From assembly GCF_015350905.1 (NCBI RefSeq), contig NZ_JADKRZ010000003.1, positions 124,001 through 188,000 on the forward strand: a DNA stretch of 64,000 bases, written 5' to 3'. Positions 1 to 64,000 of the stretch are shown in pieces. The DNA is from Curtobacterium sp. VKM Ac-2865 (lineage in GTDB: Bacteria; Actinomycetota; Actinomycetes; Actinomycetales; Microbacteriaceae). The notes beneath the pieces are model-generated. The model saw only the letters and a list, made by a program, of their open reading frames with translations. It was not told the DNA's origin and ran no database searches. How positions within the stretch are numbered: position 1 is the stretch's first letter; every line of letters begins with the position of its first letter. The position numbers were made by a program, and so were the translations under genes.

Positions 1-773
1 GCGAGGCCGTCTTCATCGAGATGGACGGCACGATGCACGCGCGCCAGTGCGCGAAGAACCCGCGCCTGGTGCCCTGCTCGTTCGAGTACGTCTACCTGGC
101 CCGTCCGGACTCCGTCATGAACGGCATCTCCGTGTACGACGCCCGCCTGCGCCTCGGCAACCGCCTGGCTGACACGATCGCGCAGTACGCGCCCACCGGG
201 GACATCGACGTCGTCATGCCGATCCCGGACTCCTCACGGCCCGCGGCGATGCAGGTCGCGCAGAAGCTCGGCATCGAGTACCGCGAGGGCTTCTACAAGA
301 ACCGCTACGTCGGCCGGACGTTCATCATGCCCGGGCAGGCGGAGCGCAAGCGTTCGGTGCGTCAGAAGCTCAACGCGATGTCGTCCGAGTTCAAGGGCAA
401 GAACATCCTCATCGTCGACGACTCGATCGTGCGCGGCACGACGAGCAAGGAGATCGTGGAGATGGCCAGGGCCGCCGGTGCGAACGAGGTCACCTTCACC
501 TCCGCCGCTCCCCCGGTGCGGTTCCCGCACGTCTACGGCATCAACATGCCGACGCGGCAGGAGCTCATCGCGCACGACCGGAAGATCCCGGAGATCAACC
601 GCGTGCTCGGCAGCGACCACCTGATCTTCCAGGAGATCGGCGACATGCGGGACGCCATCATCGAGGGCTCCGACGTCACCGACCTCGAGATGAGCTGCTT
701 CACCGGTGAGTACGTCACCGGCACGGTGAGCCCCGAGTACCTGTCCTGGGTCGAGGCCAACCAGCTCAGCTGA
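1..773 (+). CDS. purF: Amidophosphoribosyltransferase, C-terminal part (5' end outside window)
   Basis: Catalyses the first committed step of purine synthesis, PRPP plus glutamine to phosphoribosylamine, in the cytoplasm. Only the phosphoribosyltransferase half is present. The frame is open from base 3, so the N-terminal glutamine amidotransferase domain with its catalytic Cys lies upstream of the window. The PRPP-binding loop VDDSIVRGTT is plain, as are family blocks such as FEYVYLARPDS and a CFTGEY motif near the end. The stop is at 771-773. purM, which often follows purF in actinobacteria, is absent here; a small membrane gene points back at purF and the two share a hairpin terminator. Identification is secure. 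Confidence 0.97.
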   Translation, partial: EAVFIEMDGTMHARQCAKNPRLVPCSFEYVYLARPDSVMNGISVYDARLRLGNRLADTIAQYAPTGDIDVVMPIPDSSRPAAMQVAQKLGIEYREGFYKNRYVGRTFIMPGQAERKRSVRQKLNAMSSEFKGKNILIVDDSIVRGTTSKEIVEMARAAGANEVTFTSAAPPVRFPHVYGINMPTRQELIAHDRKIPEINRVLGSDHLIFQEIGDMRDAIIEGSDVTDLEMSCFTGEYVTGTVSPEYLSWVEANQLS

Positions 774-780
774 GCGCGGT

Positions 781-796
781 CCTGGTCGCGACCAGG
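781..796. other. Perfect 16-bp palindrome just after purF
   Basis: The sequence CCTGGTCGCGACCAGG is a perfect self-complementary palindrome eight bases after the purF stop. It directly precedes the larger terminator hairpin and may form a double stem with it; it could also be a protein site. Function is not shown. Confidence 0.5.
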
Positions 797-799
797 ACG

Positions 800-845
800 A
801 CGGACGGGAGGCTCCCCACCAGCTGGTGGGGAGCCTCCCGTCCGT
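800..845. terminator. Bidirectional terminator between purF and the membrane gene
   Basis: A perfect 23-bp inverted repeat with no unpaired loop (centre between 822 and 823) sits between two convergent genes. The core is GGGAGGC/GCCTCCC. There is no T-run on either side, as is common for terminators in high-GC actinobacteria. It nearly repeats the core of the terminator at 16203-16246. Confidence 0.85.
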
Positions 846-876
846 CCATGGCCGGCCACGACGTGACCGGGAGCGG

Positions 877-1272
877 TCAGCGCGGCTGGTCGCCGTGGTC
901 GTCGATCTCGCCCTCGACCGTCTCGGGGGGCAGGTCGACGGCGATGCGCTCCGCCGTGAGGCGGGCTGCGCGGCGGGCCAGCACGCGGTCCAGGACCACG
1001 GCGACGACGGCGCCGACGGCCATGCCGATGGTGACGCCCCACAGACCGAAGTAGCCGACCAGGCCGCTGAAGCCGACGGTCTCGGTCTTGTCGCCACGGT
1101 CGATGTTCATCGTCGCGGCGATCACGATGACGGTGACGAGGAAGCCGAGCAGGGCCCCGCCGACGATGAAGACACCGAACTTGGGCGCGCGCCGGATGGT
1201 GACCTCGTCCGAGGTCGAAGCGGTGTCGGGTGCGGGCGCGGCAGCGTCGTCAGGGTGGTCGGTGGTGCTCAC
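877..1272 (-). CDS. Small membrane protein with two to three transmembrane helices
   Basis: A 131-residue protein starting at GTG 1272. The N-terminal 30 or so residues are acidic and Ala/Pro-rich. A first hydrophobic segment follows (about 35-55), then a glycine-rich hydrophobic stretch (about 68-95) that may be one or two helices, an Arg-rich segment and an acidic tail ending in DDHGDQPR. I recognise no enzymatic motif. It is convergent with purF and divergent from the regulator at 1382, so it is probably transcribed alone. The long open frame extending upstream to 3114 is only antisense to the regulator. Function unknown. Confidence 0.75.
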   Translation of the reverse strand: MSTTDHPDDAAAPAPDTASTSDEVTIRRAPKFGVFIVGGALLGFLVTVIVIAATMNIDRGDKTETVGFSGLVGYFGLWGVTIGMAVGAVVAVVLDRVLARRAARLTAERIAVDLPPETVEGEIDDHGDQPR

Positions 1273-1381
1273 GACCCCATTGTCCCCCACCTTGGGACGT
1301 GCCGGGGCCTGACGACCGACGCGGATCCGGGGGATGATGGACCGGCACCGATCGGTGTCCGACGTGTGGGGGTGACGCAGG

Positions 1382-3958
1382 ATGGCCGGACCGATGCTGC
1401 CGGGACACCGGCGCAGCGCCGTGCCCGCGCGGATCGCCTGGCCCGTCATGCAGCGCCGTGAAGAGGACCGGGCCGTCGCCGTCGTCGCCGAGCACGGCAC
1501 GAGCGTCGCGCTGGTGGGGGCACCCGGCCTCGGCAAGAGCACCTCCGCGGCGCGCGTCACCGACCGTGTGGCCCGCCGGGACAGCGCTGACCGGACACTC
1601 GTCGTGCCGATCACCGCCGTCGCCGCCGGCGCGACCATGCCGTTCAGCGCCGTGTCCGAACAGCTCGGCGACCTGCCCGCCGAACTGCTCGCCGACCAGG
1701 TCGGTGCCGAGCAGCGACTCCGGCAGGCTGCGGACGCCGTCGACCGCGACCTGCTGCTCCGGGTCGACGACGCCGACCACCTCGACGCGATCTCAGCCAG
1801 GTACGTCGCCTGGCTCGTCCGGAACCAGGGTGCACGGCTCGTGCTGACCTGCCGCGACTTCGCCGCGCTCGCCGAGCCGCTGCGCTCGCTGTGGCAGGAC
1901 GACCTGCTCGAGCGGATCGACCTCGGTCCGCTCGACCTCAACGACACCGCGACGCTCATCGGCAACGCGCTCGGCGCACCGCTCGAGTCGGCGTCCGTGG
2001 AGCGCGTGCACCGGGCCACCGAGGGCAACCCGCTGTACCTGCGCGAGGTGGTGCGGGCAGCGCTGGCGTCCGGCGACCTCGACCACACCGCGTCCGGCTG
2101 GTACTGGCGCGGCCGGATCACCGCGTCGAACAGCCTCGCCGACATGTACCGGACTGAACTCGGCGCGCTGCCGGAGGACCTCCGCGACGTCGTCGACATC
2201 GTGGCGCTCGCCGACCCGATCCCGCTCTCCCGACTGCTCGGGCTGGTGGGTGGCGGGGACGTCGACCGGGTCGTCGCGCTCGGCCTCGTGCGGATCGACT
2301 CGCTCGCCGACGGCGCTCCCATCGTGCGGCCGTCGCACCCCCTGGTCGGCGAGGTCGTCCGGTCGCTCGTGCCCGTGGCCCGACGGACGACGCTGTTCGC
2401 CCGCGCCAACGCCTTCCGCACCGACCACCCCGCCGGCGCCGTCCCTGCCGCCCGGCTCCGCGCTGCGCTCTGGGCGATCGAGTGCGGGGTGCTCCCGCCG
2501 GTGCCGCAGCTGCTCGACGCCGCCCAGGTGGCCGGCCGCCTGCAGGAGCACGAGAGCGCCGTCGCCCTGAGCTCGGCCGCCCTCCGCGCCGACCTCAGCG
2601 CCGCCCAGCGGGTGGCCGCGCACTGCCTGCGCTCCCTCGCCCGCGGGTACAGCGCCGGGCGGGAAGCCGGTCGCGCCGACGCCGAGGCCGCGTGGGAGAT
2701 CGCCCGCACCCGCCACGACGAGGTCCCCGACGCCGCCGTCATCGAGGCCTGCGAGACCCTGGCCAACATCCGGCAGTTCCACGACGACGACGTGCTGGCC
2801 GCCGTCGCGCTCACCGACGCCGCCACCGCGTTCGTGGGGCCGGAGGGCGTCGAACGGCTGCGCCTGCTGCGCCTGGCACACCTCGGCTGGGGTGGCGACT
2901 TCACCGGGGTCCGCGCCGAGGTCGAGCGCTCCGGCATCGTCAACGCCCCCACCGTGCCGATGTCGTTCCTCTGCATCGCACCGTGCGCCGTGATGGCCCT
3001 GGCGACCGGCGGACGGCTCGAGGACGCCATGGACCTCGGCCGGGCCGCCCTCGCGACCGCGACCGTGCACGTCGAGGAAGCACCGTGGAGCGTCGGCGAG
3101 CTCCTGTCCGTCATGCACCAGGTGCAGGTCTGGCGGGGCGACTACGACGACCTCATCACGCAGATCTCGGTGAAGCGCTCCAGCCCGTTCCTGAAGTACG
3201 ACTTCACCCTCGAGCTCATCGGTGTCGGCAACCTGGCGATCGGGCAGCGCCGGTGGGACGACGCCGTCACCGCGTTCTCGGCAGCGTGCGAGCGCTACGC
3301 CGTGGCCGACCACGGCGGGTTCGGGGCGTACCCCTGGGCACGGCTGGCGATGGCCCTGGCGTCCGCCGGTCGGGCGGAAGAGGCGGGCGTCGCGCTCGAG
3401 CGTGCGCGGAGCGTCCCTCCACGGGCCATGCGGATCACCGGCGAGCAGATCGCGATCTCGATCGCCTGGGCCGAGACCGCGCTCGGGAACCCCGCGGGGC
3501 TGCAGCGTGCGCACCAGGTCATCGAGCGAGCCACGGCCGACGGTGCCTGGACGAGCGTGATGTTCGGCGAGGTCCTGCTGTACGCCAACGACCTCATGAA
3601 CGGGCGGGACCCGGCCGCGTCGATCGGACGGCTGCGCGCCGTGGTCGACCGGGTCGACGGGCCGATGGCCGCCGCCGTGCGCGAGTACGCCGACGCGGTG
3701 CTGGCCGGGGACGGCACCAGGACGATCGCCGCACAGGGAGCGCTCGCCGCGCGGGGCATGTACGTGACGGCGAAGCGCTCGCGACCGCCGCTGACCCGTC
3801 GGGAGTACGAGGTCGCCGAGCTCGCGGCCGAGGGCCTGTCGAACCGGTCCATCGCGGAGCAGCTCGGGTTGTCCGTCCGGACGATCGACGCCCACATGTC
3901 GCGGATCTTCGCGAAGTGGGACCTGCACGCGCGGTCGGAGTTGGCGGACCTGGTCTGA
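1382..3958 (+). CDS. Large ATP-binding LuxR-family regulator (LAL/MalT-like)
   Basis: An 858-residue transcription regulator. An N-terminal NTPase module has Walker A GAPGLGKST at 46-54 and a Walker B-like segment LLLRVDDADHLD near 122-133. A long Ala-rich helical middle (about 330-780) resembles TPR-like sensor domains. The C-terminal LuxR helix-turn-helix occupies about 804-858 (LTRREYEVAELAAEGLSNRS, then SVRTIDAHMSRI). Such proteins are ATP-dependent activators responding to small ligands; the ligand is not deducible here. ATG 1382 is taken as start; ATG 1448 is a later alternative that still keeps Walker A. The gene stands alone, with a structured, gene-free 450 bp downstream. Confidence 0.88.
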   Translation: MAGPMLPGHRRSAVPARIAWPVMQRREEDRAVAVVAEHGTSVALVGAPGLGKSTSAARVTDRVARRDSADRTLVVPITAVAAGATMPFSAVSEQLGDLPAELLADQVGAEQRLRQAADAVDRDLLLRVDDADHLDAISARYVAWLVRNQGARLVLTCRDFAALAEPLRSLWQDDLLERIDLGPLDLNDTATLIGNALGAPLESASVERVHRATEGNPLYLREVVRAALASGDLDHTASGWYWRGRITASNSLADMYRTELGALPEDLRDVVDIVALADPIPLSRLLGLVGGGDVDRVVALGLVRIDSLADGAPIVRPSHPLVGEVVRSLVPVARRTTLFARANAFRTDHPAGAVPAARLRAALWAIECGVLPPVPQLLDAAQVAGRLQEHESAVALSSAALRADLSAAQRVAAHCLRSLARGYSAGREAGRADAEAAWEIARTRHDEVPDAAVIEACETLANIRQFHDDDVLAAVALTDAATAFVGPEGVERLRLLRLAHLGWGGDFTGVRAEVERSGIVNAPTVPMSFLCIAPCAVMALATGGRLEDAMDLGRAALATATVHVEEAPWSVGELLSVMHQVQVWRGDYDDLITQISVKRSSPFLKYDFTLELIGVGNLAIGQRRWDDAVTAFSAACERYAVADHGGFGAYPWARLAMALASAGRAEEAGVALERARSVPPRAMRITGEQIAISIAWAETALGNPAGLQRAHQVIERATADGAWTSVMFGEVLLYANDLMNGRDPAASIGRLRAVVDRVDGPMAAAVREYADAVLAGDGTRTIAAQGALAARGMYVTAKRSRPPLTRREYEVAELAAEGLSNRSIAEQLGLSVRTIDAHMSRIFAKWDLHARSELADLV

Positions 3959-4362
3959 GGCCTGGGCTGCACTGCGCAGCGCGGTGCTGGGTTGGGCTGG
4001 TGCAGCGCGGGGCGGGGCTGGGCTGGGCTGGGCTGGGCTGCGCGAGGCAGGGCGGTGCAGCGCGGGGCAGTGCCGGCGCCGCGCTCCGTGCCACCGGCGG
4101 CTTGGTGGACCGCCGGCGGGACGGGAGCGCTCCACCCGTCCGGGCGCGACAGAATCCGCAATCGGGTTGCGGAATGCAGCACGCCACGCCGGATGGTTGA
4201 CACGGAACGACGGTTGTCGCGTACCGTGGGCGTTGTCGCCGGGTTCGGACCCGTTCGGGTCGGGTCCGAATCCCGGCGACTTCCACGGTACGGCTGCGGT
4301 AGCAACGGCCACATCGGTAGGCACTACCTAATTCGATCCCCCCGGGTACCGGGAGCGTGGTC
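3959..4362. repeat. Gene-free stretch with GGGCTG repeats and strong stem-loops
   Basis: No coding sequence is credible here. Bases about 4015-4040 are near-tandem GGGCTG units within G-rich sequence. Bases 4151-4174 form an imperfect hairpin (ATCCGCAA / TTGCGGAAT). Bases 4220-4292 form a nested stem described separately. A sigma70-like TTGACA (4197-4202) and TACCGT (4222-4227), 19 bp apart, point rightward. Confidence 0.6.
4220..4292. other. Nested 73-nt stem-loop
   Basis: An outer 10-bp inverted repeat, CGTACCGTGG at 4220-4229 and CCACGGTACG at 4283-4292, encloses an inner 15-bp stem. The inner arms are GCCGGGTTCGGACCC at 4238-4252 and its complement at 4262-4277, with a single bulged T at 4271 and a 9-nt loop. 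It lies just downstream of a promoter-like sequence and between a regulator gene and a convergent gene. It may be a structured small RNA, a terminator or a DNA cruciform site. Confidence 0.5.
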
Positions 4363-4420
4363 GTCAGTCGACGGGAGTGCGACCGTCAGTCGACGGGAGT
4401 GCGGCCGTCAGTCGACGGGC
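4363..4420. repeat. Three tandem copies of a 22-bp unit at a gene's 3' end
   Basis: Units beginning GTCAGTCGACGGGAGTGCG start at 4363, 4385 and 4407. The third copy contains the stop codon (4408-4410) of the minus-strand sterol-carrier-family gene. The two outer copies are therefore tandem duplications of that gene's last codons and stop. Confidence 0.9.
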
Positions 4421-4791
4421 TCGAGTCCGTGCGTCCGCACGGGCAGGAACGACGCCAGGTCCGCTCGGGAACCAGAGGCGCTGACGCGCACGGCGGCGGT
4501 CGGGTCGTCCCAGCGGAGCGTCCCCGTCGCGAGCGCGATCCACGTCGCCGCGTCCGTCTCGATGACGTTCGGCGGGGTCCCGCGGGTGTGGCGGGGTCCG
4601 GGCACGGCCTGCACGGCGGCGAACGGCGGCACGCGCACCTCGACGCTGTTGCCGGGCACGTCCTCGGCGAGCCGCTGGAGCGTCCACCGCACGGCCATGG
4701 CGACGAGCGGTCGTTCCGTCGCACCCTCGACGACGGCGCGCAGTGCGGCTGCGCCCTCGGCGTCGTCGATCGTCCTGCCCGGCATGTCCAC
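4408..4791 (-). CDS. Bacterial sterol-carrier family protein
   Basis: A 127-residue cytoplasmic protein. The block VEVRVPPFAAVQ, the motif GPRHTRGTPPNVIETD and the following WIALATG...W with VSASGSRADL match the actinobacterial sterol carrier (SCP-like) family, whose members are about 120-130 residues long. The biochemical role is not established; family members often lie beside purine genes, as here. The start at ATG 4791 (MDMPGRTIDD) fits the family length. It is divergent from purD with 51 bp between them. The 3' end is repeated in tandem downstream, and alternative ends would add only a few residues. Confidence 0.85.
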   Translation of the reverse strand: MDMPGRTIDDAEGAAALRAVVEGATERPLVAMAVRWTLQRLAEDVPGNSVEVRVPPFAAVQAVPGPRHTRGTPPNVIETDAATWIALATGTLRWDDPTAAVRVSASGSRADLASFLPVRTHGLEPVD

Positions 4792-4842
4792 AGGCTAGCC
4801 GGTGCACCCCAGCCGAGCGCCGTGGCTCGGTAGGGTGATCGG

Positions 4843-6111
4843 GTGCGAATCCTCGTCCTCGGTTCCGGTGCCCGCGAGCACGCGATCATCACGGCGCTCC
4901 TGGCGGAGCAGGCCGGCCACGTCATCACGGCCGCGCCCGGCAACGCCGGCATCGCCGCCGACGTCGAGACCGTGTCCCTCGACCCCACGAACGGTCCGCT
5001 CGTCGCCGAGTACGCGCTCGAGAACGGTGTCGAGCTCGTCGTCGTCGGCCCGGAAGCCCCGCTGATCGCCGGTGTCGCCGATCCCCTTCGCACCCGCGGC
5101 ATCCCGGTGTTCGGCCCGGGCAAGGCCGCCGCCGCGCTCGAGGGCTCGAAGGCCTTCGCGAAGCGCATCATGGCCGAGGCCGACGTCCCGACGGGCAGGC
5201 CGCTCTCCGCCGGCACGCTGGACGAGGCCATCGCCGCGATCGACGAACTCGGAGCGCCCTACGTCGTCAAGGCCGACGGGCTCGCTGCCGGCAAGGGCGT
5301 CCTCGTGACCGACGACCGACAGGCCGCCGTGGACCACGCCACCTACTGGCTGCAGCACGGCCCCGTCGTGGTCGAGGAGTTCCTCGACGGCGAAGAGGTC
5401 TCCTTGTTCTTCCTCAGCGACGGCCACGACGTCCGCGCGCTCAGCCCGGCAGAGGACTACAAGCGCCTGGGCGACGGTGACGTGGGGCCGAACACCGGCG
5501 GGATGGGTGCCTACTCCCCGCTGCCGTGGCTCGCCGACCGCTGGGGCTCCGAGCAGGCCTTCGTCGACGAGGTCACCGACCTGGTCGCGCTGCCCACGGT
5601 CCGCCGCCTCGAGCACGAGGGCACCCCCTTCGTCGGGCTCCTCTACTGCGGGCTGATCGTGACCGAGCAGGGCGTGCGGGTCATCGAGTTCAACGCCCGT
5701 TTCGGCGACCCGGAGACCCAGGTCGTGCTCCCCCGCCTGGCCACACCGCTCAGTGCGCTCCTGCTGGCAGCGGCGAGCGGCCAGCTCGGCGGCACCCCCG
5801 CGCCGGCGTTCCACGACCAGGTCGCGGTGACCGTCGTCCTGGCGAGCGAGGGCTACCCCGACAACCCGCAGACCGGGCGACCGATCACCGGTGTCGACGC
5901 CGCCAACGCGCGCGAGGGCGTGTCCGTCCTGCACGCAGCCACCGGCGTGCTCGACGGGGAGCTCGTCGCGACGGGCGGCCGCGTGCTCAGCGTCGTCGCG
6001 ACCGGGTCCGACTTCACCGAGGCCAGGGACCGCGCCTACGCCGGCCTGCACGACATCACCCTGCCGGGTGCCCAGTTCCGCACCGACATCGCCACGAAGG
6101 TCACCCGATGA
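4843..6111 (+). CDS. purD: Phosphoribosylamine--glycine ligase
   Basis: Joins glycine to phosphoribosylamine using ATP, step two of purine synthesis. The 422 residues match the normal length. The N-terminus MRILVLGSGAREHAI is diagnostic. The ATP-grasp region includes KADGLAAGKGVLV (about 145-157), GPVVVEEFLDGEEVS and EFNARFGDPETQVVLPR. The start is GTG 4843. The stop overlaps the purC start as ATGA (6108-6111), so translation of the two genes should be coupled. Confidence 0.98.
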   Translation: MRILVLGSGAREHAIITALLAEQAGHVITAAPGNAGIAADVETVSLDPTNGPLVAEYALENGVELVVVGPEAPLIAGVADPLRTRGIPVFGPGKAAAALEGSKAFAKRIMAEADVPTGRPLSAGTLDEAIAAIDELGAPYVVKADGLAAGKGVLVTDDRQAAVDHATYWLQHGPVVVEEFLDGEEVSLFFLSDGHDVRALSPAEDYKRLGDGDVGPNTGGMGAYSPLPWLADRWGSEQAFVDEVTDLVALPTVRRLEHEGTPFVGLLYCGLIVTEQGVRVIEFNARFGDPETQVVLPRLATPLSALLLAAASGQLGGTPAPAFHDQVAVTVVLASEGYPDNPQTGRPITGVDAANAREGVSVLHAATGVLDGELVATGGRVLSVVATGSDFTEARDRAYAGLHDITLPGAQFRTDIATKVTR

Positions 6112-6986
6112 ACGCCGCACCCCACGTCGACGGCTGGAAGCACGTGTCGTCCGGCAAGGTCCGCGAGCTCTACGTCCCTGCCACCACCGCGGACGTCGCC
6201 GGTGCCACCGAGCTGCTCCTGGTGGCCTCGGACCGCGTCAGCGCCTACGACTTCGCCCTCGAACCACCGATCCCCGGCAAGGGCGAGCTCCTGACGCGCC
6301 TGTCCCGCTTCTGGTTCACCCAGCTCGGTGACGTCCCGAACCACCTGCTCGGTCCGTCGGCCACCACGACCCCGGTGCCCTCCGACGTCGCGACGCGGTC
6401 CATGCACGTGATGCCACTGCGCATGTTCCCGGTCGAGTGCGTCGTCCGCGGCTACCTCTCCGGCAGCGGCTGGGCGGAGTACCAGGAGTCGGGCAGCGTG
6501 TGCGGCGTGCCGCTCCCCGCCGGGCTCTCCGACGGCGACCGACTGCCCGAGCCGATCTACACGCCGGCGTACAAGGCGCCGCAGGGCGAGCACGACGAGA
6601 ACATCTCGTTCGAGCGCACCGAGGAGCTCGTCGGCGCTGAGGTCGCTGCGACCCTCCGCGACCTCTCGCTGCACGTGTACTCCGAGGCTGCCGCCATCGC
6701 CCTGCAGCGCAGGGTCATCATCGCGGACACGAAGTTCGAGTTCGGACACGACACCTCCGGGCAGATCCGCATCGGGGACGAGGTCCTGACGAGTGACTCC
6801 AGCCGGTACTGGGACGCCTCCTCGTACGACGCCGGCAACCGCACCGACTCCTTCGACAAGCAGATCGTGCGCAACTGGCTCAGCGCGCACTGGGACCGCC
6901 AGGGCACGCCGCCGGTGCTCCCTGACGAGATCGTCGAGCGCACGGCGGCCCGGTACCGCGAGCTCATCGAGCGCCTCGGCGCCTGA
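6108..6986 (+). CDS. purC: SAICAR synthase
   Basis: Condenses CAIR with aspartate using ATP to give SAICAR. The protein has 292 residues from ATG 6108, which overlaps the purD stop by four bases. Family signatures are SSGKVRELY near the start, ECVVRGYLSGSGW, ADTKFEFG and DKQIVRNWL. Length is typical of the longer, actinobacterial PurC. A repeat-rich gap of about 550 bp follows instead of the next purine gene. Confidence 0.98.
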   Translation: MNAAPHVDGWKHVSSGKVRELYVPATTADVAGATELLLVASDRVSAYDFALEPPIPGKGELLTRLSRFWFTQLGDVPNHLLGPSATTTPVPSDVATRSMHVMPLRMFPVECVVRGYLSGSGWAEYQESGSVCGVPLPAGLSDGDRLPEPIYTPAYKAPQGEHDENISFERTEELVGAEVAATLRDLSLHVYSEAAAIALQRRVIIADTKFEFGHDTSGQIRIGDEVLTSDSSRYWDASSYDAGNRTDSFDKQIVRNWLSAHWDRQGTPPVLPDEIVERTAARYRELIERLGA

Positions 6987-7533
6987 CGCCCGAGCCGCAC
7001 CGTGCGAGGTGTCTCGCGCGGTGCGAGGTCGTGCACCCCCGCACCGTACGAGGTGTTCCGCCCGGTGCGAGGTCGTGCACCCCGTGCGGCGTGTCAGCCT
7101 CGCACCGCGTGCCCAACGCCGCACCGCGCGAAACCGCACCGCGCGCGTGCCGATGGAACCCGAGCGGTCACGACGCCCCGCTCACGTCCGCCGAGTGGTC
7201 ACGTCCTGTCGTTCCACGCCCCCGCACACGACAGAACGCGACCACTCACCGTCGCGCAGCGACAGGACGCGACCACTCGGCGACCCGGCGCCGTCGCGCA
7301 GCGACGACACCCGACCGCTCGGCGGGCGACAGTGCGGCCCTGAGCCGGCTCCGCGCCGGACTGGAGGCTCGGCGCACGTGGTGAGCACAGCCTCCAGTCC
7401 GGCGGTCGCCAGCTCCAGGACGGCCGCACCGTGCGCGCTTTCCCGGCCGGTGCGTGGTTGCGCACCCCGTGCGCCGCGTCAACCTCGCACCGAGTGACCG
7501 ACGCGGCACCAGAGCGGCGCGCCTAGCCCCGGG
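6987..7533. repeat. 550-bp gene-free gap packed with imperfect repeats
   Basis: No credible gene. Four kinds of repeat are present. Copies of GTGCGAGGT(C/T)GTGCAC-like sequence occur at about 7003-7110. A 19-bp unit GAGTGGTCACGTCCTGTCG lies at 7193-7211, with near-complements at 7229-7247 and 7260-7278. GTCGCGCAGCGAC occurs twice (about 7251-7306). A perfect 16-bp inverted repeat lies at 7354-7369/7389-7404. A further GTGCG/GCACC-rich unit ends the gap at about 7450-7500. Confidence 0.75.
7354..7404. terminator. Perfect 16-bp inverted repeat with 19-nt loop
   Basis: Arms CGCCGGACTGGAGGCT (7354-7369) and its exact complement (7389-7404). It lies about 130 bp beyond the stop of the minus-strand phosphatase and 370 bp after purC, so it could terminate either. 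The arm sequence CCGGACTGGAGGC recurs inside a gene near 20174, which also suggests a dispersed repeat. Confidence 0.5.
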
Positions 7534-8736
7534 TCAGCCTTCGCGCGCGATGACCACGACCGTCAGGTCGTCACCCGGGTCGTGCGTTCGGGCACGGGCA
7601 CGGACGCGCTCCAGGAAGGACGCGGTGTCCGTCGCCTTGCGGTAGAGCCCGCCGAGCCGCGAGAGCGACGCGAGCGTGGAGTCCCACAGCTCGAGCGCGC
7701 CGTCGCTGACCACGATGAGGGTGTCACCCGGCTCGAGCAGCAGGGATCCGCTGTTCCGGGGCAGCCCGACGGGGTGCAGCCCGAGCGGCAGGTCGAGCGA
7801 GCGGTGGATGGTCTCGGTGCCGTCGGCGTGCAGCTGCAGCACGAGGCCGTGTCCGGCGTCGACGAAGTCGAGGTGTCCGGTCGCCGGGTCGAGGCGTCCG
7901 TGGAAGAACGTGGCGAAGGACTCGGCGCGGCCGAGGTCGGGCGCGACCTGCCGCTCGAGCGCCGCGACGGCGACCGCGGGCTGTTCGTCGCCGCGGGCGA
8001 GGACGGCGCCGCGGATGCCCGCGCCGAGGAGTCCGGCCGACATGCCCTTGCCCATCACGTCGGAGACGGTCACCACGAGGGCGTCGCCGGACCGGTGCCA
8101 GTCGTGGAAGTCGCCGGAGACCACGCCGTGCGGGACGGACATGCCGTCGACGCGGTAGCCGGGCACGTCGACGGGGTCGGGCTCGAGTCCGGTGAGCACG
8201 GAGCGCAGGCGGTCCTCGTCGGCGCCGGCGGCGAGCTCGCGTTCGGCCCAGGTGCCGAGCTCCCGGAGCAGGGCGACGTCGTCGGGGCCCAGCGTGCGGG
8301 GCTGCTGGTCGATGAGGCACAGCGTGCCGACCTTGACGGCGTCGGAGCCGAGGCGCAGCGGGACGCCGGCGTAGAAGCGGACGTTCGGGTCGCCGGTCAC
8401 CATCGGCATGTCGCGGAAGCGGTCGTCGTCGAGCGCGTCGGGCACGAGCACGGCGCCCGGTTCAGTCATGGTCCGGCCACAGAAGGTGTCCCGCAGCGGG
8501 ATGGGACCGGTGAAGACCTCGTCGCTCTGCTGCGACTTGATGACGAGGTGGTCCTCGTTCGCGAGGTTGAGGAAGGAGCCGGAGACGCCGAAGGCCTCTC
8601 GTGCGATGCGGGTGATCCGCTCGAAGCGTTCCTCGGCCCCGCCCTGCACGACGTCGAGGGCGGCGAGGAGCGCAGCCCGCTTCGCTGCGTCCGGACGGGA
8701 CGTCGGTTGCACGCTCGTCCCGGTCCCGACTGTCAT
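7534..8736 (-). CDS. GAF-domain SpoIIE-type serine phosphatase
   Basis: A 400-residue soluble signalling protein. A GAF sensor domain (about 20-165, with DTFCGRTM and VRFYAGVPL) is followed by a PPM/SpoIIE phosphatase domain (about 190-398). Metal-binding acidic motifs are visible: VSGDFHDW, VSDVMGKGMSAGLL, VDAGHG, VSDGALELWD and the terminal DDLTVVVIAR. Such enzymes usually dephosphorylate anti-sigma-factor antagonists in partner-switching pathways. No anti-sigma or STAS gene is adjacent, so the partner is unknown. Start ATG 8736; a CCCCCAGTAGGCGGG motif lies 57 bp upstream. Confidence 0.9.
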   Translation of the reverse strand: MTVGTGTSVQPTSRPDAAKRAALLAALDVVQGGAEERFERITRIAREAFGVSGSFLNLANEDHLVIKSQQSDEVFTGPIPLRDTFCGRTMTEPGAVLVPDALDDDRFRDMPMVTGDPNVRFYAGVPLRLGSDAVKVGTLCLIDQQPRTLGPDDVALLRELGTWAERELAAGADEDRLRSVLTGLEPDPVDVPGYRVDGMSVPHGVVSGDFHDWHRSGDALVVTVSDVMGKGMSAGLLGAGIRGAVLARGDEQPAVAVAALERQVAPDLGRAESFATFFHGRLDPATGHLDFVDAGHGLVLQLHADGTETIHRSLDLPLGLHPVGLPRNSGSLLLEPGDTLIVVSDGALELWDSTLASLSRLGGLYRKATDTASFLERVRARARTHDPGDDLTVVVIAREG

Positions 8737-8843
8737 GCCTCCACGCTAGCGCGCCGATCGGACATCGCCTGTCCCCCCATCTGAGGACTCCTGCCCCCAG
8801 TAGGCGGGTCAACCGGGTCGGGTCACCGTCGTAGGCTTATCAC

Positions 8844-9164
8844 GTGATCCGTCGCTCTGCCACCGTGCTCGTCGTCGGCCTCGTGGCGGCGCTGACGTTG
8901 TCCGGCTGCGGCGCCCAGGACTCCACCGGCCGCATCACCGTCACGGTGTCGCAGAACGAGGCCGAGCACCAGTACCGGGTGGAGGTCCTCATCCCGAACG
9001 GGCGCACCGCCGCGCAGCAGCGCGCGTTCCCCGGCGACACCCTGCGCTTCGCGGGCATCGCCGTGGGGAAGGTGACGGTCCGTGCGAACGACCTCTGCAC
9101 CCAGACGGCGATGATCGAGAGCGGCAAGGTGACCGACGTCACGCTGACCTCGATCGGCTGCTGA
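8844..9164 (+). CDS. Small secreted lipoprotein
   Basis: A 106-residue protein with a classical lipoprotein signal: two Arg at 3-4, a hydrophobic core and the lipobox LSGC with Cys at 22. The mature part (about 85 residues) has two more cysteines (in NDLCTQ and the final Cys) that could form a disulfide, and a beta-rich pattern. Start GTG 8844. It is divergent from the phosphatase and convergent with the AraC gene. No family recognised; likely anchored to the outer face of the membrane. Confidence 0.8.
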   Translation: MIRRSATVLVVGLVAALTLSGCGAQDSTGRITVTVSQNEAEHQYRVEVLIPNGRTAAQQRAFPGDTLRFAGIAVGKVTVRANDLCTQTAMIESGKVTDVTLTSIGC

Positions 9165-9196
9165 GCCCGACGCCGCCGCTGCGTCGGCACCCCGGC

Positions 9197-10066
9197 TCAG
9201 TCGCGGTGGCTGCGGCCTGACCCGGCCCGGTCGACCGTCTCGTGCGGGCTCTCACCGAACCGGTCGCGGTAGCTCGCCGCGAACCGACCGAGGTGCATGA
9301 ACTGCCAGCGCCGTGCCGCGTCCTGCACGGTGACGACGCCGCGAGCCGGCCGCGCCTGGAGGTCCAGGTGCACACGGTCGAGTCGGACCTCGCGCAGGTA
9401 CCGCATCGGCGTGACGTCGAGTGTCCGCCGGAACAGGTCCTGGATGCCGCGCTCGCTGAGCCCGGCCGCCACGGCGATGTCCCCGACGGTGATGTCGTCC
9501 GCCGCCTGGTCGTGCACGAACCGGACGGCCCGCCGCAGCCGGTTCTCGACGTCCGCCCGCGAGCGCGTGAACGTCGACAGCACGACCTTCGCCACCCGGC
9601 GGTTCACGCCCTGGCGGTCGGCCTGGGGCAGGTCGGGGTCGAGGATCTGCGCGGTCACCTCGCGCAGCAGCGCCCGCAGCGGTTCGAGTCGGATGTCCGA
9701 GGCCTCGGGCTGCACGAACTCCCACGGTTCGCCCGCGGCGCCGTCGTCGGAGGTCCGAGCAGCCACGGCGTCGAGGAACGCCGGCGTGAGGTGCAGCAGC
9801 GTCATCCGGGTGGCGTCGGTGTCGAACGCGTAGGCGACCGGCGCGGAGAGCATCACCGGTCGGCCGGGTCCGACCTCCCACCGGTCGCCGGTGTCGGCAG
9901 TCACGACGGCGTGCCCGTCCGACAGCCAGAACAGCACGTGCGCGGGACGGGGTCCGATCGTGCCGGTCTGCGGTCCGTTCGTCCCGATCCGGTGCACGGA
10001 GACGTCGTCGTCACCGCCCGTGCGGTACTCGAAGGGCGTTCCCGCCGTGCCCTCGGTCTCCGTCAC
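9197..10066 (-). CDS. AraC-family transcriptional regulator
   Basis: A 289-residue regulator with an N-terminal cupin-like sensor half and a C-terminal AraC domain (about 180-275). Both helix-turn-helix segments are visible: DITVGDIAVAAGLSERGIQD and, further on, VQDAARRWQFMHLGRFAASY. The frame opens to ATG 10132, but that start lies inside a 28-bp palindrome. GTG 10066 (VTETEGTAG) is preferred because it leaves a clean divergent promoter region. It faces the VOC dioxygenase gene across 105 bp and is the obvious candidate regulator, although AraC proteins normally bind direct rather than inverted repeats. Confidence 0.85.
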   Translation of the reverse strand: MTETEGTAGTPFEYRTGGDDDVSVHRIGTNGPQTGTIGPRPAHVLFWLSDGHAVVTADTGDRWEVGPGRPVMLSAPVAYAFDTDATRMTLLHLTPAFLDAVAARTSDDGAAGEPWEFVQPEASDIRLEPLRALLREVTAQILDPDLPQADRQGVNRRVAKVVLSTFTRSRADVENRLRRAVRFVHDQAADDITVGDIAVAAGLSERGIQDLFRRTLDVTPMRYLREVRLDRVHLDLQARPARGVVTVQDAARRWQFMHLGRFAASYRDRFGESPHETVDRAGSGRSHRD

Positions 10067-10128
10067 GCGAGAACGGTACCGCGACGTGAGGGTCTGTCCA
10101 TGGTGGTCCACGCCCGCGCGTCGCGTCT

Positions 10129-10156
10129 CCATTTGGTTGACGCGTCAACCAAATGG
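10129..10156. promoter_or_regulatory. 28-bp perfect palindromic operator
   Basis: Left arm CCATTTGGTTGACG (10129-10142) and right arm CGTCAACCAAATGG (10143-10156) are exact complements. The site lies in the divergent promoter region between the AraC regulator and the dioxygenase, 15 bp before the dioxygenase start. The form is typical of MarR/TetR-type dimer operators. Confidence 0.85.
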
Positions 10157-10171
10157 ACGGAGACTGGAGCC

Positions 10172-11041
10172 ATGCAGACCCAGGACCTCCTCGCCGCCGA
10201 CACGGGCATGGGCGCCGTCACCCTCCGCGTGGCCGACCTCGACCGGATGATCGCCTACTACCGCGACGGCGTCCTGCTCACGCTCCTGTCGAACACCGGC
10301 GGCGTCGCCGTGCTCGGACGCGGCACCACGCCGGTCGTGGTGCTCGAGCACGCGCCGGAGCTGGCACATGCCGGAGCGCACGAGGCCGGCCTCTTCCACA
10401 CCGCCGTCCTGTTCGACACCCGCGCCGACCTGGCCGCGGCGCTGTACTCGGTCGCGACCAGGTACCCGCAGACGTTCACCGGCAGCGCGGACCACCTCGT
10501 CAGCAACGCCTTCTACTTCACCGACCCCGAGGGCAACGGCGTCGAGCTGTACTGGGACCGCGACCGCACGGAGTGGTCGTGGACGCACGGCATGGTCGAC
10601 ATGGACACGAAGTACGTCGACCCGAACGCGTTCCTGCAGGAGCACCTGACGTCGACCGGACTGTCCGACGCCGGAGCACGCCCGGCCCGGGTGGGACACG
10701 TGCACCTGTCCGTCGGTGACGTCGCGAGTGCGCGGGCGTTCTACGTCGACCAGCTCGGCTTCGCCACCACCGCGGGCTTCGGCGAGGCCCTGTTCGTCAG
10801 CGCCGGCGGCTACCACCACCACATGGCGATGAACACGTGGAACTCCCGCGGCGCCGGGCGCCGGCAACTCGCGCTCGGGCTGGGACTCGTGCGCATCGAG
10901 GTACCGGGCGTCGACGACCTGGGCGCGCTGACCGCCCGGATGCGGGACCACGGTGTGCAGACGGCCGACGACGGGCGCACGGTCGCGTTCGAGGACCCCT
11001 GGGCGAACCGCATCGAGGTCACGGCGCCCGGGCGCGGGTGA
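10172..11041 (+). CDS. VOC-family ring-cleavage dioxygenase (catechol 2,3-dioxygenase-like)
   Basis: A 289-residue protein with two vicinal-oxygen-chelate modules: about 12-130 (GMGAVTLRVADLDRMIAYYR to NGVELYWDRDR) and about 170-285 (RVGHVHLSVGDVASARAFY to NRIEVTAPG). Candidate metal ligands are the His in LFHTAV, the His in VGHVHLS and a Glu in the GNGVELYW or NRIEV block. Overall layout matches bacillus CatE-like catechol 2,3-dioxygenases; the substrate is not determinable. Start ATG 10172 follows GGAG. The palindrome at 10129-10156 would block its promoter when bound, fitting control by an aromatic or quinone sensor. Confidence 0.85.
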   Translation: MQTQDLLAADTGMGAVTLRVADLDRMIAYYRDGVLLTLLSNTGGVAVLGRGTTPVVVLEHAPELAHAGAHEAGLFHTAVLFDTRADLAAALYSVATRYPQTFTGSADHLVSNAFYFTDPEGNGVELYWDRDRTEWSWTHGMVDMDTKYVDPNAFLQEHLTSTGLSDAGARPARVGHVHLSVGDVASARAFYVDQLGFATTAGFGEALFVSAGGYHHHMAMNTWNSRGAGRRQLALGLGLVRIEVPGVDDLGALTARMRDHGVQTADDGRTVAFEDPWANRIEVTAPGRG

Positions 11042-11203
11042 CCCTGCTGCGCTGACGCGGGTGAGCTGCTCGGGTGCGCGGCTCGCACCGTGCGCGGTCC
11101 CTCAGCTGGTGCGGGGTTCTCCACGTGGTGCGGCGCTGGTCCGGCGCACGGAGTGCGCAACCTCGCACGGGAGGCTCGGCCCGCCTCCGGCTCGACGCTC
11201 ACC
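11042..11203. repeat. Short gap with GTGCG/GCAC-type repeats
   Basis: The gap between the convergent dioxygenase and permease genes contains GCACCGTGCGCGG, GTGCGGGGTT, GTGCGGCG and GAGTGCGCAACCTCGCACGG. These are the same kind of imperfect unit as in the gap after purC (compare about 7075-7110 and 7455-7500). A GAGGCTCGGCCC...GCCTCCGGCTCG dyad near 11170-11195 may end the operon transcript. Confidence 0.55.
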
Positions 11204-12310
11204 TCACCGGGTCCGGAAGTAGCGGTGCAGAGCCCGTTCCCGGACGAGGGTCACGCCGACGACGCCGCCCGCCACGGCTCCCAGGAACCCCAGCGTGCAC
11301 AGGACGACCGCGTGGACCACGATGGGCCACGCATCGGCGTCCGGCAGCCCACGCACCAGGACGACTGACGCTGCCACGGCCAGTGCGGCACCGACGGACG
11401 CCCACGCTCCGTGCTGGATCCCGATGCCCAGCGCCTGCGCGCCGATGGTCACCCCGACGTGCCGGTCGGATGCGGTCGACAGTCGTCGACGGATGACTGC
11501 ACCGATGCCCACCACCAGGCCGATGCCGAGCACCACGGCCTCGGTTGCCCCGCTCGGTGGCGGTGCCGTCGGCGTGAACGTGGTGCCGGACCGCGGGTTG
11601 AGCTGCCCGAGGGTCGATCGGGCATCGTCCTCGGCACCGGTCGACGGCAGCAGGGTCCGTCGGAGTCCCGCGAGTGCGGTGTCGTCCTCGGGCCAGATCG
11701 TCGCCCAGCAGGCGTCGAACGGGGTGCCGTCGTCGATCGCGGGGGCGAGCACCGCGTACGCCAGGTCCGGGTCGCGGCCGTCGTCCGGCCAGGCATACAC
11801 ACCGGCTACCGGCACCGTGCCCTGGGCAGCCTCGATGCGCTGGCCGGGCTCGACGCCGAGCGTGTCCGCGACCTCGGCCGAGGCCACGACGCCGGACCCA
11901 CCGACGACGCCCTCGACGCCGACCACGGCAGCGAATCCGCCCGAGACCTCGTAGGTCGGGACGGACGTACCCGGCAGTGCTGCGACGACCAGCCCGTCCT
12001 CGACCCGACGCACCGCCCCGGACGCGAGGACGGACCCATCGTCGGCGAGCGCTGCGCAGGCGGTGCCGTCGATCCGCCCGTCGGCGGTGAAGACCTGTGT
12101 CGCCGCGCCGGACGTGACGAACCTTGCGGCGGCGCGGACGTCCTCCGCGGTCGACGCCGTGCGCAGTCCGACGACCCCGGCGAGGAGCACCGCGAGGACG
12201 AGCGCGCACGTCACGGCGGCTCCGGCCCCCGTCGCGAGGTCCCGCCAGGCTTCGCGGACCACCTCCGCCGTGCGCATCCGACTCCGCCGTGACACCTGCC
12301 GATCGGTCAC
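11204..12310 (-). CDS. ABC transporter permease, FtsX/MacB-like layout
   Basis: A 368-residue membrane protein, last gene of a six-gene operon. One N-terminal helix (about 28-48) is followed by a large extracytoplasmic domain (about 50-260, with VVASAEVADTLGVEPG resembling MacB-type periplasmic domains). Three C-terminal hydrophobic segments then follow (about 262-282, 308-328 and 335-358). This is the one-plus-three helix plan of FtsX-like permeases. It starts with GTG 12310, overlapping the ATPase stop as GTGA. With the ATPase and the peptidoglycan-binding partner it would form a MacAB-like complex acting on the operon's secreted products. Confidence 0.8.
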   Translation of the reverse strand: MTDRQVSRRSRMRTAEVVREAWRDLATGAGAAVTCALVLAVLLAGVVGLRTASTAEDVRAAARFVTSGAATQVFTADGRIDGTACAALADDGSVLASGAVRRVEDGLVVAALPGTSVPTYEVSGGFAAVVGVEGVVGGSGVVASAEVADTLGVEPGQRIEAAQGTVPVAGVYAWPDDGRDPDLAYAVLAPAIDDGTPFDACWATIWPEDDTALAGLRRTLLPSTGAEDDARSTLGQLNPRSGTTFTPTAPPPSGATEAVVLGIGLVVGIGAVIRRRLSTASDRHVGVTIGAQALGIGIQHGAWASVGAALAVAASVVLVRGLPDADAWPIVVHAVVLCTLGFLGAVAGGVVGVTLVRERALHRYFRTR

Positions 12311-12903
12311 CGGAACTGCCCCAGGTCGAGGACGTCCCCGCAGGCGGCGCGGGTGGCGTCGTCATGGGTCGCGACGACGACCGTGGTGCCCGTTGCCGCG
12401 AGCTCCCCGATGGCGTCGTTCACCTCGGCAGCGGTCGCCCGGTCGAGCTGCGCCGTCGGTTCGTCGACCAGCATCAGCGTCGGAGCGGACACCACACCAC
12501 GTGCGAGCATGAGCCGCTGCGCCTCCCCGCCGGAGAGCTCCCGGAACCGCGCCGACGCCCGTCGCGCCAGGCCGAAGCGCTCGAGGACCTCCGTGGCTCG
12601 GTCGTCCGCTGCGCGACGGGTCAGCCCCCGCGCGAGCAACGGCAGCGACACGTGGTCCAGAGCCGACCGACGGGCGACGCCGTGCGGGTTCTGGAACACC
12701 CACAGCACCTCGGCACCGGTCGGCAGCTCCACGGTTCCGGCCGTCGGCACCAGCATCCGGGCGAGGACCGCGAGCAGGGTCGACTTGCCCGCCCCACTCG
12801 GCCCCACCAGCGCCGTCACCGATCCCTCCTCGAAGACCCACTCGACGTCACGGAACAGCTCCGTGCCGCCAGGCCAGCGGTGCCCGACCGCGTGGAGCGT
12901 CAC
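12307..12903 (-). CDS. ABC transporter ATP-binding protein
   Basis: A 198-residue nucleotide-binding subunit. Walker A GPSGAGKST at 34-42, Q-loop Gln 71, signature LSGGE at 123-127, Walker B LMLVDE at 143-148 and the H-loop His in VATHDD are all present, so it should be active. It is short for the family and lacks a C-terminal extension, as in the LolD/MacB group. Start GTG 12903 overlaps the upstream stop as GTGA; GTG 12909 is an in-frame alternative. A longer open frame upstream is antisense noise. Confidence 0.93.
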   Translation of the reverse strand: MTLHAVGHRWPGGTELFRDVEWVFEEGSVTALVGPSGAGKSTLLAVLARMLVPTAGTVELPTGAEVLWVFQNPHGVARRSALDHVSLPLLARGLTRRAADDRATEVLERFGLARRASARFRELSGGEAQRLMLARGVVSAPTLMLVDEPTAQLDRATAAEVNDAIGELAATGTTVVVATHDDATRAACGDVLDLGQFR

Positions 12904-13955
12904 CGGCACGATTGCCCACGCTCCGGCGTCGCGCGGACTCGGTCCAGGGTGTCGCCTGAGTCGAGCCGCACGAAGGACTGCCCGAGCTCCGACCCGACCA
13001 CCTCGACGAGGAGCGGCTGCCCCTCGGCCGGTTGGACGCATGCATGGTCGTCGCGCACGTCCCACAGCGCCGTCGGCGGGACGACCCGGACCTCGAGCGG
13101 GTCCCGCAGCGACCACGACCCGGACAGGCTCGGTACACCGTCGGCCGACGCAACCGTGGCGGCGTACTCCGGCAGCGCCCCGATGGCAGCGAGGTCGGAC
13201 TGCCCGGTGACGACTCCGCGCTCGTCGACGTCGGCCTGTACCTGCCCGAGGAGGACTCGGCGAGCACCTGCCACGGCGTCACCCGGGAGCTGCTCGACTC
13301 TGGCGCTCCGCAGCTCGGCGGGCAGTTCCACCAGCACCCCGTCAGCACCGACCGGAGCCCCGACGACCGCGGTGCACGTCCTGACCGTGGTCTCGGCGGA
13401 GGGGATCCACGCGAACGCCGACCGCTCGATCGTGTCGTCGGTCACGTCGTCGCGCGTGAAGCCGTGCGCGAGGAGGAAGCTCTGCGCGGCTCGCAGTGTC
13501 CGCGCGCCGACGATCCCGTCGACCGTGACCGGCACCCCGAGTCGCGCGAGCTCCTGCTGCAGCCCGCGGACGTCATCCCCGCGGTCGTCGACAGCGAGGT
13601 CGCGGTACAGCGGGGTCCCCGTCGCCATGGCGATCACCGGGCGGTCGTCCACCCGGGCGATCGCAACACCGCTCCGCAGGACCCCGCCCGTCGTGCACGA
13701 CGACGCCGTGACCGTCCCCAAGCGTGTCGTGACGACCGCGCGAGGCGCACCGGTGTCGAGCGCCAGCTGCACCTGGTGCTCGTCGGCGTCCGACCGTTGC
13801 GTCACGGCAACGTTGGCAGCCGGGGTCGCGGTCGCGAGGGCCGCCGGTGGGTCGACCGGGAGCGCCACGACGACGCCCATGGCCGCTGCCGCCGCGACGA
13901 GCAGGCTGCCGAGAGCGATGAGCGGCCCAGAGACGGCACCCCTCCCCCGGCTCAT
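12900..13955 (-). CDS. Membrane-anchored peptidoglycan-binding protein, MacA-like partner
   Basis: A 351-residue protein. A single N-terminal membrane helix (about 9-33) is followed by an extracytoplasmic part carrying a PG_binding_1 motif at about 125-165 (RGDDVRGLQQELARLG, then VDGIVGARTLRAAQ). The C-terminal 150 residues are beta-rich. Similar proteins adjoin MacB-type ABC genes in many actinobacteria, where they are thought to play the adaptor role of MacA/HlyD while docking to the cell wall. Start ATG 13955 overlaps the upstream lipoprotein stop as ATGA. Role in this operon is inferred from position. Confidence 0.82.
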   Translation of the reverse strand: MSRGRGAVSGPLIALGSLLVAAAAAMGVVVALPVDPPAALATATPAANVAVTQRSDADEHQVQLALDTGAPRAVVTTRLGTVTASSCTTGGVLRSGVAIARVDDRPVIAMATGTPLYRDLAVDDRGDDVRGLQQELARLGVPVTVDGIVGARTLRAAQSFLLAHGFTRDDVTDDTIERSAFAWIPSAETTVRTCTAVVGAPVGADGVLVELPAELRSARVEQLPGDAVAGARRVLLGQVQADVDERGVVTGQSDLAAIGALPEYAATVASADGVPSLSGSWSLRDPLEVRVVPPTALWDVRDDHACVQPAEGQPLLVEVVGSELGQSFVRLDSGDTLDRVRATPERGQSCR

Positions 13956-14536
13956 CCGTCCCGCCAGAGTCCGAGCGGATCGAGCCGGCACTGGATCGCT
14001 TCAGCCGCCCACTCGTCGTACGAGTACTTCCCGGTCTCGTCCTCCGACCGCCATTTCCGCTCCGTGTAGTCCTCGCCGACCAGTCCCGCCGCATGGAGGC
14101 ACTTCACGGTGATCGTGGCGTCGTCCTGCTTCTGCGGGTTCCGCCGCACCTGGTTGTGGAGGTACGAGACGTCGTGGTCGAAGCGCGCCGAGCACGACCG
14201 CAAGAACCCGCTCACCGTGTCGATGCTCTCGATCTGACCATGCAGTGGATCTGCTTCGGCGGTGCCGTCATCCGCCTGCTCGTACCGGTACCCGTGGTCG
14301 CGCATGCATGCGCTTGTCCGTTGCTGAGCGTCCGCCCGCTCCGCGGCGGTGATCACACCGTCCTCGAGTATCCGGTCCTGGTAGGGGCTGCCGACAGCGT
14401 CAGCGAACTCCTGCGCCCACGGGCCTGCGGCTTCGAACCCCGTGGTCGACCGTGCTGATGGTTCCTCCTGCGCGCAGCCAGTCCCCAGAAGTGAGACCGC
14501 GAGCAGCACTGCCGCAGCACAGCCTTGCCGGCTCAT
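13952..14536 (-). CDS. Lipoprotein, second of a tandem paralogous pair
   Basis: A 194-residue predicted lipoprotein: MSRQGCAAAVLLAVSLLGTG with the lipobox Cys at 21. The mature part shares with its neighbour at 14533-15159 the blocks GPWA-(E/D)F-DA, ITV-CL-AG-VG, YTERKW-SE and the identical ending DPLGLWRD. Four or so cysteines are conserved between the two. Start ATG 14536 overlaps the upstream stop as ATGA, and its own stop overlaps the next start. I recognise no named family. In this operon it may bind or protect against the secreted peptide, which is inference. Confidence 0.8.
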   Translation of the reverse strand: MSRQGCAAAVLLAVSLLGTGCAQEEPSARSTTGFEAAGPWAQEFADAVGSPYQDRILEDGVITAAERADAQQRTSACMRDHGYRYEQADDGTAEADPLHGQIESIDTVSGFLRSCSARFDHDVSYLHNQVRRNPQKQDDATITVKCLHAAGLVGEDYTERKWRSEDETGKYSYDEWAAEAIQCRLDPLGLWRDG

Positions 14537-15159
14537 CGGTCCCGCCAGAGTCCGAGCGGATCGAGGTCGCACTGCTGGGCGCGCGGGTCGGAGTCGTTGA
14601 ACGAGAAGACTCCGCTGTCGTACTCGGACTGCCACTTCCGTTCTGTGTAGGCCTTGCCGACGATGCCAGCCTTGCGGAGACAGGCGACGGTGATCTTCGC
14701 CTCGTCCTGCTTCTCCGGGTTGCGCCGTGTCTCTTGGAAGAGCATGGTCACGTACTCGTCGTACCGCTTCTCGCAGGCTTCGAGCACCGCGTTCGTCCGG
14801 GTCATGTCATTGCTCGGCGATGCGCCGCGCAGACTGCCGATCTCGAAACCGCCATCGGCGCTGTAGGTGATCGTGTAACCGAAGTCTTCAAGACACCGAC
14901 TGATGCGGTCGTGGGCATCCTCGACCTCGGCAGTCGTGACCTGCCCATCGGAGAGGATGCCCGCTTCGTAGTCAGAGACACCATGTGCGAGCGCGTCCCG
15001 GAAGTCCTCGGCCCAGGGCCCTGCATGCTCCAACGAGGCGTCGTCAGTGCTCCTGGCCGCATTCGAGCTCTTGTCAGCGGAGCAACCCGCGAGCAGCAGC
15101 GAGACCACGGCCGCGGCTGCGAGGACCGCCTCGGCGCGGCAGTGCTCCCGACGCCGCAT
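14533..15159 (-). CDS. Lipoprotein, first of a tandem paralogous pair
   Basis: A 208-residue predicted lipoprotein with signal core AEAVLAAAAVVSLLLAGC and lipobox LAGC (Cys at about 26). The mature domain begins with a Ser/Asp-rich linker, then GPWAEDFRDALAHG. It contains several cysteines (SRCLEDFGY, LEACEKRY, VACLRKAG, QQCDLDPLG) that match positions in the paralogue downstream. It starts at ATG 15159, immediately after the TAG of the secreted peptide gene (no spacer), with AGG of the ribosome site inside the peptide gene. Unknown family. Confidence 0.8.
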   Translation of the reverse strand: MRRREHCRAEAVLAAAAVVSLLLAGCSADKSSNAARSTDDASLEHAGPWAEDFRDALAHGVSDYEAGILSDGQVTTAEVEDAHDRISRCLEDFGYTITYSADGGFEIGSLRGASPSNDMTRTNAVLEACEKRYDEYVTMLFQETRRNPEKQDEAKITVACLRKAGIVGKAYTERKWQSEYDSGVFSFNDSDPRAQQCDLDPLGLWRDR

Positions 15160-15438
15160 CTACCTGGCCGTCATCCCGTAGGAGACGACGTTCGCCCAGC
15201 AGGCATTCTGCTGCGACCACTTCCCCTTGCCGACCCAGGCGCCGTACTTGGCGTTGGAGTTCTTGATGGCGTCCCAGTGGCGCGCGGACGAGCAGGTGTT
15301 GTTCTTCCCCTTCCAGATGCTGACTGACCCGTAGCACGCCGCGGCCTTCGCCTCCGGCGCCTTCGCGATGTCCAGCGCGATGCCACCACTGACGACCGTG
15401 CCGATGACGGCTGCTCCGAGCACGAACTTCGAGATCAT
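15160..15438 (-). CDS. Secreted 59-residue-class peptide, bacteriocin-like
   Basis: A 92-residue precursor with a Sec signal (MISKFVLGAAVIGTVVSGG...) and a cleavage-like AKA at 30-32. The mature part is about 59 residues, basic, Trp-, Lys- and Asn-rich, with three cysteines (about 35, 49 and 80) and the motif KYGAWVGKGKWSQQ. The size, the Sec leader, the Trp/Gly/Lys pattern and the linked ABC genes recall the lactococcin-972 family, but I cannot confirm homology. A strong ribosome site (GGAGGAA, 6 bp before ATG 15438) heads the operon. It could instead be a signal or wall-modifying peptide. Confidence 0.75.
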   Translation of the reverse strand: MISKFVLGAAVIGTVVSGGIALDIAKAPEAKAAACYGSVSIWKGKNNTCSSARHWDAIKNSNAKYGAWVGKGKWSQQNACWANVVSYGMTAR

Positions 15439-15479
15439 GGTTCTTCCTCCCCGTTGTTGTCCACGAACCCCTCGTGGTG

Positions 15480-15515
15480 ATCGGTAACGTATTACCGGTC
15501 AGCACGTCAGCGCAA
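15480..15515 (-). promoter_or_regulatory. Probable promoter region of the six-gene operon
   Basis: On the minus strand TTGCGC (15510-15515) precedes TACGTT by 18 bp. The -10 side lies inside a small dyad, CGGTAA-CGTA-TTACCG, read on the plus strand at about 15482-15497. The dyad could be an operator. Weak evidence, based on pattern and position only. Confidence 0.35.
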
Positions 15516-15547
15516 CCCCTCGCAGCAGCCCCGTGCAGGATGGACGG

Positions 15548-16114
15548 ATGAGCGACGACATCCGGTGGGAGGTGGTGGAGGAAAGCACGCTGACCCTCCC
15601 CGACCACGAGGCGATCGCGGCGATGCTGGGGCAGGCGTTCCCGGACTGGTCGCACTGGTTCGTGGGCGGGCGGAGCTGGTCCGGCATGCAGCCCGAGCGC
15701 CGCGTGCTCGCGCACGACGCCGACGGCGTGGTCCTGGCGCACGTGGGCATCCGGCGGATGTTCGTCACGGTCGGCGGCGAGGACGTCCTGGTCGGCGACA
15801 CCGGTCTCGTTGCCGTCGCGCCCCGACTGCAGGGGACGGGCGTCGGCCGCGAGCTGATGACCCGTACCGACGCCGTGCTCGAGGGCCTCCACGTGCCGTA
15901 CGGCTTCCTCGGCACGGGCGAGGACCGCGTGCCGTTCTACAGCCACGTCGGCTGGCACGAACTCCCCGGAGCGGTCGCCACCTTCAACGCCTTCACCGCC
16001 GAGGGCGCCGGCATCACCAACACGGAGCAGGGCGGCTGGATGGTGCGCCCGGTCACCGCAGCACTCGAGGACTGGCCGACGGGTCCCATCTGGCTGAACG
16101 GACAACAGGTCTAG
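15548..16114 (+). CDS. NodA-like N-acyltransferase (GNAT superfamily)
   Basis: A 188-residue cytoplasmic protein. Remembered rhizobial NodA proteins (about 196 residues) share, in the same order: an RW pair near the start, a following DH, then G-RSW-G, PE-R, DADGV, H-G-RR, a VG-(E)D-LV block, a GL-V-P-L-G-G-GR/H block, VP-GF, and a WP-G ending followed by NG. Here these are IRW, LPDHEAIA, GGRSWSGMQPERR, HDADGV, HVGIRRMF, VGGEDVLVGDTGL and LEDWPTGPIWLNG. NodA transfers a fatty acyl group to a chitooligosaccharide amine. No nodB/nodC lies here, so the substrate is unknown. Start ATG 15548 (ATG 15533 also possible). The last 51 bp are duplicated downstream. Confidence 0.72.
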   Translation: MSDDIRWEVVEESTLTLPDHEAIAAMLGQAFPDWSHWFVGGRSWSGMQPERRVLAHDADGVVLAHVGIRRMFVTVGGEDVLVGDTGLVAVAPRLQGTGVGRELMTRTDAVLEGLHVPYGFLGTGEDRVPFYSHVGWHELPGAVATFNAFTAEGAGITNTEQGGWMVRPVTAALEDWPTGPIWLNGQQV

Positions 16115-16175
16115 CTCGAGGACTGGACAGGCAGTCCAACCCGGTCCCATCTGGCTCAACGGACAACAGGTCTAG
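16064..16175. repeat. Tandem duplication of the NodA-like gene's 3' end
   Basis: Bases 16064-16114 (CTCGAGGACTGG ... CAACAGGTCTAG, including the stop) are followed directly by a second copy at 16115-16175. The second copy differs by a 10-base insertion after CTCGAGGACTGG and two or three substitutions. The extra copy lies outside the reading frame's end and so is untranslated. Confidence 0.93.
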
Positions 16176-16202
16176 TAGAACAGCGAACGACGCAACGAAC
16201 GA

Positions 16203-16246
16203 CAGACGGGAGGCACGGTGCCAGCTGGCACCGTGCCTCCCGTCTG
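16203..16246. terminator. Bidirectional terminator, NodA-like gene and catalase
   Basis: A perfect 22-bp inverted repeat without loop, centre between 16224 and 16225, lies between two convergent genes. The core CAGACGGGAGGC / GCCTCCCGTCTG closely resembles the terminator after purF. No T-run. Confidence 0.88.
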
Positions 16247-16263
16247 CGTGGAGCGGCTGGGGC

Positions 16264-17793
16264 TTACGCCTGGACCGCGACCTTCTCCGGGTCCTCGTTC
16301 GATCCCGGCGCGCTCGGCGCGACCGCGGCGCGCACGCGCGCACCCAGGTCGGGGTCGACGTTGGTCCAGTACGCGAACACGCGCTCGCGCAGGTCGTCAC
16401 GCGTCACCTTCGAGACGTGCCCGGCGATGTTGCCGACCAGGCGCTCGCGGGCGTCGTCGTCGAGGACCTCACGGTAGAGCGTGCCGGCCTGGCCGAAGTC
16501 GTCGTCCTCGGGGTGGAGCGTCGCGGCGGAGCGCTGCAGCGCGCCGTCGGACTCCCAGCCGGGGGCGTCGTCCGTGGCGGTCGGGTCGGCGTGCGCGCCA
16601 CCGAGCGAGTTCGGCGCGTACACGGGGACCTCGGACTTCTGGAAGTCGAAGCGCATGGCGCCGTCCTTCGAGTACGAGTGCACCTCGTTCTTCGGGGCGT
16701 TCACCGGCAGCTGCGCGTGGTTCGTGCCGACGCGGTAGCGGTGGGCGTCCGCGTAGCTGAAGATGCGCGCGAGGAGCATCTTGTCGGGGCTGGCCGCGAT
16801 GCCGGGGACGAAGTTCGAGGGCGCGAAGGTCGCCTGCTCGATCTGCGCGAAGTAGTTCTCCGGGTTGCGGTTGAGCTCCATCGTGCCGACCTCGATGAGG
16901 GGGTAGTCCGCGTGCGGCCACACCTTGGTCAGGTCGAACGGGTTGAAGCGGTAGCTGGCGGCGTCCTCGTACGGCATGACCTGCACCGCGAGTGTCCAGC
17001 GCGGGTTGTCGCCACGCTCGATCGCCTCGTGGAGGTCGCGGATGTGGAAGTCGGCGTCTTCACCGGCGATGCGGTCGGCGTCCTCCTGCGTCAGGGTCGC
17101 GTGGCCCTGCTCGGTGCTGAAGTGGTACTTCACCCAGAAGCGCTCGCCGTCGGCGTTGATCCACTGGTAGGTGTGCGACCCGAAGCCGTCCATGTGCCGC
17201 CAGCTCGACGGCAGGCCGCGGTCGCCCATCAGCCACGTGACCTGGTGCGCCGACTCGGGCGACAGGGTCCAGAAGTCCCACTGCATGTCGTGGTCGCGGA
17301 GGTGCGAGCCCGGCAGGCGCTTCTGCGAGCGGATGAAGTCGGGGAACTTGATGCCGTCGCGGATGAAGAACACCGGGGTGTTGTTGCCGACGAGGTCGTA
17401 GTTGCCCTCGGTCGTGTAGAACTTCAGCGCGAAGCCGCGGGGGTCGCGCCAGGTGTCCGGGGAGCCCTGCTCGCCGGCGACGCTGGAGAAGCGCGCGAGC
17501 ATCTCGGTCTGCTGACCCGGCTGCAGGAACGCGGCACGGGTGAAGCGGCTGACGTCGTGCGTGACGGTGAAGGTGCCGAACGCACCGCCGCCCTTGGCGT
17601 GGACGACGCGCTCCGGGACCCGCTCGCGGTTGAACTGGGCGAGCTTCTCGACGAGGTAGTGGTCGTGCAGGGCGAGGGGGCCGTCGGCCCCGACACCCAT
17701 CGAGTGCTCGTCGCTCGAGACGGGGGCGCCGCTGTTGGTCGTGGTGGTGGGCGTGCTGGACGGGGTGCCGGTCGGCGTGTTCTGGTCGGACAC
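16264..17793 (-). CDS. Haem catalase
   Basis: Breaks down hydrogen peroxide. The protein has 509 residues from GTG 17793, chosen because AGGAGG sits 5 bp upstream; the open frame runs 17 codons further. The distal His is in [12 protein letters not shown], the Asn in [12 protein letters not shown], and the haem-ligand Tyr in [13 protein letters not shown]. The N-terminal 35 residues are Thr/Ser/Pro-rich and probably disordered. Length fits small-subunit (clade 3-type) catalases. A Fur-family regulator gene lies 79 bp upstream in the same direction, the usual peroxide-sensing arrangement. Confidence 0.96.
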
Positions 17794-17872
17794 GGTTCCT
17801 CCTGGGATGGGGCTGGTTCGGACGGGGATGCTCGGGTGGCTCATGGGGTCGGACGTGGTGGCTGACGGTGGG

Positions 17873-18322
17873 TCAGGCGGGGACTGGCTCGACCTCGGCG
17901 TCGACGCGCTCGGCTGCGGCGCAGGCGTCGCAGATGCCCCAGTAGGTGACCTCGGCCGTGGTGACGGCGAAGCCGTGCGCGTCGGACGGCGTCAGACAGG
18001 GGGCGTGTCCGACCGCGCAGTCGACGTCGGCGATCGTGCCGCACATCGTGCAGACGATGTGGTGGTGGTTGTCACCGGTCCGTCGCTCGTAGCGCGCGGG
18101 GCTGCCGGCGGGTTCGATCCGCCGGACCAGTCCGGCGCCGGTCAGTGCTGCCAGGACGCCGTAGACCGCCTGGTGACTCGTCGTCGGCAGCTCGGCGGCG
18201 AGCGCGGTGACGATGTCGTCGGCCGTCGCGTGCGGCACGGATCCCGTCGCCCGGAGGACGGCGAGACGCGGGGTCGTGATACGGAGTCCGGCTGCGCGGA
18301 GCAGGTCTGCGTCGTCATCCAT
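17873..18322 (-). CDS. Fur-family regulator, probable peroxide or iron sensor
   Basis: A 149-residue DNA-binding protein. A winged-helix N-terminal half ([27 protein letters not shown]) is followed by a metal-binding half with [17 protein letters not shown] and a second Cys pair in WGICDACAA (the structural zinc tetrad CxxC...CxxC). The HHHIV element is the regulatory-metal region. Start ATG 18322; the longer upstream frame is not supported. Placed just upstream of the catalase gene, it probably represses it and itself, as FurA or CatR/PerR do. The region upstream (18323-18370) is locally AT-richer and probably carries the promoter and Fur box. Confidence 0.9.
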
Positions 18323-18486
18323 GAGGACCCCTTCTTTTGCAACGGTCAAGACAATGGCCACTGTAGCGTGATCCGCTGACACCTGCACGACCGCCGCATG
18401 CCGGAGCCGGAATACATGTGTCACGGTTCGGTCGCGATCAGCTGGGTCGACCCTGGGAACGCGCCATCGGCCAGTAGCGTCCGAGC

Positions 18487-19788
18487 ATGTCCACGAAGAA
18501 CGTGCAGGGGTCGCACTTCGCTCAGGACGCCCGGGGGACCATCGCACAGCGGGACCTGGTCGTCGACCTCATCCGGACGGCCTGCGTCGTCCTCGTCGTC
18601 GTCGTGCACGTCACGATGGTCGGAGTCGGGGTGAGCGACGCCGGCATCCGCGTGACGAGCCCACTGCAGGAGCTCGACTGGTACGTCGCAGCCACGTGGG
18701 TCGGCCAGGTGATGCCGCTCTTCTTCGTCGTCGGCGGGTTCGCCAGCGCCGTCGGGTGGCGGAGCACCCTCGCCCGCGGGGGCGGCGCCCGCGACTTCGT
18801 GTCGACCAGACTCGTCCGGCTGTTCCGTCCCGCGGTGCCGCTCTTCGCGGTGCTGACGATCGGGCTGGGCGTCGCCACCGTGGTCGGCACGCCCGCCGAG
18901 ATGCTCGACGAGGTCGCGTTCGGGATCGGGGCACCGCTCTGGTTCCTGGCCGCCTACGGCATCACGCAGTGCTGCGTCCCGGTGATGGCGCGCCTGCACG
19001 AGCGCGCCCCGTGGTGGACGCTGGCCGGGCTGCTCGTCCTCGCTGCCGCGGTGGACGCCCTCCGCTTCGCCACCGACACCGCCGAGGTCGGCCTGCTCAA
19101 CCTCGGCCCGGTGTGGCTCTTCGCCCAGCAGCTCGGCTTCCTCTGGGCGGACGGCTGGTTCGCCCGACGGTCACGACTGTCCCTGGCGCTCGTCGCCGTG
19201 GGTGCCTACGCCCTGCTCGTCCCGATGACGTCGATCGGGCTGTGGGCGCCGGACATGCTGCAGGACCTCAACCCGCCGATGCTGCCGCTCGCCCTGCTGG
19301 CCGTCGCGCAGGCGTGCCTGGTGCAGCTCGTCCACGCGCCGCTCACCCGGCTGATGCGGACCCGGGCGGCGCAGGGCACCGTCTTCGTGCTCGGCCGCGA
19401 CGGCATGACGATCTACCTCTGGCACCTGCCGCTGTACATCGCCCTGAACGGCATCGGGCTGCTGGTCGGCCTGCCGTTCCCCACGCCCGGGTCGGCGACG
19501 TGGTGGGCGACCCGGCCGATCGCCCTCGTCGTCGTCCTGGCCGTCGCGCTCGGCGTGGCGCGGGGCCTCCGTCGGTCCGACCGCCCGCTCCCCCGCCTGG
19601 TGCCCGGGACCGACCGTCCGGCCTGGCCGGTGGTCGTCCTCGCCGCGTGCTGCACCATCGGTCCGGCGTTCGCGGTCATGCAGCTGCACCTGTCGCTCGG
19701 AGTCGCTCTCGTCGGGGCCGTGCTGGTGCCGGTCGGCGTGTGGCTGCTGTGTCGGACCGTCCCGGCGGTCGGCGTCCGGCGCGCCTGA
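18487..19788 (+). CDS. Acyltransferase-3 family integral membrane protein
   Basis: A 433-residue protein with about ten hydrophobic segments. The N-terminal block RDLVVDLIRTACVVLVVVVH, with an Arg/Asp pair and a catalytic-type His in the first helix, and the FFVVGGFAS motif are characteristic of the acyltransferase-3 family. That family moves acyl groups onto extracellular sugars, lipids or peptides. The GRDGMTIYLWHLPLY block near residue 315 is also typical. Start ATG 18487 has a weak ribosome site. It stands alone after a divergent promoter region shared with fur; the substrate is unknown. Confidence 0.85.
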   Translation: MSTKNVQGSHFAQDARGTIAQRDLVVDLIRTACVVLVVVVHVTMVGVGVSDAGIRVTSPLQELDWYVAATWVGQVMPLFFVVGGFASAVGWRSTLARGGGARDFVSTRLVRLFRPAVPLFAVLTIGLGVATVVGTPAEMLDEVAFGIGAPLWFLAAYGITQCCVPVMARLHERAPWWTLAGLLVLAAAVDALRFATDTAEVGLLNLGPVWLFAQQLGFLWADGWFARRSRLSLALVAVGAYALLVPMTSIGLWAPDMLQDLNPPMLPLALLAVAQACLVQLVHAPLTRLMRTRAAQGTVFVLGRDGMTIYLWHLPLYIALNGIGLLVGLPFPTPGSATWWATRPIALVVVLAVALGVARGLRRSDRPLPRLVPGTDRPAWPVVVLAACCTIGPAFAVMQLHLSLGVALVGAVLVPVGVWLLCRTVPAVGVRRA

Positions 19789-19871
19789 GCCGGTTCTCAC
19801 CGGATTCGACCGACCACTGCGGCCCCGCGGTCGCAGGATGATCCTGCAGCGCGATCCGCAGGAGGCCCACC

Positions 19872-20747
19872 ACGCCGTCACCGTCCGAGTTCTGGAGCAT
19901 CTGGCACGTCGACCCGCTGGCGCTCGCGCTCCTCGTCGTCGCGGCGGGCACCTACGGCTGGCTCGTCGTCGGCGCGCACCGTGCCGGCAGGCCGTGGCCC
20001 TGGTGGCGGTCGCTGTCCTTCGTGGGGGCGCTGGCCCTGTTCGCAGTGCTGCAGTTCGGCATCGTCGGTGTGTACGACCAGACGCTGCGGTGGGCGTTCG
20101 TGCTCCGCCTGGCACTGCTCTTCTTCGCGGTCCCCACGTTCGCCGCGTTCGCCGCGCCCGTCACGTTGCTCCGGACTGGAGGCCCGGCTCGCCTCGCCCA
20201 GGCCGCCTCCGCCGTCATGGGGTCGCGTCCGGTGCGCGTGCTCGGGACCGCGATCGTGTCGCCGCTGGTCGCCCTCGCGCTGTTCTGCCTGCTGCTGACA
20301 CCCCTGTCGGCGGCGCTCCGCACGTCCTCGGTGGGTGCGGTCGCGATCACGGTCGTCGTGCCGGTGCTCGGGTTCGCCCTGCTCGCACCCCTGTCGGAGC
20401 CGGGCCTGCTGCGCTCGTCGACGTTCGTCACCGCCGAGTTCCTGCTCGCCTTCGTGGAGCTGATGCTCGACGCGATCCCCGGCATCGTGCTGCGGATCAC
20501 GAACCACGTGCTCGACGGGGCGACCGTGATGGCGTCCGGTCCGGCGTGGTTCCCGTCGCCACTCCGTGACCAGCACCTGGCCGGGGACCTGCTCTGGTTC
20601 ATCGCCGAGGTGGCCGACGTGCCCGTGCTCATCTCACTGTTCGTGCGGTGGCAGCGGACCGACCGCCGCGAGGCCCGCGACGTCGACGCCCTCTCCGACG
20701 AGGAGATGGACGCGCTCACCCGGGCGCACCTGGCGCGGCGGGACTGA
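19872..20747 (+). CDS. CtaG-like cytochrome oxidase assembly family protein, abnormal start codon
   Basis: A multi-helix membrane protein (291 residues if started at 19872) of the CtaG/Caa3 assembly type: EFWSIWHVDPLALALLV, YDQTLRWAFVLRLALLF and IAEVADVPVLISLFVRW follow the family pattern. The usual His pair in the YD-T-...-H-xx-H helix is replaced by F and R-L, so copper handling is doubtful. There is no ATG, GTG or TTG in frame between a TGA at 19839 and GTG 20022, although family homology starts well before 20022. A perfect AGGAGG (19860-19865) sits 6 bp before an ACG codon at 19872, exactly where a start is expected. Confidence 0.72.
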   Translation, partial: TPSPSEFWSIWHVDPLALALLVVAAGTYGWLVVGAHRAGRPWPWWRSLSFVGALALFAVLQFGIVGVYDQTLRWAFVLRLALLFFAVPTFAAFAAPVTLLRTGGPARLAQAASAVMGSRPVRVLGTAIVSPLVALALFCLLLTPLSAALRTSSVGAVAITVVVPVLGFALLAPLSEPGLLRSSTFVTAEFLLAFVELMLDAIPGIVLRITNHVLDGATVMASGPAWFPSPLRDQHLAGDLLWFIAEVADVPVLISLFVRWQRTDRREARDVDALSDEEMDALTRAHLARRD

Positions 20748-21007
20748 CGCGGGGACGGTCCGACCGACCCGACCAACTCGACCGGCCCGACCGACTCGAC
20801 CGACCCGACCGACTCGGAACGACAAGGTCGCTGTCGTACGACGTCCACGTTGTCGCGCGCGCGTCGGGCCTCGGATCCACCGGGCCGTCTCCCGACTCAG
20901 AACGACAACGTGGCTGTCGTACGACGTCCATGGTGTCGTTCCGAGTCGGGGCTCGGTCCACGGGCGGGGCAGGAGGGGGCAGGCGCGGGGCTGTCGGGCG
21001 GATGCGG
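20748..21007. repeat. Intergenic CGACC-type microsatellite and two 58-bp palindromic repeats
   Basis: Bases about 20757-20817 are tandem-like CGACC/GACTCGACC units. Two copies of a near-palindromic element follow at 20809-20868 and 20892-20949. Both contain GAACGACAA, TGTCGTACGACGTCCA and a terminal GTCGGG/GTCGG. No gene is credible in this stretch. Confidence 0.8.
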
Positions 21008-21041
21008 AGAGCCCCCGGCCACTGGCGTGGTCGGGGGCTCT
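21008..21041. terminator. Terminator of the efflux gene
   Basis: Arms AGAGCCCCCGGCCAC (21008-21022) and GTGGTCGGGGGCTCT (21027-21041) pair with one G-T wobble around a 4-nt loop, 19 bp after the stop of the minus-strand efflux gene. Confidence 0.85.
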
Positions 21042-21059
21042 GCGGTCGTGCGACGACAG

Positions 21060-22694
21060 CTACGCGCCGGCGTGCTTGCCGTGGTGGTCGGCCGCGGCGA
21101 GCTCCTCCTCCGGGGTGGTCGGCGCAGGAGCAGCGGCGTGTGCACCGTGCTCGGCGTGCTCTGCCGCGGGGGCCTCCGCGTCGGGCTGGGTCGTGACCGC
21201 ACCGGTCTGGGCCCAGGCCACGGTCTGCTTCGGCTTCGCGAGGAACAGCGCGGCGACGATCGCGGCGACGAGCACGACGGCCGGCAGGATGAGTGACTGC
21301 CCCATCGCCTTCGCGAACGGGTCGAGCAGGAAGCCCGGCAGCGCACCGATCTGCTGTTCGGCGCCGCCCGCGGACGCGCCGCCCGACTGCGACGGGAAGT
21401 TCGCCGTGATGCGGGCCTCGATCAGCGCGGCGATGCCGGCCGAACCGAGGACGGCACCGATCTGCCGCGTGGTGTTGTAGACGCCCGACCCGGCACCGGC
21501 GAGGCGCGGGGAGAGGTTGCGCGTCGCCGAGACCGAGAGCGGCCCCCACATGCAGGCGTTCGCGAGGCCCAGGAGCGCGCTCGGCAGGAGCACCCATCCC
21601 CAGTCGGCGTTGGCGCTCAGCAGTGCGGCGAACCAGAACAGGCCGCCCGAGAAGCAGGCGAGGCCGAACGCGGCGACCCAGCGCGGGTTCCACACGGTGA
21701 GCTTCTTGCCGACGAACGGTGCGAGCCCGGCCGAGATGACGGCCTGCGGCACGAGCAGCAGCGCCGCCTGGGTCGGTGAGAACCGGAGGACGTCCTGCGC
21801 CCACAGCATGATCGGCAGCGCGAACGACGAGATGGCGACGCCGACGGCCGTGATCGCGATGTTGGCGAGGGTGAAGTTGCGGTCCTTGAACAGGCCGAGC
21901 GGCAGCAGCGGCTCGCCCTTCTGCACGCCCTGCCACACCACGAAGGCGATGAGCACGACGATGCCGGCGATGATCAACGCCCAGACCGAGATCGGGCCGG
22001 TGATGGTGCCCCAGTCGTAGGTCTCGCCCTCCTGGATGCCGAACACGAGCAGGAAGAGACCGACCGCCGAGAGCACGATCCCGAGGTAGTCGAAGCGGTG
22101 TCGGTGACGGTCGAACGTCGGGACGAAGCGCTGCGCGAGCACGAAGGCGACCACGCCGACGGGGACGTTGACGAAGAAGATCCACTCCCAGCCGAAGCCG
22201 TCGACGAGCAGCCCGCCGAGGATCGGGCCGACGAGCGACGCCACACCGGCGACCGCACCCCAGAGGCCCATGGCGGCGCCACGGTTCTGCGGCGGGAAGA
22301 TGCGCGTGATGACGGCCATCGTCTGCGGGGTCATCATCGCGGCGCCGAGGCCCTGGACCACGCGGGCGATGATGAGGACCTCGATGGAGCCGGCGAGGCC
22401 GCACCACAGGCTGGCCAGGGTGAAGACGACGAGGCCGACCTGGTACAGCACCTTCGGGCCGAAGCGGTCACCGAGACGCCCGGTGATGAGCAGCGGCACC
22501 GCGTACGCGAGCAGGTAGGCGCTGGTCACCCAGATCACGGCGTTGATGTCCGCGTCGAGGGCCTTGGCGATGGTGGGGGTGGCGACGGACACGATGGTCG
22601 AGTCGACGAGGATCATGAAGAAGCCCACGACCAGGGCCCAGAGGGCCGGCCACGGCTTCTTCTCGGTCGTCCGCGGGGGCGTGACGGTGGTCAT
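21060..22694 (-). CDS. DHA2-family MFS multidrug efflux transporter
   Basis: A 544-residue inner-membrane protein with about 14 hydrophobic segments. Motif A appears as GRLGDRFGPKVLY. The first helix carries LVDSTIVSVATPTIAKAL and later GPILGGLLVDGFGWEWIFFV, all typical of EmrB/QacA drug:proton antiporters. The cytoplasmic C-terminal tail (about 500-544) is unusually His/Ala/Glu-rich (HAEHGAHAAAPAPTTPEEEL, then DHHGKHAGA) and might bind metal. Start ATG 22694 overlaps the stop of the PadR gene as ATGA, so regulator and pump are co-translated. Confidence 0.94.
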   Translation of the reverse strand: MTTVTPPRTTEKKPWPALWALVVGFFMILVDSTIVSVATPTIAKALDADINAVIWVTSAYLLAYAVPLLITGRLGDRFGPKVLYQVGLVVFTLASLWCGLAGSIEVLIIARVVQGLGAAMMTPQTMAVITRIFPPQNRGAAMGLWGAVAGVASLVGPILGGLLVDGFGWEWIFFVNVPVGVVAFVLAQRFVPTFDRHRHRFDYLGIVLSAVGLFLLVFGIQEGETYDWGTITGPISVWALIIAGIVVLIAFVVWQGVQKGEPLLPLGLFKDRNFTLANIAITAVGVAISSFALPIMLWAQDVLRFSPTQAALLLVPQAVISAGLAPFVGKKLTVWNPRWVAAFGLACFSGGLFWFAALLSANADWGWVLLPSALLGLANACMWGPLSVSATRNLSPRLAGAGSGVYNTTRQIGAVLGSAGIAALIEARITANFPSQSGGASAGGAEQQIGALPGFLLDPFAKAMGQSLILPAVVLVAAIVAALFLAKPKQTVAWAQTGAVTTQPDAEAPAAEHAEHGAHAAAPAPTTPEEELAAADHHGKHAGA

Positions 22695-23299
22695 CGAGTG
22701 TGTTCCTTGCTGTTCGTGGAGGTCTGGGGAGGGACGGCCGGGCCGTCCCAGGGGATGTCGCCGCTGCTGATGCGCTCGACGGTGGAACCGAGCCACTCGA
22801 TCTGCGCGGTGAGCATGGCACGCACGTACGACACGTCGAGCCAGTAGCGGTCCGACAGCTGTTTCGCGTGCACCCGGTCGATCGCCGAGTCGTACTCGTC
22901 GCGCTGCTGCTCGAGCGCGACGATGCGGGCCCGGACGGCATCGACCGCCTCGGCCTGCGGCAGGTTCTCGAGCACGGAGAGCGCCAGGTGGAACTCGGGG
23001 TACTCGTCGGCCGGCTCGGTCACCATCCGCCGGAGCCCGTCAGCGAGGGCGGCACGACCGGCGTCGGTGATCGTGTACGTCGTGCGCTCCGGGCGGTTGC
23101 CCTCCCGGTCCGTGCCGACCACCTCGGCCAGGCCGAGCTCCGCGAGCCGGCCGACCTGGTGGTAGAGCGTGCCGGGCCGGACCTTGACGTTCCGCTCCTC
23201 CTGACGGTGGAGCATCGTCTGGAACATCTCGTACGGGTGCATCGGCGCCTCGTTCAGGAGGTCGAGCGCGGCGAACGCGAGCGGTGTGAGCGACGCCAT
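22691..23299 (-). CDS. PadR-family repressor of the efflux operon
   Basis: A 202-residue regulator. The winged helix spans about 5-90: LTPLAFAALDLLNEAPMHPY, VRPGTLYHQVGRLAELGLAE and RTTYTITDAGRAAL. A C-terminal helical dimerisation region follows, containing ARIVALEQQRDEYDSAIDRV. Start ATG 23299. The stop overlaps the efflux start. An inverted repeat overlapping its promoter at 23330-23359 makes autorepression with relief by the pump's substrate the likely scheme, as for LmrR/PadR systems. Confidence 0.92.
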   Translation of the reverse strand: MASLTPLAFAALDLLNEAPMHPYEMFQTMLHRQEERNVKVRPGTLYHQVGRLAELGLAEVVGTDREGNRPERTTYTITDAGRAALADGLRRMVTEPADEYPEFHLALSVLENLPQAEAVDAVRARIVALEQQRDEYDSAIDRVHAKQLSDRYWLDVSYVRAMLTAQIEWLGSTVERISSGDIPWDGPAVPPQTSTNSKEHTR

Positions 23300-23329
23300 C
23301 CGTGCCTCCCGTCCGCGTTCGATGCCGAA

Positions 23330-23375
23330 TGTTCGACTTGGAATATACGTCTTCGAACAGTTCTCCACAACCGCG
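23330..23375 (-). promoter_or_regulatory. Promoter with embedded PadR operator
   Basis: On the minus strand TTGTGG and TATATT are 17 bp apart, a good sigma70-like pair. The inverted repeat TGTTCGA-N16-TCGAACA (23330-23336 and 23353-23359) puts one half-site between the two boxes and the other just downstream of the -10. The first codon of padR follows about 30 bp later. Confidence 0.7.
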
Positions 23376-23445
23376 CCCGGCGCGATGCGCGCGCCACCTA
23401 GACTGGAGCGGTCCCCACCCGATTCCCCCGTGCTGGAGTGAACAC

Positions 23446-23715
23446 GTGCCAACGATCGTCGTCGAGGTCATGCCGAAGGCCGAGATCCTCGACCCCCAGG
23501 GCAAGGCGGTGGGCAACGCCCTCGCCCGCCTCGGCAAGAACGACCTGACCAACGTCCGCATCGGCAAGCGATTCGAGGTGCACGTCGACGGCCCCGTCGA
23601 CGACGCCAAGCTCGCCGAGGTCCGCGAGATCGCGGTGGACGTCTTCTCCAACGCCGTGATCGAGGACGTCGTCTCGGTCACCGTCGACGACGCCGAGGAC
23701 GGCGTCGCCAAGTGA
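23446..23715 (+). CDS. purS: FGAM synthase subunit PurS
   Basis: An 89-residue subunit that bridges PurL and PurQ in formylglycinamidine synthase. Typical motifs are [26 protein letters not shown] and the short C-terminal [13 protein letters not shown] 23446 follows GGAG. The stop overlaps the purQ start (GTGA, 23712-23715). First gene of the purSQL operon. Confidence 0.97.
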
Positions 23716-24416
23716 CCGCCATGCGCATCGGTGTGATCACGTTCCCCGGTTCGCTCGACGACCGCGACGCCCAGCGTGCGGTCCGTCTCGCCGGCGCCGA
23801 CCCGGTCGCGCTGTGGCACGGCGACCACGACCTGCAGGGCGTCGACGCGATCGTGCTGCCCGGCGGGTTCTCCTACGGGGACTACCTCCGCGCCGGCGCC
23901 ATCGCTGCGAAGGCCCCGATCATGGCCGAGGTCATCGACGCCGCCGGCAAGGGCATGCCCGTGCTCGGCATCTGCAACGGCTTCCAGATGCTCGCCGAGG
24001 CCCGTCTGGTCCCCGGTGCGCACACGCGCAACGCCCACCAGCAGTTCATCCGCCGCGACCAGAAGCTCCGCGTCGAGAACGCGGGCACCTCCTGGACGAA
24101 CGGCTTCGCAGCCCAGCAGGAGATCACCATCCCGCTGAAGAACGCCGACGGCCGCTTCGTGGCGGACGCCGACGAGATCAAGCGCATCGAGGACAACGGC
24201 CAGGTCGTCTTCCGCTACGTCGGCGTCAACCCGAACGGGTCGATCGACGACATCGCCGGCGTCTCGAACGAGCGCGGCAACGTCGTCGGCCTGATGCCGC
24301 ACCCCGAGCACGCGACCGAGCCCGGCTTCGGCCCGGACACCCCCGCGGCGATGGCCTCCGGTACGGACGGCCTCACCTTCTTCACCTCCGTGATCGAGTC
24401 GACGCTCGTCAAGTGA
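23712..24416 (+). CDS. purQ: FGAM synthase glutaminase subunit PurQ
   Basis: Class I glutamine amidotransferase that supplies ammonia to PurL. It has 234 residues from GTG 23712 (ATG 23721 is an alternative). The nucleophile is the Cys in [10 protein letters not shown], and the His/Glu of the triad are in [23 protein letters not shown] is the oxyanion-loop region. The start overlaps purS by 4 bp and the stop overlaps purL by 4 bp, so the three are translationally coupled. Confidence 0.98.
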
Positions 24417-26833
24417 CGACGCCGACGCCAGTGACAGGGAACAACACCACCGTGACGACCCACGTGCGCCCGAAGCCCGACACCGTGCAGGACGCCGCCG
24501 AGACGCCCGACAAGGAGCAGCCCTACGAGGCGCTCGGGCTCAAGGCGGACGAGTACGCGAAGATCCGCGAGATCCTGGGCCGCCGCCCCACCTCGGGTGA
24601 GCTCGCCATGTACTCCGTGATGTGGAGCGAGCACTGCTCCTACAAGTCGAGCAAGAACTACCTCCGCCAGTTCGGCCAGAAGGTCACGCCGGAGATGCAG
24701 AAGGACCTGATGGTCGGCATGGGCGAGAACGCCGGCGTCGTCGACGTGGGCAACGGCTGGGCGGTGACCTTCAAGGTCGAGTCGCACAACCACCCGTCCT
24801 ACATCGAGCCGTACCAGGGCGCTGCCACCGGCGTCGGCGGCATCGTCCGCGACATCATCTCGATGGGCGCCCGCCCGGTCGCCGTGATGGACCAGCTCCG
24901 CTTCGGCGCGATCGACCACGAGGACACTGCACGCGTCGTGCACGGCGTCGTCGGGGGCATCTCGTTCTACGGCAACTGCCTGGGCCTGCCGAACATCGGC
25001 GGCGAGACCTACTTCGACCCGGTGTACCAGGGCAACCCGCTCGTCAACGCCCTCGCCGTGGGGGTGCTCCGCCACGAGGACCTCCACCTGGCGAACGCGT
25101 CCGGCCCTGGCAACAAGATCGTGCTCTTCGGCGCCCGCACCGGCGGCGACGGCATCGGCGGCGCGTCGATCCTGGCGTCCGACACCTTCACCGAGGGCGG
25201 CCCGACCAAGCGTCCGGCGGTCCAGGTCGGCGACCCCTTCGCCGAGAAGGTCCTCATCGAGTGCTGCCTCGAGCTGTTCCAGAAGGACCTCGTCGAGGGC
25301 ATCCAGGACCTCGGTGCCGCGGGCATCTCGTGCGCCACGTCCGAACTCGCCAGCAACGGCGACGGCGGCATGCACATCTCGCTCGACGACGTGCTGCTCC
25401 GCGACCCCACGCTCACGGCCGAGGAGATCCTCATGTCGGAGAGCCAGGAGCGGATGATGGCGGTCGTCCGTCCCGACAAGCTCGACGCCTTCCTCGAGGT
25501 CGTCGGCAAGTGGGAGGTCGAGACCAGCGTGCTCGGCGAGGTCACCGGCACCGGCCGGCTCGTCATCGACTGGCAGGGCCAGGAGATCGTCAACGTCGAC
25601 CCGCGCACCGTCGCCGTCGACGGCCCCGTGTACGACCGCCCGGTCGCCTACCCGACCTGGATCGACGAGCTCCAGGCCGACGGCGCCGACTCGCTCGACC
25701 GCCCGGAGACGGGTCCGGCGCTCAAGGCCCAGTTCCTGCAGCTCCTCGGGTCGCCGAACCTGTCGGACAAGCGCTGGATCACGAACCAGTACGACACCTA
25801 CGTGCTCGGCAACACCGCGCTGTCCTTCCCCGACGACGGCGGCATGATCCGCGTCGACGAGGAGACCGGGCTCGGTGTCGCGATCGCCACGGACGCGAAC
25901 GGCCGCTACTGCCAGCTCGACCCGAAGCAGGGCGCCCGTCTGGCCCTCGCCGAGGCCTACCGGAACGTCGCCGTCACCGGTGCGGTCCCCGCGGCCGTCA
26001 CCGACTGCCTGAACTTCGGATCGCCGGAGAACCCCGAGGTGATGTGGCAGTTCTCGCAGGCCGTCGAGGGCCTGGCTGACGGCTGCATGGAGCTGGGGAT
26101 CCCAGTCACCGGCGGCAACGTGTCGTTCTACAACCAGACCGGCTCCACGCCGATCCACCCGACGCCGGTCGTCGGTGTGCTCGGCGTGATCGACGACGTC
26201 GCCAAGCGCATCCCCTCCGGATGGCAGGACGACGGCCACAACCTCTACCTGCTCGGCACGACGAGCCTCGAGCTCGACGGCTCCGCGTGGGCGGGCACCG
26301 TGCACGGGCACCTCGGCGGGCGTCCCCCGGCGGTCGACCTCGGCCGCGAGAAGGCGCTCGGCGAGCTGCTCCGTGCGGCGACCGACGAGCAGCTGCTCAC
26401 GAGCGCCCACGACCTGGCGGACGGCGGCCTCGGCCAGACGCTCGCCGAGGGGGTCCTGCGCTTCGGCGTCGGCGCGCGTGTCGTGCTCGACGAGCTGCAG
26501 GAGCGCGACGGGGTCGACCTCGCGACCGCGCTGTTCTCGGAGTCGACCGGCCGTGTGGTCGTGTCGGTCCGCCGCGAGGACGACGTCCGCTTCCAGGGCC
26601 TGTGCAACGGCCGGGCCTTCCCGGTCCTGCGCATCGGCGTGACCGACGGGCACTCGCAGGCGCTCGAGGTCCAGGGGGCGTTCACCGCCAGCATCGAGGA
26701 GCTGCGCGTCACGCACGGCTCGACGATGCCGACCCGCTTCGGCGACGTCATCCAGGAGACCGTGACCGAGGGCGTCCTGGGCCGCGGTCCGCTGGCCTCG
26801 GACGGCACCTTCTCGCCCCGCACCGACAGCTGA
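24413..26833 (+). CDS. purL: FGAM synthase large subunit PurL
   Basis: ATP-dependent synthetase converting FGAR to FGAM with PurS and PurQ. It has 806 residues from GTG 24413 (overlap GTGA with purQ); GTG 24452 is an in-frame alternative. Landmarks are [79 protein letters not shown] and [15 protein letters not shown], in the order expected for the small, Gram-positive PurL. The gene ends 13 bp before a hydroxyacid dehydrogenase that may be co-transcribed. Confidence 0.98.
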
Positions 26834-26846
26834 GCGGCGGAACGCG

Positions 26847-27767
26847 ATGTCGATCGTCACCCTGCCCTTCGCCGAGCTCGTCGACCGGTTCGGCCCCGTC
26901 CCGGACGGCATCGAGCTCGACGTGTGGGACGTCGAGGCGCCCTACGGTCGCCCGGACGACGTCGCCATCGCGTTCCTGCCGTTCTACTTCGGTGGGCGTC
27001 ACCGTTGGCAGTACGTACACGACCTGCCGAACCTCCAGCTGCTGCAGCTGCCGAGCGCCGGCTACGAGCACGCGCTGCCGCACGTCCCGGGGCACGCTGC
27101 CCTGGCGAACGGCCGCGGGATCCACGACGACGAGACCGCCGAGCTCGCCGTCGGCCTGACGCTGACGGTGCTCCGCGAGATCGGCGCCTTCCAGTTCGAC
27201 CGCGCGGCCGGCATCTGGGACGCCCGCGAGACCCGCTCGCTCGCCGACCGCCGGGTGACGGTCGTCGGGTACGGGGCCATCGGCGGTGCGATCGCGACGC
27301 GCTTCGAGGCCTTCAAGACGGACGTCCGCGTCGTGGCCCGCACCGCCCGCGAGCAGGACGGCCGCCACGTGCACGCGTTCGGCGAGCTCCCCGAGCTCGC
27401 GCGGACGACGGACGTCCTGGTGCTCATCGCACCGCTCACCGACGAGACCGAGGGGCTCGTCGACGCCGACCTGCTCGCCGCACTGCCCGACGGCGCCGTC
27501 GTGGTGAACGTGGCCCGCGGCAAGGTCGTCGACACGGACGCACTCGTCGCCGAGCTGCAGAGCGGTCGGCTGTCGGCAGGGCTCGACGTCACGGACCCCG
27601 AGCCCCTGCCCCAGGGTCACCCGCTGTGGACGACGCCGAACACGGTGCTCACGCCGCACGTCGGGGGCAACACGGACCTCAGCGTGCCGCGGTCGATCGA
27701 GCTGATGCGTCGACAGGTCGCCGCGCTGGCCGAGGGTCGGACGTTCGAGAACCTCATCGAGCGCTGA
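26847..27767 (+). CDS. D-isomer-specific 2-hydroxyacid dehydrogenase family protein
   Basis: A 306-residue NAD(P)-dependent oxidoreductase. The Rossmann motif is GYGAIGGAIA (about 139-148). The catalytic Arg is in NVARGKVVD, the acidic partner region is in TDPEPLPQGHPLW and the catalytic His is in LTPHVGG. It is somewhat shorter at the N-terminus than phosphoglycerate dehydrogenase and lacks an ACT domain. The substrate cannot be read from sequence. It follows purL by 13 bp and probably shares its transcript. Confidence 0.9.
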   Translation: MSIVTLPFAELVDRFGPVPDGIELDVWDVEAPYGRPDDVAIAFLPFYFGGRHRWQYVHDLPNLQLLQLPSAGYEHALPHVPGHAALANGRGIHDDETAELAVGLTLTVLREIGAFQFDRAAGIWDARETRSLADRRVTVVGYGAIGGAIATRFEAFKTDVRVVARTAREQDGRHVHAFGELPELARTTDVLVLIAPLTDETEGLVDADLLAALPDGAVVVNVARGKVVDTDALVAELQSGRLSAGLDVTDPEPLPQGHPLWTTPNTVLTPHVGGNTDLSVPRSIELMRRQVAALAEGRTFENLIER

Positions 27768-27785
27768 CCCGACCGAGCGCCCCGG

Positions 27786-28997
27786 CTACACCGGGACGAC
27801 GCAGGTGGGTGTGCCGACGGCGATCTGTGCCACGGCCGCGCCCGGTACGCCGTCGTCCCCGACGGGCAGCACCGCGATCGCGTCCGAGCGCTCGTTCGCG
27901 ACCAGCACGAACCCGGGCACCAGCGCGAAGTGCCGCGGCCAGGCCCCACCGCACGGGGCACTGCCCACGACGGTGAGCCCGCCGTCCGAGGCGTCGAGCA
28001 CGACGATCACGTCACGACCACGCACGGCGACGGTGACGCGGCCGGTTTCGTCGGCCTCGATGTGGCTCAGCAGGGACTCCCCCACGGGGCCGTTGAACGT
28101 GTCGGCCGAGGCGACCGTCCGCAGCACACCGTCGTCGTCACGGCGCAGACGGTGCACGCGCCCGTCGAGCTCCCCGGCGACGATGAGGTCGCCGTCGAAC
28201 CAGGTCATGTGCCGCGGTCCGGCACCCGGCGCCACGTCGTGCACCCGCACCGGCACGAGCGACAAGGCACCATCACCGGCACCGGCACCGGCAGAACCAA
28301 CAACAGCACCAGCAGGACCGGACGTCTCGACCTGGAACTCGTGCAACATGTCCCCTCCGAGGTCGGCGACGAGCAGCGTGCCCTCCGGCGTCGACACGGA
28401 CTGGTGCGCGTGCGGCCCGTCCTGCCGATCGGCAACAGGACCGACGGCCGCAGATCCGGCACCGGCACCGGCACCACGTCCAGGCAACGCGACCGTCGCG
28501 ATCGCCGAGGCCGGCACCACCACGGCACCAGCGGAACCCCGCGCCCCCACGACCCCGTCGCTCGCAGCGACCGAGGCCGCGAACGACTCGGCGGCAGCCA
28601 ACGACACGGCGGTCACGGTGCCGGAGACGTAGTTCGTGACGACGAGCGCCCCGGACGGGTCGACCTGCACGTGACAGGGCGCGTTGCCGCCGGCCGTCGC
28701 GGTCCAGAGGTGCTCGAGTGCGGTACCCGAGCGGCGGAACGCACTGACGCTGCCCTCGGCGGTCTCGGACACGGCGTACACACGGTCGCCGGAGACCGCG
28801 AGGAACGAGGGGTCGTCGAGCACGGCGACGGTCGCCGCGACCCCGCCGTCCACGAAGGAGATGCCGGTCGCGTTCCCACCACCCGTGGCCGTGTACGAGC
28901 CGACGAGCAACCGCAACGCAGCCACCGCAGAAGAAGACGCAGCCGCAGCAGAGCCAGACGCAGCCCCAGCCCCAGCCGCAGGACCGGCGTCGCTCAC
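27786..28997 (-). CDS. Lactonase-family seven-bladed beta-propeller protein
   Basis: A 403-residue protein of the YbhE/6-phosphogluconolactonase-like family (LLVGSYTA near the start, PCHVQVDPSGALVVTNYVSG, GPHAHQSV, GAGPRHMTWF and WPRHFALVPGFVLVANE). The N-terminal 25 residues and two internal stretches (about 140-185 and 230-250) are Ala/Gly/Ser low-complexity insertions, encoded by simple GCA/CCGGCA-like repeats. No signal peptide. Start GTG 28997 overlaps the stop of chorismate mutase (GTGA). Enzymatic activity is unproven for many members. Confidence 0.85.
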   Translation of the reverse strand: MSDAGPAAGAGAASGSAAAASSSAVAALRLLVGSYTATGGGNATGISFVDGGVAATVAVLDDPSFLAVSGDRVYAVSETAEGSVSAFRRSGTALEHLWTATAGGNAPCHVQVDPSGALVVTNYVSGTVTAVSLAAAESFAASVAASDGVVGARGSAGAVVVPASAIATVALPGRGAGAGAGSAAVGPVADRQDGPHAHQSVSTPEGTLLVADLGGDMLHEFQVETSGPAGAVVGSAGAGAGDGALSLVPVRVHDVAPGAGPRHMTWFDGDLIVAGELDGRVHRLRRDDDGVLRTVASADTFNGPVGESLLSHIEADETGRVTVAVRGRDVIVVLDASDGGLTVVGSAPCGGAWPRHFALVPGFVLVANERSDAIAVLPVGDDGVPGAAVAQIAVGTPTCVVPV

Positions 28998-29317
28998 GGG
29001 GCGTCCGCCACGAGGTCCTCGCCCACGGCGATGCGCTCGTGGTGGTGGATGACCTCGGCGACGATGAAGTTCAGGAACTTCTCCGCGAACGCCGGGTCGA
29101 GGTGCGACTCGGCAGCGAGCGAGCGGAGCCGTGCGACCTGGATCTGCTCGCGACCCGGGTCGGCTGCGGGCATCCCGGCGCTGGCCTTGAGGTAGCCCAC
29201 ACGCTGCGTGTACTTGAACCGCTCGGCGAGCATGTGGATCACAGCGGCGTCGATGTTGTCGATGCTCTGCCGGATGCTCTGGAGTTCCGCCACGGCCTCG
29301 TCGTCGTACTCGCTCAT
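28994..29317 (-). CDS. Chorismate mutase, AroQ type
   Basis: A 107-residue all-helical enzyme converting chorismate to prephenate for Phe/Tyr synthesis. The pattern LQSIRQSIDNIDAAVIHMLA, ERFKYTQRVGYLKA and the later REQIQVARLRSLA matches AroQ, with the active-site Arg in the first helix, Lys in the second and Arg near PGREQ. No regulatory domain. First gene of a two-gene unit with the lactonase protein. aroE, from the same general pathway, lies 1.7 kb away. Confidence 0.9.
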   Translation of the reverse strand: MSEYDDEAVAELQSIRQSIDNIDAAVIHMLAERFKYTQRVGYLKASAGMPAADPGREQIQVARLRSLAAESHLDPAFAEKFLNFIVAEVIHHHERIAVGEDLVADAP

Positions 29318-29351
29318 GTCCAGAGCCTACCGGCGGACCCCGACGCGAGCG

Positions 29352-29405
29352 GTGTCTGTGACGCCCGCGGTGCCTGTGACGTCCGCCGTGTCTGTGACAA
29401 TGGGA
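29352..29405. repeat. Three tandem 18-bp repeats before the DUF1304 gene
   Basis: Units beginning GTGTCTGTGACGCCCGCG start at 29352, 29370 and 29388. The last has diverged to GTGTCTGTGACAATGGGA and leads directly to the start codon at 29409. They may be promoter spacing elements or operator copies. Confidence 0.7.
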
Positions 29406-29408
29406 CGC

Positions 29409-29813
29409 ATGTCAGCGCTCCTCGTGATCTCGTGTGTGTGCGCAGTCCTCGCCGGACTCGTGCACGTCTACATCTTCTTCCTCGAGTCCGTCGCGTGGAC
29501 CAGCCCCCGCGTGCGGAAGATCTTCGGGATCGCCTCCGACGCCGAGGCACGGGCCACCCGGTCGCTGGCCTTCAACCAGGGCTTCTACAACCTGTTCCTG
29601 GCGATCGGCGCGGTCCTCGGTGTGGTGTTCGTCGCGACGGGCAACCACGCGACCGGCTGGACCCTCGTGGTGTTCGCCACGGCGAGCATGCTCGCCGCCG
29701 CCATCGTCCTCGTGGGCACGGGCCGCCGCTACCTCAACTCCGCGTTCGCGCAGGGGGCGCTGCCCCTCATCACCCTGCTCTTCGCCTTCCTCGGGTCCAT
29801 GTTCGCCAACTGA
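29409..29813 (+). CDS. DUF1304 small membrane protein
   Basis: A 134-residue protein with four hydrophobic helices (about 2-22, 50-72, 78-98 and 108-130). The motifs HVYIFFLESVAW and FNQGFYNLFLAIGA are typical of the DUF1304 family, which has no assigned function. Start ATG 29409. It is divergent from chorismate mutase and convergent with the siderophore-binding gene, the two sharing a hairpin. Confidence 0.88.
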   Translation: MSALLVISCVCAVLAGLVHVYIFFLESVAWTSPRVRKIFGIASDAEARATRSLAFNQGFYNLFLAIGAVLGVVFVATGNHATGWTLVVFATASMLAAAIVLVGTGRRYLNSAFAQGALPLITLLFAFLGSMFAN

Positions 29814-29862
29814 GCGGCCCCGGCAGACAGCCAGCCCCGGTAGACAGCCGGACCCCAACGGC

Positions 29863-29926
29863 CAGGAGGCCCGCCCCACCACCCACGGACCGCGAGCGGT
29901 CCCGAGATGGCGGGTCGGGCCTCCTG
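29863..29926. terminator. Bidirectional two-tier terminator
   Basis: Outer arms CAGGAGGCCCG (29863-29873) and CGGGCCTCCTG (29916-29926) enclose an inner hairpin GGACCGCgaGCGGTCC (29887-29902). It lies between convergent genes ending at 29813 and 29953. Two short direct repeats (GGCAGACAGCC / GGTAGACAGCC, about 29822-29849) precede it. Confidence 0.8.
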
Positions 29927-29952
29927 TCCGTCACAGGGCGCGACCAGACGTG

Positions 29953-30969
29953 TCAGCCGAGCTTCTTCGCGAACTCCGCGGGCAGCCGGTCCAGCGCCCA
30001 CTCGATGGCAGCGGTGGTCCCCATCGAGAACGCGGAGGACACGTCCTTGTCGTCGACGACGATGTCGTGGCCGGCCTGCACCGACGGCACCTTCTGGAAC
30101 AGCGGGTCGTTCTCGGCGGCCGAGGCCTCGACGTAGATCGGCAGGATCACGGTCAGGTCGGCGTCCAGCAGGTCGAGGTTCTCGTTCGACAGGGACACCG
30201 AGAACTGCTTGCCGGCTTCCTGGTCGATCTTCTTCGGGATGGTGAACCCGAGCTGCTGCATGAACTGCGCACGGCTGTCGGCCGAGGCGTAGGCACCGAA
30301 GCCCTCGGACGTGTAGGCACCGATGACGGCCGACTTTCCCTCGAACTCCGGGTGCTCCTTGCGCGCTGCGGCGTAGGCGTCGTCGACCCCGGACAGGAGC
30401 TTCTTGCCGTAGGCCTGCTTGCCGAGCGCCTTCGCGATCATCGTGGTCTGCTGCGTGGTCGAGGCGAGGTAGTTCTCCCCGCCCTTGGGGATCGCCACGG
30501 TGGGGGCGATCGCCGAGAGCTTGCTGTAGCGGTCCTTGTCGCCCGAGGACTTCACGTCGAGGATCAGGTCCGGCTTGAGCTTGAGGATGTCCTCGTAGCT
30601 CGGCTCGAGCGTGTTGATGATCTTCGGCGACTTCTTGTATGCCCCCTTGAGCCACGGACCGACGCCGTCGCCGCCGAACGCGAGCCAGTCGCTCGCGCCG
30701 ACGGGCTGCACGCCGAGTTCGAGTGCCGTCTCGGCGTCACCCCAGCCGAGGGCGACGACGCGCTTCGGCTCGGACTTGATCGTCGTGGTGCCGAGGCCGG
30801 TCGTGATCGACACCGGGAAGACCGAACTGCCGGAGGTCGACCCGGACGCCTCGGGGTCGGACGGGGAGCCGGAGGAGCACCCGGCGAGGACGAGCGAGGC
30901 GGCCACGACGGCGCCGGCAGCGGCGAGCACGCGGCGGAGGCGCTGCTTGGGGGAGGAAGGTCGGATCAC
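29953..30969 (-). CDS. Iron-siderophore ABC transporter substrate-binding lipoprotein
   Basis: A 338-residue lipoprotein (lipobox LAGC, Cys about 31, then a Ser/Gly-rich linker) of the FepB/FhuD class. Visible blocks are PKRVVALGWGDAETALELG, EPSYEDILKLKPDLILDV, TTQQTTMIAKALGKQ and the closing GTTAAIEWALDRLP. It captures ferric siderophores at the cell surface. No permease or ATPase gene is adjacent. A DtxR-like box ends directly at the GTG start (30969), so the start may be leaderless or lie at a later GTG (residue 14). Confidence 0.92.
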   Translation of the reverse strand: MIRPSSPKQRLRRVLAAAGAVVAASLVLAGCSSGSPSDPEASGSTSGSSVFPVSITTGLGTTTIKSEPKRVVALGWGDAETALELGVQPVGASDWLAFGGDGVGPWLKGAYKKSPKIINTLEPSYEDILKLKPDLILDVKSSGDKDRYSKLSAIAPTVAIPKGGENYLASTTQQTTMIAKALGKQAYGKKLLSGVDDAYAAARKEHPEFEGKSAVIGAYTSEGFGAYASADSRAQFMQQLGFTIPKKIDQEAGKQFSVSLSNENLDLLDADLTVILPIYVEASAAENDPLFQKVPSVQAGHDIVVDDKDVSSAFSMGTTAAIEWALDRLPAEFAKKLG

Positions 30970-30988
30970 AGAGGTAAGGCTACCCTAA
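30970..30988 (-). promoter_or_regulatory. DtxR/IdeR-type iron box
   Basis: Read on the minus strand, TTAGGGTAGCCTTACCTCT matches the actinobacterial iron-repressor consensus TTAGGTTAGSCTAACCTAA at 15 of 19 positions. It lies immediately upstream of the siderophore-binding gene, implying repression when iron is plentiful. Confidence 0.88.
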
Positions 30989-31027
30989 GCGCCGGTCTCG
31001 GAACGGGGATCGCTAGGCTGTCCGACC

Positions 31028-31912
31028 GTGACACCGTCGTACGCGGACCCGGACCGCACCCACCTCGCCGTGCTCGGCTCGCCGATCGCGCACTCCCTCT
31101 CCCCCGCCCTGCACGAAGCGGCCTACGCCGCCCTCGGGGTGCCGTTCACGTACGGGAGGCACGAGGTCGCGTCCGGCGAGCTCGACGCGTTCGTCGCGGG
31201 GCTGGGTCCAGGGCAGCCCGGGCTGCGTGGCCTGAGCCTCACGATGCCGCTGAAGCGCGAGGTGCTGCCGATGCTCGACAGCACGACCCCGCTCGTCGAC
31301 GAGCTCGGGGTCGCCAACACGATCGCGTTCCGGCAGGTGGGTGACAGCGTGCGTCGCGTCGGCGCGAACACCGACGTCGAGGGGCTGATCCGCCCGGTCG
31401 AGGCCCTCGGGCACGTGCCCGGCGAGGCCACCGTCCTGGGCGGCGGGGCGACCGCGGCGAGCGCCATGACCGCGTCGCTGCGACTCGGCGCCCAGCTCGT
31501 ACGGGTCTTCGTGCGCGACACCGCGCGGGCCGGAGCGCTCGTGCGGCTCGCGACGCGGCTCGGGGTCACGCTCGAGCTGCACCCGCTCGACGAGCTCGAC
31601 GCCGCGGGGCCGCTCGGCTTCGTGATCTCCACGCTCCCCGGTGGTGCGGCCGACGAGCTGCGGCTGACGCCGTCCGGCCCCGACGCGGTGCTGTTCGACG
31701 TCGCCTACGAGCCGTGGCCGACCGCGGTCGCATCGCGGTGGGAGGCCGGCGGTGGTCGGGTGCTGAGCGGCCTCGACATGCTGACCGAGCAGGCGATCGG
31801 CCAGATCCGGTTCTTCCTCAGCGGGGACCAGGAGGAGATGCTGCCCGACGAGGCCGCGGTGCGTCGGGCGATGCGCACGGCCGTGGGGCTGCCCGCGGCG
31901 ATCACCGCGTAG
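31028..31912 (+). CDS. aroE: Shikimate dehydrogenase family protein
   Basis: Reduces 3-dehydroshikimate to shikimate with NADPH. A 294-residue protein with the substrate motif GSPIAHSLSPALHEAAYAAL, the catalytic Lys in LTMPLKREVL, GVANTI and ANTDVEGL. The nucleotide-binding loop is VLGGGATAASAM rather than the classical GAGGA. The C-terminal GLDMLTEQAIGQIRFF is also diagnostic. Start GTG 31028. The altered loop is normal for actinobacterial members. Confidence 0.92.
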   Translation: MTPSYADPDRTHLAVLGSPIAHSLSPALHEAAYAALGVPFTYGRHEVASGELDAFVAGLGPGQPGLRGLSLTMPLKREVLPMLDSTTPLVDELGVANTIAFRQVGDSVRRVGANTDVEGLIRPVEALGHVPGEATVLGGGATAASAMTASLRLGAQLVRVFVRDTARAGALVRLATRLGVTLELHPLDELDAAGPLGFVISTLPGGAADELRLTPSGPDAVLFDVAYEPWPTAVASRWEAGGGRVLSGLDMLTEQAIGQIRFFLSGDQEEMLPDEAAVRRAMRTAVGLPAAITA

Positions 31913-31915
31913 CGT

Positions 31916-32869
31916 TCAGCGGCGGGCGCGGGCCTCGGCGTCGACCAGGGCGAGCGAGACGTCCCACAGTCGGTCGGCGGCCACCGGGTCGAGTGCCCAC
32001 GGCACCACGCCGTACAGGCCGTCGCGCACGGCGTCGACGACCTCGGACTCGTGGCAGTCCTCGAAGTACCGCCCGGTGACGTCGGCGAGCTCCGGCGCGG
32101 TCGCGAGCAGGACGGACGTGGCGGAACCCTGCTCGGGCGTCTTGACGAGGTCGCCGGCAGCCACCTTCGTCGCCGCCAGGACGTCGGGGTCCCAGTGCTT
32201 CTGCAGCCCGGTCCAGATGCCGCCCGGCATGCAGGCGTTCGCGGTGATGCCGTCGGCGGCCCAGCGACGCCCGACCCCGACGGCGAAGAGCGCGTTGGCG
32301 GTCTTCGACTGCGCGTACGCGAGACCGGGGTCGTACGCGCGACGCCGGAAGAAGAGGTCGTCGAACACGACGGGCGAGGAGCCGTGCCCGCTCGACGACA
32401 CAGCGACGATGCGCGCGGTGCCGGACGCGGCCAGGGCGTCGTGCAGCCCGAGCGCCAGGGCGAAGTGGCCGAGGTGGTTCGTCGCGAACTGCGACTCCCA
32501 CCCGGCGGCGGTGTAGGCCTCGGGAGCGTCCATGATCCCGGCGTTGGCGACGAGCACGTCGAGCGGCCCGGTCCATGCCCCGGCAACGGACTCGACCGAG
32601 GCAGGACGGTCGAGGTGCAGTTCGACGACGCTCGGTGCCGGTCGACCGGTCGTCGCGGCGATGTCAGCGGCGACGCGCTGCCCGGCGGCGACGTCCCGCA
32701 CGGCCAGCGTCACGGTCGCGCCGGCACCGGCGAGCGCTCGGGCGGTCTCGACACCGATGCCCGAGGCCGCTCCGGTGACCAGGGCGGTCCGACCGGTCAG
32801 GTCGATGCCGTCGAGGACCTCGGCCGCGGTGGTGCGGGCGCCGAAGGTGGTGATGTCACGCCTGGCCAT
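31916..32869 (-). CDS. Short-chain dehydrogenase/reductase
   Basis: A 317-residue NAD(P)-dependent oxidoreductase. Cofactor motif TGAASGIG (about 33-40), NAG in VLVANAG, catalytic Ser in VAVSSSGHG and the YxxxK pair in YAQSKTAN. Layout resembles the retinol-dehydrogenase-like SDR group found in many bacteria. Start ATG 32869; the open frame extends further but reads into antisense sequence. Substrate unknown. It is convergent with aroE, with 3 bp between stops. Confidence 0.9.
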   Translation of the reverse strand: MARRDITTFGARTTAAEVLDGIDLTGRTALVTGAASGIGVETARALAGAGATVTLAVRDVAAGQRVAADIAATTGRPAPSVVELHLDRPASVESVAGAWTGPLDVLVANAGIMDAPEAYTAAGWESQFATNHLGHFALALGLHDALAASGTARIVAVSSSGHGSSPVVFDDLFFRRRAYDPGLAYAQSKTANALFAVGVGRRWAADGITANACMPGGIWTGLQKHWDPDVLAATKVAAGDLVKTPEQGSATSVLLATAPELADVTGRYFEDCHESEVVDAVRDGLYGVVPWALDPVAADRLWDVSLALVDAEARARR

Positions 32870-32879
32870 GGGGCTCCCG

Positions 32880-33275
32880 TCAGGAGACGACCCCGTCGAC
32901 GTAGGACCAGCGGCCCAGCTCACGGACGAAGTCGCTCGTCTCCTCGAGCGTGCCACGGTCGGTGTCGGACCGCCACCACGCACGGAACGCGACCTGACCC
33001 CGCGTGTCGAACGGGCCTCCGTCCCGGGTGGACAGGATGTCCAGCCGTGTCCAGCGCTGCTCCGGGTCGAGCTTGAGGGACGTCGGCCGCGTGCTCGGGT
33101 GCCACGAGTCGAGCAGGTACTGGGGCAGCCCGAGCGCGAAGGCCGAGAAGCGGGAGCGCATCAGCCGTTCCGCGGTGGGGGCGGCAGCGCCGGCGTGCAG
33201 CGGCCCGCAGCACTCGTCGTAGGGGTTGCCGCTGAGGCATGGGCACCGCGTCGTGCTCGCCGGGGTCGGGGGCAT
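32880..33275 (-). CDS. YchJ/UPF0225-family protein
   Basis: A 131-residue protein with a Cys-rich N-terminal SEC-C-like element, CPCLSGNPYDECCGPLH, then the NTF2-like domain with RLMRSRFSAFALG and YLLDSWHPSTRP, ending FVRELGRWSYVDG. This is the family's standard build. Function uncertain; the Cys cluster probably binds zinc. Start ATG 33275 shares one base with the stop of the Ohr gene (TGATG), so translation is coupled. Confidence 0.92.
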   Translation of the reverse strand: MPPTPASTTRCPCLSGNPYDECCGPLHAGAAAPTAERLMRSRFSAFALGLPQYLLDSWHPSTRPTSLKLDPEQRWTRLDILSTRDGGPFDTRGQVAFRAWWRSDTDRGTLEETSDFVRELGRWSYVDGVVS

Positions 33276-33700
33276 CAGTCGACGAGTGAGAGCGTGACCG
33301 TGATGTTGCCGCGGGTGGCGTTCGAGTACGGGCAGATCTCGTGCGCCCGCTCGGCCACGCGCTGCCGCTGCGCCTGCTCGACGGCCGGCGTGTACACGTC
33401 GAGCTCGACGGCCAGCCCGAACTCGCCGGTGCCCGTGCCGCCGATGCCCACCTCGGCGGAGACCTCGGCGCCGGTGGTGTCGACGCCGAGCTCGCGGCCG
33501 GCGGCGTGCAGGGCGCCGAGGAAGCACGCCGCGTACCCGGCGGCGAAGAGCTGCTCGGGGTTCGTGCCCTCGCCGCTGCCGCCCATCTCCTTCGGCGGAC
33601 GGGTGTCGAGGTCGAGTCGGTCGTCCTCGCTGCGGACGTGCCCGTCGCGTCCTCCCCCGGAGGCGTGGGCGACGGCGGTGTAGACGATGTCGAGACTCAT
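33275..33700 (-). CDS. Organic hydroperoxide resistance protein (Ohr/OsmC family)
   Basis: A 141-residue thiol peroxidase that reduces organic hydroperoxides. The two redox cysteines are in FAAGYAACFLGAL and HEICPYSNATRGN, the standard Ohr pair. The N-terminal YTAVAHASGGG and PKEMGGSGEGTNPEQLF are family hallmarks. Start ATG 33700. Coupled to the YchJ-family gene downstream; no OhrR gene is adjacent. Confidence 0.95.
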   Translation of the reverse strand: MSLDIVYTAVAHASGGGRDGHVRSEDDRLDLDTRPPKEMGGSGEGTNPEQLFAAGYAACFLGALHAAGRELGVDTTGAEVSAEVGIGGTGTGEFGLAVELDVYTPAVEQAQRQRVAERAHEICPYSNATRGNITVTLSLVD

Positions 33701-34131
33701 GGAGCCAGGTGACCGCCTCTGTCTGGACGATCGCTGAACCCCGGCACCACGACCGGTGTCCGCCGCTCCCCCGCCACCGCCGACCGGGCGTGTCCCGCGC
33801 TGGGTACCGCGCGACTCCTTCCCGCGGGTCGCGGCCCGGTGATCCGAGCGGTCGCGGCCAGGACGGCGGATTCCGATCGCGGCCCTGACGAATCCGGTTC
33901 ACGGGAGCCGGGCTGCGCCGACCGGATCCGTCACGGCGCGGATCCGAAACCCGGGGACCGACCGCGGACCCCGCCGACGCGACCGGGGCAGCCGTCCTCG
34001 TCCACGCCCGTGACGGATCTGGCTCAGGGACCTCGAGGTTCGCCGACCGGATTCGTCAGCGTGCAATCCGAACGTCGCTGTCCCCCCGCTGCTCCGAGCG
34101 ATGCTCAGCTGGTTCCGGTAGGACTGACCAC
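33701..34131. repeat. Gene-free gap with two copies of a 48-bp palindromic element
   Basis: No credible gene. Two elements of the same build occur at 33886-33933 and 34011-34058. Each starts TGACG(A/G)ATC(C/T)GG and ends CGCCGACCGGAT(C/T)CGTCA, with outer arms able to pair. The rest is GC-rich and includes the divergent promoters. Confidence 0.75.
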
Positions 34132-34785
34132 GTGTTCCGACTCGGGTGGCAGGTCTTCCGCGCGCACTTCGCCGACGCGGTCTCCGTCGACCGGTTCCGG
34201 CGGGCGCTCGGCATCGGCGTGCTCGCGGCCGTGGTCGCCGCTGCCGTCCTGGTCGGGACCGAGGCCGCCTTCCGCTGGTCGCCCGTGAGCACTGGGCTGA
34301 CGGTCGTCGTGATCGTGCTGCTGGCGGTCGCGACGGGCCTCCTGGTGCTCGGCTGCTATCCGGTCGCACGGCCCCTCGACCCCGCGGCGACGATCAACGG
34401 TCGGCAGGTCCGGCCCGACACCGCGCGGACCGTGCGGGCAGCAGTCAAGCCGTACCTGCGGCGGAGGGCGCCCGCCGTGCGCCCGGAGGACCGGGAGGCG
34501 ATCCTCGTCGACACTGCCCTGCTCCGGCGCGGGCTGGTGCTCGACCTGACGCGACTGGCCCCGCTCCCCGCTGCCGGGTCCCTCGCGGCGGTCGCTGGGT
34601 GGACGTCCGGAGTGATCCCGGCATACATGCTGGTCTACTTCGTCCTCTGGTCCGTCGCCACGGTCGGCCGCCTCGACGAACTCGGCCGCGCCGAACGTGC
34701 CCACCGCGCCGCCGCTGCCCTGCCCCCGACCGACGCGCCCCTCACCGCGCCCACCGTCGCTCGGGCGGACCGAGTCTCGCCGTAG
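34132..34785 (+). CDS. Membrane protein of unknown function
   Basis: A 217-residue protein beginning at GTG 34132. Hydrophobic segments lie at about 27-45, 54-74 and 150-180. A basic cytoplasmic stretch (about 95-120, VKPYLRRRAPAVRPEDREAI) comes between them, and the C-terminal tail is Ala/Pro-rich. No motif recognised. Codon use is normal for the region. Bounded by the repeat-rich gap upstream and the SRAP gene 179 bp downstream. Confidence 0.65.
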   Translation: MFRLGWQVFRAHFADAVSVDRFRRALGIGVLAAVVAAAVLVGTEAAFRWSPVSTGLTVVVIVLLAVATGLLVLGCYPVARPLDPAATINGRQVRPDTARTVRAAVKPYLRRRAPAVRPEDREAILVDTALLRRGLVLDLTRLAPLPAAGSLAAVAGWTSGVIPAYMLVYFVLWSVATVGRLDELGRAERAHRAAAALPPTDAPLTAPTVARADRVSP

Positions 34786-34964
34786 CGGACAGATCGCGCG
34801 CCGAATCCGGCGCACGATGTCCGCGGACCCGAGACTCGGCCCGGCGGCTGACCGCCGACGGACGCTCCGCTGGGTCGCCAGCCGGCAGCCGGCAGGCGGG
34901 CAGGCAGCCCACCCGGCAGGCCCACGCACGCACCGCTGTCGGCGGGGACGGGCACACTGGGCGC

Positions 34965-35696
34965 ATGTGTGGCCGCTTCGTCGTCTCCGACACCACTACC
35001 GACCTGCTCCCGGAACTCATCGGTGAGCTCGCCGACCGGACCGAGCACGTCGACCAGGACACCGGCGTGGTGAGCACCGGCCTGGTCCCGAGCTGGAACG
35101 TCGCGCCGACGGACCCCGTGTCCGCCGTCCGCCAGCGCCACGGGGAGCGCGAACTCCCGCAGATCAGCTGGGGCTTCGTGCCGAGCTGGGCGAAGGACTT
35201 CCGGAAGCAGCGGCCGAAGCCGATCAACGCCCGCATCGAGACCGTGGCCACGAGCGGCATGTTCAAGCGGGCCTTCGCCACCAACAGGTGCATCGTCCCC
35301 GCGCAGGGCTACTACGAGTGGGTCGTGCGCGAGGACGGCAAGGAACCCCACTTCGTGCACGAGCCCGGCGGCGCACTCGCGATGGCCGGTGTCGTGAGCG
35401 CGTGGCCCGACCCGACCAAGCCCGAGGACGACCCGGACAAGTGGCGGCTGTCGCTGGCGATCATCACGCGAGACGCCCACGTGGCCCCGGGCGAGGTGCA
35501 CGACCGGATGCCGGCGTTCCTCACGCCCGGCGGTTACGACGACTGGCTCGGCGGGGACCTGGGCAGCGACGACCTGCTCGCGCTCCTCGACCACGAGTCG
35601 CTGGCGGTCGCGGCGGGCCTCGAGCAGTACGAGGTCTCGCGCGCGGTCAACAGCGTGCGGAACGACGGCCCGCAGCTCATCGACCCCGTCGCCTGA
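34965..35696 (+). CDS. SRAP-family DNA-protein crosslink sensor (HMCES/YedK)
   Basis: A 243-residue protein. The catalytic Cys follows the initiator Met (MCGRFVVSD). Other active-site blocks are PSWNVAPTDPV, WGFVPSWAKD, INARIET, RCIVPAQGYYEW (Glu) and VHDRMPAFL (His). Proteins of this family form a thiazolidine crosslink with abasic sites in single-stranded DNA, protecting genome integrity. The start at ATG 34965 is fixed by the need for Cys2. A strong terminator follows. Confidence 0.96.
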   Translation: MCGRFVVSDTTTDLLPELIGELADRTEHVDQDTGVVSTGLVPSWNVAPTDPVSAVRQRHGERELPQISWGFVPSWAKDFRKQRPKPINARIETVATSGMFKRAFATNRCIVPAQGYYEWVVREDGKEPHFVHEPGGALAMAGVVSAWPDPTKPEDDPDKWRLSLAIITRDAHVAPGEVHDRMPAFLTPGGYDDWLGGDLGSDDLLALLDHESLAVAAGLEQYEVSRAVNSVRNDGPQLIDPVA

Positions 35697-35708
35697 CGGC
35701 TAACGACA

Positions 35709-35756
35709 GGAGGCCCCGATCACGTCCGCCGGGTGGCGGAGGTGATCGGGGCCTCC
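35709..35756. terminator. Bidirectional terminator, SRAP gene and surface protein
   Basis: Arms GGAGGCCCCGATCAC (35709-35723) and GTGATCGGGGCCTCC (35742-35756) are exact complements. The loop itself contains TCCGCC/GGCGGA, giving an extended stem, between convergent genes. Confidence 0.9.
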
Positions 35757-35768
35757 AGTCAGTGACCG

Positions 35769-38700
35769 CTAGCCGCGCCGCAGCGGACCGTAGGTGGGCT
35801 GACGACGTCGGAGCAGCAGTGCTGCGCCCGCCAGGAGCGCGGCCAGGGCCGCTAGGCCCATCCCGACCAGGCCGGTCGCCCCGGTGAAGGCGAGCTGCGC
35901 AGCGTGCGCCGCGGCAGCGAGCCCGACCGGGTAGACCACCGTGATCGTCGCCGTGACTGCCTGCCCGTCGGTGTCCGTGACCGTGTAGGGCATCTGGACG
36001 GTGCCGGGGCGGTCGGCCTCCGGGGTGAAGACGACCTTGCCGTCACGGACCACCCAGACGCCCTGGCCGTCGACGGTCACGCGGGTGACGTGGGCGCCGT
36101 CGGCGGGGTCGACCAGACGCAGCGAACCGGTCTGGAAGCGCGCACCGCCGGTGGCGCTGTCGTTGCCGATCGGGGCGATCGTGACGGGGCGGCCCTGGGT
36201 GCCGACGACCCGGTCGTCGGTGGCGACGGCGTGTGCGACGACGGTGATGGTCGCGGTCGCGGTGGTCGTCTGGCCGGAGGCGTCGGTCACCGTGTACGTG
36301 AACGTGTCCGTGCCGGTGAACCCGGCGGCGGGCGTGTAGACGTACGAGCCGTCGGCGCGGACCCGGACGGCACCGTGTGCGGCAGTGCCGCGCAGTGCCG
36401 CGGTGAGCCCCGTGCCGAGGTCGTTGCGGAGCAGGCCGTGGCGGGCGTCGACCGGCAGGGCGGTGCCGGCGATGGTGCTGCCGTGGTCGCCGGCGGCGGC
36501 GATGCCCACCGTGACGGTGACCGTCGTGTCGGCCCGCTGCCCGGAGGCGTCCTGCGCCGTGTACGTCACGGTGTCGACGCCCGAGAAGCCCGCTGCCGGC
36601 GCGTACCGGAAGGTGCCGTCCGCGGCGACCGTGACCGTGCCGTGCGCGGCCCGGCCGAGGGCGACGACGCGCAGGGCGCTGCCGCGGTCGTTGCCGAGCA
36701 CGCCGGGGCCCTTCACCTGGACCGGGGTGCCGGCCGTGGTGCGGGCGGTGTCGTGCCCTGCGGTCGGCACGACGTCGATGGCGACGCGGGCGAACGCGGT
36801 GGCGCCGGCGGCGTCGTGTGCGGCGTAGGTGAACCAGTCACGGCCGGACCAGTTCGCGGCCGGCGAGTAGACGTACGAGCCGTCCTTCGCCAGGCGCAGG
36901 CGGCCGTGCTGCGGCTTCGTCTCCATGGACGCCCAGAGGCCCGTCCCGGCGTCGTCGCTCAGCACGCCCTTGGCCGCGGGCATCCGCACGACGCCGTTCG
37001 TCTTCGTGGTGCTCCAGTCGTCGACCGCGACCGCGCCCACCAGCACGGTGACGGTGGTCGTCGTCGGCCGCCCGGACGCGTCCGTCGCCGTGTAGGTGAA
37101 GGTGTCCGTGCCGGAGAAGCGCGCGCGGGGCGTGTAGACGAGCGACCCGTCGGGGCCAGCCGTGACGGTGCCGTGGGCGGCCTTCCCGTGACCCGTGACC
37201 CGCAGGCCGGTGCCGAGGTCGTTGCGCGTGAGCGTGGTGCCGGCGATCGTCAGTGCGGTGCCTGCCGGGGTGCGGAGCGTGTCGGCGACGGCGGTCGGGG
37301 TGACCGTCACGGTGACGGTCGCGGTGGCCGTGCCCTTGGTGGGGTCGGTCACCGTGTAGGTGAACGTGTCCGTGCCGGAGAACCCGGTGGCGGGGACGTA
37401 CGTGACCGTCCCGGTGCCGCTGATGCTGGCGGTGCCGTGGCCGGGCGTGCCGACCGCGGTGACCGTGAGCGCAGTGCCCGAGTCGTTCTTCGTGACGCGG
37501 ACGTCGACCGGCGTGGACGCCGTCGTGGTGGCGGTGTCGGCGAGCGCCTTCGGGGCGACGGTGATCGTGACGGTGCCGGTCGTGGTGGTGCCCGTGCCGT
37601 CGGTGACCGTCACGTCGAAGGTGTCCGGGCCGGAGTACCCCGGGGTCGGCGTGTACGTGTACGAGCCGTCCTCCGCCACGTCGACGTCGCCGTGCGCGGG
37701 CTTCGTGGCGCCCGTGACCGTCAGGTCGGTGCCGGTCGACCCGGCGAGGACGCCCTGGTCGGCGGGCACGACGAGCGTGCCGTCCGCGGTGGCCGACGTG
37801 TCGGCGGCTGCGACCACCGGGGTGATCGTCACCGTGACGGTGCCGGTCGCCGTGTTGCCGTTGGCGCCGGTGACCACGTAGGTGAACGTGTCCGTGCCCG
37901 ACGTGCCGGGTGCCGGCGTGTAGGTGACGGTGCCGTCGGCGTTGCGCACGACGGTGCCGACGGTCGCGGGGCTGGTCGCCGGGCCGACGGCGGTGACCGT
38001 GAGGCCGGTGCCGTGGTCGTTCGCCGTCAGGTCACGCGAGGTGACGGTGACGGGCTGTCCGGCGGCCGTGGTGATCGAGTCCTTCACCGTGCTCGGCTGC
38101 ACCGTGACGCGCACGATGCCGGTCGAGGTGTTGCCCTCGGCGTCGGTCGCCGTGTACGTGAAGGCGTCCGGGCCGGACCACCCGTCCTTCGGCGTGTACG
38201 TGTACGAGCCGTCGGCGTGCACGTCGACGGTGCCGTGGAGGGGCTCCTCGTCGATCGTCGCCGTCAGGCCGGTGCCCTGGTCGTTCGCGAGCAGACCCGT
38301 GGACGCCGAGACCGTCAGCGTCGAGCCGGCGGTGGCCGTCGCGGTGTCGGCCGTCGCCTGGGGTCCGACGACCACGACGACCCAGCTGGTGGTCGTGCCG
38401 CCGGCGGTGTCGACGGCGTCGTAGTGGAACGTCGCGGTGCCGGAGAACCCGGCGGTCGGGGTGAAGAGGACGGTGCCGTCCGTCCCGAGGGTGACGGTGC
38501 CGTGCTGCGCGTCACGCACCCCGGTGACGGTGACGCCGGTGCCGACGTCGTTGCGGGTCAGGGCGCTCGTGGCCATGCTGACGGGCTGGTCGGCCGTCGT
38601 CGTGGCGGTGTCGGGCAGGGCGCGCGGCACGACGGTGATGGTCGCGGTCGCGGTCCCCGAGCTCCGGCCGGCGCCGTCGGTCACCCGGTAGGTGAACGTG

Positions 38701-41219
38701 TCGGTGCCGGAGGAGCCCGTGGTCGGTGCGTAGTCGACGCTGCCGTCCTCCGCGATGACCGCGGTGCCGCTCGTCGGCCCAGTGACGATCGTGGTGACGA
38801 GCCCCGTGCCGAGGTCGTTGCGCTGGACGTCGACCGTGACCGGCACGTTCGCCGTGGTCGTCGCGCTGTCGTCCTTCGCCGTGGGCCGGACGACGACCGT
38901 CACGGTCGCGGTGGCCGGGGTGCCCGCGCGGTCGACGACCGTGTAGTCGAAGGTGTCCGTGCCGGAGAAGCCGGCGGCCGGGGTGTACGTGTACGTGCCG
39001 GTGGCGCCGTCGAGCTCGAGCGAGCCGTGGGCCGGCGTGGTGTGCGCCGTCACGCTGAGGCCGTCACCGAGGTCGTTGCCGAGCAGCCCGGTCGCGCGGT
39101 CGGTCGTCACGGCGGAGCCGCCGGCGGCGACGTCGACGATGTCGGCCACGGCCTTCGGGGCGACGTGGACGGTGACCGTCACGGTGTCGGAGCCGGTGCC
39201 GTCCGTCACCGTGTACGTGAAGGTGTCCGTGCCGGAGAACCCGGTGGCGGGCGTGTACGTGTACGAGCCGTCCGGCTGCACGGCGACCGTGCCGTGGGCC
39301 GGCTGGGTGGATCCGCTCACGCGGACGTCGTGGCCCAGGTCGTCGGCCAGGAGGCCCGGTGCGGCTCCGACGGTCGGCTGTCCGGCCGTCGCGGTGACGG
39401 TGTCGGCCCCCGCGGTCGGCAGGACGGTCACCGTGACGGTCGCGGTGGTCGTGGCACCGGAGTCGTCGGTCGCCGTGTACGTGAAGGTGTCCGGGCCGGA
39501 CCAGCCGGCAGCCGGGGTGTACGTGTACGAGCCGTCGGCGCGCAGGTCGAGGACGCCGTGGGCGGGGTCGGTGTGGTCGGTGATCGTCAGGCCCTTGCCC
39601 GCGTCGTTGGCGAGGAGCCCGTCGCCGGCCGCGGCCTTGGCGGTCGAGCCAGCGTGCACGGTGACGGCGTCCGCGGCGGCGTTCGGCTTCACGGTGACCG
39701 TGACGGTGCTCGTCGCGGTGCGTCCCGAGGAGTCCTTCGCCGTGTAGTCGAACGCGTCGGTGCCGGAGAAGCCGTCGGCGGGCGTGTACGTCCAGGAGCC
39801 GTCAGCGGCGACCGTCGCGGAACCGTGGGCGGGCGTGGTGTTCGACACGACGGACAGGCCGGTGCCGCTGTCGTTCCCGAGCACACCCGCTGACGCCGGG
39901 ACGCTCAGGGTCGTGCCGACCGCGGTGGTGGCGGTGTCGGGGCTGGTGCTGACGTGCGTGGCATTCATCGTGTTCGCGAAGGTGACGACGACGTCGGTGC
40001 CGTCGCTCGACACGGCCTGCGGGAAGGTGAAGGACGCCGTCGTGCCGGTGCCGTCCGCCACGGTGCGGCCGCTGCCGAGGTCGATCGCCTTCCACGTCGT
40101 GGCGTAGTTCGCCGGGTCGGTGGTGCCCGCCGCGGTCTGCGTCACGGTGTAGTTCTTGCCGGGCGTCGTCAGGATCGCGCCGGCCTTCCGGGCCTGCACG
40201 CCCGTGTCGGAACCGGTCGTGGTGTCGCTCGTGCCGGTGCTCGAGCTCGTGATGCCGTCGCCGGAGATCGCGAGGCCGAACTGGTCGCCGGCGGCCCAGC
40301 GCTCGTCGATGCTCGCCTTGCCGGTGACCGTGTCGGCGTAGTTGCAGGTGGCGAGGTCGCTGGCGTTGTAGTTGCCGACGATGGGGAAGTTCCGGACCTG
40401 CGTGCCTGCGGTCGGGTCGAGCTGGTAGAGCGTCGTCGTCGCGACGTTGTTGGTCGTGGCCGAGTTCGACACGTACAGGTAGCCGTCGGACGAGAACGCG
40501 ATGCCGGGGCTGTTCGTGCCTGACGGCAGCGTCGCGATGGGGGTCGTGGCGAGCGCGGTCGTGCCGGACGTCGTCGGGACCGTCTCGGTGTTGACGCGGT
40601 AGACCTTGTCCGCGGCGACGACGAACATCAGCCCCTGCGAGCTGAAGGCGAAGTCGCCGTTGCCGTCCTTCAGCCCGTTGATCTGACCGACCTGGCCGAG
40701 GTACTGCTTCGTCGCCGGGTCGTACGCGCCGAGCCAGCCGGTGTTGTCGCCGTAGTAGTAGATGCCGGTCACTGGGTTCACGGCGCCGCGGATCACCGGT
40801 CGGACCTTGTCCGTTGCGACCGGGTCGGACGCGGTGTTCGTCGCCGGGTCGAACGACCGGAGCGTCGCGGTCCGGTTGTTCGACGCTGCGAAGAGCGACT
40901 TGCCCTCGCGCGAGACGCCGAGGCCGTTGTTCGCGCCCGTGCCGAGGTCAGCGACGTCGACCGTCTGGCCCTTCGTGTCGCCCGTCGTGAGGTCGACGGC
41001 GACGACCTTGCCGGCGCTGTTCACGGCGTAGAGCGTGTTCTGGTCGCAGACGAAGTGTCCGTCGGTCGTCGCGCTGACAGCCGACGCCGGCGTCGCCGCG
41101 ACGACGGCCGTCGCCGTGCTGAGACCGGTCCCCACGAGGAGGGCGGCGACGAGCACGGCGAGGGGCCGGACGCCCGCACGGCGGCGGGGCACGGCAGGGC
41201 GCTTCGAGGCAGACAGCAT
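35769..41219 (-). CDS. Giant repeat adhesin with LAFTG sortase signal
   Basis: An 1816-residue secreted wall protein. Signal peptide at about 1-47 (RR pair, hydrophobic core, ATPASA). A beta-propeller-like region covers about 50-300 (TLYAVNSAGKVVAVDLTTGD, GYLYVSNSATTNN). About 14 cadherin/VCBS-type repeats of roughly 85-95 residues follow, each with ND-GTGL, HGTV, DGSYTYTP, FSGTDTFTYTVTD and TVTVTV. A divergent last repeat (VQMPYTVTDTDGQAVTATIT) precedes the C-terminus. LAFTGA, a hydrophobic helix and RRRQ form a sorting signal of the LAXTG type used by class E sortases. Likely adhesion or biofilm role. No sortase gene is nearby. Confidence 0.9.
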   Translation of the reverse strand: MLSASKRPAVPRRRAGVRPLAVLVAALLVGTGLSTATAVVAATPASAVSATTDGHFVCDQNTLYAVNSAGKVVAVDLTTGDTKGQTVDVADLGTGANNGLGVSREGKSLFAASNNRTATLRSFDPATNTASDPVATDKVRPVIRGAVNPVTGIYYYGDNTGWLGAYDPATKQYLGQVGQINGLKDGNGDFAFSSQGLMFVVAADKVYRVNTETVPTTSGTTALATTPIATLPSGTNSPGIAFSSDGYLYVSNSATTNNVATTTLYQLDPTAGTQVRNFPIVGNYNASDLATCNYADTVTGKASIDERWAAGDQFGLAISGDGITSSSTGTSDTTTGSDTGVQARKAGAILTTPGKNYTVTQTAAGTTDPANYATTWKAIDLGSGRTVADGTGTTASFTFPQAVSSDGTDVVVTFANTMNATHVSTSPDTATTAVGTTLSVPASAGVLGNDSGTGLSVVSNTTPAHGSATVAADGSWTYTPADGFSGTDAFDYTAKDSSGRTATSTVTVTVKPNAAADAVTVHAGSTAKAAAGDGLLANDAGKGLTITDHTDPAHGVLDLRADGSYTYTPAAGWSGPDTFTYTATDDSGATTTATVTVTVLPTAGADTVTATAGQPTVGAAPGLLADDLGHDVRVSGSTQPAHGTVAVQPDGSYTYTPATGFSGTDTFTYTVTDGTGSDTVTVTVHVAPKAVADIVDVAAGGSAVTTDRATGLLGNDLGDGLSVTAHTTPAHGSLELDGATGTYTYTPAAGFSGTDTFDYTVVDRAGTPATATVTVVVRPTAKDDSATTTANVPVTVDVQRNDLGTGLVTTIVTGPTSGTAVIAEDGSVDYAPTTGSSGTDTFTYRVTDGAGRSSGTATATITVVPRALPDTATTTADQPVSMATSALTRNDVGTGVTVTGVRDAQHGTVTLGTDGTVLFTPTAGFSGTATFHYDAVDTAGGTTTSWVVVVVGPQATADTATATAGSTLTVSASTGLLANDQGTGLTATIDEEPLHGTVDVHADGSYTYTPKDGWSGPDAFTYTATDAEGNTSTGIVRVTVQPSTVKDSITTAAGQPVTVTSRDLTANDHGTGLTVTAVGPATSPATVGTVVRNADGTVTYTPAPGTSGTDTFTYVVTGANGNTATGTVTVTITPVVAAADTSATADGTLVVPADQGVLAGSTGTDLTVTGATKPAHGDVDVAEDGSYTYTPTPGYSGPDTFDVTVTDGTGTTTTGTVTITVAPKALADTATTTASTPVDVRVTKNDSGTALTVTAVGTPGHGTASISGTGTVTYVPATGFSGTDTFTYTVTDPTKGTATATVTVTVTPTAVADTLRTPAGTALTIAGTTLTRNDLGTGLRVTGHGKAAHGTVTAGPDGSLVYTPRARFSGTDTFTYTATDASGRPTTTTVTVLVGAVAVDDWSTTKTNGVVRMPAAKGVLSDDAGTGLWASMETKPQHGRLRLAKDGSYVYSPAANWSGRDWFTYAAHDAAGATAFARVAIDVVPTAGHDTARTTAGTPVQVKGPGVLGNDRGSALRVVALGRAAHGTVTVAADGTFRYAPAAGFSGVDTVTYTAQDASGQRADTTVTVTVGIAAAGDHGSTIAGTALPVDARHGLLRNDLGTGLTAALRGTAAHGAVRVRADGSYVYTPAAGFTGTDTFTYTVTDASGQTTTATATITVVAHAVATDDRVVGTQGRPVTIAPIGNDSATGGARFQTGSLRLVDPADGAHVTRVTVDGQGVWVVRDGKVVFTPEADRPGTVQMPYTVTDTDGQAVTATITVVYPVGLAAAAHAAQLAFTGATGLVGMGLAALAALLAGAALLLRRRQPTYGPLRRG

Positions 41220-41338
41220 GGATCACTTCCGGGTCGGGTCGACGGAACGCGACCCGCTCGATCCCGCAGGGCCGGGAGAACGGACGTTCGCGCTGGCCTG
41301 ATCCTGACAGGAAACATGAGGGAAGTGGGGACAAGGTC

Positions 41339-41358
41339 GGTCCCCAGTAGGGGGGACC
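41339..41358. promoter_or_regulatory. CCCC/GGGG dyad upstream of the adhesin
   Basis: GGTCCCC (41339-41345) and GGGGACC (41352-41358) form a perfect 7-bp dyad with a 6-bp spacer, 120 bp upstream of the adhesin start. Similar dyads precede other genes in the window (see findings). Confidence 0.45.
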
Positions 41359-41405
41359 ACTCGTTCGGGGGACGACGCCGCCGACGCCTCCGCAGGGCAT
41401 GACGA

Positions 41406-41432
41406 ACGCCCCGCCGGAGACCGACGGGGCGT
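41406..41432. terminator. Terminator after the 109-residue gene
   Basis: ACGCCCCG (41406-41413) and CGGGGCGT (41425-41432) form an 8-bp stem with an 11-nt loop, 15 bp downstream of the minus-strand stop at 41447. Confidence 0.7.
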
Positions 41433-41446
41433 GCTGTGGAGCGGGG

Positions 41447-41776
41447 CTAGGAGGCGTTCCGGATGACGTCCGGCAGCACCAGGTGCAGGCGTTCGGCGAG
41501 CTTCGCCTGGGCTTCCTCGAGCGAACGGAAGTCGCCGACGTACTGACCGAAGGTGTCGGACACGAAGTAGTGCGAGCCCTGCTTGTCCACGGTGCCGCCG
41601 TAGTAGCCGCCGTAGTTCGCGGCCCAGAGCCCGGTGTCCGGTCGGGTCCACAGGATGGTGGCACGTGCGGGCCGGACGGGGGCGATGACCTCGGCCTCGA
41701 TGGCCGCGATGACCTCGATGGTCTCGGTGTCGAGGGTGACCTCGGTGGTCGCATGGTGGTCGTCGATCAAGCTCAT
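41447..41776 (-). CDS. Unknown small protein, second of a tandem pair
   Basis: A 109-residue soluble protein without signal peptide or membrane segment. It is clearly paralogous to its upstream neighbour: both share TLDTET, RPARA, W-ANYGGY-GG-VDK, SDTFG, VGDF-SLE-AQA-LA-RLH and LP-VIR in the same order. A good ribosome site (AAGGA) precedes ATG 41776. The N-terminus is acidic and the C-terminal third helical. No family recognised. It may form a two-gene unit with the paralogue 65 bp upstream. Confidence 0.82.
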   Translation of the reverse strand: MSLIDDHHATTEVTLDTETIEVIAAIEAEVIAPVRPARATILWTRPDTGLWAANYGGYYGGTVDKQGSHYFVSDTFGQYVGDFRSLEEAQAKLAERLHLVLPDVIRNAS

Positions 41777-41841
41777 GGTCGTTCCTTCGTGTCGTGCGTG
41801 TGGTGCATCTCGTGCAGGTCGTGCGGGAGCGGTCGTGCTGG

Positions 41842-42174
41842 TCAGGCGACCGGGCGGATGACCGGCGGGAGCATCACGTGCAGGCGGTCAGCGAGGTTCG
41901 CCTGGGCGTCCTCGAGCGAGGCGAAGTCGCCGACGACGAGGCCGAACGTGTCCGATGCGACGTAGCGGTTCGCGACCTTGTCGACCGAGCCGCCGAAGTA
42001 GCCGCCGTAGTTGGCGACCCACTCGCCGTCGTCCTCATGCGTCCAGGTCAGCTTCGCCCGGGCCGGTCGGGCGGTGGGAGCGACGCCGGCTTCGAGGATG
42101 GCGATCGTGTCGACCGTCTCGGTGTCGAGGGTGAGTTCACGCTGGGTCTGCGGGGTGGTGGCGGTGATGCTCAT
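41842..42174 (-). CDS. Unknown small protein, first of a tandem pair
   Basis: A 110-residue soluble protein, paralogue of the gene at 41447-41776 (shared core WVANYGGYFGGSVDK, YVASDTFG and DFASLEDAQANLADRLH). AGGAG lies 8 bp before ATG 42174. The conserved central W-x-ANYGGY-x-GG element and the C-terminal helix suggest a compact alpha/beta fold. No homologue recognised. C/G dyads in the 180 bp upstream (42192-42203, 42321-42335 and 42341-42355) may be regulatory. Confidence 0.82.
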   Translation of the reverse strand: MSITATTPQTQRELTLDTETVDTIAILEAGVAPTARPARAKLTWTHEDDGEWVANYGGYFGGSVDKVANRYVASDTFGLVVGDFASLEDAQANLADRLHVMLPPVIRPVA

Positions 42175-42545
42175 GGCGCTGCTCCTGTCGCGATCCGGGG
42201 TACATCGTGCTGCCCTTGGAATCTAGGGCTTGGACGACGCCCACCGCCATCCGCCCCCGGGCATTCACGGCTTCTCCTCATGCCCTCCATCGTGACGCCC
42301 CGGTTTCGCGGGCCTGATGGACCCCGATCCGGGGTACACGTCCCCCACCGGGGTACTCGCGGTTCGGACAATCGCGGATCGGGGGACAACGACCGCGGAC
42401 GACAGGTCGCATCCTCAGGCCGGCCTATTGCCTCCAGGGACAGAAGGGGAGTCTCCGTCTCGAACGGGGCTGGCGCGATGATCCCCAGCGGCAGCCCCTG
42501 ATCCTTCGGAGCATCAGGCTGCGTGAGAGGTACTGTCGCCTCCCG
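42175..42545. promoter_or_regulatory. Upstream region with three ACCCC/GGGGT dyads
   Basis: No gene is credible. Dyads at 42321-42335 (ACCCCGATCCGGGGT), 42341-42355 (TCCCCCACCGGGGTA) and a half-similar GATCCGGGGTAC at 42193-42204 lie upstream of the tandem unknown genes. They may be response-regulator sites. Confidence 0.4.
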
Positions 42546-42957
42546 GTTAAAACTCGCGCTTCAACGCGCAGCCGGCACCGCAGTAGATGTTCGGACCTCA
42601 GGAGCCGTCGATCGGTCCGCTGTACGCATGGTCGGCCGTCGCCCAACACCGCAGCGCTCAGATCATCCCGGGGCTGTCGCACTCGTCGAAGTAAACGAGG
42701 AGATGGAGGTAGCCACCGACCTGCAGCCGCTCCGCGGCGCGCCTCCCGGAGTTCGGACCCGTCACCCCGTCGATGGGCCCCCGGCATGTCAACATGACCG
42801 CTTTCGTGCCGAGGCACTGCAGGCGCTTGTAGAAGATCGGGTCCGACATCCCATCGAACTCCATTGTCGCCCGCGGAACGCCCTGACACGCTGACGCCAC
42901 CGGCGCCGCTGCGGTTGGTTGGCGAGGTGCTACGCACCCGAGCGTGAAGCGCAACAC
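42546..42957 (-). pseudogene. Decayed peptidoglycan-binding repeat protein
   Basis: One minus-strand frame carries recognisable tandem cell-wall-binding units interrupted by in-frame stops. The order is a first unit ending FYKRLQCLG, then CRGPIDGVTGPNSGRRAAER, GGYLHLLVYFDECDS, a TGA at 42658-42660, ATADHAYSGPIDGS, a second TGA exactly where a Trp is expected, GPNIYCGAGCALKREF and a terminal TAA at 42546-42548. The GPIDG-x-x-GPN motif repeats as in actinobacterial PG_binding repeat proteins. Conserved Tyr/Trp/Gln positions have mutated to Cys/Arg/stop. The 5' part is not recognisable, so it is a remnant. Confidence 0.6.
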
Positions 42958-43279
42958 GACTGTTGCGAAAGCTGACGCCGTGAACCAAGGGAGTTGCAGT
43001 GTAGGAAGCCGAGCAGGACGACCATTCGGCTATCAATCGACTGGTATATCAAAACCCTGCACGCCGTCGTCATCGCCACCGGCGCCGAATCCGATCGCCC
43101 TCAGACTTGAGAGGGTGGGTTTGACGACCCTCGCCAGCGTCGTGATGAATTACTCCTTTACGCCGGACTGTGACAAGGGCTGACCAGTCACGAGGTAACA
43201 CGAGGCCCGGTCGTTGCAATATCCAAGAGCACCACGCTTGCCGCAAGCTCGAAACCCGTAACCATGGCATTGAAAGGCA
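42958..43279. other. Lower-GC remnant region without an intact gene
   Basis: No intact gene. On the minus strand two open stretches look protein-like but lack normal starts. One is Cys-rich (CHGYGFRACGKRGALGYCND, then a stop at about 43152). The other begins just after an AAAGGAG at about 43156-43150 and reads LARVVKPTLSSLRAIGFGAG to a stop at about 43035. They may be fragments of displaced toxin tips, immunity genes or the decayed neighbour. Confidence 0.4.
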
Positions 43280-43316
43280 ATTGAGGCGGTCCTCTCTTGG
43301 AGAGGACCGCCTCAAT
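43280..43316. terminator. Terminator after the RHS/immunity unit
   Basis: A perfect 17-bp stem (ATTGAGGCGGTCCTCTC at 43280-43296 with its complement at 43300-43316) and a 3-nt loop, 40 bp downstream of the minus-strand small membrane gene. Confidence 0.9.
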
Positions 43317-43356
43317 CATGCAACTAATCTAACGGGCAACCGGACGAAGCGCTTGC

Positions 43357-43560
43357 CTACCTCCGGCGTCGAACTAAGGCTTGAATCACGCCCCCCCAGA
43401 GCACAAGACCCGAGAATGCGAGTGCCGCGCCTAGCACCCAGACCGGGAACCCATGAGCACTTCGCAGCTCCCTGAGGGGGGTGAAGAAGCAAACCGCCGC
43501 AAGCACTACAAAAAGTGACGCCATTACGGCCACCGGTAGTATTCTACCCTTGACTATCAT
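43357..43560 (-). CDS. Two-helix membrane protein, candidate RHS immunity protein
   Basis: A 67-residue protein with two hydrophobic helices (about 8-28 and 40-60) joined by a short loop (LRELRSAHGFPVW), and a basic tail VRRRR. The start ATG 43560 overlaps the stop of the RHS gene as ATGA, so it is translated with it. A small gene directly after the variable tip of an RHS protein is the normal position for the cognate immunity gene. The toxin tip here is itself hydrophobic and glycine-rich, so a membrane-embedded antidote would fit. No sequence family recognised. Confidence 0.65.
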   Translation of the reverse strand: MIVKGRILPVAVMASLFVVLAAVCFFTPLRELRSAHGFPVWVLGAALAFSGLVLWGGVIQALVRRRR

Positions 43561-46500
43561 TGAAATCCCGTCACTGCCGAACTAACGAGCTCACCTGCTG
43601 CAGCGCAGCCGACCGATGCTGCTATGGCCCCAAGAGGCGTGGTTGTAACACCGACAATACCCTCGCACGTCGCCGTGGTCGCGAGTCCCACCACAGTGGA
43701 AACGGCTTCCGTCGCGCAGCTCTTTGTCGTGTAGCCCGATTTGCATGCGCTATTTAGGCTCTCGCCTGTGACAACGCCGTCAAGAAGGGAGCCGTAGCCA
43801 GCACGACCCGTCCTGTCCTGCTGGTTGACCGGGTCAGCACCAGCGAACGTGTAGCGGTTTCCATTGATCGGGTCGAGCGGCGCGTCGAGAGTATCGCGTT
43901 CGATCCACACCCCCGTCGCCGCGGCCTGCCAGCGCATGCCGAATTTCGTGAGCCCGGTCGCGGTGTTGTTGGAGCGGATGCCGGTCTTGAATCCGTACGG
44001 GTTCTGCTTCCACTGGGCGCTGGTGTCGCCGAATGTCACGGTCTCGCCACCGTATGGGGAGTACTGGACGGTATAGGCCTTGGTGCCCTGATCGGTGATC
44101 GCGGCAGCAGAGTTCCCGATGCCGTCGATCACGAGCATGCTCGTGGTCCCATCCGCGGTGCGGAGGGCCAGCGCCTGGCCGGTGGACGGGTCAGTTAGCA
44201 TCGCCGTGGTGCCGGTGCCGGTGACGGCGCGGGCGGTCATCACGGGAACTCCGTTGGAGTCGGTGGTGCCATACGTGTACGTGTAGTCCGCTCCCCTGTC
44301 GGTTTTCTGGGTGAGGAGCTTGTTCATGTCACCACCGGCGTAGGTGTAGCGGGTGGTGGTGCCGTCCTTGGTGGAGGACGTCATCTGCTGCGCGCCGTTG
44401 TACGTGTACGTCTCTCCCGGAGCCGCGATCAGGTTCCCGGTGCCGTCGTAGGTGTACCCGGTCGTGGTGATCTGGCCGATCGCGTTGTAGGTGAGCGTTG
44501 TGTCCGTGGTGACTGCGCCCGTTGCCGCGTTGGTGGCTGTTGCCGTGAGGCGGTTCCCGGCGTCGTCGTAGGTGTAGGCCCAGTTCGTGGAGTTGCTGCC
44601 GCCGGTCTGCGTGATGCCGGTGAGGTGCTTGGTCGCGGTCTTGCCGTCCGAGTCGAGGTACCCGTAGCTGGTGATCTGGCCGGTGGTGTTGTCCTTGGAC
44701 CACTGCAGCTTGTCGCGGTCGTTCGTCGAGTCCGCGTCGCAGCTACCGCCAGCGGTGGCTCCGGCGATGTAGCAGTACGTGGTGTCGACGACGACTTCCT
44801 GCTTGGTGCTGTCGGCCCAGGCCTGGACGTGGGTTACCTTGCCGCCCTTGTCGTAGGTGAGCTTCTGGTGCGCCTTCCAGGCCGTCGGGTCGGCGGTGCC
44901 GTTCGGCGTCGCGGCGAGCCACGTGTCGGTGCGGCGTCCGTTGTCCGAGTCGATCTTGTACAGCTGCTTCGCCGTCCCCGAGCTCGTCGGGTAGGTAGTC
45001 GCGATGAGCTGGTTCGAGGAGTCGTAGTCGTGCGTGACTGCGCCCTGCGGGTCGGTGACCTGGACCGTGTTGCCGGCAAGGTCGTAGCCGTAGGAGATCT
45101 GCCCGCCGCCGGCGGTGTTCACCGTGTTCACGAGGCGGTTCTGCTGGTCGTACGTGTTGGTCATCGTGCCGGTCGCGGAGCTCTGACCGGTCTGGTTCCC
45201 GTTACCGTCGTACGTGGTGGTCACCGTCGCGGTGCCATCACTGAACGCGGTGCTGGTGGCTCGGTCGTCGTTGTCGTACCCGAACGTGGTCGTGTTCGGC
45301 TGCCCGTTGGTCTCTCGACCGTCGGTCTCCGTGGCGACTCGACCGAACGCGTCGTAGGTGTAGTGCTTCACACCGAGGCTGGTCCCAGAGGGCGGGGTGA
45401 TGTCCGTGAGCTGCTTGTTACCGTCGTAGGAGTAGTTGGTCGCGTTCGAGCCGTTCCCGGGAGCGGTCGCCGTCTTGACCGTTCCATCGTCGTTGTACGT
45501 CACCTTGGCCTGCACGGCCGTGTCGTCACCCGACTGCGACGAAATCTGGTTGCCGACGCCGTCGTAGCCCACGCTCGTGCTCGTGCTCGAACTGCTCGTG
45601 ACCTTGGACGGCAGGTACGTTGTCGCGGAGGTCTTGCCGTACGTCGCGGTCGAGGTGGAGCCGGAGCCGCCCTTCGACGAGGTGATCGACTGGTTGTTGT
45701 TCTCGCCGAACTCGTTCGTGCTCTTGCCCGTGTTCGCCCCACCGTCCGAACCGACCTGCGAGGTGGCGACACCGTTGTTGGCGGAGTTGTACGTCGCGGA
45801 CCGCTCACGCCCTTCCGGGTCGACGGCCTTGGTGACGAGGTCGTTGCCGTCGAGCGTGTACGAGGTGTGCTTCGCGGCAGCGACGGTCGCGTTCTGGTCG
45901 GAGCGCGGGTCCGCGACCTGGGTGGAGGTGTCGCTGGCGTAGGACAGGCGCGTCACCGCGGTGCCGGGCGAACCGGCGGTGGTGTTCGCCTGCGAGACCT
46001 GGGTGACCCGGTCCGAGCTGTCGTAGGTGAACGAGGTGACGCCACCGTTCGGGGCGGTGATCGAGGTCAGGTCCCCGTTCGTGTACCCGTACGTGGTCTG
46101 CTTGCCGGTCGCGTCCGTGTAAGTCGTGATGTCCCCAGCAGTGCTCTTCGCCCACGACACTGCGCGGCTCGAGCTGCCGGAGGTCTGCGTGAAGGTCTGC
46201 ACGCCGTTGGCATACGAGGAGGTCGCGACCCGGGCGCCGGTCTTCTGGTCGGCGCTGATGCTGCCACCGGTGGACACCAGAGTCGTCAGGCCGTACCCGT
46301 CGGCGGTGTTGAAGCTGGTCTGGTTCTTGTTGCGGTCAACGATCGAGGTGGGCTGACCGGCGAGGTTGAAGTGGATGACCTGGTTCGAGGTCCACCCCTT
46401 CAGCTGGTACTCCGCGTTCGTCGTCGACGTGCTCACCCGGGTCAGGGTCTGCTGCAGACCCGCCGGCGTCGTGAACGCGCCCACGCCGAGCGCCAGCGAC

Positions 46501-48113
46501 GGGGTGAACTGCCATGCGGTGCCCGCGGCGTCGGTGTAGACCACGCCGGATGCGTTCGCGGTGAGGTCCCCGGCGCCGGCGAGGGCGTACTGCCACCGGT
46601 TCGCTGCCATCGTGTTCGTGTTCGCGGCACGGCTGCTACGGGAGTTGTAGGAGACACCGATCGAAGTCGAGGACGTCGCACCCGGCAGCGACATCGCCGC
46701 GGTGGAGACCATCAGGTTCCCGGTGCCGACGTCCACCGACGCGTTCGTCTGGTCAGTGATCGTGAACGGCAGGCGTGTCGCGGAGGTCCGCTGGCCGGTG
46801 AGGTTCGTGGACGCAGGGCCGCTCGGCAGGGAGTTGTAGGCGCCCTGCATGTCGACGACGAAGTCCGTCGCCGTGGTGGAGGCGTTCTTGATCCGGATCT
46901 TCCCGTTCGTCCCCACCGGCACGATCGTCGTCGTGGACCGGAGCGAGGTCGTCGGAGCGTAGTTGATGGCGCTGGCGCCGGGCTCGGGCATCCCGTCGCC
47001 CCAGACCTTCGCGTAGCCGCCGTTGGTTCCGGAGTGCACCGCGGTCAGCGTGATCGCGACCGCCGCGAGCCCACCTTCGACACTCGGCAGGCCGCCGCGT
47101 GCGCCAGCGATCTGGATGGCGAGGGAGCCGTTCGACGCGACGGAGGCGCTGTCGCGGGTGTCGATGATGCGTCCGGTGAGCGGGGTGAACCCGCCGCCGG
47201 GGTTGCTGGCCATGAAGTAGCCCTGCACGTCCACGATCACGTCGATCGTGCCCCCACCGGCGGGGGTGTCGATCGTGACCTTGCCGTCGGAACCGATCGC
47301 GACCTGCGCCGTCATCGCGGTGGAGATGCCCTTGGTGGAGACCTAGTTCAGCACACCGGAGCCCTTGTCACCGCCGGTCGGGTACGGACGCACCCAGTCG
47401 GCGCCGCCGCCGGTGTTCTGGACGATCACGCCGAGCGCGACCGCGGCCGCGTTCGCCGGGATGCCGTTCGCGCCAGCGACCTGGAACGTGATGCTGCTGG
47501 CACCGGAAAGGGTGCCCTGGCGGACACCCGTGCCGTTGACGGTGTTCGCGATCCGGGTTCCCGACATCGGGACGAACCCGCCCGCGCCGGCACCGTTCTG
47601 AGTGCTCGTGTAGTAGCCAGTGACATCGACCGTCACGTTCGCCTGCGTGGTACCGGTCCGGACCCGGATCGATCCGTCGTCACCGACCGCGAGGAGCGCC
47701 GTGTTCGAAGTGTTCCCGGTCACACCGGTGCCGTAGATCATCAGCAGCGTGTCCGGGTCCGCCGCGTTCGGACGGCCCACGAGCTGCCCCTGCGTCGCCG
47801 CGTCTGCGACCGTCACCAGCACGCTCACAGCGCCGATCCCCGTTGCAGGCAGCCCGTCGACACCGTTGACCTTGACCGTCTTGAACACCCCGGCCGTGGT
47901 ACCTCCGGCGAACACGCGAGCGTTGTCCGGCATCGGGACGTACTGCCCACCAGTGCCAGTCACTTCAGCGTGCGCCGCCTGGGGAGGTGAGATCACCGCC
48001 AGCAGTGACCCCAGCAACGCGACCAGCGTCACCATCGCCAGAACCACCCCCAGTTGTGGGTCAGGCGCTCCGGACGCTGTTCCGATATTCGGTGCCGGGC
48101 CAGCCGCCTGCAT
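43557..48113 (-). pseudogene. Secreted RHS/YD-repeat protein interrupted by an amber codon
   Basis: One continuous frame of 1518 codons with a single TAG at codon 257 (47343-47345). The first segment has a signal peptide (about 27-50, MVTLVALLGSLLAVISPPQA) and beta-rich units resembling DVTGYY/DVQGYF wall domains. After the stop come a third such unit, then YD repeats (YTYDDAGNRLTATAT, YGYDLAGNTVQVTDPQG) and the RHS core closing RYTFAGADPVNQQDRTG. The tip is about 80 residues, Cys-containing and ending GELVSSAVTGFQ. In the repeated units the position of the TAG is a Tyr after N. An internal ATG at 47315 could start a product without signal peptide. Confidence 0.8.
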
Positions 48114-48336
48114 CCAGCAATGTGGCTGCGCTCCGAGCCAGATGCCTGCTCAGTGCCGACTGCGTCGTCCCAGCGCGCTCATGACCAGACGCGGACTGTT
48201 GTCCGGCTCGCGAGGTCTCAGGCCACGCCATCTCGCGCGACCCGCCGTGGCTCGCCGTCGCCGTCGTCCTGGATGACGTCGGCAGCCGGTTCGTTCATCT
48301 CGGGGACAAGGCCCCGCGGACGATACGGTCGCTCCC
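48114..48336. other. Intergenic region between RHS and VanZ-family genes
   Basis: A divergent promoter region of 223 bp. I see no gene, strong dyad or consensus promoter that I would defend. Confidence 0.4.
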
Positions 48337-49227
48337 ATGACGCCGCGACGGATCGAGCTGCTCGCACGGGCGCTCCTGGTCGTGCTCGGGGTGGTCGTGC
48401 TGGCGATGGTCCTCGTCCCCGCGACGGCGCAGGTCGCGGTGTCCGTCGCGCTCCGGGTCGCGAACGCCCTCCGGACCCACGTCGGACACGGCACGCTGAC
48501 CCTGTCCGACGACTTCATCCTGGCTGCGGTCGTCACCGGGGCGACCACCTGTCTGCCGGCGCTCGTGGCGGGGGCGAGCCGAGCCTCCAGGCCGGAGCCC
48601 CTGCCGATCCGGCGAGCCGCGCTCGTGAGCCTGCTGGTGGCGGTGGTGGGCGCGCTGGCGCTCGCCCTGGTTCGTGCTGATCCGTCGACCACGTTCCGGT
48701 CCCTGGTGACCGCTACAGCCGTCGGGGTGGCGCTCGGGACACTCGGCCTGGCCGCACACCGGACGCTGCGTGACGCGGGTCGGAGCGCGCTGCGGGCGGA
48801 CGGGCGGAGTCGGCGAGCGGCTGTCGTCCTCGGGGCTCTCTACGCGGCGCTCGTGGGCGTCATCGCGTTCACGGGCTCACCGGTGGACGCCGGGGCACAG
48901 CCGTGGCTGCTGCGGACGCTCGAGCGCCTGCATCGCGTGGGCCTGCCTGCGTGGTTCGACTACGCGGCGACGGAGTTCTCGGCGAACGTGGTGTTCTTCG
49001 TGCCGCTCGGGGTCTTCGTGGTGCTGCTGCTCGGTGCGCGCCGGTGGTGGGTCGGCGCGGGGACGGGGTTCCTGCTGAGCGTCGTGATCGAGGTGTCGCA
49101 GTCGCTGTTCCTGCCGGCGCGGTTCGGGTCCGTGGACGACGTCGTCTCGAACACGTGCGGGGCGGTCATCGGGGCGCTGGTGGGGGTCGTGGTGGTGGGC
49201 CGGAGCGGGTCCCTCACATCTCGATGA
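48337..49227 (+). CDS. VanZ-family membrane protein
   Basis: A 296-residue integral membrane protein. Helices lie at about 10-30, 60-80, 92-112, 120-140 and 165-180. They are followed by the VanZ-like block (about 205-290) with FDYAATEFSANVVFFVPLGV, VVIEVSQSLFLPARFGSVDD and VSNTCGAVIGALVG. VanZ proteins give low-level glycopeptide tolerance in enterococci; most homologues have unknown wall-related roles. Start ATG 48337. The stop overlaps the next small gene as ATGA. Confidence 0.88.
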   Translation: MTPRRIELLARALLVVLGVVVLAMVLVPATAQVAVSVALRVANALRTHVGHGTLTLSDDFILAAVVTGATTCLPALVAGASRASRPEPLPIRRAALVSLLVAVVGALALALVRADPSTTFRSLVTATAVGVALGTLGLAAHRTLRDAGRSALRADGRSRRAAVVLGALYAALVGVIAFTGSPVDAGAQPWLLRTLERLHRVGLPAWFDYAATEFSANVVFFVPLGVFVVLLLGARRWWVGAGTGFLLSVVIEVSQSLFLPARFGSVDDVVSNTCGAVIGALVGVVVVGRSGSLTSR

Positions 49228-49367
49228 CCCAGGCTTCGCGCATGGCCTCTCGTGATCGTCCCCGTCCGCCGACCCGACCTGGCACGCCGGTGTGGGTGTT
49301 CGTCGGGATCGCGGTGCTGGGCGTGGTCGCGGTGGGGCTGGTCATCGTGGCGTTGTTGTCGCGCTGA
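49224..49367 (+). CDS. Single-helix 47-residue membrane peptide
   Basis: Starts at ATG 49224, overlapping the VanZ-family stop by 4 bp. It has a basic N-terminus (RMASRDRPRPPTRPGTP), one hydrophobic helix (VWVFVGIAVLGVVAVGLVIV) and ends LLSR. The coupling and clean frame suggest a real gene, perhaps a partner of the VanZ-like protein. A later start at ATG 49242 gives 41 residues. Confidence 0.55.
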   Translation: MTQASRMASRDRPRPPTRPGTPVWVFVGIAVLGVVAVGLVIVALLSR

Positions 49368-49429
49368 CGGACCTCGTTCTCCGGGAGACCGGGTTCCACG
49401 GAGTCCGTACTTCTCGGGTTCCGGGAACG

Positions 49430-49465
49430 ACGAAGCCGCCGGGACCGAGGTCCCAGCGGCTTCGT
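49430..49465. terminator. Bidirectional terminator
   Basis: Arms ACGAAGCCGC (49430-49439) and GCGGCTTCGT (49456-49465) flank an inner GGGACCgaGGTCCC hairpin (49441-49454), between the convergent small membrane peptide and the LAFTG protein. Confidence 0.88.
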
Positions 49466-49479
49466 TGGTGCAGAGGTGC

Positions 49480-50040
49480 TCAGGCTGCGATCTGGCCGTC
49501 GCGCTGGCGACGAACCGAACCGCGGACCACGAGCAGGCCGCCACCGAGGACGACAGCGCCGCCGCCGACCCAGAGGGCGAGAGCGGAGATGGTGCCACCC
49601 GTGAAGGCGAGCGAGCCGGTGCCGGAGCCCGCGCCACCGACAGCAGCAGCGCCAGCGGCCGGTGTCGCGGTGACGGCGGCCGTGCCGACGTTGCCGGAGG
49701 TCGCACCCGTGGCGGTCAGGGTGTAGGTGCCCGACGCGCCAGCAGGAAGCGTGATGCGGGGGTTGACGGCACCCGAGGCGGAGGCGACGTACGCCTTCGA
49801 CACGGTGGTCGTCGGGAGGGCACCCAGCGTGACTGCACCGGCACCGGTGACCGAGATGTTCACGGTCTCGTTGCCGACGAACGAACCCGGGCCGAAGTTG
49901 ATGACGGTGGTGCCGCCAGCAACGGAGCTACCCGAGACGGAGACGTTGGACGTCGGGACGTAGCCGGCGGCGTTGGCAGCAGCCGGGGTCGCGATGAGTG
50001 CGGCGCCAGCCAGCACGACCGCAGCAATGAGCTTCTTCAT
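49480..50040 (-). CDS. Small secreted wall protein with LAFTG sorting signal
   Basis: A 186-residue protein. Signal peptide at about 1-24 (MKKLIAAVVLAGAALIATPA, then AANA). One beta-sandwich-like domain covers about 28-118 (VSVSGSSVAGGTTVINFGPG to GTYTLTATGATSG). An Ala/Gly linker follows, then LAFTGG, a hydrophobic helix and a basic tail RGSVRRQRDGQ. The sorting signal is the same type as in the giant adhesin, so both are probably anchored by the same class E sortase, encoded elsewhere. Good ribosome site AGGGGAA before ATG 50040. Confidence 0.9.
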   Translation of the reverse strand: MKKLIAAVVLAGAALIATPAAANAAGYVPTSNVSVSGSSVAGGTTVINFGPGSFVGNETVNISVTGAGAVTLGALPTTTVSKAYVASASGAVNPRITLPAGASGTYTLTATGATSGNVGTAAVTATPAAGAAAVGGAGSGTGSLAFTGGTISALALWVGGGAVVLGGGLLVVRGSVRRQRDGQIAA

Positions 50041-50414
50041 GAAGTGTTCCCCTAAGAATCTGATCCTTCAGACCCTGAGACCCAGAGCCCTGACCCCTCG
50101 CAAAGCAACCGATCGACACTGGTTCCCTGAAGTGCGGTTGGCGAAGTTCCCTCAAAGTACCCGAACTTCACAGGTGCCACGCAAGAACTTTGTGTCGAAC
50201 GCGTGAACTCTCGTGTTGGCAGAAGCACCGGTCTAGAGGGGCCTGGTGGGCCGATCCCCTCACGGTCGCTAGGTTTTCCCTGGTCAGGGCCGCGTGATGA
50301 CCTGCGAACGCTTGGTGCAGACATCCACACGCGCTCCGCGCACAAGTCGCCGACACCCACTTCTCCCCCGGAATGGGGGCACGATCTGAGCCGGAAAGTC
50401 CAGAAACCGTGACG
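50041..50414. other. Intergenic region upstream of the LAFTG protein
   Basis: 374 bp without a credible gene. A CCCCCGGAATGGGGG dyad at 50365-50379 may terminate the DUF4012 gene or act as one of the recurring C/G operator-like sites. The promoter of the LAFTG gene must lie here; no box is clear enough to mark. Confidence 0.4.
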
Positions 50415-52253
50415 TCAACCCGCAGGTTTCCCGCAATCGACGGCTGCGGGCTGCACCGTGGTCTGCGTGATGGTGGGGGTCGACATGGCTGTGACAGCCG
50501 CCCTCGCTTGCTTCGCGGACCCCAGGAACGTCACCCGGAACGTCGTGCTCTGGCCGGGCGCGAGCAGGGTCTGGACCTGCACGACCGGGTGGTCCCCGTC
50601 GACCGCGGTGTGCGGTGCGGCCGCTTTGCCGTCCTGCGTCGAGCCGAGGTAGATCTCGTCCTTCGCCGCATAGACCGCGACGTTCGTCTGGACCTTGCCG
50701 GGTGCCACCCCGAAGTCCCCTGCCCCGGTCACGTAGGCGGGGAGACTGGTCGCGGCGTCTGCCGGCGCCGTGTTCTTCAGGGTGACCTGGACCACTGATG
50801 TCGGCCGGCCGTCCGCCCGACACACGGCGCTGCCCACGGCGACGGTCTTCTGCAGCCAGAAGTCCATCTTTGCCCCGGTGGCGTCGTTGAGGTAGATCCC
50901 GAACTGCCGCTCGGACGCACTGCTCGTCGGCAGTGGGCCGGTCACGGCGGTCCCAGCGAGCTGGGTCTGCTCGGACTCGTCCGCGATCCACAGGCGCAGT
51001 CGGTTCTCCTGGACACCGTCGGTGAGTGCCGTGATGAAGGCCTTCGGGTCGAACGCGCCACTCGACACCTTGGCGAAGACCGCGCTCGCGGCCGAGGCGA
51101 AGAAGGCGTCCTGCACCTGCGGGTCCGGGTACTTGGCGTAGACGTCGCTGAGGAGCAGCTTGACCGCGTTGTCCGACGTCAAGGTATCGCCGGTCGGCAG
51201 TTGCACCGGACCGGTGGCCTTGAGGATGTAGGCCAACGTCACCGGATCCATCGCGAGGACGCCATCGACCTGCTGGCCGAACCGCTGCTTCCACATCTCG
51301 CGGGCGAGCTTGGCCGAGACGTCGAAACGTGGCGTCAGCGTGACGTCCTGCATGTACTCGCCGGTGATGGCGCCGTACAGACCCTGCGTGTCGGTCGACA
51401 GCGGCAGGACCGGCTGCTCCGACTGGCCGAAGGACGAACCCGACGCCTGGTTCGACAGGTGGATCGCGCCGTCCTTGACGTCGAGGAGCGCGACGGCTCC
51501 GGGGATGCCTCCCCCGGCGCGGAGCTCGGCGTTGTTCTGGAACAGCAGCAGGTACCGCCGGTCACCGTCGTGCCCGAGCATGGCCGGCGCGAGCTGCACC
51601 ACCCGGTTCGCGACGTCCGCCTGAGCCGCGACCGACGCGACCGCGTTTCGGAGCTGGTTCACGGCGCCGGTCACCGGCGAGAGGGTGTCCGAAGTGTCGA
51701 TCGCTGCCGCGGCCCGATCCGCCTTCGCCAGCGTCGTCGTCGCGCGCTGGACCGCCGGCTGTGCCCTCACCAGCGGAGCGAGGTCGACCTTGCCGTCCTT
51801 CGGCGCGAACGCCTTCACGTTCACGTTGCCGATCACGCCGGCCACCGGCTTCACCGCTCCCGTCGCCACGTCGTCCACAACGACGGCGACCTCGCGCACC
51901 GCACGCAGGTTCGAGCCGACGAACGGGAGGACCTGGAAGGCGCTCCAGACCGGGTCACCAGTCAGTGACCTGGCTGAGGCGGCGTGGTCCTGCAGGTCCT
52001 CAGCGGTCTTCTGCGCAGCAGTGCTGTCGCCGCTGACCAGTTCCGAACGGAGCGTGCCGACGAGCTGTACGGACTGCTCCAGGTCGCGCTTGGCCATCAG
52101 GCCACGCACGCCGACCCAGGCGACAGCGAGGATCAACAACAGGACGAGCGCCAGCACGACCCACAGCACCGGCCGGCCCCTGGAACCCCGGCGTGCTGTG
52201 GTCCGTCCCGACTCAGGAAGGTCGGACATGGGGACAGTGCTGTGGTCGCTCAT
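50415..52253 (-). CDS. DUF4012 extracellular protein of the polysaccharide locus
   Basis: A 612-residue membrane-anchored protein. A basic N-terminal stretch leads to one helix (about 30-55, VLWVVLALVLLLILAVAWVG). A long helical segment follows and then the DUF4012 core (about 190-420) with the hallmark YLLLFQNNAELRAGGGIPGA. The C-terminal half is beta-rich. The family is common in actinobacterial exopolysaccharide clusters but its function is unknown. Start ATG 52253, 15 bp after the fcl stop. It ends the leftward gmd-fcl transcription unit. Confidence 0.88.
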   Translation of the reverse strand: MSDHSTVPMSDLPESGRTTARRGSRGRPVLWVVLALVLLLILAVAWVGVRGLMAKRDLEQSVQLVGTLRSELVSGDSTAAQKTAEDLQDHAASARSLTGDPVWSAFQVLPFVGSNLRAVREVAVVVDDVATGAVKPVAGVIGNVNVKAFAPKDGKVDLAPLVRAQPAVQRATTTLAKADRAAAAIDTSDTLSPVTGAVNQLRNAVASVAAQADVANRVVQLAPAMLGHDGDRRYLLLFQNNAELRAGGGIPGAVALLDVKDGAIHLSNQASGSSFGQSEQPVLPLSTDTQGLYGAITGEYMQDVTLTPRFDVSAKLAREMWKQRFGQQVDGVLAMDPVTLAYILKATGPVQLPTGDTLTSDNAVKLLLSDVYAKYPDPQVQDAFFASAASAVFAKVSSGAFDPKAFITALTDGVQENRLRLWIADESEQTQLAGTAVTGPLPTSSASERQFGIYLNDATGAKMDFWLQKTVAVGSAVCRADGRPTSVVQVTLKNTAPADAATSLPAYVTGAGDFGVAPGKVQTNVAVYAAKDEIYLGSTQDGKAAAPHTAVDGDHPVVQVQTLLAPGQSTTFRVTFLGSAKQARAAVTAMSTPTITQTTVQPAAVDCGKPAG

Positions 52254-52267
52254 GTCCGACCCCGAGC

Positions 52268-53239
52268 TCATCCGCGAATCTCGTCGACGTGTTGGTGGTA
52301 CCAGTCGATGGTGCTCCGCAGGCCGTCTTCGAGCCCGATCTGCGCGTTCCAACCGGCATCGCCGAGCTTGGACACGTCGAGCAGCTTCTGCGGTGTCCCG
52401 TCCGGCTTCGAGGTGTCCCAAACCGTTTCGCCATCGAAGCCGACGATGCCTGCGATGGTGTCAGCGATCTCCTTGATCGTGACGTCCGTCCCGGTACCGA
52501 CGTTGACCTGTGCCGGTCCGTCGTAGTGCTCCATGAGGTGCAGGACGGCGGCGGCCATGTCGTCGACGTGGAGGAACTCACGCCGAGGTGTGCCGGTCCC
52601 CCAGTTCTCGACCCGGTCAGCTCCGGAACGAGCGGCCTCGTCATAACGGCGGATCAGCGCTGGCAGCACATGCGAACCGGTCGGCGAGAAGTTGTCGCCG
52701 GGGCCGTAGAGGTTGGTCGGCATCGCTGAGATCCAGGGCAGTCCGAACTGACGACGCACTGCCTGGACCTGCATGATCCCGGCGATCTTGGCGATCGCAT
52801 AGGCGTCGTTCGTCGGTTCGAGGTAGCCGGTGAGGAGCGCGTCCTCGTGGATCGGCTGCTCCGCGAACTTCGGGTAGATGCACGACGATCCGAGGAACAT
52901 CAGCCGTTCGACGCCCTGCTCCACGGCGGCGTCCATGACGTTGACCTGAATCTGCAGGTTCTCGCTCAGGAAGTCCTGCGGGTAGGTGTTGTTCGCCATG
53001 ATCCCGCCGACCTTCGCCGCAGCGAGCACCACGTAGCGCGGCTTCTGCTCGGCGAAGAACGCGAAGACGGCATCCCGGTTCTTCAGGTCGAGTTCGGACG
53101 ACCGCCGACCCACCAGATCGGTGAAGCCCTCGGACTCCAACTTGCGCCAGACAGCGGACCCGACCAGTCCACCGTGTCCAGCGACGTAGACGCGGGCGGA
53201 ACGGTCGAGCGGCCCTGCGGCGAACTCCGTGTCGGGCAT
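52268..53239 (-). CDS. fcl: GDP-L-fucose synthase
   Basis: Epimerase/reductase that converts GDP-4-keto-6-deoxymannose to GDP-L-fucose. A 323-residue extended SDR: cofactor loop VYVAGHGGLVGSAVWRKL, catalytic SSCIYP, the YAIAKIAG Tyr/Lys pair and NLYGPGDNFSP. Start ATG 53239 shares one base with the gmd stop (TGATG). Together with gmd it supplies the fucose donor for the glycosyltransferases of this locus. Confidence 0.97.
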   Translation of the reverse strand: MPDTEFAAGPLDRSARVYVAGHGGLVGSAVWRKLESEGFTDLVGRRSSELDLKNRDAVFAFFAEQKPRYVVLAAAKVGGIMANNTYPQDFLSENLQIQVNVMDAAVEQGVERLMFLGSSCIYPKFAEQPIHEDALLTGYLEPTNDAYAIAKIAGIMQVQAVRRQFGLPWISAMPTNLYGPGDNFSPTGSHVLPALIRRYDEAARSGADRVENWGTGTPRREFLHVDDMAAAVLHLMEHYDGPAQVNVGTGTDVTIKEIADTIAGIVGFDGETVWDTSKPDGTPQKLLDVSKLGDAGWNAQIGLEDGLRSTIDWYHQHVDEIRG

Positions 53240-54267
53240 CAGGACTCCCAGCTCTGCAGGCGGACCTTGTCGATCCACGGACGGCCCTCGTGCTCGAGGG
53301 CCTCGATGTCGGCGTCGACCATGATCCTCGCGAGCTCAGCTGTGTCGACCGTCGCCTCCCACCCGAGCTTGTCCTTCGCCTTGGACGCATCGCCGACCAG
53401 GGCGTCGACCTCACTCGGCCGGAGGTAGCGCTCGTCGAACCGGACGTGGTCCTCCCACTGCAGGCCCGCGTGGGAGAAGGCGGTTGCGAGGAAGTCCTTG
53501 ACGGTGAAGTTCCCACCGGTGGCGAGCACGAAGTCGTCGGGCTCGTCGACCTGCAGCATCCGCCACATGCCCTCGACGTACTCCGCGGCGTAGCCCCAGT
53601 CGCGGATCGAGTCGAGGTTGCCGAGGTAGACGTGGTCTTCCATGCCAGCCTTGATGCGAGCGACCGCGCGCGTGATCTTCCGCGTCACGAACGTCTCACC
53701 GCGACGCGGGGACTCGTGGTTGAACAGGATGCCGTTGACGGCGAAGATCCCGTAGGCCTCGCGGTAGTTGCGCGTCACCCAGTAGCTGTAGACCTTCGCC
53801 GCACCGTAGGGCGAGCGCGGCCAGAACGGTGTCTCTTCGTTCTGCGGCGGCGGGGTCGCACCGAACATCTCGGACGACGACGCCTGGTAGAAGCGCGTGT
53901 GGATGCCGGACATCCGCACCGCTTCCAGCATGCGCATCGCCCCGACACCAGTGACGTCACCGGTGTGCTCCGGCTCGTCGAAGGAGACACGCACGTGCGA
54001 CTGGGCCGCGAGGTTGTAGACCTCGTCTGGCTTCAGTTCCCCGAGGAGGCTGACCAGGCGAGCGCCGTCACCCAGGTCGCCGTAATGCAGGAAGAGCTTG
54101 GCATCCGGGTTGTGCGGGTCCACGTACAGGTGGTCGATCCGCGATGTGTTGAACGTTGATGCGCGGCGGATGATCCCGTGCACTTCGTACCCCTTGCGGA
54201 GCAGGAGCTCGGCCAGGTATGACCCATCCTGTCCGGTGATGCCCGTGATGAGTGCGCGCTTCGTCAA
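53239..54267 (-). CDS. gmd: GDP-mannose 4,6-dehydratase
   Basis: Converts GDP-D-mannose to GDP-4-keto-6-deoxy-D-mannose. 342 residues with cofactor motif [32 protein letters not shown], the catalytic SSEMFG and YGAAK, and [15 protein letters not shown]. The initiator is TTG at 54267, overlapping the glycosyltransferase stop as TTGA; no ATG fits the conserved N-terminus. Confidence 0.97.
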
Positions 54268-55529
54268 CTGTTCCCCGCTTCTCGGAAGTTGGAGGCCTTC
54301 TGACCGTTGGCCAACCTCGCAAGTAATTGAGCATAGGTCTCAAGCGCAGCCTCGCTCGAGAGCTGTGTGGCGCGGAAGTGCATCCCGGCTCGTCCCATAG
54401 CCGCCGCTCCTGCAGTGTCCTCAGCAAGTCCCTCCGCAGCTCGCAGAAGGGCATCTGGGTCACCTGCCGGAACGGCGACTCCACCACCGGACAACAGCAC
54501 CTCGCTCTCGGTGACGCTTCCAGGATCGGTTGCCGCGATCACCGGGAGGCCAGTGCTGAAGTACGAGGTGAGCTTGCTCGGTACAGCCATACCCGCGACA
54601 CCGGGCCTTTCGTTGACCAAGAGCACGTCGGCTGCGCCGAGGACCTTGCGGAACTGCTCGTCCGGCACGGAGCCGAGCATCTGCACTGTCGGGACTTCAC
54701 GCGCAGCTGTTGCCAGCACGTCACGTTGGTTCCCGTCGCCGAGCAGGACGAAACGCACGGCACTGCCACGCTCCTGTGCACGACGGCCCGCGAGGATCAC
54801 GTTCTCGAGCCCTTGCTTGACCCCCATGTTCCCGGAGTGGAGGACAACGACGTCGTCGTCATCCCATCCGAGGTGGGCTCGCACCGCCGCGCGATCAAAG
54901 GAGACGGGACCGTCCAGGTGAGACCAGTTGCGCACGACCGTCACCGCTGCCGGCTGCACGCCCATCTCGGTGACCACGGTCTCCCGGAAGCGATCGTGGA
55001 TCACGACCACGGCGTCTGCCCGCCTGAGCAACCACCGCTCAATCATGCAGATCGTGCGTACGGCCCAGCGTGATCCTCCTTCACCGAGCTCGCGGACCCC
55101 GAGTGAGTAGAGATCCTGAACCCAGACAACGACCGGTACTCGTCGGAAGAGTCTCGCGCGCACGAGCGTGAGGGCGCTGGACAGCAGGGCCGGTGACACC
55201 AGAACGAGCACATCGGGCCGCCCGAAGCGCGTCATCGCAGACGCAATGCCGAACGACATCTCGGACAGGGCACGTGACAAGCCACCAGGACGCCTGGGCA
55301 GGAGGTGTCGGAAACGGTCCACACGGAAGCCACCACGGGCTTCTCGGACATGGCGGCGCGGGCTGCCGTTGAAGGCCCACTGCGGGTAGTGCGCGTTCGC
55401 CGTGATGACTCGCACTCTGTTGCCGCGCTGCACGAGAGCCGCCGCGAGAGCCGATGAGTACGGAGCAATGCCCGTGGTCTCCGGGGCGAAGTTGATGCCG
55501 ACCAGCAAGACCGACAAGGGGTTCGTCAC
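54264..55529 (-). CDS. GT4-family glycosyltransferase, WbuB-like
   Basis: A 421-residue GT-B enzyme. The N-terminal [20 protein letters not shown] and [10 protein letters not shown] are typical of the WcaI/WbuB group, which add fucose or N-acetylated sugars in capsule and O-antigen synthesis. The nucleotide-sugar region carries [25 protein letters not shown] and [18 protein letters not shown]. Start GTG 55529. First gene of the leftward unit GT-gmd-fcl-DUF4012, divergent from the GT gene at 55643. Adjacency to GDP-fucose genes hints at fucosyl transfer. Confidence 0.9.
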
Positions 55530-55642
55530 TCGGTGAACATAACAGGTGCTTGTGTCTCATCGGCGCACCGCAGAACCGGGATCTCGCCCCGGTAACATCA
55601 CGTATCCTTCTCGCGACATCCGAGCACGAAGAAAGTGGCACT
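55530..55642. promoter_or_regulatory. Divergent promoter region of the polysaccharide locus
   Basis: 113 bp between two outward-facing glycosyltransferase genes. Promoters for both transcription units must lie here or just inside the genes. No box stands out clearly. Confidence 0.45.
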
Positions 55643-56791
55643 GTGGCCAAGATCGTGATCGTCCAGCCGTACGTACCCACCTATCGCGCGCCCTTGTTCG
55701 AGGCCCTGGGGCGGCGGCTGCACGACGAAGGCCACGATCTCGTCGTCGCGAGCGGCGAACCGACGGGGCCCCAGAGCGCTCGTCTCGACTCCGTTCACCT
55801 ACGGAACGTCACGCACGTGCCTCTTCGCGTCCGCGTCCTCCGGGCCGGTCGCTTCCAGCTCCGGTACACGCGCGCTCGGTCCGTCTGGCGTTCAGCAGAT
55901 GTCGTGATCGTCGAACTCGCGGCCGGCTCGATCGCCTCCTACGGCGCTCTCCTCCAACGCCGACGAGCCGTTGGAGTCTGGGGTCACGTTGGGGCGTATG
56001 TCACTGCGGACACGCGTGTCACGCGTGCCCTCCGGCGCTGGCAGGCACGCCGGGCTGACAGAGTCCTGGCCTACACCGAGCGCGGAGCGCGCACCGCCGA
56101 GGCATACGGCGTCCCTCCTCACAACATCACGGTCCTCCACAACACCATCGACACATCTGTTCTGCAGGCCGCTGTTCTTCTCGAGCGCGGGCGCACCCCG
56201 TCGGCGATCCGAGCTGAGCTCGGCGTGTCCTCGGGGCCTGTCTTCGCGATGATCGGCGGGGTTGACGCCACCAAGCGAGTGGACCTGGTTGTTGATGCTC
56301 TGGACATCCTCTGGTCGCAAGGGTCATCCATTCAACTCATCGTCGGCGGTCATGGCGAACTTGATGTGCTGTTCGCACCTGCTCGCGCCCGCGGACAAGT
56401 GCGGATGCTCGGCTACGTCGACGATGCGCAAAAGGGTCGGATTGCTCGCGTGGCGATCGCTCTCGTCAATCCGGGGCGGGTGGGTCTGATCGCAGTCGAG
56501 AGCATGGTGATGGCACTCCCGCTCATCACCACCAAGACCGCGCGGCACGGACCGGAGTTCGACTACTTGACTCCTGAGGCCCATCTGTTCGTCATCCCGC
56601 CGAACGCGCCAGCTCTAGCACAGATGATGGTCCAGTTGAGTGAGTCTCCTTCTGAGGTCGCGCGTGTTTCCGAAGCGATCGAAGCAGCGGCAGGGTCGCA
56701 CACACTTGACATGATGGTCACGGAGATGGTCGGCGCCGTGAGCTCGCTCGTGCATGACGGTCGTCGCGTCCGAACGCATCCCAACAGCTGA
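55643..56791 (+). CDS. GT4-family glycosyltransferase
   Basis: A 382-residue GT-B enzyme starting at GTG 55643 (VAKIVIVQPYVPTYRAPLFE). The family's C-terminal half shows FAMIGGVDATKRVDLVVDAL, ARGQVRMLGYVDD and a weakened E-x7-E region (GLIAVESMVMALPLI). Codons are less G/C-biased at third positions than in the metabolic genes, hinting at acquired DNA. Its end overlaps the region upstream of the acetyltransferase gene. Confidence 0.88.
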   Translation: MAKIVIVQPYVPTYRAPLFEALGRRLHDEGHDLVVASGEPTGPQSARLDSVHLRNVTHVPLRVRVLRAGRFQLRYTRARSVWRSADVVIVELAAGSIASYGALLQRRRAVGVWGHVGAYVTADTRVTRALRRWQARRADRVLAYTERGARTAEAYGVPPHNITVLHNTIDTSVLQAAVLLERGRTPSAIRAELGVSSGPVFAMIGGVDATKRVDLVVDALDILWSQGSSIQLIVGGHGELDVLFAPARARGQVRMLGYVDDAQKGRIARVAIALVNPGRVGLIAVESMVMALPLITTKTARHGPEFDYLTPEAHLFVIPPNAPALAQMMVQLSESPSEVARVSEAIEAAAGSHTLDMMVTEMVGAVSSLVHDGRRVRTHPNS

Positions 56792-56888
56792 TCCCGACAT
56801 GGCGCTCGGCAAGGAGCCCCCCTTGCTCCTAGGATCGACGAGGACGTCGCCTCGCCCTGTCGAGGCGAGAACGGGAGCTCGACCTCTG

Positions 56889-57464
56889 ATGTCGACGACA
56901 GACCACGACCACGTCATTCCGCTCGCGGATGCGCCAGGCGAACGCACTACCTGGGGACGCCCCAAGGCAATCGTGTACCTCTGGGGGGTCGTTGAACTGT
57001 CCCTCGTCACGAACCCTTGGCAGATATCGTCTCGACTGCGAGTCGCCGCTCTCCGACTGTTCGGCGCGGAGATCGCCGACGGTGTGGTGTTCCGACCTCG
57101 CACTCGCGTGCGATTCCCCTGGAAGTTGCACGTTGGGGCGAACAGCTGGATCGGCGAAGGAGTCTGGTTCCACAATCAGGACCACATTCATGTCGGGCAC
57201 GACGTGGTGCTCTCACAAGAGACATTCCTGACCACTGGCAGTCACGCTCACCGCCGAGACATGGCGCTCGTCACGCGACCGATCTGGATTGAGGACGGCG
57301 CCTGGGTGACTTCACGATGCATGATCCTCGGTGGCGCACGGGTGGGTCGCTCAGCGCTCGTCCAACCGATGTCGCTCGTCAACTCACACATCCCGGCCGG
57401 CGCGATAGCGGGAGGCAACCCAGCTGAACTTCGTGGATCGCGCTTCGGAGACGAGATTGCCTGA
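56889..57464 (+). CDS. WcaF-like hexapeptide-repeat acetyltransferase
   Basis: A 191-residue left-handed beta-helix acyltransferase. WGRPKAIVYLWGVVELSLVT, LRLFGAEIADGVVFRPRTRV, FPWKLHVGANSWIGEGVWFH and the catalytic-type His in TTGSHAHRRD match colanic-acid acetyltransferase WcaF. It probably O-acetylates a sugar of the repeat unit. Start ATG 56889 fits the family; the frame is open back to ATG 56754, overlapping the upstream gene. The end overlaps the next gene by 32 bp. Confidence 0.87.
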   Translation: MSTTDHDHVIPLADAPGERTTWGRPKAIVYLWGVVELSLVTNPWQISSRLRVAALRLFGAEIADGVVFRPRTRVRFPWKLHVGANSWIGEGVWFHNQDHIHVGHDVVLSQETFLTTGSHAHRRDMALVTRPIWIEDGAWVTSRCMILGGARVGRSALVQPMSLVNSHIPAGAIAGGNPAELRGSRFGDEIA

Positions 57465-58605
57465 TCGCAGCGACGGAACCCGACGCAAGATCGTTCACAT
57501 AGTTGCCCATGTCAGCCCGGACGGTCGGTACGGGGGACCGCTCCGAGTCGCAGCGGACTTGGCCCGAGAACAACGTGCCAACGGCCATGATGCAAGACTC
57601 GTGGCGACGTACGAGGGGTACGACAAACTTCCCCACGAATTCCAGGGCGTCCCGCTACGCGCGTTCCCCGCACGGCGGATCACGCGCCAGGGGTACTCCG
57701 GCCTCTTCTCTGTTGCACTGATACACCACGTCCTGCGTGCGCGTCACGCAACTGACGTCTTTCACATCCACATCGCACGCGATTCGCTCACGACTGTGGC
57801 GGCGCTCTCCTTGAACTTGTTCAAGGCTCGCTTCATCTTGCAGACGCATGGCATGGTCGAACCGGGACGGGGCGTCCTTGTCAGCCTCTTCGACCGCTTC
57901 GCACTCCGACCATCCGCTCGTGGCGCTCGCGCCGTGCTGGTGCTCACTCCGACGGAGCAAGAGCACTTCGCTCACCTCGGGACCCCATCCCACCGGCTGT
58001 CCATCCAATCGAACGGCATCCGTCTGGGCACACTTCTCCAAAACGATCGACGCACAGTTCTCTTCCTGGCGCGTCTGCACCCGAGGAAGGGCGCATCTGA
58101 ATTCGCCTCAGCTGCCGGAAGGCTGGCGCCGGACTGGCCCGCAGTCGAGTTCCGTATCGCCGGTCCGGACGAAGGCGACGGAGCGCGGGTGCACGAAGCT
58201 GTCCTTGACGCGGGTTCACCGAAGAACCTCGTCGTTACCGGCGCTCTGTCTCCGGAAGACGTTCCCAGTGAGATGGCGAACAGCCTGCTCTACGTCCTCC
58301 CTGCTGTTGGCGAGCCGTTCGGTCTGACGATCTTGGAAGCTCTAGCGCAGAACACTCCGGTACTCATACACAAGACCGCCGCACTTGCTTCCGTTGTGGA
58401 AGAAGCGAGGACTGGCTACGTCTTCGGTGACCCGGGCCTCAGCTTGGATGATGCGATCGATCAAGCGCTGCGTGACCCTGCCGAGCTCGCTGAACGTGGG
58501 GCCAGAGGCAGGCAGTTGGCGCAGTCGTTCACGCTCGCTCGTGTCAACGACGAGGTCATGGCCGCATACGCGTTCACCCCTCGTACGGACAGGCCAGACG
58601 AATGA
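57433..58605 (+). CDS. GT4-family glycosyltransferase
   Basis: A 390-residue GT-B enzyme. N-terminal HIVAHVSPDGRYGGPLRVAA is the acceptor-domain glycine loop. The donor domain has FLARLHPRKGASEF, FRIAGPDEGDG and the E-x7-E motif in GEPFGLTILEALAQNTPVL. GTG 57433 overlaps the upstream acetyltransferase by 32 bp; later starts are possible. The stop overlaps the next gene as ATGA. Confidence 0.9.
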   Translation: MDRASETRLPDRSDGTRRKIVHIVAHVSPDGRYGGPLRVAADLAREQRANGHDARLVATYEGYDKLPHEFQGVPLRAFPARRITRQGYSGLFSVALIHHVLRARHATDVFHIHIARDSLTTVAALSLNLFKARFILQTHGMVEPGRGVLVSLFDRFALRPSARGARAVLVLTPTEQEHFAHLGTPSHRLSIQSNGIRLGTLLQNDRRTVLFLARLHPRKGASEFASAAGRLAPDWPAVEFRIAGPDEGDGARVHEAVLDAGSPKNLVVTGALSPEDVPSEMANSLLYVLPAVGEPFGLTILEALAQNTPVLIHKTAALASVVEEARTGYVFGDPGLSLDDAIDQALRDPAELAERGARGRQLAQSFTLARVNDEVMAAYAFTPRTDRPDE

Positions 58606-59690
58606 TCAGATGGTTCACGAACGTCGCTGCTCCGTATCGGATCCCGCTCTGGGAACGAATAGAAGAACAACACCCCCTCCGCGTCCATCTCCTCGAGACG
58701 AGCGCTTCCCTCGACCGCGAGGGGCGCCGTCCCGACGACTGGAAGGCACCGCAGGGTTCCCGATACACGTGGGTGCCCAACGTCACCATCCGCCGGGGCG
58801 AACGCTCCTTCTACGTTGCCCGTTCAGCGCCCGTCGTACCCCGTGGAACGTCGGCAGTGCTCATCGGGGCGTGGGAGTCACCGGTTTACTGGCAAGTGCT
58901 CCTCGAGGCGAAGGTCCGGCGCATCCGGACTGTCGGGTTCTACGAGTCGACGCTGCAGTCCAACCGACATCGGTCCGGTCCTGTCGCAGCGGCCCGATCT
59001 CGGTTCTACCGCTCGCTCGACGCCGTGGTCGTTCCCGGTTTGTCCGCGAGGCGTGCTCTGGAGAGCTTCGGAGTCGAAAGCTCGCGGATACACCAGGGCT
59101 TCAACGCGGTCGACGTGACGGCGTTCCACTCGGCGGCTCGATCGAGGCCGGAGCCGCACGGCCCGGGACATCGATTCGTCTTCGTCGGACAGCTCATCCA
59201 ACGGAAGAACCCGTTGCTGCTCCTGCGAGCGTTCGCGAAGAGCCGCTTGTCTGACGACACCCTCTGCTACGTCGGTACGGGGGAACAGATGCAGGTACTC
59301 CGGAACGAGGCCGTTGGTTTGGGCCTCGCCGAGGTCGTGGAATTCGAGGGCGCCTTGTCGAACCAGGCACTGGCACGACGTCTTCATCATTTCGACACGC
59401 TCGTGTTGCCGTCCGAAGAAGAGGTGTGGGGCTTGGTCGTCAATGAAGCGCTCGCAGCCGGACTGGGAGTCGTCGTCAGCGAGAACGCGGGCGTCGCCGC
59501 TTCCGTGGCGGAGATGACTCGAGTGTTCGTGACCTCGCCGACCGAGACCGGCATCGAAGACGCACTGGTGAAGGCCCGAAAAGCCGGGGTAGGCCTGATC
59601 GAGACGCCCGAGATACTCGCGCACACGCCGGACCGTTTCGCGGACGTCTTCACGAGGGCGCTGGTCCCCTCTGGAGGAATGTCCTCGTGA
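58602..59690 (+). CDS. GT4-family glycosyltransferase
   Basis: A 362-residue GT-B enzyme. N-terminal NVAAPYRIPLWERI, donor domain FVFVGQLIQRKNPLLLLRAF, CYVGTGEQ and EEVWGLVVNEALAAGLGVVV (E-x7-E). Overlaps by 4 bp at both ends (ATGA upstream, GTGA downstream), showing a tightly coupled unit with the neighbouring glycosyltransferase and acyltransferase. Confidence 0.9.
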   Translation: MIRWFTNVAAPYRIPLWERIEEQHPLRVHLLETSASLDREGRRPDDWKAPQGSRYTWVPNVTIRRGERSFYVARSAPVVPRGTSAVLIGAWESPVYWQVLLEAKVRRIRTVGFYESTLQSNRHRSGPVAAARSRFYRSLDAVVVPGLSARRALESFGVESSRIHQGFNAVDVTAFHSAARSRPEPHGPGHRFVFVGQLIQRKNPLLLLRAFAKSRLSDDTLCYVGTGEQMQVLRNEAVGLGLAEVVEFEGALSNQALARRLHHFDTLVLPSEEEVWGLVVNEALAAGLGVVVSENAGVAASVAEMTRVFVTSPTETGIEDALVKARKAGVGLIETPEILAHTPDRFADVFTRALVPSGGMSS

Positions 59691-60217
59691 TCTCTCCCAC
59701 GACGGCTCTCGGAGTCGTCCGGTTCCTGATCTGGACGAAGATGCGACGCATCCGCGCAGATGGGCTCGGACGCCTGGATGGGTTCCCACGAGTGCACCGG
59801 ACCGCTCGGACTGAGGTCCGTGTCGGCGCCCGTGTTCGGTTGTTTCCCGGAGTGCGGTTGAGTCTCACTCGCCCGGGTGCTTCAGTGCGGATCGGAGCCC
59901 GCACGTACTTCAATCGCAACGTGGAGATCAATTGCTCCACGTCGGTCGACATAGGCAGCGACTGTGCCATCGCGTGGGACGTGCTCATCATGGACAACGA
60001 CGCGCACAGTGTGAACGGGGTCTACGGCCGAGCACCGATCAGAGTCGGCGACCACGTCTGGATCGGCCAAGGCGCTCGCATCCTGAAGGGCGTCACGATC
60101 GGAGACGGAGCAATCGTCGGCACCGGGAGCATCGTCACCCGCGACGTTCCACCACGTGCCCTCGTCGTTGGTTCCCCCGCGCGAGTCATCTCCACCGACG
60201 TCACCTGGGAACTCTGA
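59687..60217 (+). CDS. Hexapeptide-repeat acyltransferase
   Basis: A 176-residue left-handed beta-helix enzyme of the LbH maltose/galactoside acetyltransferase-like type: IGARTYFNRNVEINCSTSVD, IMDNDAHSVNG with the catalytic His, DHVWIGQGARILKGVTIGDG and GSIVTRDVPPRALVVGSPAR. Second O-acetyltransferase of the locus. Last gene of the rightward unit; it ends 23 bp before the convergent polymerase gene. Confidence 0.9.
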   Translation: MISPTTALGVVRFLIWTKMRRIRADGLGRLDGFPRVHRTARTEVRVGARVRLFPGVRLSLTRPGASVRIGARTYFNRNVEINCSTSVDIGSDCAIAWDVLIMDNDAHSVNGVYGRAPIRVGDHVWIGQGARILKGVTIGDGAIVGTGSIVTRDVPPRALVVGSPARVISTDVTWEL

Positions 60218-60240
60218 GTCTGCAACCGGAGCGCCCGGGA

Positions 60241-61542
60241 TCACTCAGAGTGGTTGGGCGTCCTGGCTGGCTCTGACTCGACCGTCTCAAGTGGATCGCT
60301 GGATCGCAGTCGGGCGCTGGCGAGGTAGAAGCCGACGATGAGGGGCCAGTAGAGGTACCGTTCGACCAGCCCGTTGTTCAACAGCCCGAAAGCCAACACC
60401 ACCAGGCCTGCACCTGCCAGGTGCGCATTCAGTTCCTGGCCCCGCGCACGCCACACTCTCCGGAAGACGCTGCCGAGGCTGCTGTAGAAGGCTGCGAAGA
60501 GGATGACCCCACCGCCGGACAAGAGGATCAACGGCACCATCTCGCCAAGCCAGGTTGAGAGGCCGGCTCCGCCAAGAGGATGACGCAGGAAGATCCCGAG
60601 ACCCTCTGTCAAGGCCTGGACCCGCGCGCTGTCCGAAGCCTCCGCGACGCCTTGCGAGAACCTCGTGGTCGCCCACACGGACGGCAGCCAGAGCACCGCG
60701 CCCACTATCGACAGCAAGCCCAGCGGTAGACCCCACGCTCCTCTGCCGCTCCAGATCAGCCGGATGATCACGCTGAGGACCAAGGCGAAGAAGCCGACGG
60801 CGAGGCCGGCTCGAGACCCAGTCAAGAACAGGCCCCACATCGACAGGACGACGAGCGCACATCCGCCCGCGCGGCGAACCAGTCCCGCGCGTGGGCCCAA
60901 CGCCAGGAACACTGCCAGAGGCAGCCCCACGCCGATGGTCTCCGCAAGCGAGTTCGGGTGATTCGTCAGGCCTACGGCACGGGCCGCTGAGTCGATGTGG
61001 AACACGAACGGCAGATCAGGCAGCGCGAAGGTGAACTGCAGGATCGACCAGGACACTCCGATCGCTATGCCCAGGAGCCAGGCCGCGATGATCGAGACCA
61101 GCGCCCTCGGGAACCGGTGGAAGGCTCCGACCGAAAGCCCGACGGCGGTCCAGCACAACACCAGCCTGACGAGGAACGTCGCCGAGCCCCCCACTGTCTC
61201 GCCGAGCGCATCACCCGTGGTGAACTGTGCCGCTTCGAGCGTCTGGAACGGCAGACGGTCGAAGAAGACGGCGTCTCGCCCCATGAGGACGAGCACGACG
61301 ACCGGCAGCACGACGAACTGCCACGGCATCGGCACCGCCACCCGACGAGTCAAGCCCAGCAGCAGAGCGAGGGCCAGCGAGGCCACCAGGAAGAAATCCG
61401 CGAGGTTGAGGCCTGCGATCCGCACCCCGGTCCACGGGGACGTCATCGCGGCGGCGAGGAGGAGGAGCAGGAGGAGACGGTTCGGGCGATCGTGCGCGGC
61501 GGTCGAGTCCTGCAACACGTAGGCAAGCTGCGGACGCGACAT
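60241..61542 (-). CDS. O-antigen ligase/polymerase-like membrane protein (Wzy-type)
   Basis: A 433-residue integral membrane protein with about 11-12 hydrophobic segments. The region GLTNHPNSLAETIGVGLPLA before a long chain of helices, then FLTGSRAGLAVGFFAL, is the Wzy_C/O-antigen ligase signature. Expected role: polymerising lipid-linked repeat units outside the membrane. Start ATG 61542 shares one base with the flippase stop (TGATG). Confidence 0.88.
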   Translation of the reverse strand: MSRPQLAYVLQDSTAAHDRPNRLLLLLLLAAAMTSPWTGVRIAGLNLADFFLVASLALALLLGLTRRVAVPMPWQFVVLPVVVLVLMGRDAVFFDRLPFQTLEAAQFTTGDALGETVGGSATFLVRLVLCWTAVGLSVGAFHRFPRALVSIIAAWLLGIAIGVSWSILQFTFALPDLPFVFHIDSAARAVGLTNHPNSLAETIGVGLPLAVFLALGPRAGLVRRAGGCALVVLSMWGLFLTGSRAGLAVGFFALVLSVIIRLIWSGRGAWGLPLGLLSIVGAVLWLPSVWATTRFSQGVAEASDSARVQALTEGLGIFLRHPLGGAGLSTWLGEMVPLILLSGGGVILFAAFYSSLGSVFRRVWRARGQELNAHLAGAGLVVLAFGLLNNGLVERYLYWPLIVGFYLASARLRSSDPLETVESEPARTPNHSE

Positions 61543-62816
61543 CAGTTCGTCAGCTCCACGTCGTGTGCGGCGTTCCGCGGACGTCTGGCTGTTCGTTCCG
61601 CCCGAGCGTCCGTTACGACCTCGAGCACGATGGTCACGCCGAGCCCGACCTCGAATCCGACCAGTGCGACGAGCGCACCGCTACTGGCTGCCCCCAGACT
61701 CACCAGGAGCAGTCCAACGACCGCCCCGACAGAGGTAGCGGCAGCGAGCGGCTTCATTCGACCTGCCGTAGCCAGGACTGCGTGGCCGAACACCTGTTCA
61801 AACAGGATCAGTCCGAGTGCCACTCCCAGGATCCCGACCTCGACGAGCGTGAACGTGATCGTCTGTGCGACCAGGAGGTGGAGGAACCAACCCCCGATGA
61901 CAGCGAACAGTGCCATCCCGGAGAGCGACAACACGCCAGTGACCAGCGTCACTCTCCTGACAGCCTTGGCCCGGTCCGCTGGCGCAGCACGTGCAACGTA
62001 TCCCTGCGACATCTGCACCACGGGCGACACTGCCGAGGCAAACTGCCGCTGGACTTTGTCGAAGACCGCGTAGACCGGCAAGGCAGCGGGAGCGATCAAC
62101 CCGACGAGGATGACCGGGAGCGCAGCGAAGCTGGCAGACGCTCCCGCAGCGACCATGCCGTGTGACTGATCACGGAGGACGCTCAGGGTGCGCGGCCAAC
62201 TCACTGAGATTCGAGCTCCCCCGGCCTGTCGACGGATGGTGAGTGTGGCGACCACCAGACCGACTCCGATGCCGGTCAACTGTGACACGAATGCAAAGCC
62301 GGTCGGCAATCCGAGATGCAGCAGCAGGATGCCCAAGGCCGTGCCCATCACCCGCGGGATCGTGTCGATCACGATGAGGGTCCAGGGGCGAGCCACGCCG
62401 ACGTAGAACCAAGCCGGGCTGAGTGCGACTGCTGCTGTCGTCAACAACGCCAGGATCGGAACGAGAGCCACCCGGTCGATGACGAGCGAGAGGACAACTG
62501 CACCGACCGGCAGCATCACGATGCCCACCAGCGCACGTCCTCGCAAGGACTCCGCGTACCTCAGTGCCCGAGTCCTGGGGTCGGCACGCGCGACGTAAGC
62601 GGGGCCTGCCAAGCCCCAGCCGTAGCCGGTGATGACCCCGCAGAACCCTCCGATCGCTTGGGCGACCGCGATGTCCGCCCAATCACGGGGTCCGACTGTG
62701 GCGATCAGCGCCGGTATGAGTGCAAGGCCCGCGACCGCGAGGGCCACCATGTTCGTTCCGTACCCGACGCTCAGCGATGCGTGCCGGCTCAGCGGCGATC
62801 GACTCGAGGACGGCAT
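61542..62816 (-). CDS. Polysaccharide flippase-like membrane protein (Wzx-type)
   Basis: A 424-residue protein with about 12 hydrophobic segments, opening SVGYGTNMVALAVAGLALIP and containing QAIGGFCGVITGYGWGLAGP and VYAVFDKVQRQFASAVSPVV. Layout matches the MOP-superfamily polysaccharide exporters that flip undecaprenyl-linked repeat units. One-base overlaps at both ends (TGATG) couple it to the glycosyltransferase upstream and the polymerase downstream. Confidence 0.85.
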   Translation of the reverse strand: MPSSSRSPLSRHASLSVGYGTNMVALAVAGLALIPALIATVGPRDWADIAVAQAIGGFCGVITGYGWGLAGPAYVARADPRTRALRYAESLRGRALVGIVMLPVGAVVLSLVIDRVALVPILALLTTAAVALSPAWFYVGVARPWTLIVIDTIPRVMGTALGILLLHLGLPTGFAFVSQLTGIGVGLVVATLTIRRQAGGARISVSWPRTLSVLRDQSHGMVAAGASASFAALPVILVGLIAPAALPVYAVFDKVQRQFASAVSPVVQMSQGYVARAAPADRAKAVRRVTLVTGVLSLSGMALFAVIGGWFLHLLVAQTITFTLVEVGILGVALGLILFEQVFGHAVLATAGRMKPLAAATSVGAVVGLLLVSLGAASSGALVALVGFEVGLGVTIVLEVVTDARAERTARRPRNAAHDVELTN

Positions 62817-64000
62817 CAGTGGTCCGTCCGAAGTCGGAGACGATCTTCGATCCCGGAGATCACAGCGGCCGTGTAGGTGCCCCAGCTGTGAACGTCGCCC
62901 GAAGCGACCCGGTCCCGGAATCGGCCTGCCCGCGTCCTCCGGTCGGACAGACTTAGTTCCGGTATCTCCTGGAGAGATTTGCGAAGTCGGTCCACGTCAC
63001 CAGCCTCCAGCACGACGCCATCAACGCCCTCCATCACCTCGGAAGCGCCAGTTTGGCGCGTGGTGATGACGGGCAAGCCCGAAGCGAGGGCTTCCGTGAC
63101 CACCAAGCCGAACGCGTCCTCCACCGACGGAAGGATGAACGCGTCTGCCTGAGCGAAGAGCGTCGTGAGATCCGCGTTGGAGACAGTTTCTCGATATCGC
63201 ACGTTGACCGGGAGATTCCGGATGAGTTCGGGGGCGATCAACGGACCCACGAGATCGAGAACGAAGTCACCTCTCCGGCACGCCTCCACGAGGAAAGGGA
63301 TTCCCTTGCGATAGCTGACCTGGCCGACGTAGAGCAAACGGCGAGGTCCCGGCTGGCGCTCGGAACCCGGGGCCTGGAATCGATCGACGTTGACGCCATA
63401 CGGAACGTGGAAGAGCTTTCGTGGATCAACAGCCGCGTGGATGAGCTGCCGTCGAACGGCCTCCGATGGGACGAGCACGACCTCTGCGAGATCGAGTTCA
63501 CGTCGGATCCCGTCCGACAGCGGGACGGGAACCAACTCACGTCGCGCACGCTCACCGAACACGGCCAGAGCTTCGTTCCGAGCATCCGGATGTCCGTCGA
63601 CTTGGTGGAGGACGCGGTACGCGTCACCACCTGCGAGGAAGCTTGTCCGCGTCGCCCCTGGCATGCCCAGGAGAACGTCCCCTACGCCGTGCTGCCGCCG
63701 CCGGCGAGCCACAGCACGATCGAACGGCTGTCTCACCGCGCGCATCGGGTCAGCAGCCCCACCCGGTGCGAGCCCGACCCGAGCCAGCAAGCGCAAGCCC
63801 TCCAGCACCGGACCGACTTCTGAGGGTAGAGGCCCGTGGTCAACGGAGAGGTACCTCTGTCTTCTCGCGCCGGACGGCAGGACGAGGGAAGCGAAACGAG
63901 CGGCGGATCGAGTTGCCCGGCGACTCGGCATCACCAATTCTCGGAGGCTGCCACGAGTGTGAAGCGCAGCTGCAAGTTGCATCACAGCACCCTCCGGGTA
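62816..64000 (-). CDS. GT4-family glycosyltransferase, probably incomplete at the window edge
   Basis: At least 389 residues of a GT-B enzyme. The donor domain shows LLYVGQVSYRKGIPFLVEAC, LVGPL, ILPSVEDAFGLVVTEALASG (E-x7-E) and GLPVITTRQTGAS. A start at GTG 63985 is possible. However, the frame stays open to base 64000 (YPEGAVMQLAAAL), and family members usually begin 15-30 residues earlier with a Gly-rich loop, so the true start likely lies beyond the window. First visible gene of the GT-flippase-polymerase unit. Confidence 0.88.
   Translation of the reverse strand, partial: YPEGAVMQLAAALHTRGSLRELVMPSRRATRSAARFASLVLPSGARRQRYLSVDHGPLPSEVGPVLEGLRLLARVGLAPGGAADPMRAVRQPFDRAVARRRRQHGVGDVLLGMPGATRTSFLAGGDAYRVLHQVDGHPDARNEALAVFGERARRELVPVPLSDGIRRELDLAEVVLVPSEAVRRQLIHAAVDPRKLFHVPYGVNVDRFQAPGSERQPGPRRLLYVGQVSYRKGIPFLVEACRRGDFVLDLVGPLIAPELIRNLPVNVRYRETVSNADLTTLFAQADAFILPSVEDAFGLVVTEALASGLPVITTRQTGASEVMEGVDGVVLEAGDVDRLRKSLQEIPELSLSDRRTRAGRFRDRVASGDVHSWGTYTAAVISGIEDRLRLRTDH

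What the first reader, a model, noticed from the sequence alone, without database searches (positions are those of the whole stretch)
11204..15438. Six-gene fully coupled operon: secreted peptide, two lipoproteins, wall-binding adaptor and ABC pair
Sequence shows six minus-strand genes with zero or 4-bp overlaps throughout (TAG|ATG, ATGA, ATGA, GTGA, GTGA), so all products are made together. The first encodes a Sec-secreted, Trp/Lys-rich peptide of about 59 residues with three Cys. The last three form a MacAB-like set in which the adaptor carries a peptidoglycan-binding domain. Peptide plus ABC genes recall lactococcin-972-type bacteriocin loci (established for that family), but the two paralogous Cys-rich lipoproteins are not part of any system I can name. 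Hypothesis: a wall-targeted peptide with lipoprotein immunity and a wall-docked pump, or a peptide-sensing envelope-stress module.
Basis: partly seen in the sequence, partly recalled or inferred. Interest (0 to 1): 0.78.

Follow-up and report, generated by a model that had tools for sequence, protein, structure and literature searches.

The report
Swappable bacteriocin with matching immunity lipoprotein
An actinobacterium of the genus Curtobacterium carries a tightly packed six-gene operon encoding a small secreted peptide, predicted to be a bacteriocin, with two lipoproteins that likely confer immunity and an ABC pump predicted to dock to the cell wall; across relatives the peptide and its neighbouring lipoprotein change together while the pump genes do not follow them, and in related genera the same companion genes follow true lactococcin-972-family genes.

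Summary
In detail: six minus-strand genes at 11204-15438, joined by one 0-bp and four 4-bp junctions. Of 66 genus genomes, the 26 with the peptide all have the lipoprotein and at least part of the permease. In 24 of 26 the operon sits at one site; 20 of 20 fetched genomes without it there have the flanking genes adjacent. Against G029 it is one 4320-bp insert.

Peptide and adjacent lipoprotein change together. The nearest lipoprotein predicts the peptide class in 30 of 30 classed pairs; nearest ABC, permease or adaptor does so at about chance. Orphan lipoproteins match the other class in 4 of 6 single-class genomes, the window included.

In other Microbacteriaceae the same lipoprotein-adaptor-ABC-permease set follows true lactococcin-972 genes; 22 of 39 such genes have this lipoprotein directly downstream. 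Other small Sec peptides occur in the slot.

Best reading: a bacteriocin with cognate lipoprotein immunity and a wall-docked MacAB-like pump. Activity, target and binding are untested; the peptide is not shown to be a lactococcin-972 member. Two genomes have an intact peptide beside a frameshifted sole lipoprotein.

The parts
15160..15438 (-). secreted peptide gene, 92 aa, class I of the family (signal about residues 1-32, mature AACYG...MTAR, 60 aa)
   Evidence: AlphaFold2 model with 53 of 92 residues at pLDDT 90 or more, no helix
14533..15159 (-). lipoprotein A, paired with the peptide; predicted cognate immunity protein
   Evidence: lipobox-like Cys and four conserved Cys; pairing statistics
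13952..14536 (-). lipoprotein B, without its own peptide; closest to lipoproteins paired with class II peptides; predicted orphan immunity
   Evidence: mean identity 0.53 to class II-paired and 0.46 to class I-paired lipoproteins; three best matches (0.59, 0.57, 0.57) all class II
12900..13955 (-). membrane-anchored adaptor with one N-terminal TM and a PG-binding domain
   Evidence: (borderline), alignment, profile E 1.1e-6; TM
13476..13583 (-). PG-binding stretch of the adaptor (residues 125-160)
   Evidence: PG_binding_1 span
12307..12903 (-). ABC ATPase; Walker A, signature, Walker B and H-loop seen by eye
   Evidence: PF00005 5.2e-27; sequence
11204..12310 (-). MacB/FtsX-like permease: four strong hydrophobic segments (24-55, 253-277, 300-323, 325-357) with a large loop after the first
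   Evidence: a fifth, marginal segment at 125-144; FtsX PF02687 5.5e-4, below cut-off, in its relative in L128
15486..15515 (-). promoter-like element TTGCGC-18-TACGTT upstream of the peptide; TACGTT cores recur in many relatives
   Evidence: upstream sequences, coordinates; assignment as a promoter is inference (the sigma-70 scan did not list it)
11205..15524 (.). inserted unit relative to the empty site of G029 (edges good to about a base)
   Evidence: blastn against locus L194, flanks 92% and 89% identical and contiguous there

Best explanation
This operon is most likely a bacteriocin locus in which a small secreted peptide is made together with lipoproteins predicted to block it at the cell surface and a MacAB-like ABC pump predicted to be anchored in the wall. 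The peptide leaves by the Sec pathway (signal seen in sequence), folds as a small beta domain (predicted) and would attack related bacteria, possibly at a cell-wall precursor as lactococcin 972 does (inferred). Lipoprotein A, tethered outside the membrane, would bind its own peptide; the ABC ATPase and four-TM permease, joined to an adaptor with a peptidoglycan-binding domain, would push captured peptide off the membrane into the wall, much as LanI and LanFEG do for lantibiotics (inferred by analogy). Shown: peptide and adjacent lipoprotein change together across the genus while the pump genes do not follow them, and spare lipoproteins, often of the other class, are kept. The spares are read as immunity to competitors' peptides (inferred).
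For: Peptide, lipoprotein and permease co-occur in all 26 of 66 genus genomes that have the peptide (in G035 only a permease piece). Peptide-lipoprotein units repeat in tandem, four times in G024. Leave-one-out over other genomes: the nearest lipoprotein gives the right peptide class in 30 of 30 classed pairs; 2 unclassed pairs count as misses in the raw 30 of 32. In 19 single-class genomes the lipoprotein gives 19 of 19, ABC 9 of 18, permease 10 of 19, adaptor 11 of 18. Peptide and lipoprotein distances correlate at 0.80, 0 of 2000 permutations reach it, and at 0.79 with ABC distance held fixed. Orphan lipoproteins match the other class in 4 of 6 single-class genomes that have one; one lies beside a peptide remnant in G007. 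The same lipoprotein family lies directly downstream, same strand, of 22 of 39 true PF09683 genes in Microbacteriaceae (coordinates compared by reading). Of 28 complete lipoprotein-adaptor-ABC-permease sets examined in that family outside the genus, 18 have lactococcin 972, 5 the window-type peptide, 3 another small Sec peptide, 2 none recognised. Four further loci (L125, L127, L191, L192) have lactococcin 972 plus lipoprotein with no such pump nearby, so the pair looks like the minimal unit.
Against: No activity, target or binding is measured. Two of 26 genomes (G028, G360) carry an intact peptide next to a frameshifted sole lipoprotein, which a strictly needed immunity gene should not allow unless the pump suffices or the assemblies are wrong. 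G035 keeps peptide and lipoprotein but has lost the adaptor, the ABC and most of the permease, and four lactococcin-972 loci also lack the pump, so the pump may not be needed. Orphan lipoproteins of G368 and G369 match the resident class, and one orphan (G018) has an internal stop. No sequence link to lactococcin 972 is detectable, and the fold match to it is weak. In other families of the order, 8 of 11 complete sets have no peptide that the filters recognised.
Confidence: 0.72

Rival explanations
1. The lipoprotein is not immunity but a surface carrier or chaperone that matures the peptide and hands it to the ABC complex for release; the pump is the exporter's last stage.
For: Pairing of peptide and lipoprotein would also follow from a maturation partner; both have conserved Cys, so disulfide exchange is conceivable. 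Two genomes keep the peptide with a broken sole lipoprotein.
Against: Orphan lipoproteins without a peptide are common (10 of 43 in 26 genomes), often of the other class, and lipoproteins occur with no recognised peptide and no matching pump in L085, L173, L176 and L178. A chaperone without client is hard to explain.
Confidence: 0.12
2. A peptide-sensing envelope-stress or signalling module: the peptide is a signal, the lipoproteins are receptors and the ABC set relays the signal.
For: ABC pumps with extracellular domains can act as sensors (recalled, no call); a recurring promoter-like core lies upstream.
Against: No kinase, regulator or sigma factor among the six genes in the rows listed. 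The peptide is absent from 40 of 66 genus genomes, and in relatives lactococcin-972 genes stand in its place.
Confidence: 0.06
3. A true but highly diverged lactococcin-972-family bacteriocin, so the locus is simply a known family with unusual companions (compatible with the best explanation; it concerns the peptide's ancestry).
Against: 0 of 56 members match PF09683. Profile-profile probability 2.9%, E 0.015 for one comparison; cross-HMM scores 7.3 bits or less. The top fold hits are tied and low, the first being a designed protein. The ATPase scores 113.5 bits on the lactococcin-972 ABC model against a cut-off of 254.85, below its FtsE score.
Confidence: 0.35

Closest known systems
Lactococcin 972 family loci (PF09683)
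   Same: Small Sec-secreted, Trp-rich peptide followed by ABC genes. In 22 of 39 Microbacteriaceae PF09683 genes the same lipoprotein family follows.
   Different: No sequence match of the peptide. Lipoprotein plus PG-binding adaptor plus 368-aa permease here, instead of the 667-704-aa protein plus ABC seen at L119-L121.
Lantibiotic immunity LanI plus LanFEG (NisI, SpaI)
   Same: Surface lipoprotein plus ABC transporter encoded with the peptide (NisI/NisFEG as described in PMC8538875, passages read).
   Different: No lantibiotic family among the rows listed for the six genes; the adaptor with a PG-binding domain has no LanFEG counterpart (recalled).
MacAB-type tripartite ABC transporters
   Same: ATPase, four-TM permease with a large loop, adaptor with a weak membrane-fusion-like stretch.
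   Different: Actinobacterial host, PG-binding domain in the adaptor, ATPase and permease on separate chains (comparison with MacAB recalled).
BLB8/JUQZ-1 secreted proteins of Brevibacillus (NF053514)
   Same: Secreted 12-kDa protein with signal peptide and antibacterial activity (PMC11747845, passages read); two Mycetocola members give E 0.0027 and 0.0045.
   Different: Those score 18.0 and 17.2 bits against a cut-off of 40; the window peptide gives no match.

Membership tests
Lactococcin_972 (PF09683) | match to the family model | tested here: not met
   0 of 56 members of A3 match PF09683; hhalign probability 2.9%; lcn HMM at most 6.4 bits on these peptides
Lactococcin_972 (PF09683) | Sec signal and small basic Trp-rich mature peptide | tested here: met
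   sequence read by eye; composition
Lactococcin_972 (PF09683) | beta-sandwich fold of 2LGN | tested here: inconclusive
Lactococcin_972 (PF09683) | canonical companions: large protein of about 670 aa or more plus ABC | tested here: not met
   lipoproteins, adaptor, ABC and 368-aa permease instead; the canonical set is seen at L119-L121
Lactococcin_972 (PF09683) | associated ATPase model TIGR03608 (L_ocin_972_ABC) | tested here: not met
   113.5 bits, cut-off 254.85; FtsE and others score higher. The canonical ATPase of L120 scores 167, also below cut-off
Lactococcin_972 (PF09683) | lipid II binding and septum inhibition | not testable with these tools
   described for Lcn972 (PMC9964109, PMC8538875, passages read)
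LanI/LanFEG immunity | lipoprotein plus ABC encoded with the peptide | tested here: met
   operon structure
LanI/LanFEG immunity | lanthipeptide precursor with modification enzymes in the operon | tested here: not met
   no such family in the Pfam and NCBIfam rows listed for the six proteins
LanI/LanFEG immunity | homology to NisI or SpaI | tested here: inconclusive
MacAB-like tripartite transporter | ABC ATPase | tested here: met
   PF00005 5.2e-27
MacAB-like tripartite transporter | 4-TM FtsX-like permease | tested here: inconclusive
   four strong hydrophobic segments; PF02687 only in relative L128, 20.4 bits against a cut-off of 25.5; none for the window protein
MacAB-like tripartite transporter | membrane-fusion adaptor | tested here: inconclusive
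   PG-binding domain clear by profile (E 1.1e-6); CusB-like stretch only E 0.46-0.57

The most novel reading that the evidence does not exclude
A modular weapon platform: one conserved chassis (immunity-lipoprotein fold, wall-docked adaptor, ABC, permease) into which different small secreted bacteriocins, lactococcin 972 among them, are plugged and swapped as peptide-lipoprotein cassettes, with spare lipoproteins kept as a library of immunities against rivals' peptides.
Probability: 0.55. Interest if true: 0.78.

Novelty: new variant of a known kind. Interest (0 to 1): 0.64.

Why it matters
The passages I read describe how lactococcin 972 acts but no lipoprotein partner for it, and nothing in the listings points to one (titles and abstract starts; four papers opened in part). 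If this reading holds, more than half of the lactococcin-972 genes sampled in one actinobacterial family (22 of 39) come with a dedicated surface protein whose pairing, seen in Curtobacterium, is visible in sequence alone. That makes immunity directly testable and gives a handle (lipoprotein plus PG-binding adaptor) for finding secreted bacteriocins that current family models miss, such as this one. It could also help explain competition between strains of Curtobacterium.

Tried and rejected
Family libraries: peptide and lipoproteins give no significant Pfam or NCBIfam match, the permease none in Pfam and only E 0.45 in NCBIfam. PADLOC hits only the ABC ATPase (best 'mad3' 6.5e-27), read as generic ATPase matches, so anti-phage defence was set aside. 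Rfam (gathering threshold) and tRNA scans of the window gave nothing. No lipoprotein match on plasmids.

Peptide hits dropped: G004 (L018) and G272 (L044) have internal stops and appear to lie inside other genes; G335 (L043) has an internal stop and was not followed up. So 17 of the 18 genomes are kept. In one search the weak G015 match and the weak G014 match were not counted.

JUQZ-1 and TMcin were looked at as possible relatives: JUQZ-1 is only a weak match, TMcin showed no link in the passages read.

Rows and samples: L028 (G028) was left out of the pair statistics because its lipoprotein is frameshifted, but is among the 19 genomes; L076 (G360), also frameshifted, stayed in both as a fragment. 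Alignment A3 holds the window and 55 of 90 peptide hits; A4 the two window lipoproteins and 52 of 79 hits; A1 18 of the 20 unique peptides, plus two others and the window. One search fetched 18 regions for the 39 PF09683 hits; further ones came. One search fetched 20 of the 42 genomes lacking the operon at the site (one of them, G366, has it elsewhere). One search scored only 10 candidates per genome, so 22 of 39 may be an undercount. The share of lactococcin-972 cassettes among the 28 complete sets is biased, because loci were chosen through PF09683 hits or through a lipoprotein profile built partly from them. The small-peptide filter is a crude script of mine.
Full report
WHAT IS THERE. The six minus-strand genes are as described: peptide 15438-15160, lipoprotein A 15159-14533, lipoprotein B 14536-13952, adaptor 13955-12900, ABC ATPase 12903-12307, permease 12310-11204. 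They join by one 0-bp and four 4-bp junctions. The mature peptide, cut by eye after AKA, is 60 residues, pI about 9.8, with five Trp and three Cys. The genus is taken as Curtobacterium from source names of close homologues.

CONSERVATION. Among 66 genus genomes, 26 have the peptide, and all 26 also have the lipoprotein and the permease (only a C-terminal piece in G035). Two more, G009 and G362, have the lipoprotein without this peptide; G009 has a complete set with a lactococcin-972 gene on the opposite strand beside it, G362 a lone lipoprotein. In 24 of the 26 the peptide lies next to the same NodA-like acetyltransferase gene (Pfam; called GNAT below); G365 and G366 carry it elsewhere (coordinates). 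In 20 of 20 fetched genomes lacking the operon at that spot (of 42 lacking it), GNAT and a glyoxalase-family gene (VOC) are 26-386 bp apart with no operon genes found between. Against G029, whose GNAT is 96% identical, the window has one extra stretch, 11205-15524 (4320 bp), the six genes plus their upstream region to within about a base. The operon comes and goes as a unit.

PAIRS. The 26 operons hold 33 peptide genes, each followed by a lipoprotein gene, and 10 more lipoprotein genes without a peptide. Peptides fall into class I (CYG...SYGM) and class II (CW...QYGM-like), plus two unclassed (G365, G366). Predicting the class of the adjacent peptide from the most similar lipoprotein of another genome (under 97% identity) is right for 30 of 32 pairs; the two misses are the unclassed ones, so 30 of 30 classed. 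Distances of peptides and lipoproteins correlate at 0.80 (0 of 2000 permutations reach it) and at 0.79 with ABC distance held fixed; peptide and ABC correlate at 0.27. As a control, in 19 single-class genomes the nearest lipoprotein is right 19 of 19, the nearest ABC 9 of 18, permease 10 of 19, adaptor 11 of 18. The pair changes as a module, largely independent of the pump. The window's lipoprotein B is closest to class II partners although its peptide is class I. Of six single-class genomes with orphan lipoproteins, four (window, G007, G003, G163) have orphans of the other class and two (G368, G369) of the same class. G007 still has a peptide remnant beside one orphan.

WIDER FAMILY. A search with the curated lactococcin-972 model found 39 genes in 30 of 249 Microbacteriaceae genomes, two of them elsewhere in the window's own genome. 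Comparing their coordinates by reading with those of a lipoprotein profile, 22 of the 39 have this lipoprotein directly downstream on the same strand. HMM maps show lactococcin 972 - lipoprotein - adaptor - ABC - permease in several genera; the window's own proteins find these companions at 23-59% identity. Of 28 complete sets in the family outside the genus, 18 have lactococcin 972, 5 the window-type peptide (L086, L087, L170, L175, L186), 3 another small Sec peptide (L183, L185, L187, the last with a different gene order) and 2 none recognised, one of these near a contig end. This share is biased by how the loci were found. L249, fetched later, is a 29th set, with lactococcin 972. Four loci have lactococcin 972 and lipoprotein but no pump (L125, L127, L191, L192), and L123 lacks the ATPase. 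L174 has two lactococcin genes alternating with three lipoproteins. Outside the family, lipoprotein matches and 11 complete sets occur in other families of the order; 1 has lactococcin 972, 2 a window-like peptide (E 5e-6 and 5e-3) and 8 no recognised peptide. By contrast L119-L121, including both loci of the own genome, show the canonical form: lactococcin 972, a 667-704-aa protein, ABC.

HOW IT LIKELY WORKS. Shown: operon structure, Sec-like and lipobox-like signals, conservation, joint change of peptide and lipoprotein, shared companions with lactococcin 972. Inferred: the peptide is a bacteriocin; the lipoprotein binds and blocks its own peptide; the pump, docked to the wall by the adaptor, clears peptide from the membrane; orphan lipoproteins protect against rivals. 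The model is NisI plus NisFEG, as described in PMC8538875 (passages read). Lipid II as target is a guess from lactococcin 972 (PMC9964109, passages read). Because the peptide has its own Sec signal, export by the ABC is not needed.

AGAINST. Two genomes (G028, G360) have an intact peptide and a frameshifted sole lipoprotein. G035 has lost the adaptor and ABC and most of the permease but keeps peptide and lipoprotein; its peptide has also lost one Cys. Sequence homology of the peptide to lactococcin 972 is not detectable.

NOVELTY. Paper searches listed nothing that points to a lipoprotein, PG-binding adaptor and ABC set with lactococcin 972 or with this peptide; only titles and abstract starts were seen, apart from passages in three papers (PMC11747845, PMC8538875, PMC9964109) and the outline and passages of a fourth (PMC12328743). 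I rate it a new variant of a known kind.

Noticed in passing
G000:C14:55564-55746 (L119) and G000:C10:63631-63822 (L120): The same genome carries two true lactococcin-972-family genes with the canonical companions (674- and 667-aa proteins plus ABC).
   Followed up: partly
L243-L246, L250 (other families of the order): Arrays of three or four lipoprotein genes of this family, in same or mixed orientation, with no recognised peptide.
   Followed up: partly
L180, L181, L184: Sec peptide plus lipoprotein followed by an ABC exporter with fused membrane domain instead of the adaptor-ABC-permease set (Pfam of L180 and L184).
   Followed up: partly
L088 (G007:C1:752000-766000) 6184-9960: Second, divergent lipoprotein-adaptor-ABC-permease set in a Curtobacterium genome with a divergently encoded small Sec-like protein.
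   Followed up: no
window 15483-15496: GGTAATACGTTACC (minus strand) is a near-palindrome over the promoter-like core; related TACGTT cores recur upstream of many relatives' peptides, the exact palindrome only here.
   Followed up: partly
window 16264-17844 and 17873-18547: Catalase and Fur-family genes upstream; the catalase is part of the conserved flank in the 16 relatives' loci mapped.
   Followed up: partly
window 8844-9164: Small plus-strand ORF (106 aa) with a lipobox-like start and no Pfam match.
   Followed up: partly
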